Below, piece after piece: positions 1 through 8,208 of a stretch of 8,208 nucleotides of DNA. The position numbers and the translations under genes are program-made. The first letter of the stretch is position 1; every line of letters begins with the position of its first letter. Below the pieces are notes generated by a model. It ran no database searches. It was not told the DNA's origin and worked only from the letters and a program-made list of their open reading frames with translations. Source of the DNA: Pseudomonadota bacterium (lineage in GTDB: Bacteria; Myxococcota; UBA9042; PHBI01); NCBI GenBank assembly GCA_005788935.1, contig SYAK01000001.1, forward strand, positions 1 to 8,208, read 5' to 3'.

Positions 1-605
1 ATCGCAACGCCGACGTCGATGGCCGTCGCCCAGCTGTGTGGGCTCTGGCGCTTCGTACCCCGCACGTTCCGCCACACGAAGACCCCCGCGGTCTTCGCCG
101 CGATGGCCCGCAAGTCCGGCGACAGCGTCCGCTCGAGCTCGGCGCTGACCTTCGCGAGTGCCTCCGCGACCCCGTTGACGGTCGTCACGCGCACCTCGCG
201 ACCGCCTGACGCAAGCATCCACGGCACCTTGCGCGTCTTCGCGGCGACCTCGGCGCGCGTCCGCCCGTACATCGCCCCCATCAGCCCGGCGTGCCGCCAT
301 CGACCGGGCTCGAAGTCGGGCGGGGGCACTGTGAAGTGCCGCCCAGGCCGATACGGCATCGACACCGTATCTTCAGCATCGGGGTCGTCGAGCTTCTCGC
401 GGTACGCCTTGTCGCGCCGACCGTCGTCCCACGCCACGCGCGTCCCGTCGCACAGCGTCAGCCCCTGGGCATCACCCGCACAGACGACCCCGGGATACGC
501 CTTGACGAAGCACCCCCAGCGCTCGCCAGCCATCGTGCCGATCGGCTCCGCAGCGCGCGCGTCACCCGACAGCGCCGCGATCAGTATCAGGCCGACCCGC
601 CTCAG
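1..605 (-). CDS. M15-family D-Ala-D-Ala carboxypeptidase-like secreted protein, 3' end cut off by the window
   Basis: I translated this from the reverse strand; 201 complete codons are visible and the frame is open to the window edge. Near the visible C-terminus lies S-P-H190-S-W-A-T-A-I-D197. This fits the M15 zinc-ligand signature SxHxxGxAxD, with the usual Gly replaced by Ala. Before it come W-R and G-T-K-R, as in the M15_4 (VanY-like) group, and a D-F-E-P-G-R-W-R segment with the family's M-Y-G-R-T and V-P-W pieces. Members cleave D-Ala-D-Ala or related peptides of the cell wall outside the cytoplasm. Residues 1-18 look like a signal peptide: R-R, a hydrophobic L-I-L-I-A-A-L core, then A-R-A. 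Three Cys (32, 42, 52) follow. To keep the signal peptide the start must be CTG at 605-603, which overlaps the upstream TGA; the first in-frame ATG (533-531) would remove it. The last zinc ligand and the catalytic acid lie outside the window, so activity cannot be judged. Confidence 0.82.
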   Translation of the reverse strand, partial: MRRVGLILIAALSGDARAAEPIGTMAGERWGCFVKAYPGVVCAGDAQGLTLCDGTRVAWDDGRRDKAYREKLDDPDAEDTVSMPYRPGRHFTVPPPDFEPGRWRHAGLMGAMYGRTRAEVAAKTRKVPWMLASGGREVRVTTVNGVAEALAKVSAELERTLSPDLRAIAAKTAGVFVWRNVRGTKRQSPHSWATAIDVGVA

Positions 606-2656
606 GGCGCCGGCTCCGGGACCGGGCGCGTGAAGGTCGGCACCGCGCCCGTCAGCGCCGCGCGATGGAAGTTCGCGACCGCGACCCCAACCTCGACCCG
701 GTTCAACAGCTCGAAGTGGTCGCCACCCGTGAACAGCCACGAGAGGATCGTCAGCGCCCCGCCGCGGGCCCCTTCGACATTCCCGGCGAAAGGCCCATCG
801 CTCGTCGTGATGCCACCAAGCCCGAATGGGTCGAAATTCCAGAGTGTCTCACCTGTAACCACGGACCCGGAAGCCGTCGTGATGGCATCGACCGAGCGCA
901 CCGGCGTCGTCGCGTCGGCGCTCGCGTTCACGACGAACACGTGCGAACCGGGGTGTCCACCTGCGACCCCGCGCCAGTGGCGGGCGTAGGAGGCCGGGTC
1001 CACGACATCCCCAGACACCTGCGCGAGCTGCACGATGGGGTGAAACCGCGTGATGAGCGCCACCGGCTCGCCGAAGGCCAGGGCCACCAGCTCCTGGATG
1101 TCGAAGTAGTCCTTGCGCTCGACCAGCGTCGTCGACATGTGCCCGCCGAGTCCGCCAAACGCGTAGGCCGCGAACGCCTCCGAGACCCCCGCCAGCAGGG
1201 ACCCCGCAAGCGCCCCCTGCGAGTGCCCGCCATACGCGAGGCGCGTCGTGTCGATCGCCGGCACCCCCTCGAGCCCGCCGAGCGCCGCCCGCACCCACCG
1301 CGCGAGGTACGCGGTCTCGATGGCCTGCTGGCGCAGCACCGACCGCCCGGCCGACGGGTTCAGGTAGTTGAAGGTCGACATGACGGTCTCGACACCGGCC
1401 GCCTGCCGCGGCCCGTGGAACTGCGGCAGCATCGAGACGACCACGAAGCCGTCCGCGAGCGCAGCCTTCACCGGTTCGTCCGACAGGTGTCCGAACTGCC
1501 GGATCCCCGTGCCGCCAACCCACACCAGCACCGGGCGCGCGGCCTCCTGCGACCCCGGCCGCCACGCGACGGTCACCGGGGCCGCCTCGAACCGCTGCAC
1601 CTCGGGCCCGTCGCCCTTATGGACAAGCCCGCCTGAGCCCGGAACGTCGTACGGCGAGTCACCCGCCTGGTAGATCGGCATCGCCAGACTGCCCGCCCGC
1701 ACCTCGCGGTTCGCGTTGCTCTGCCCGTCGACGCGCGCCCACCCCGACAGGGTCCCCAGGGGCACCGCGTCGGACAGCACGTGGTCCACGAACGCCCCAA
1801 GCTCGCGCGTCGAGTCGGCCGTCGTGAAGAGTGTCGCCGCCACCACGTCATCCGCCTCTGCACCAAGGCACGCCCGCAGGGCCGCGAAGGGTCCCTCGGC
1901 GTCCACCCATGCCGCCTCGAAGGCCGGGTCGCGCGCGAGTGCCGGCGTCGTGGCCGCGGCGTCGATGATGGCGGCGTAGCGGGTCAACGGAGCGAGCTCG
2001 TGCCCGTGGACCGGGGTCGCCATCAAGGCTGGCACGGGCATGAACGGGCTGTCGGCGTCGAAGATCTCGACCTCGACCGGGACCTGGGTCGCACAGGTCG
2101 CGTCATCCGGGAAGGCGATGAGCCGAATCGGGGAACCCGTCCCGCGCGTCTCCGCGGGCGTCGGTCGCGCGATGGCCTCCGGGCTCGCAGACAGGGGGAA
2201 ATAGACGACCGGCATCCGCGGATAACCGTCGACCTCGGTCTCGATGAGCTCGCGATAGGCGATCGCGAAGTCGTTGCCAATCGTGTCGAAGCCGGGCAGC
2301 TGGAGACGGCCATCCGAGGCGCGCATCCGGTCGTCAGGCCACGGGGTCAGCGCCCACGCGGGGCTCTCGGCGGTGTAAAGCGCGTGAAGCGGGGCCGGAG
2401 CCACCGTCACATCGGCCTCTTGCGCGTCGTCCTCCTGTGCGGTGTCGCGCTCCTGCGCAACGTCGGCGACGGCCACATCCTCCTCGGGAGTCCCGGCGTC
2501 CGCGTCCGTGACGCCATCGACCCGGACCTCCTCGGGGAGGCCGCTGTCGTGCGTCACCGCGTCGAGCGGGGCGGTCGATGGCGTGGCCGTGTCAGCGCAC
2601 GCAGCGATGGACAGGGCGGCGAACAGGGGGGCGGCGGTAGGCAGAGTGCAGCGCAT
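602..2656 (-). CDS. Large alpha/beta-hydrolase (lipase/esterase-like) lipoprotein
   Basis: This 684-residue protein starts with a lipoprotein signal peptide: hydrophobic residues 8-19, then I-A-A-C with Cys20 as the lipidation site. Residues 21-88 form an acidic, low-complexity linker rich in Asp, Glu, Ala, Val and Thr, probably a tether to the outer or inner membrane. Residues about 92-330 hold an N-terminal region (W-P-D-D-R then G-R-L-Q-L-P) reminiscent of the N-terminal domain of large bacterial lipoprotein lipases such as Vibrio VolA; this similarity is by eye. The catalytic domain spans about 365-670. It has a W-V-G-G-T-G oxyanion-type loop near 379-384 and the nucleophile elbow G-H-S479-Q-G. 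Candidate acid and base are D581 (A-D-A-T-T-P) and H647 (G-G-D-H-F). Cys188 and Cys263 might form a disulfide. The substrate is unknown; lipid ester, polyester or peptide are possible. A minus-strand GGAG precedes the ATG. The stop overlaps the M15 gene, suggesting a shared cell-envelope operon. Confidence 0.85.
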   Translation of the reverse strand: MRCTLPTAAPLFAALSIAACADTATPSTAPLDAVTHDSGLPEEVRVDGVTDADAGTPEEDVAVADVAQERDTAQEDDAQEADVTVAPAPLHALYTAESPAWALTPWPDDRMRASDGRLQLPGFDTIGNDFAIAYRELIETEVDGYPRMPVVYFPLSASPEAIARPTPAETRGTGSPIRLIAFPDDATCATQVPVEVEIFDADSPFMPVPALMATPVHGHELAPLTRYAAIIDAAATTPALARDPAFEAAWVDAEGPFAALRACLGAEADDVVAATLFTTADSTRELGAFVDHVLSDAVPLGTLSGWARVDGQSNANREVRAGSLAMPIYQAGDSPYDVPGSGGLVHKGDGPEVQRFEAAPVTVAWRPGSQEAARPVLVWVGGTGIRQFGHLSDEPVKAALADGFVVVSMLPQFHGPRQAAGVETVMSTFNYLNPSAGRSVLRQQAIETAYLARWVRAALGGLEGVPAIDTTRLAYGGHSQGALAGSLLAGVSEAFAAYAFGGLGGHMSTTLVERKDYFDIQELVALAFGEPVALITRFHPIVQLAQVSGDVVDPASYARHWRGVAGGHPGSHVFVVNASADATTPVRSVDAITTASGSVVTGETLWNFDPFGLGGITTSDGPFAGNVEGARGGALTILSWLFTGGDHFELLNRVEVGVAVANFHRAALTGAVPTFTRPVPEPAP
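614..617 (-). promoter_or_regulatory. Ribosome binding site for the CTG-started M15 gene
   Basis: GGAG on the minus strand lies 8 nt before the CTG at 605-603, inside the last codons of the upstream hydrolase gene. It is the main support for a CTG start, together with the signal peptide that begins there. The arrangement implies translational coupling to the hydrolase gene. Confidence 0.5.
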
Positions 2657-2662
2657 CGGGGG

Positions 2663-2666
2663 CTCC
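2663..2666 (-). promoter_or_regulatory. Ribosome binding site of the hydrolase lipoprotein gene
   Basis: Minus-strand GGAG ends 6 nt before the ATG at 2656-2654. It supports this start, which also places the lipoprotein signal peptide at the extreme N-terminus. Confidence 0.6.
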
Positions 2667-2805
2667 GTCGGGTGACGCGTTCATCCTCCACCCCTTGCCC
2701 GCCATGACGCAAGCCCGCGCGGCACCCGAACCGTTCGAAATCCGCCCCTCCCGGCAACCGAGGCCCGCCGAAAGGACCCTATCGCAGTTTCGCGCGAGGG
2801 GTGCT

Positions 2806-2811
2806 AAGAGG
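2806..2811 (+). promoter_or_regulatory. Ribosome binding site fixing the start of the fusion gene
   Basis: AAGAGG lies 7 nt before ATG 2819. The alternative in-frame GTG at 2801 has a purine run directly abutting it with no spacer, so the ATG at 2819 is preferred. That start also begins the protein directly with the G-D-F-I-D segment usual at the N-terminus of this aldehyde dehydrogenase group. Confidence 0.6.
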
Positions 2812-2818
2812 CTCGCCC

Positions 2819-4228
2819 ATGGACTTCGCACGCGGCGACTTCATCGACAATCAGTGGGTCAAGCCGGCAAGCACGGCCTTCATCCGCAGCATCAACCCAG
2901 CCACCGACGGCGAGATCGTCCTCGAGGCCCCGACCGACCCGGCGCACGCCCAGCTCGCCGTCGACGCGGCCGCACGCGCCTGGCCGGCCTGGGCCGCGCT
3001 GACGTCCGACGAGCGCATCAGCGCGCTGCGCAAGTTCGCGCGCGAGCTGTCGTCGCGCATCGAGGCCCTCGCCCGCGCCATCACGACCGAGATGGGCAAG
3101 ACCATCCGCGAGGCGCGCGTCGAGGCGAACTCCCTGCTCGCGCGCATCGATCTCGTGGCCGAACAGCAGCTGCCGCTCGTCCGCCCGTGGACGCCGCCAG
3201 GTGTGGCGGGCGAGTGCCGCTACCACCCGCTCGGCGTCATCGCGGTGCTCGGGCCGTTCAACTTCCCGCTGCACCTCTGCCACGCCCACATCGTCCCGGC
3301 GCTCGCGACCGGCAACACGGTCGTCGTCAAGCCGTCCGAGCGCACGCCGCTGGCGTTCCAGCGCTACATGGAGGCGTGGGACGCGGCCGGCCTGCCACCC
3401 ATCCTGCAGATGGTCCAGGGCGGCGTCGACATGGGCAAGGCGCTGCTTCAGACGCGTGGCCTCGCCGGCGTCGCCTTCACAGGCTCTTGGCGCGGCGGCA
3501 ACGCCATCCAGCGCGCGCTCCTCGACCGCCCCGAGGTCCTGCCCGCACTCGAGATGGGCGGCCAGAACATGGCCATCGTGCTCGAGGACGCCGACGTCGA
3601 GCAGGCCCTCGAGGGCGTGCTGCTCGGCGGCTTCCTGACGACTGGCCAGCGCTGCACCTGCACCTCGCGCGTCCTCGTCCAGCGCAGCATCGCCGAGGCC
3701 TTCACGGCACGCCTCATCGCGTCGGCGCGCGAGCTGACGTGGGGCGACCCGATGAGCGACGTCTTCATGGGGCCGCTCGCCTCGACTGGCGACCGCGACA
3801 AGGTGGAGTCCCTCTGCCAGGCCGGGCGCGAGGCGGGCGCAGAGGTCCTGCTCGCGGCCGAGCTGCGAGACGGAGGCGCCTGGCGCGGCCCGTCCATCCA
3901 CCGCATCGCGCGCGACCACGACTCCGACTACACCCGCGAAGAGGTCTTCGGCCCCGACCTCGCCATCACCGTCGTCGACGATCTCGACGACGCGCTCGAG
4001 ATCGTCCGCGCGAGCCCCTACGGACTCTCGATCTCGCTGTTCTCCGCCCGCCGCGCCGCCTTCGAGGCCGTCTATCTCAAGACGCGCGTCGGCTGCGTCA
4101 ACTGGAACAGGTCCACCAACCGCGCCTCGGGCGCCATGCCGTTCGGCGGCGTCGGGCGCTCTGGCAACTTCCGCGCGGCCGGCTCGGACGCGGTCCGCTA
4201 CACGACCTACCCGGTCCAGGTGCAGTGG
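2819..4228 (+). other. Domain 1 of the fusion: AstD-like NAD(P)-dependent aldehyde dehydrogenase (residues 1-470)
   Basis: The full aldehyde dehydrogenase signature is present: N148 in G-P-F-N-F-P, cofactor Lys171 in V-K-P-S-E, general base E245 in L-E-M-G-G, nucleophile C279 in G-Q-R-C-T-C, E375 in E-V-F-G-P, and P-F-G-G-V-G near 441-446. E245 and C279 are 34 residues apart, as in the classical enzyme. From my knowledge of E. coli AstD (N-succinylglutamate semialdehyde dehydrogenase), this domain shares its distinctive pieces: H-x-x-H-I-V-P-A-L, V-Q-G-G, F-T-G-S, E-M-G-G-x-N, A/T-G-Q-R-C-T-C and V-N-W-N. It is therefore closer to AstD than to generic GabD-type enzymes. Likely substrates are semialdehydes of 4-5 carbon amino acids or their N-acyl forms; succinate semialdehyde is possible. 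Confidence 0.9.
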
Positions 4229-7200
4229 AACGACCCCGGCATCCTCGAGAACGACGCGCACGTCAACCGCGCCCTGCAGGCTGGCGACCCGCTCTCGGGC
4301 CTCGAGAACCGCCACCGCATCGAGGAGGCCCTCGAGCCGTGGGGGCTCTACCCCGAGTTCCTCGCCCAGCCCGCGGCCTTCCGAATCGCCACGGTCCAGC
4401 TCGAGTCGGGCGGGACCTCCGTCGGGCGCCCGCTCGCAGACACCCTGCGCGCCCACGGCGTCGCGTCCGACCTCACCCCCGAGGGGCTCCGCGTGGCCCT
4501 CCCGTCGAGCGAGTCCGACGTTCGACACATCGCGAGGGCCCTCGGCGCTGCGCTCTTCGACATCCGCCACCTCCATCTCGCCCGTTTCCTCGGCCGCCGT
4601 CCCGCAGGGGCCCACGTCCCGCCGGGGACCTCGTTGACGCTGCCCCGCTCGACTGACTTCATGAAGCGCCTCGTCTCGGGCGACTTCGTCCCCGATGACA
4701 AGAAGCCGCCCGTCATCGACCTCTTCCGCTCGAGCGGCCCATACCTCGCCAGCGTCGACGACGACCCGATCGTCTTCTTCGACGCGGCGAGCCAGATCGC
4801 CACGCACGCGGCCGGACTGAACCCTCCCGCCCTCCTCGAGGCGCTTCACACGGGTCGCTTCGGGACATCCGCCCTCGAGGACGGCTCGCCCGAGGACCAG
4901 GCCGCGCTGACGCGCCTCGCGACCCTCATCCGCGGTCACGCTCCGGCGCTTCCACACCTGCGCATGTCGAACTCCGGCGCCGAGGCGAACGAGGTCGCCC
5001 TCGCGACAGCCTCCGTCCATCGCCCCGGACGCAAGGGCGTCATCGCCTTCCGCGGCGCCTTCCACGGCCGGACGATGCTCGCCATCCACTCGACCTGGAA
5101 CCCGGCCAAACGGATTCGGTTTGAACTGCAAGGATTCCAGGCGCGCTGGGTCGATCTGCCGGTGCAGGACAACCCGGCGGCCGTGGCCCCCGAACCCGAC
5201 GGCTGGCTCGCACACTGGGGCGCCCTACCCGCCTCCCGCGGGGCGGACGCATTCCTCACGTCCGACCCGCTGCTGACGGCCGAGCTCGCCGCGCTCAACG
5301 ACGTCGAGGCGCAGCTCGCGGACGACCAGGTCGCGGCCATCATCGCAGAGCCGATGCAGGCCGAGGGCGGCGAGCGGTACGCCTCTCCCCGTTTCTTCCG
5401 GGCCCTTCGCACCATCGCGACGCGCGCGGGCATCCCGTTCATCATGGACGAGGTCCAGTGCGGCTTTCAGCTCGGCGGACCGTTCTTCTGGCATGATCTC
5501 CTCGACCTGCCGACGCCACCCGACCTGCTGACGTGCGCCAAGAAGGCTCAGGTCGGCGTCACGCTCTCGCGCTGGCCCATCCCCGTGGCGACCGAGACGG
5601 CGGCCGCCTCGGCCATTCGTGGCACACTCTATGGCGAGCTCCTCGCGGCCAACCCGCCTGGCGAGGTGATGCGTGAGGCTGGCTCGGAGCTCTGCCGCCT
5701 CGCTGGCGACTACCCCGCCCTCGTGCTCAACCCGCGCATGGCCGGCTGGTCCTTCGGCTTCGACCTCCCGACCGTCCCCGAGCTGAACCACCTCGTGAAC
5801 GAGCGCCTCTGGCGCGGGTACATGATCTACGGCGCGGGCGATCGCGGCCTGCGCTTCCGCTTCCACCCCGAGGTTACCCTCACGCACGTGAAGGCGCTCT
5901 TCGTCCGTCTGCGCGCGTCCCTCGACGGCCTCGTCGCGGGCAAGGCGCCCGCAACCGCGACCTCGTGGCAGCCCGACGGTACGGACGGCCTCCCCGACCG
6001 CGCGGCGGCGTGGCCTCCCGCGCAGGCCGGCAAGCTGGCCCCGGGCTACCACCTGCTGCGGGTCACGGCCGCTGACTGGCCTGCGGTCCGCAATCAGTAC
6101 AAGGCGTTGCAGGACGGCACCTACGAACCTGCGCGGCGCGACGACTTCGAGCATTTCACGGCGCTGATGGAGGACCCCGACGCGATTTGCCACGTCGTGG
6201 TTCACGGGCACGCCACCCTCCCTCCGCGCGGGACGTTGGTCGGCGCCGTCGTGGCCTTCCCCCTCGAGCACTTCGAGGACCTCGACGGCCCGCGACAGGA
6301 CCCGACGCTCGGCCATGCCGAGACCCTCTACTCGGCCGATCTCACGGTCCACGCCGACCATCGCGGCGTCGGTCTCGGGCGAGCCTTGAAAGAGGCGCAG
6401 CTCGCGTCGGCGATGACACAGACCCGTTCGGATGGCAGCCCGCGCTACATCTTCGTCTCCGGGCGGAACCGCGTCGGGGCGACAGACAGCATGGCTGCGC
6501 TCAACGCGGATTACGGCGCGTGGCGCGTGGCCCGCTACACCGGTCAATACGACGAGGCCGAGGGGGTGTGCGACTACTACCGCATCAACCTGCTCGGGCC
6601 GCGGATCGGCGGCCGCGCGGCCGTGGCGCTCAAGCCGAAGGCCCCGCAGGTGCTCGACTTCGAGGGCGGCCTCACGCGCCGCCTCGGTGACATCCGCACC
6701 GAGCGTGCCGGAACCTCCGACCTCCGCGCCGCGTGGTCCGACGGTCTGCTCAATGGCAGCGCGCTCAACAAGCTGTCGCTATGCAACTTCGTGACCCCCG
6801 GCCTCGTCCGCGCGCACGAATACCTTCGCCAGCTGGCGCCGAAGTCGATGCCGCACGCCATCTTCGCCTCCGGGCGGGCCGAGGCCCTCGACAAGACGCT
6901 GCGCTCCATCAAGTACCACCGTGGCGCCGCCAGCGTCGTGCTGAGCCTCGGGCCGGTCTTCGCCGGTCTCTCGACCGCCGCGGCCCGCAGCGTCACGCTG
7001 CCCGACACGCACCCGCTGAACTGGTTCGGCTGGCCGACGTTGCCCGACCCGAGCCTCGAGGCCGACAAGGCGCTCGCGGCGTTGCGCAAGGCGCTGACCG
7101 AGCGGCCGGCCGAGTCGATCCTCGCGGTCGTCACCGAGCCAGTCTTCACCGCCACCGCGCGTGCCATCCCGGAGACCTTCTGGGAGCCGCTGCGGGCGCT

Positions 7201-7705
7201 GCTCGACGAACACGGCGTTCCGCTGCTGCTCATCGAGAACGCGACCGCGGGTTACCGGTCGGGCCGCGGCTTCTGGCGGGCCGACACCCTCCCCGTGGCG
7301 ACGGATGCCATCGTGTGGTTCCCGGGTGGCCAAAACGGCCTCGGTTACGTGTCGGACAAGTACTATGTCAGCGAGAAGCTGACGCTCATCTCGACATGGG
7401 ACGGCGACGAGCTCGGTCTGACGCGCCTCGTGCTCGAGCTGCGCGCGGCGCGCCGTCTCCCGGTCGACGAGCTGGCGCGGCAGCTGAAGAAGGCCCTCTC
7501 GGCCCACGGCACGGTCCGCGGTGAAGGGCTCTTCCTCGGGCTCGAGGTGCCGAACGCCGAGTCGGTCGCGCGTCGCCTCGCGGAGCGCCGGGTCCGCGTG
7601 GGCCTGACCGACGACAAGGCGCTGCGGATCGCCCCGCCGCTGAACGTGACCCGGGAAGAGGTCGCCGCCCTCGTGCAGCTCCTGAAGGAGGCTGTCGCGC
7701 CATGA
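2819..7705 (+). CDS. Four-module fusion: aldehyde dehydrogenase, class III aminotransferase, GNAT acyltransferase, pseudo-aminotransferase
   Basis: One unbroken frame of 1628 residues encodes enzymes that normally come as separate proteins. Order: AstD-like aldehyde dehydrogenase (about 1-470), a 144-residue connecting segment (471-614), a class III PLP aminotransferase (about 615-1045), a GNAT acyltransferase (about 1075-1262) and a second class III aminotransferase-like domain (about 1270-1628). No signal peptide or membrane segment is seen, so it should be cytoplasmic. Catalytic residues are intact in the dehydrogenase and first aminotransferase; the last domain has lost the Schiff-base lysine. 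The modules together suggest acylation of a diamino acid, transamination, and oxidation of a semialdehyde, that is, catabolism of lysine, beta-lysine, ornithine or arginine. The gene overlaps a 3-oxoacid CoA-transferase gene by ATGA, which favours the acetylated beta-lysine route. Base composition and codon use match the neighbours, and an assembly artefact is unlikely because each junction is in frame with linker-like sequence. The exact substrate is not determined. Confidence 0.9.
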   Translation: MDFARGDFIDNQWVKPASTAFIRSINPATDGEIVLEAPTDPAHAQLAVDAAARAWPAWAALTSDERISALRKFARELSSRIEALARAITTEMGKTIREARVEANSLLARIDLVAEQQLPLVRPWTPPGVAGECRYHPLGVIAVLGPFNFPLHLCHAHIVPALATGNTVVVKPSERTPLAFQRYMEAWDAAGLPPILQMVQGGVDMGKALLQTRGLAGVAFTGSWRGGNAIQRALLDRPEVLPALEMGGQNMAIVLEDADVEQALEGVLLGGFLTTGQRCTCTSRVLVQRSIAEAFTARLIASARELTWGDPMSDVFMGPLASTGDRDKVESLCQAGREAGAEVLLAAELRDGGAWRGPSIHRIARDHDSDYTREEVFGPDLAITVVDDLDDALEIVRASPYGLSISLFSARRAAFEAVYLKTRVGCVNWNRSTNRASGAMPFGGVGRSGNFRAAGSDAVRYTTYPVQVQWNDPGILENDAHVNRALQAGDPLSGLENRHRIEEALEPWGLYPEFLAQPAAFRIATVQLESGGTSVGRPLADTLRAHGVASDLTPEGLRVALPSSESDVRHIARALGAALFDIRHLHLARFLGRRPAGAHVPPGTSLTLPRSTDFMKRLVSGDFVPDDKKPPVIDLFRSSGPYLASVDDDPIVFFDAASQIATHAAGLNPPALLEALHTGRFGTSALEDGSPEDQAALTRLATLIRGHAPALPHLRMSNSGAEANEVALATASVHRPGRKGVIAFRGAFHGRTMLAIHSTWNPAKRIRFELQGFQARWVDLPVQDNPAAVAPEPDGWLAHWGALPASRGADAFLTSDPLLTAELAALNDVEAQLADDQVAAIIAEPMQAEGGERYASPRFFRALRTIATRAGIPFIMDEVQCGFQLGGPFFWHDLLDLPTPPDLLTCAKKAQVGVTLSRWPIPVATETAAASAIRGTLYGELLAANPPGEVMREAGSELCRLAGDYPALVLNPRMAGWSFGFDLPTVPELNHLVNERLWRGYMIYGAGDRGLRFRFHPEVTLTHVKALFVRLRASLDGLVAGKAPATATSWQPDGTDGLPDRAAAWPPAQAGKLAPGYHLLRVTAADWPAVRNQYKALQDGTYEPARRDDFEHFTALMEDPDAICHVVVHGHATLPPRGTLVGAVVAFPLEHFEDLDGPRQDPTLGHAETLYSADLTVHADHRGVGLGRALKEAQLASAMTQTRSDGSPRYIFVSGRNRVGATDSMAALNADYGAWRVARYTGQYDEAEGVCDYYRINLLGPRIGGRAAVALKPKAPQVLDFEGGLTRRLGDIRTERAGTSDLRAAWSDGLLNGSALNKLSLCNFVTPGLVRAHEYLRQLAPKSMPHAIFASGRAEALDKTLRSIKYHRGAASVVLSLGPVFAGLSTAAARSVTLPDTHPLNWFGWPTLPDPSLEADKALAALRKALTERPAESILAVVTEPVFTATARAIPETFWEPLRALLDEHGVPLLLIENATAGYRSGRGFWRADTLPVATDAIVWFPGGQNGLGYVSDKYYVSEKLTLISTWDGDELGLTRLVLELRAARRLPVDELARQLKKALSAHGTVRGEGLFLGLEVPNAESVARRLAERRVRVGLTDDKALRIAPPLNVTREEVAALVQLLKEAVAP
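4229..4660 (+). other. Connecting segment of the fusion with a cryptic PLP-small-domain-like stretch (residues 471-614)
   Basis: This 144-residue segment between dehydrogenase and aminotransferase is too long and too ordered to be a simple linker. Residues 471-520 are mostly helical-looking, with few low-complexity runs. Residues 521-582 read as strand, helix, strand, helix (R-I-A-T-V-Q-L, then a helix, then G-L-R-V-A-L-P, then D-V-R-H-I-A-R-A-L). That is the layout of the C-terminal small subdomain of fold-type-I PLP enzymes, and it resembles the end of the fourth module (A-L-R-I-A-P-P). Residues 583-614 look like flexible linker. Assignment is by eye only. Confidence 0.4.
4661..5953 (+). 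other. Domain 2 of the fusion: class III PLP aminotransferase, lysine 6-aminotransferase-like (residues 615-1045)
   Basis: Fold-type-I, class III landmarks are in order: N718-S-G-A-E-A-N for phosphate binding, F748-H749-G for ring stacking, E844-P with a following E-G-G, D877-E-V-Q for the pyridine nitrogen, and the Schiff-base lysine, K908 in A-K-K-A-Q-V. R1012 or R1014 in L-R-F-R-F-H-P is the usual carboxylate-binding region. The K-K-x-Q-V pattern around the lysine and the D-E-V-Q-x-G-F run resemble lysine 6-aminotransferase rather than AstC/ArgD or GabT. The domain should be active. It could act on the terminal amine of lysine, on an N-acylated beta-lysine, or on 4-aminobutyrate. Confidence 0.85.
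6041..6604 (+). other. Domain 3 of the fusion: GNAT N-acyltransferase (residues 1075-1262)
   Basis: Motif A of the GNAT fold is clear: a strand S-A-D-L-T-V followed by H-R1182-G-V-G-L-G-R-A-L, the acyl-CoA pyrophosphate loop (consensus R/QxxGxG/A). The C-terminal half has a G-R-N strand and A-D-Y-G-A-W, typical of GNAT motif B, and the domain closes with Y-Y-R-I-N-L. It lacks the recognisable sequence of AstA, the arginine succinyltransferase. It may acylate an amino acid amine, for example as the beta-lysine acetyltransferase AblB does. Placed between two aminotransferase-like domains, it is more likely to act on the same small metabolite than on a protein, but the acceptor is not shown by the sequence. 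Confidence 0.8.
6626..7702 (+). other. Domain 4 of the fusion: degenerate class III aminotransferase lacking the Schiff-base lysine (residues 1270-1628)
   Basis: It aligns by eye with domain 2 across its length: S1351-G-R-A-E-A against S-G-A-E-A-N; an E-P motif; I-E1473-N-A-T-A-G-Y against M-D877-E-V-Q-C-G-F; R1603 in A-L-R-I-A-P-P against the carboxylate Arg; and G-E-G-L-F-L-G-L-E, typical of the class III C-terminal domain. The pyridine-binding Asp is Glu1473. Where domain 2 has its lysine, 31 residues on, this domain has F-P-G-G-Q-N-G (1501-1507), with no Lys anywhere between. The phosphate-binding N-S-G is altered to A-S-G, and the F-H-G equivalent is V-F-A-G. It is probably catalytically dead for transamination. 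Its role may be structural (class III enzymes are dimers with active sites at the interface) or ligand sensing. Confidence 0.75.
7685..7690 (+). promoter_or_regulatory. Ribosome binding site of the CoA-transferase subunit gene
   Basis: AAGGAG sits within the last codons of the fusion gene, 11 nt before the ATG at 7702. With the ATGA overlap it supports translational coupling of the two genes. Confidence 0.6.
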
Positions 7706-8208
7706 GTCGCAAGGTCTTCACCGACGCCGCGAGCGCCATCATCGACCTGAGCGACGGGGCCTCTGTCATGGTCGGCGGGTTCGGCCTGTGCGGCAACCCC
7801 GAGCACCTCATCGAGGCGCTCGCCGCCTCGGGCCGCCGCGAGCTGACCATCATCTCGAACAACTGCGGCAACCAGGGCCAAGGGCTCGCCGTCCTGCTGA
7901 AGCAGCGCCAGGTCCGTGCCTGGAAGGGCTCGTTCATGGGCGGCAACCCCGATATCCAGGACCAGGCTGCGCGCGGCCTCGTCGAGGTCGAGCTGATCCC
8001 GCAGGGGACGCTCGCCGAGCGGATCCGGGCGGGAGGTGCCGGCATCCCCGCGTTCTTCACGCCCACCGGAGCTGGCACGGTGGTGGCCGACGGCAAGGAG
8101 ACCCGCGTCTTCGCCGGCCCCGACGGAAAGCCTCGCCCGTGCGTGCTCGAGGCCGCCATCACGGCGGACTACGCCTTCATTCGCGCCCACCGCGGCGACG
8201 CCTCGGGC
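7702..8208 (+). CDS. scoA: 3-oxoacid (succinyl-CoA:3-ketoacid) CoA-transferase subunit A, 3' end cut off by the window
   Basis: 169 codons are visible of a family that is usually about 220-240 residues. The N-terminal glycine loop G-G-F-G-L-C-G-N-P-E and the following S-N-N-C-G are those of ScoA/AtoD alpha subunits. Further conserved pieces are V-E-L-I-P-Q-G-T-L-A-E-R-I-R-A-G-G-A-G, F-T-P-T-G-x-G-T-V-V and R-A-H-R-G-D-A-S. L-C-G-N-P-E and the A-E-R-I-R run are closer to ScoA (succinyl-CoA:acetoacetate transferase) than to the butyrate-acetoacetate type. The enzyme moves CoA from succinyl-CoA to a 3-oxo acid in the cytoplasm; subunit B, which carries the catalytic Glu, should lie just beyond the right edge. 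The start codon overlaps the stop of the fusion gene (ATGA), so the two are surely one operon. This points to a 3-oxo acid intermediate made by the fusion protein. The gene symbol reflects family, not proven substrate. Confidence 0.93.
   Translation, partial: MSRKVFTDAASAIIDLSDGASVMVGGFGLCGNPEHLIEALAASGRRELTIISNNCGNQGQGLAVLLKQRQVRAWKGSFMGGNPDIQDQAARGLVEVELIPQGTLAERIRAGGAGIPAFFTPTGAGTVVADGKETRVFAGPDGKPRPCVLEAAITADYAFIRAHRGDASG

Follow-up and report, generated by a model that had tools for sequence, protein, structure and literature searches.

The stretch of DNA analyzed here (the window; 8,208 nucleotides) encodes a single 1628-residue chain in which an aldehyde dehydrogenase (ALDH), an intact class III aminotransferase (AT1), a GNAT acyltransferase and a degenerate second aminotransferase (AT2) are joined. 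With roughly even confidence, we regard this fusion as the principal multi-enzyme encoded by a catabolic operon. The operon would act on a diamino acid by a route like that of arginine succinyltransferase (AST), with AT1 and AT2 forming an intramolecular dimer.

Table 1. Position and basis of the features described in the window.
Feature	Position	Strand	Basis
Likely ribosome-binding site AAGAGG, 7 nt 5' of the ATG	2806..2811	+	Sequence read, by inference
ALDH-AT1-GNAT-AT2, single 1628-aa chain	2819..7705	+	Open frame; full-length homologues
ALDH module, closest to AstD (N-succinylglutamate semialdehyde dehydrogenase); Asn148, Glu245, Cys279 intact	2819..4228	+	PF00171, TIGR03240, residue counts
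AT1, class III aminotransferase, catalytic set intact, LAT-like; PLP lysine Lys908 at 5540-5542	4601..5953	+	
GNAT acyltransferase module with R-x-x-G-x-G motif	6020..6619	+	
AT2, pseudo-aminotransferase that has lost the PLP Lys and the Asp	6602..7702	+	hhalign to AT1; columns 1472, 1502-1504
AT2 loop S-T-W-D-G-D-E, resembling LAT S-T330-W-G-G-N	7391..7411	+	Equivalence by eye
Subunit A of a 3-oxoacid CoA-transferase; its start overlaps the stop of the fusion (ATGA), and the window ends within it	7702..8208	+	TIGR02429

The frame is open from the ATG at 2819 to the TGA at 7703-7705. An alternative GTG start at 2801 would add six residues; the ATG is favored because AAGAGG (2806-2811) stands 7 nt before it. 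Scans of 2500-2900 for sigma-70 promoters and terminators, and of the window against Rfam, gave no match. The first-pass annotation had described four enzyme-family modules in this frame, with a GNAT between two aminotransferase-like domains. The open frame, domain profiles and full-length homologues bear this out, placing the ALDH at approximately residues 1-470, AT1 at 595-1045, the GNAT at 1068-1267 and AT2 at 1262-1628. An assembly join or a lost stop codon within 2819..7705, the alternative to a genuine chain, is contradicted by homologues and has a negligible probability; no point supporting it was found. None of the relatives read showed a stop at the module junctions. Three homologues from other contigs (P0002-P0004) were 1629-1634 aa long and 70-74% identical over residues 470-1628, and the same architecture recurred on many contigs, including open frames of 1601 aa on a 10.75-Mb contig (G360) and 1577 aa on a 10.33-Mb contig (G184).

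The fusion had also been called unusual. The four-module chain is genuine, but it is no one-off: the ALDH was fused in 83 of 135 aligned core proteins, a set of 120 database and 17 locus proteins minus two short ones, in which some may repeat. AT1-GNAT-AT2 is the conserved unit, and the ALDH varies between fused, adjacent and missing; none was found within 1.5 kb upstream of the Bdellovibrionota loci L008, L010 and L017. The core occurs in Myxococcota and Bdellovibrionota, with a match at E <1e-50 in at least 50 of 377 sampled Myxococcota genomes (a hand count and a lower bound). Two partial Azospirillum matches, at 23% coverage, were found in the plasmid collection. The tree made for the comparison of ALDH arrangements was built quickly, and some of its branches were flagged as long.

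The ALDH matched PF00171 at 370 bits, and all 83 rows having the domain contained Asn148, Glu245 and Cys279. Two AstD models scored 367 and 357 bits against it and the next family 275, and the AstD equivalog cut-off was missed (TIGR03240, 356.7 vs 579.3 bits). The best solved chains were 3ju8 and 4kna. AT1 matched PF00202 and carries Asp877, Gln880 and Lys908, with the aspartate in 137 of 137 rows and the PLP lysine in 136. It resembles L-lysine epsilon-aminotransferase (LAT) in sequence and fold, and by our own count on one alignment it retains the residues aligned to LAT R170, E243, D271, Q274, K300 and R422 in 135-137 of 137 rows; it missed the LAT equivalog cut-off (TIGR03251, 122.4 vs 520.8 bits). 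The GNAT scored 19.2 bits against PF00583 within the whole chain, below the cut-off of 20.7, and 23.7 bits, above it, when scanned as a lone domain. The two glycines of its R/Q-x-x-G-x-G motif were present in 129 and 136 of 137 rows. The lone domain had no NCBIfam match at E 0.1. Folds and profiles were rejected as a guide to its substrate because the matches were generically GNAT; the weak profile matches included thialysine acetyltransferase (E 0.006) and diamine acetyltransferase 2 (E 0.11).

Profile-profile comparison shows AT2 to be a homologue of AT1 (hhalign probability 99.7%, E 1.8e-25). Columns 1502 and 1472, where the PLP lysine and aspartate would stand, held other residues in every printed row (131 and 130 of 137; the remaining rows are gaps or unprinted), so that the first reading of this module as a pseudo-aminotransferase holds. 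The losses are complementary: AT2 lacks equivalents of LAT K300 and D271 and keeps the S-T-W loop, its threonine present in 134 of 137 rows, and AT1 is without that loop as a conserved feature. The predicted structure of AT1-GNAT-AT2 had a pLDDT of 95.2 and a pTM of 0.94. Most simply, AT2 is the half that completes the dimer of AT1. A single chain would then contain both halves of a class III dimer and one working site, AT1 supplying the sole PLP lysine and AT2 contributing the phosphate loop. If true, this is an unusual layout, an intramolecular dimer with the cofactor in one half and the partner loop in the other.

Three kinds of partner gene lay 3' of the core on the same strand, encoding a member of the C45 amidase family, another class III aminotransferase (AT3) and a 3-oxoacid CoA-transferase. 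One or more of them stood within 6 kb downstream in 29 of 37 loci, in Myxococcota as well as Bdellovibrionota, compared with 0 of 33 upstream; with an added GNAT threshold the count was 28 of 36. AT3 was found in 23 of the 37, CoA-transferase A in 20, C45 in 18 and CoA-transferase B in 13, and eight had none of the four within that distance. Since L003, L007 and L012 supplied the seeds for the partner searches, the matches in L003 and L007 were built in; L148, L150 and L136 were left out as duplicates. Genes in high-GC loci were called by codon score, and some neighbors are wrong.

The CoA-transferase A at the window end scored 169.7 bits against TIGR02429 (cut-off 128.5). The C45 protein of L007 passed NF040521 (160.5 vs 85 bits), and its best solved match was 2x1d, acyl-CoA:isopenicillin N acyltransferase. 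AT3 of L003 was closest to a solved taurine aminotransferase (212 bits vs 179 for the next), an enzyme with a beta-amino substrate. In L005 and L159, which are close relatives, CoA-transferase A lies directly 3' of the fusion, and the 6.7-7.0 kb seen downstream yielded neither C45 nor AT3 (the window and L160 are too short on that side to count here); C45 relatives with 26-29% identity were present elsewhere in three of four close genomes. The CoA-transferase A proteins of these loci branch apart from separate copies in close genomes (26 rows, SH-aLRT 90, unstarred). PDB matches, plasmid neighbors and trees favored neither PcaIJ (3-oxoadipate) nor ScoAB (acetoacetate) as the type of the CoA-transferase. 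A D-Ala-D-Ala ligase gene beside the Bdellovibrionota operon was considered as a pathway step and rejected; it is probably a housekeeping neighbor, because it was the only E 1e-20 match in five of five of those genomes. A sixth, G383, had four such matches. Among the initial proposals, a catabolic role gains support from the neighboring genes, and a dehydrogenase and aminotransferase of AST or lysine type from the AstD-like ALDH and lysine-aminotransferase-like AT1.

In the step order that we infer, the GNAT would place a putative acyl group on one amine of a diamino acid, AT1 would transaminate the terminal amine, and the ALDH would convert the N-acyl semialdehyde to the acid. The separate C45 amidase would then take off the acyl group, AT3 the other amine, and the CoA-transferase would activate the resulting 3-oxo acid. 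A locus in which ALDH and GNAT are fused directly, without aminotransferases (L130), speaks for this reading. Against it stand the gene order of L005 and L159, the Bdellovibrionota loci with no ALDH nearby and the eight loci with no partner. We tentatively suggest beta-lysine (3,6-diaminohexanoate), which is compatible with this chemistry, as a candidate substrate that would yield 3-oxoadipyl-CoA; the gene for lysine 2,3-aminomutase (kamA) is not enriched in carriers, as detailed below, and this counts against it. It is conceivable, though we hold it with low confidence, that these loci, spread over Myxococcota and Bdellovibrionota, encode an undescribed aerobic pathway degrading beta-lysine or another beta,omega-diamino acid, centered on a one-PLP, single-chain aminotransferase pseudo-heterodimer that carries an acyltransferase between its halves.

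The same parts could be ordered differently. Barker reportedly described a beta-lysine route in a Pseudomonas, and on a scheme of that type the GNAT would acetylate N6, AT1 would remove the beta-amine, and the 3-oxo acid would be activated and cleaved. C45 would act as a deacetylase-thioesterase on 4-acetamidobutyryl-CoA, AT3 as a GABA aminotransferase and the ALDH as a succinate semialdehyde dehydrogenase. Every component is used, and the best solved match of C45 is an enzyme of both amide and thioester chemistry. BKACE likewise scored above its cut-off in 12 of the 17 carriers examined vs 1 of 14 controls; it was rejected as a pathway member because it was not seen beside the core. We nevertheless consider this scheme improbable, since the ALDH scores far better with AstD (357-367 bits) than with succinate semialdehyde models (171-222), and the direct ALDH-GNAT fusion of L130 would link the first and last steps. 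The GNAT's lack of an NCBIfam match also counts against it, and no kamA, thiolase or BKACE was seen by eye among the 22 recurrent neighbor clusters listed. Nor was kamA (lysine 2,3-aminomutase) enriched in carriers: at E 1e-95 it was present in 32 of 50 vs 244 of 377 genomes (Fisher p 1.0; memberships read by hand, carrier counts being lower bounds). As a substrate source kamA was rejected, KamA-family matches (E 0.001) occurring in 17 of 17 carriers with the strong form no commoner than in the phylum. The nearest match to a core was 26 kb away (G002) among 28 carriers with contigs compared, most being on other contigs; fragmented genomes are among these, so proximity may be missed.

An acyl-protected alpha-lysine route, from N2-acyl-lysine to 2-aminoadipate and 2-oxoadipate with the CoA-transferase as a later or side step, would suit the AstD-like ALDH and an AT1 resembling LAT, whose substrate is alpha-lysine. 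It is unlikely, as it leaves both the recurrent CoA-transferase and the taurine-aminotransferase-like AT3 unexplained. Polyamine breakdown, which we judge distinctly unlikely, would have the GNAT acetylate putrescine or cadaverine, AT1 and the ALDH produce an acetamido acid, and C45 release an amino acid for deamination by AT3. All parts except the CoA-transferase fit, and the weak match to diamine acetyltransferase 2 and the unfused aminotransferase-GNAT-aminotransferase-deacetylase rows in some Myxococcota (L126, L129) point the same way. Against it, AT1 keeps its FHGR arginine in 136 of 137 rows, a residue that in this class binds the substrate carboxylate, the CoA-transferase is unexplained, and the GNAT of an unfused row aligned with the fusion GNAT across just 41 columns, with a probability of 22%.

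The AST-like reading predicts an amine-catabolic operon that is widespread and apparently has no name. The enzymes of the beta-lysine pathway have long been described and we know of no genes for them; should beta-lysine be the substrate, these loci would offer candidates. No description of the fusion was found in the open full-text literature searched.

The AST route acylates, transaminates, oxidizes and deacylates, a logic that the proposed route shares, together with an ALDH closest to AstD. The AST genes AstA, AstC, AstD and AstE are named in a published account (PMC4476821). Here, in contrast, the enzymes are fused, AT1 is nearer LAT than AstC, the GNAT is without an NCBIfam match, the recurrent deacylase-type neighbor is a C45 amidase, and an extra aminotransferase and a CoA-transferase are present. 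That amidase resembles the C45 autoproteolytic acyltransferase/hydrolase family in its NF040521 and 2x1d matches, but its gene lies beside the core rather than inside it, and the closest relatives of the window do not have it next to the fusion. The unfused Myxococcota rows are a parallel to the fusion, with the same module order followed by a deacylase-family gene. They differ in that both aminotransferases retain the lysine motif, by eye, the deacetylase is PF00850 and the GNAT is not recognizably that of the fusion; the L129 aminotransferases score best, below cut-off, with the eukaryote-type GABA aminotransferase model. From LAT itself (Rv3290c, 2cin), AT1 differs in reaching 122 bits against a model cut-off of 521, and in that a degenerate half of the same chain would serve as its partner in the dimer.

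The 1628-residue frame, which the first-pass annotation had read as one chain, is real. Pfam and NCBIfam searches found in it an aldehyde dehydrogenase module (ALDH; 370 bits), a class III aminotransferase (AT1) and a weakly matching GNAT. The C-terminal 370 residues, a pseudo-aminotransferase (AT2), showed weak class III aminotransferase similarity (best NCBIfam match 42.9 bits); profile comparison with AT1 gave 99.7% (E 1.8e-25), and the best PDB match (E 1.6e-8) was obtained with a query that also included most of the GNAT.

With residues 470-1628 as query, 270 homologues were retrieved, of which the best 120 were listed; P0002-P0004 have the same length as the fusion and 70-74% identity across these residues. 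Among 377 sampled Myxococcota genomes, at least 82 had a match to the AT1-GNAT-AT2 core at E 1e-20, and at least 50 of these (hand count) reached E <1e-50 and are termed carriers. In two carriers the core is on a contig of 10.75 Mb (G360) or 10.33 Mb (G184). The alternative that an assembly join had created the architecture is therefore excluded by these contigs and by the homologues of the same build, and for the window itself a join is very unlikely. Nine of the remaining 32 genomes were inspected (L124-L132): six lacked the core, with one or two genes resembling L-lysine epsilon-aminotransferase (LAT) or GABA aminotransferase instead, and three had GNAT proteins and no recognisable pair of aminotransferase domains. 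Two aminotransferase matches, as in L126 and L129, were also present in L124, L125, L127 and L128. Partial relatives on two planctomycete contigs both reached the contig end, one as AT1-GNAT with part of AT2 (L015) and one as AT1 only (L018).

Features of the window and of fetched loci (L numbers)
Feature	Position	Strand	Remarks
Fusion	window 2819-7705		AAGAGG precedes start ATG 2819
Divergent gene, 684 aa	window 602-2656	-	lipoprotein-like start; by eye a motif G-H-S-Q-G resembling that of serine hydrolases; Pfam scan at E 1 without a match
Open-ended frame	window 3-740	-	C-terminal end faintly like M15 D-Ala-D-Ala carboxypeptidase (sub-threshold match, E 0.068)
Methylmalonyl-CoA mutase	L005:6558-8267		divergent from fusion; PF01642, 744 bits
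D-Ala-D-Ala ligase	L007:8819-9928		only match of genome, directly upstream of operon; also L008, L010, L013, L017 (Bdellovibrionota)
Unfused row	L126:2611-7413; L129:2717-7374		two GABA-aminotransferase-like genes flanking GNAT, then histone-deacetylase-family gene
ALDH-GNAT fusion	L130:3733-5790		685 aa
GNAT proteins	L131:2012-5506; L132:3457-6450		no AT1 or AT2 match at thresholds used; adjoin CoA-transferase, L131 also AT3
Plasmid row	L196:3242-8866		Sinorhizobium meliloti

ALDH was fused in 83 and not fused in 52 of 135 alignable core proteins (120 database and 17 locus proteins, less two too short; repeats possible). Of 57 judged loci in Myxococcota and Bdellovibrionota, 26 had it fused, 6 had it as the adjacent upstream gene, 17 had none within 1.5 kb and 8 were cut short by a contig end. 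On a quick tree of the 135 cores the fusion state changed 8 times, at least 6 of them on starred branches, which means that gain or loss of ALDH was repeated while AT1-GNAT-AT2 was kept together. In L130, ALDH and GNAT of these types are joined directly, with no aminotransferase in the chain, which supports consecutive use of these modules; a glycine-betaine-type ABC transporter gene adjoins the fusion gene of L130. Unlike the fusion, two other Myxococcota loci (L126, L129) have separate genes, and their GNAT is not recognisably the same. This row is a parallel to the fusion, not a proven ancestor, and may represent a parallel acetyl-protected amine route.

The Bdellovibrionota loci (L007, L008, L010, L013, L017) share the order D-Ala ligase, AT1-GNAT-AT2, C45 amidase-family gene, second class III aminotransferase (AT3) and 3-oxoacid CoA-transferase subunits A and B; in Myxococcota the row from C45 onwards follows the core completely or partially. 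At least one of these four partners lay within 6 kb downstream on the same strand in 29 of 37 loci with 5 kb of downstream sequence (AT3 23, A 20, C45 18, B 13), the search seeds coming from L003, L007 and L012, the first two of which are among the counted loci. All four were missing from this interval in eight (L009, L019, L137, L168, L172, L175, L177, L178), and none was found upstream in 33 loci with 5 kb there. Subunit A directly follows the fusion in the window, L005, L159 and L160. The gene upstream differs between the window and L005, its closest genome-collection relative.

In the subunit A tree, locus genes (26 rows, including L131 and L132) were split off by one branch (SH-aLRT 90) from separate and plasmid copies; one plasmid copy sits inside a Streptomyces pca cluster. 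The B tree was less clear because the Bdellovibrionota copies were far off. Four close genomes have two B genes each; of the two in G220, one belongs to a separate A-B pair and one is solitary.

From these families, residues and gene orders, which are observed directly, we infer a reaction order, substrate, acyl group and AT1-AT2 dimer. An ALDH nearest AstD, a terminal-amine aminotransferase, an acyltransferase and a separate amidase would most likely repeat the logic of the arginine succinyltransferase (AST) pathway. The arginine conserved in AT1 has, in this aminotransferase class, a carboxylate-binding role. AT3 of L003 scores best with taurine aminotransferase (212 bits; runner-up 179), which would fit a beta-amino acid substrate, and 3-oxoacid CoA-transferase would fit its product. 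A beta,omega-diamino acid would satisfy all parts; beta-lysine would yield 3-oxoadipyl-CoA. Against such a route, however, the strong form of the lysine 2,3-aminomutase gene kamA (E 1e-95 or better) was not enriched in carriers (32 of 50 vs 244 of 377 genomes, p 1.0), L008, L010 and L017 have no ALDH nearby, and L005 and L159 have neither C45 nor AT3 next door, C45 relatives elsewhere in three of four close genomes being distant. The CoA-transferase could also be of either the 3-oxoadipate or the acetoacetate type.

No description of the fusion turned up in searches of open full-text literature, a scope outside which subscription journals fall. The system would work like AST, yet it is no AST member, because AstD and LAT models scored far under their cut-offs. 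The S. meliloti plasmid row of aminotransferase, ALDH, CoA-transferase A and B and thiolase follows similar logic, its ALDH sharing 30% identity with that of the window.
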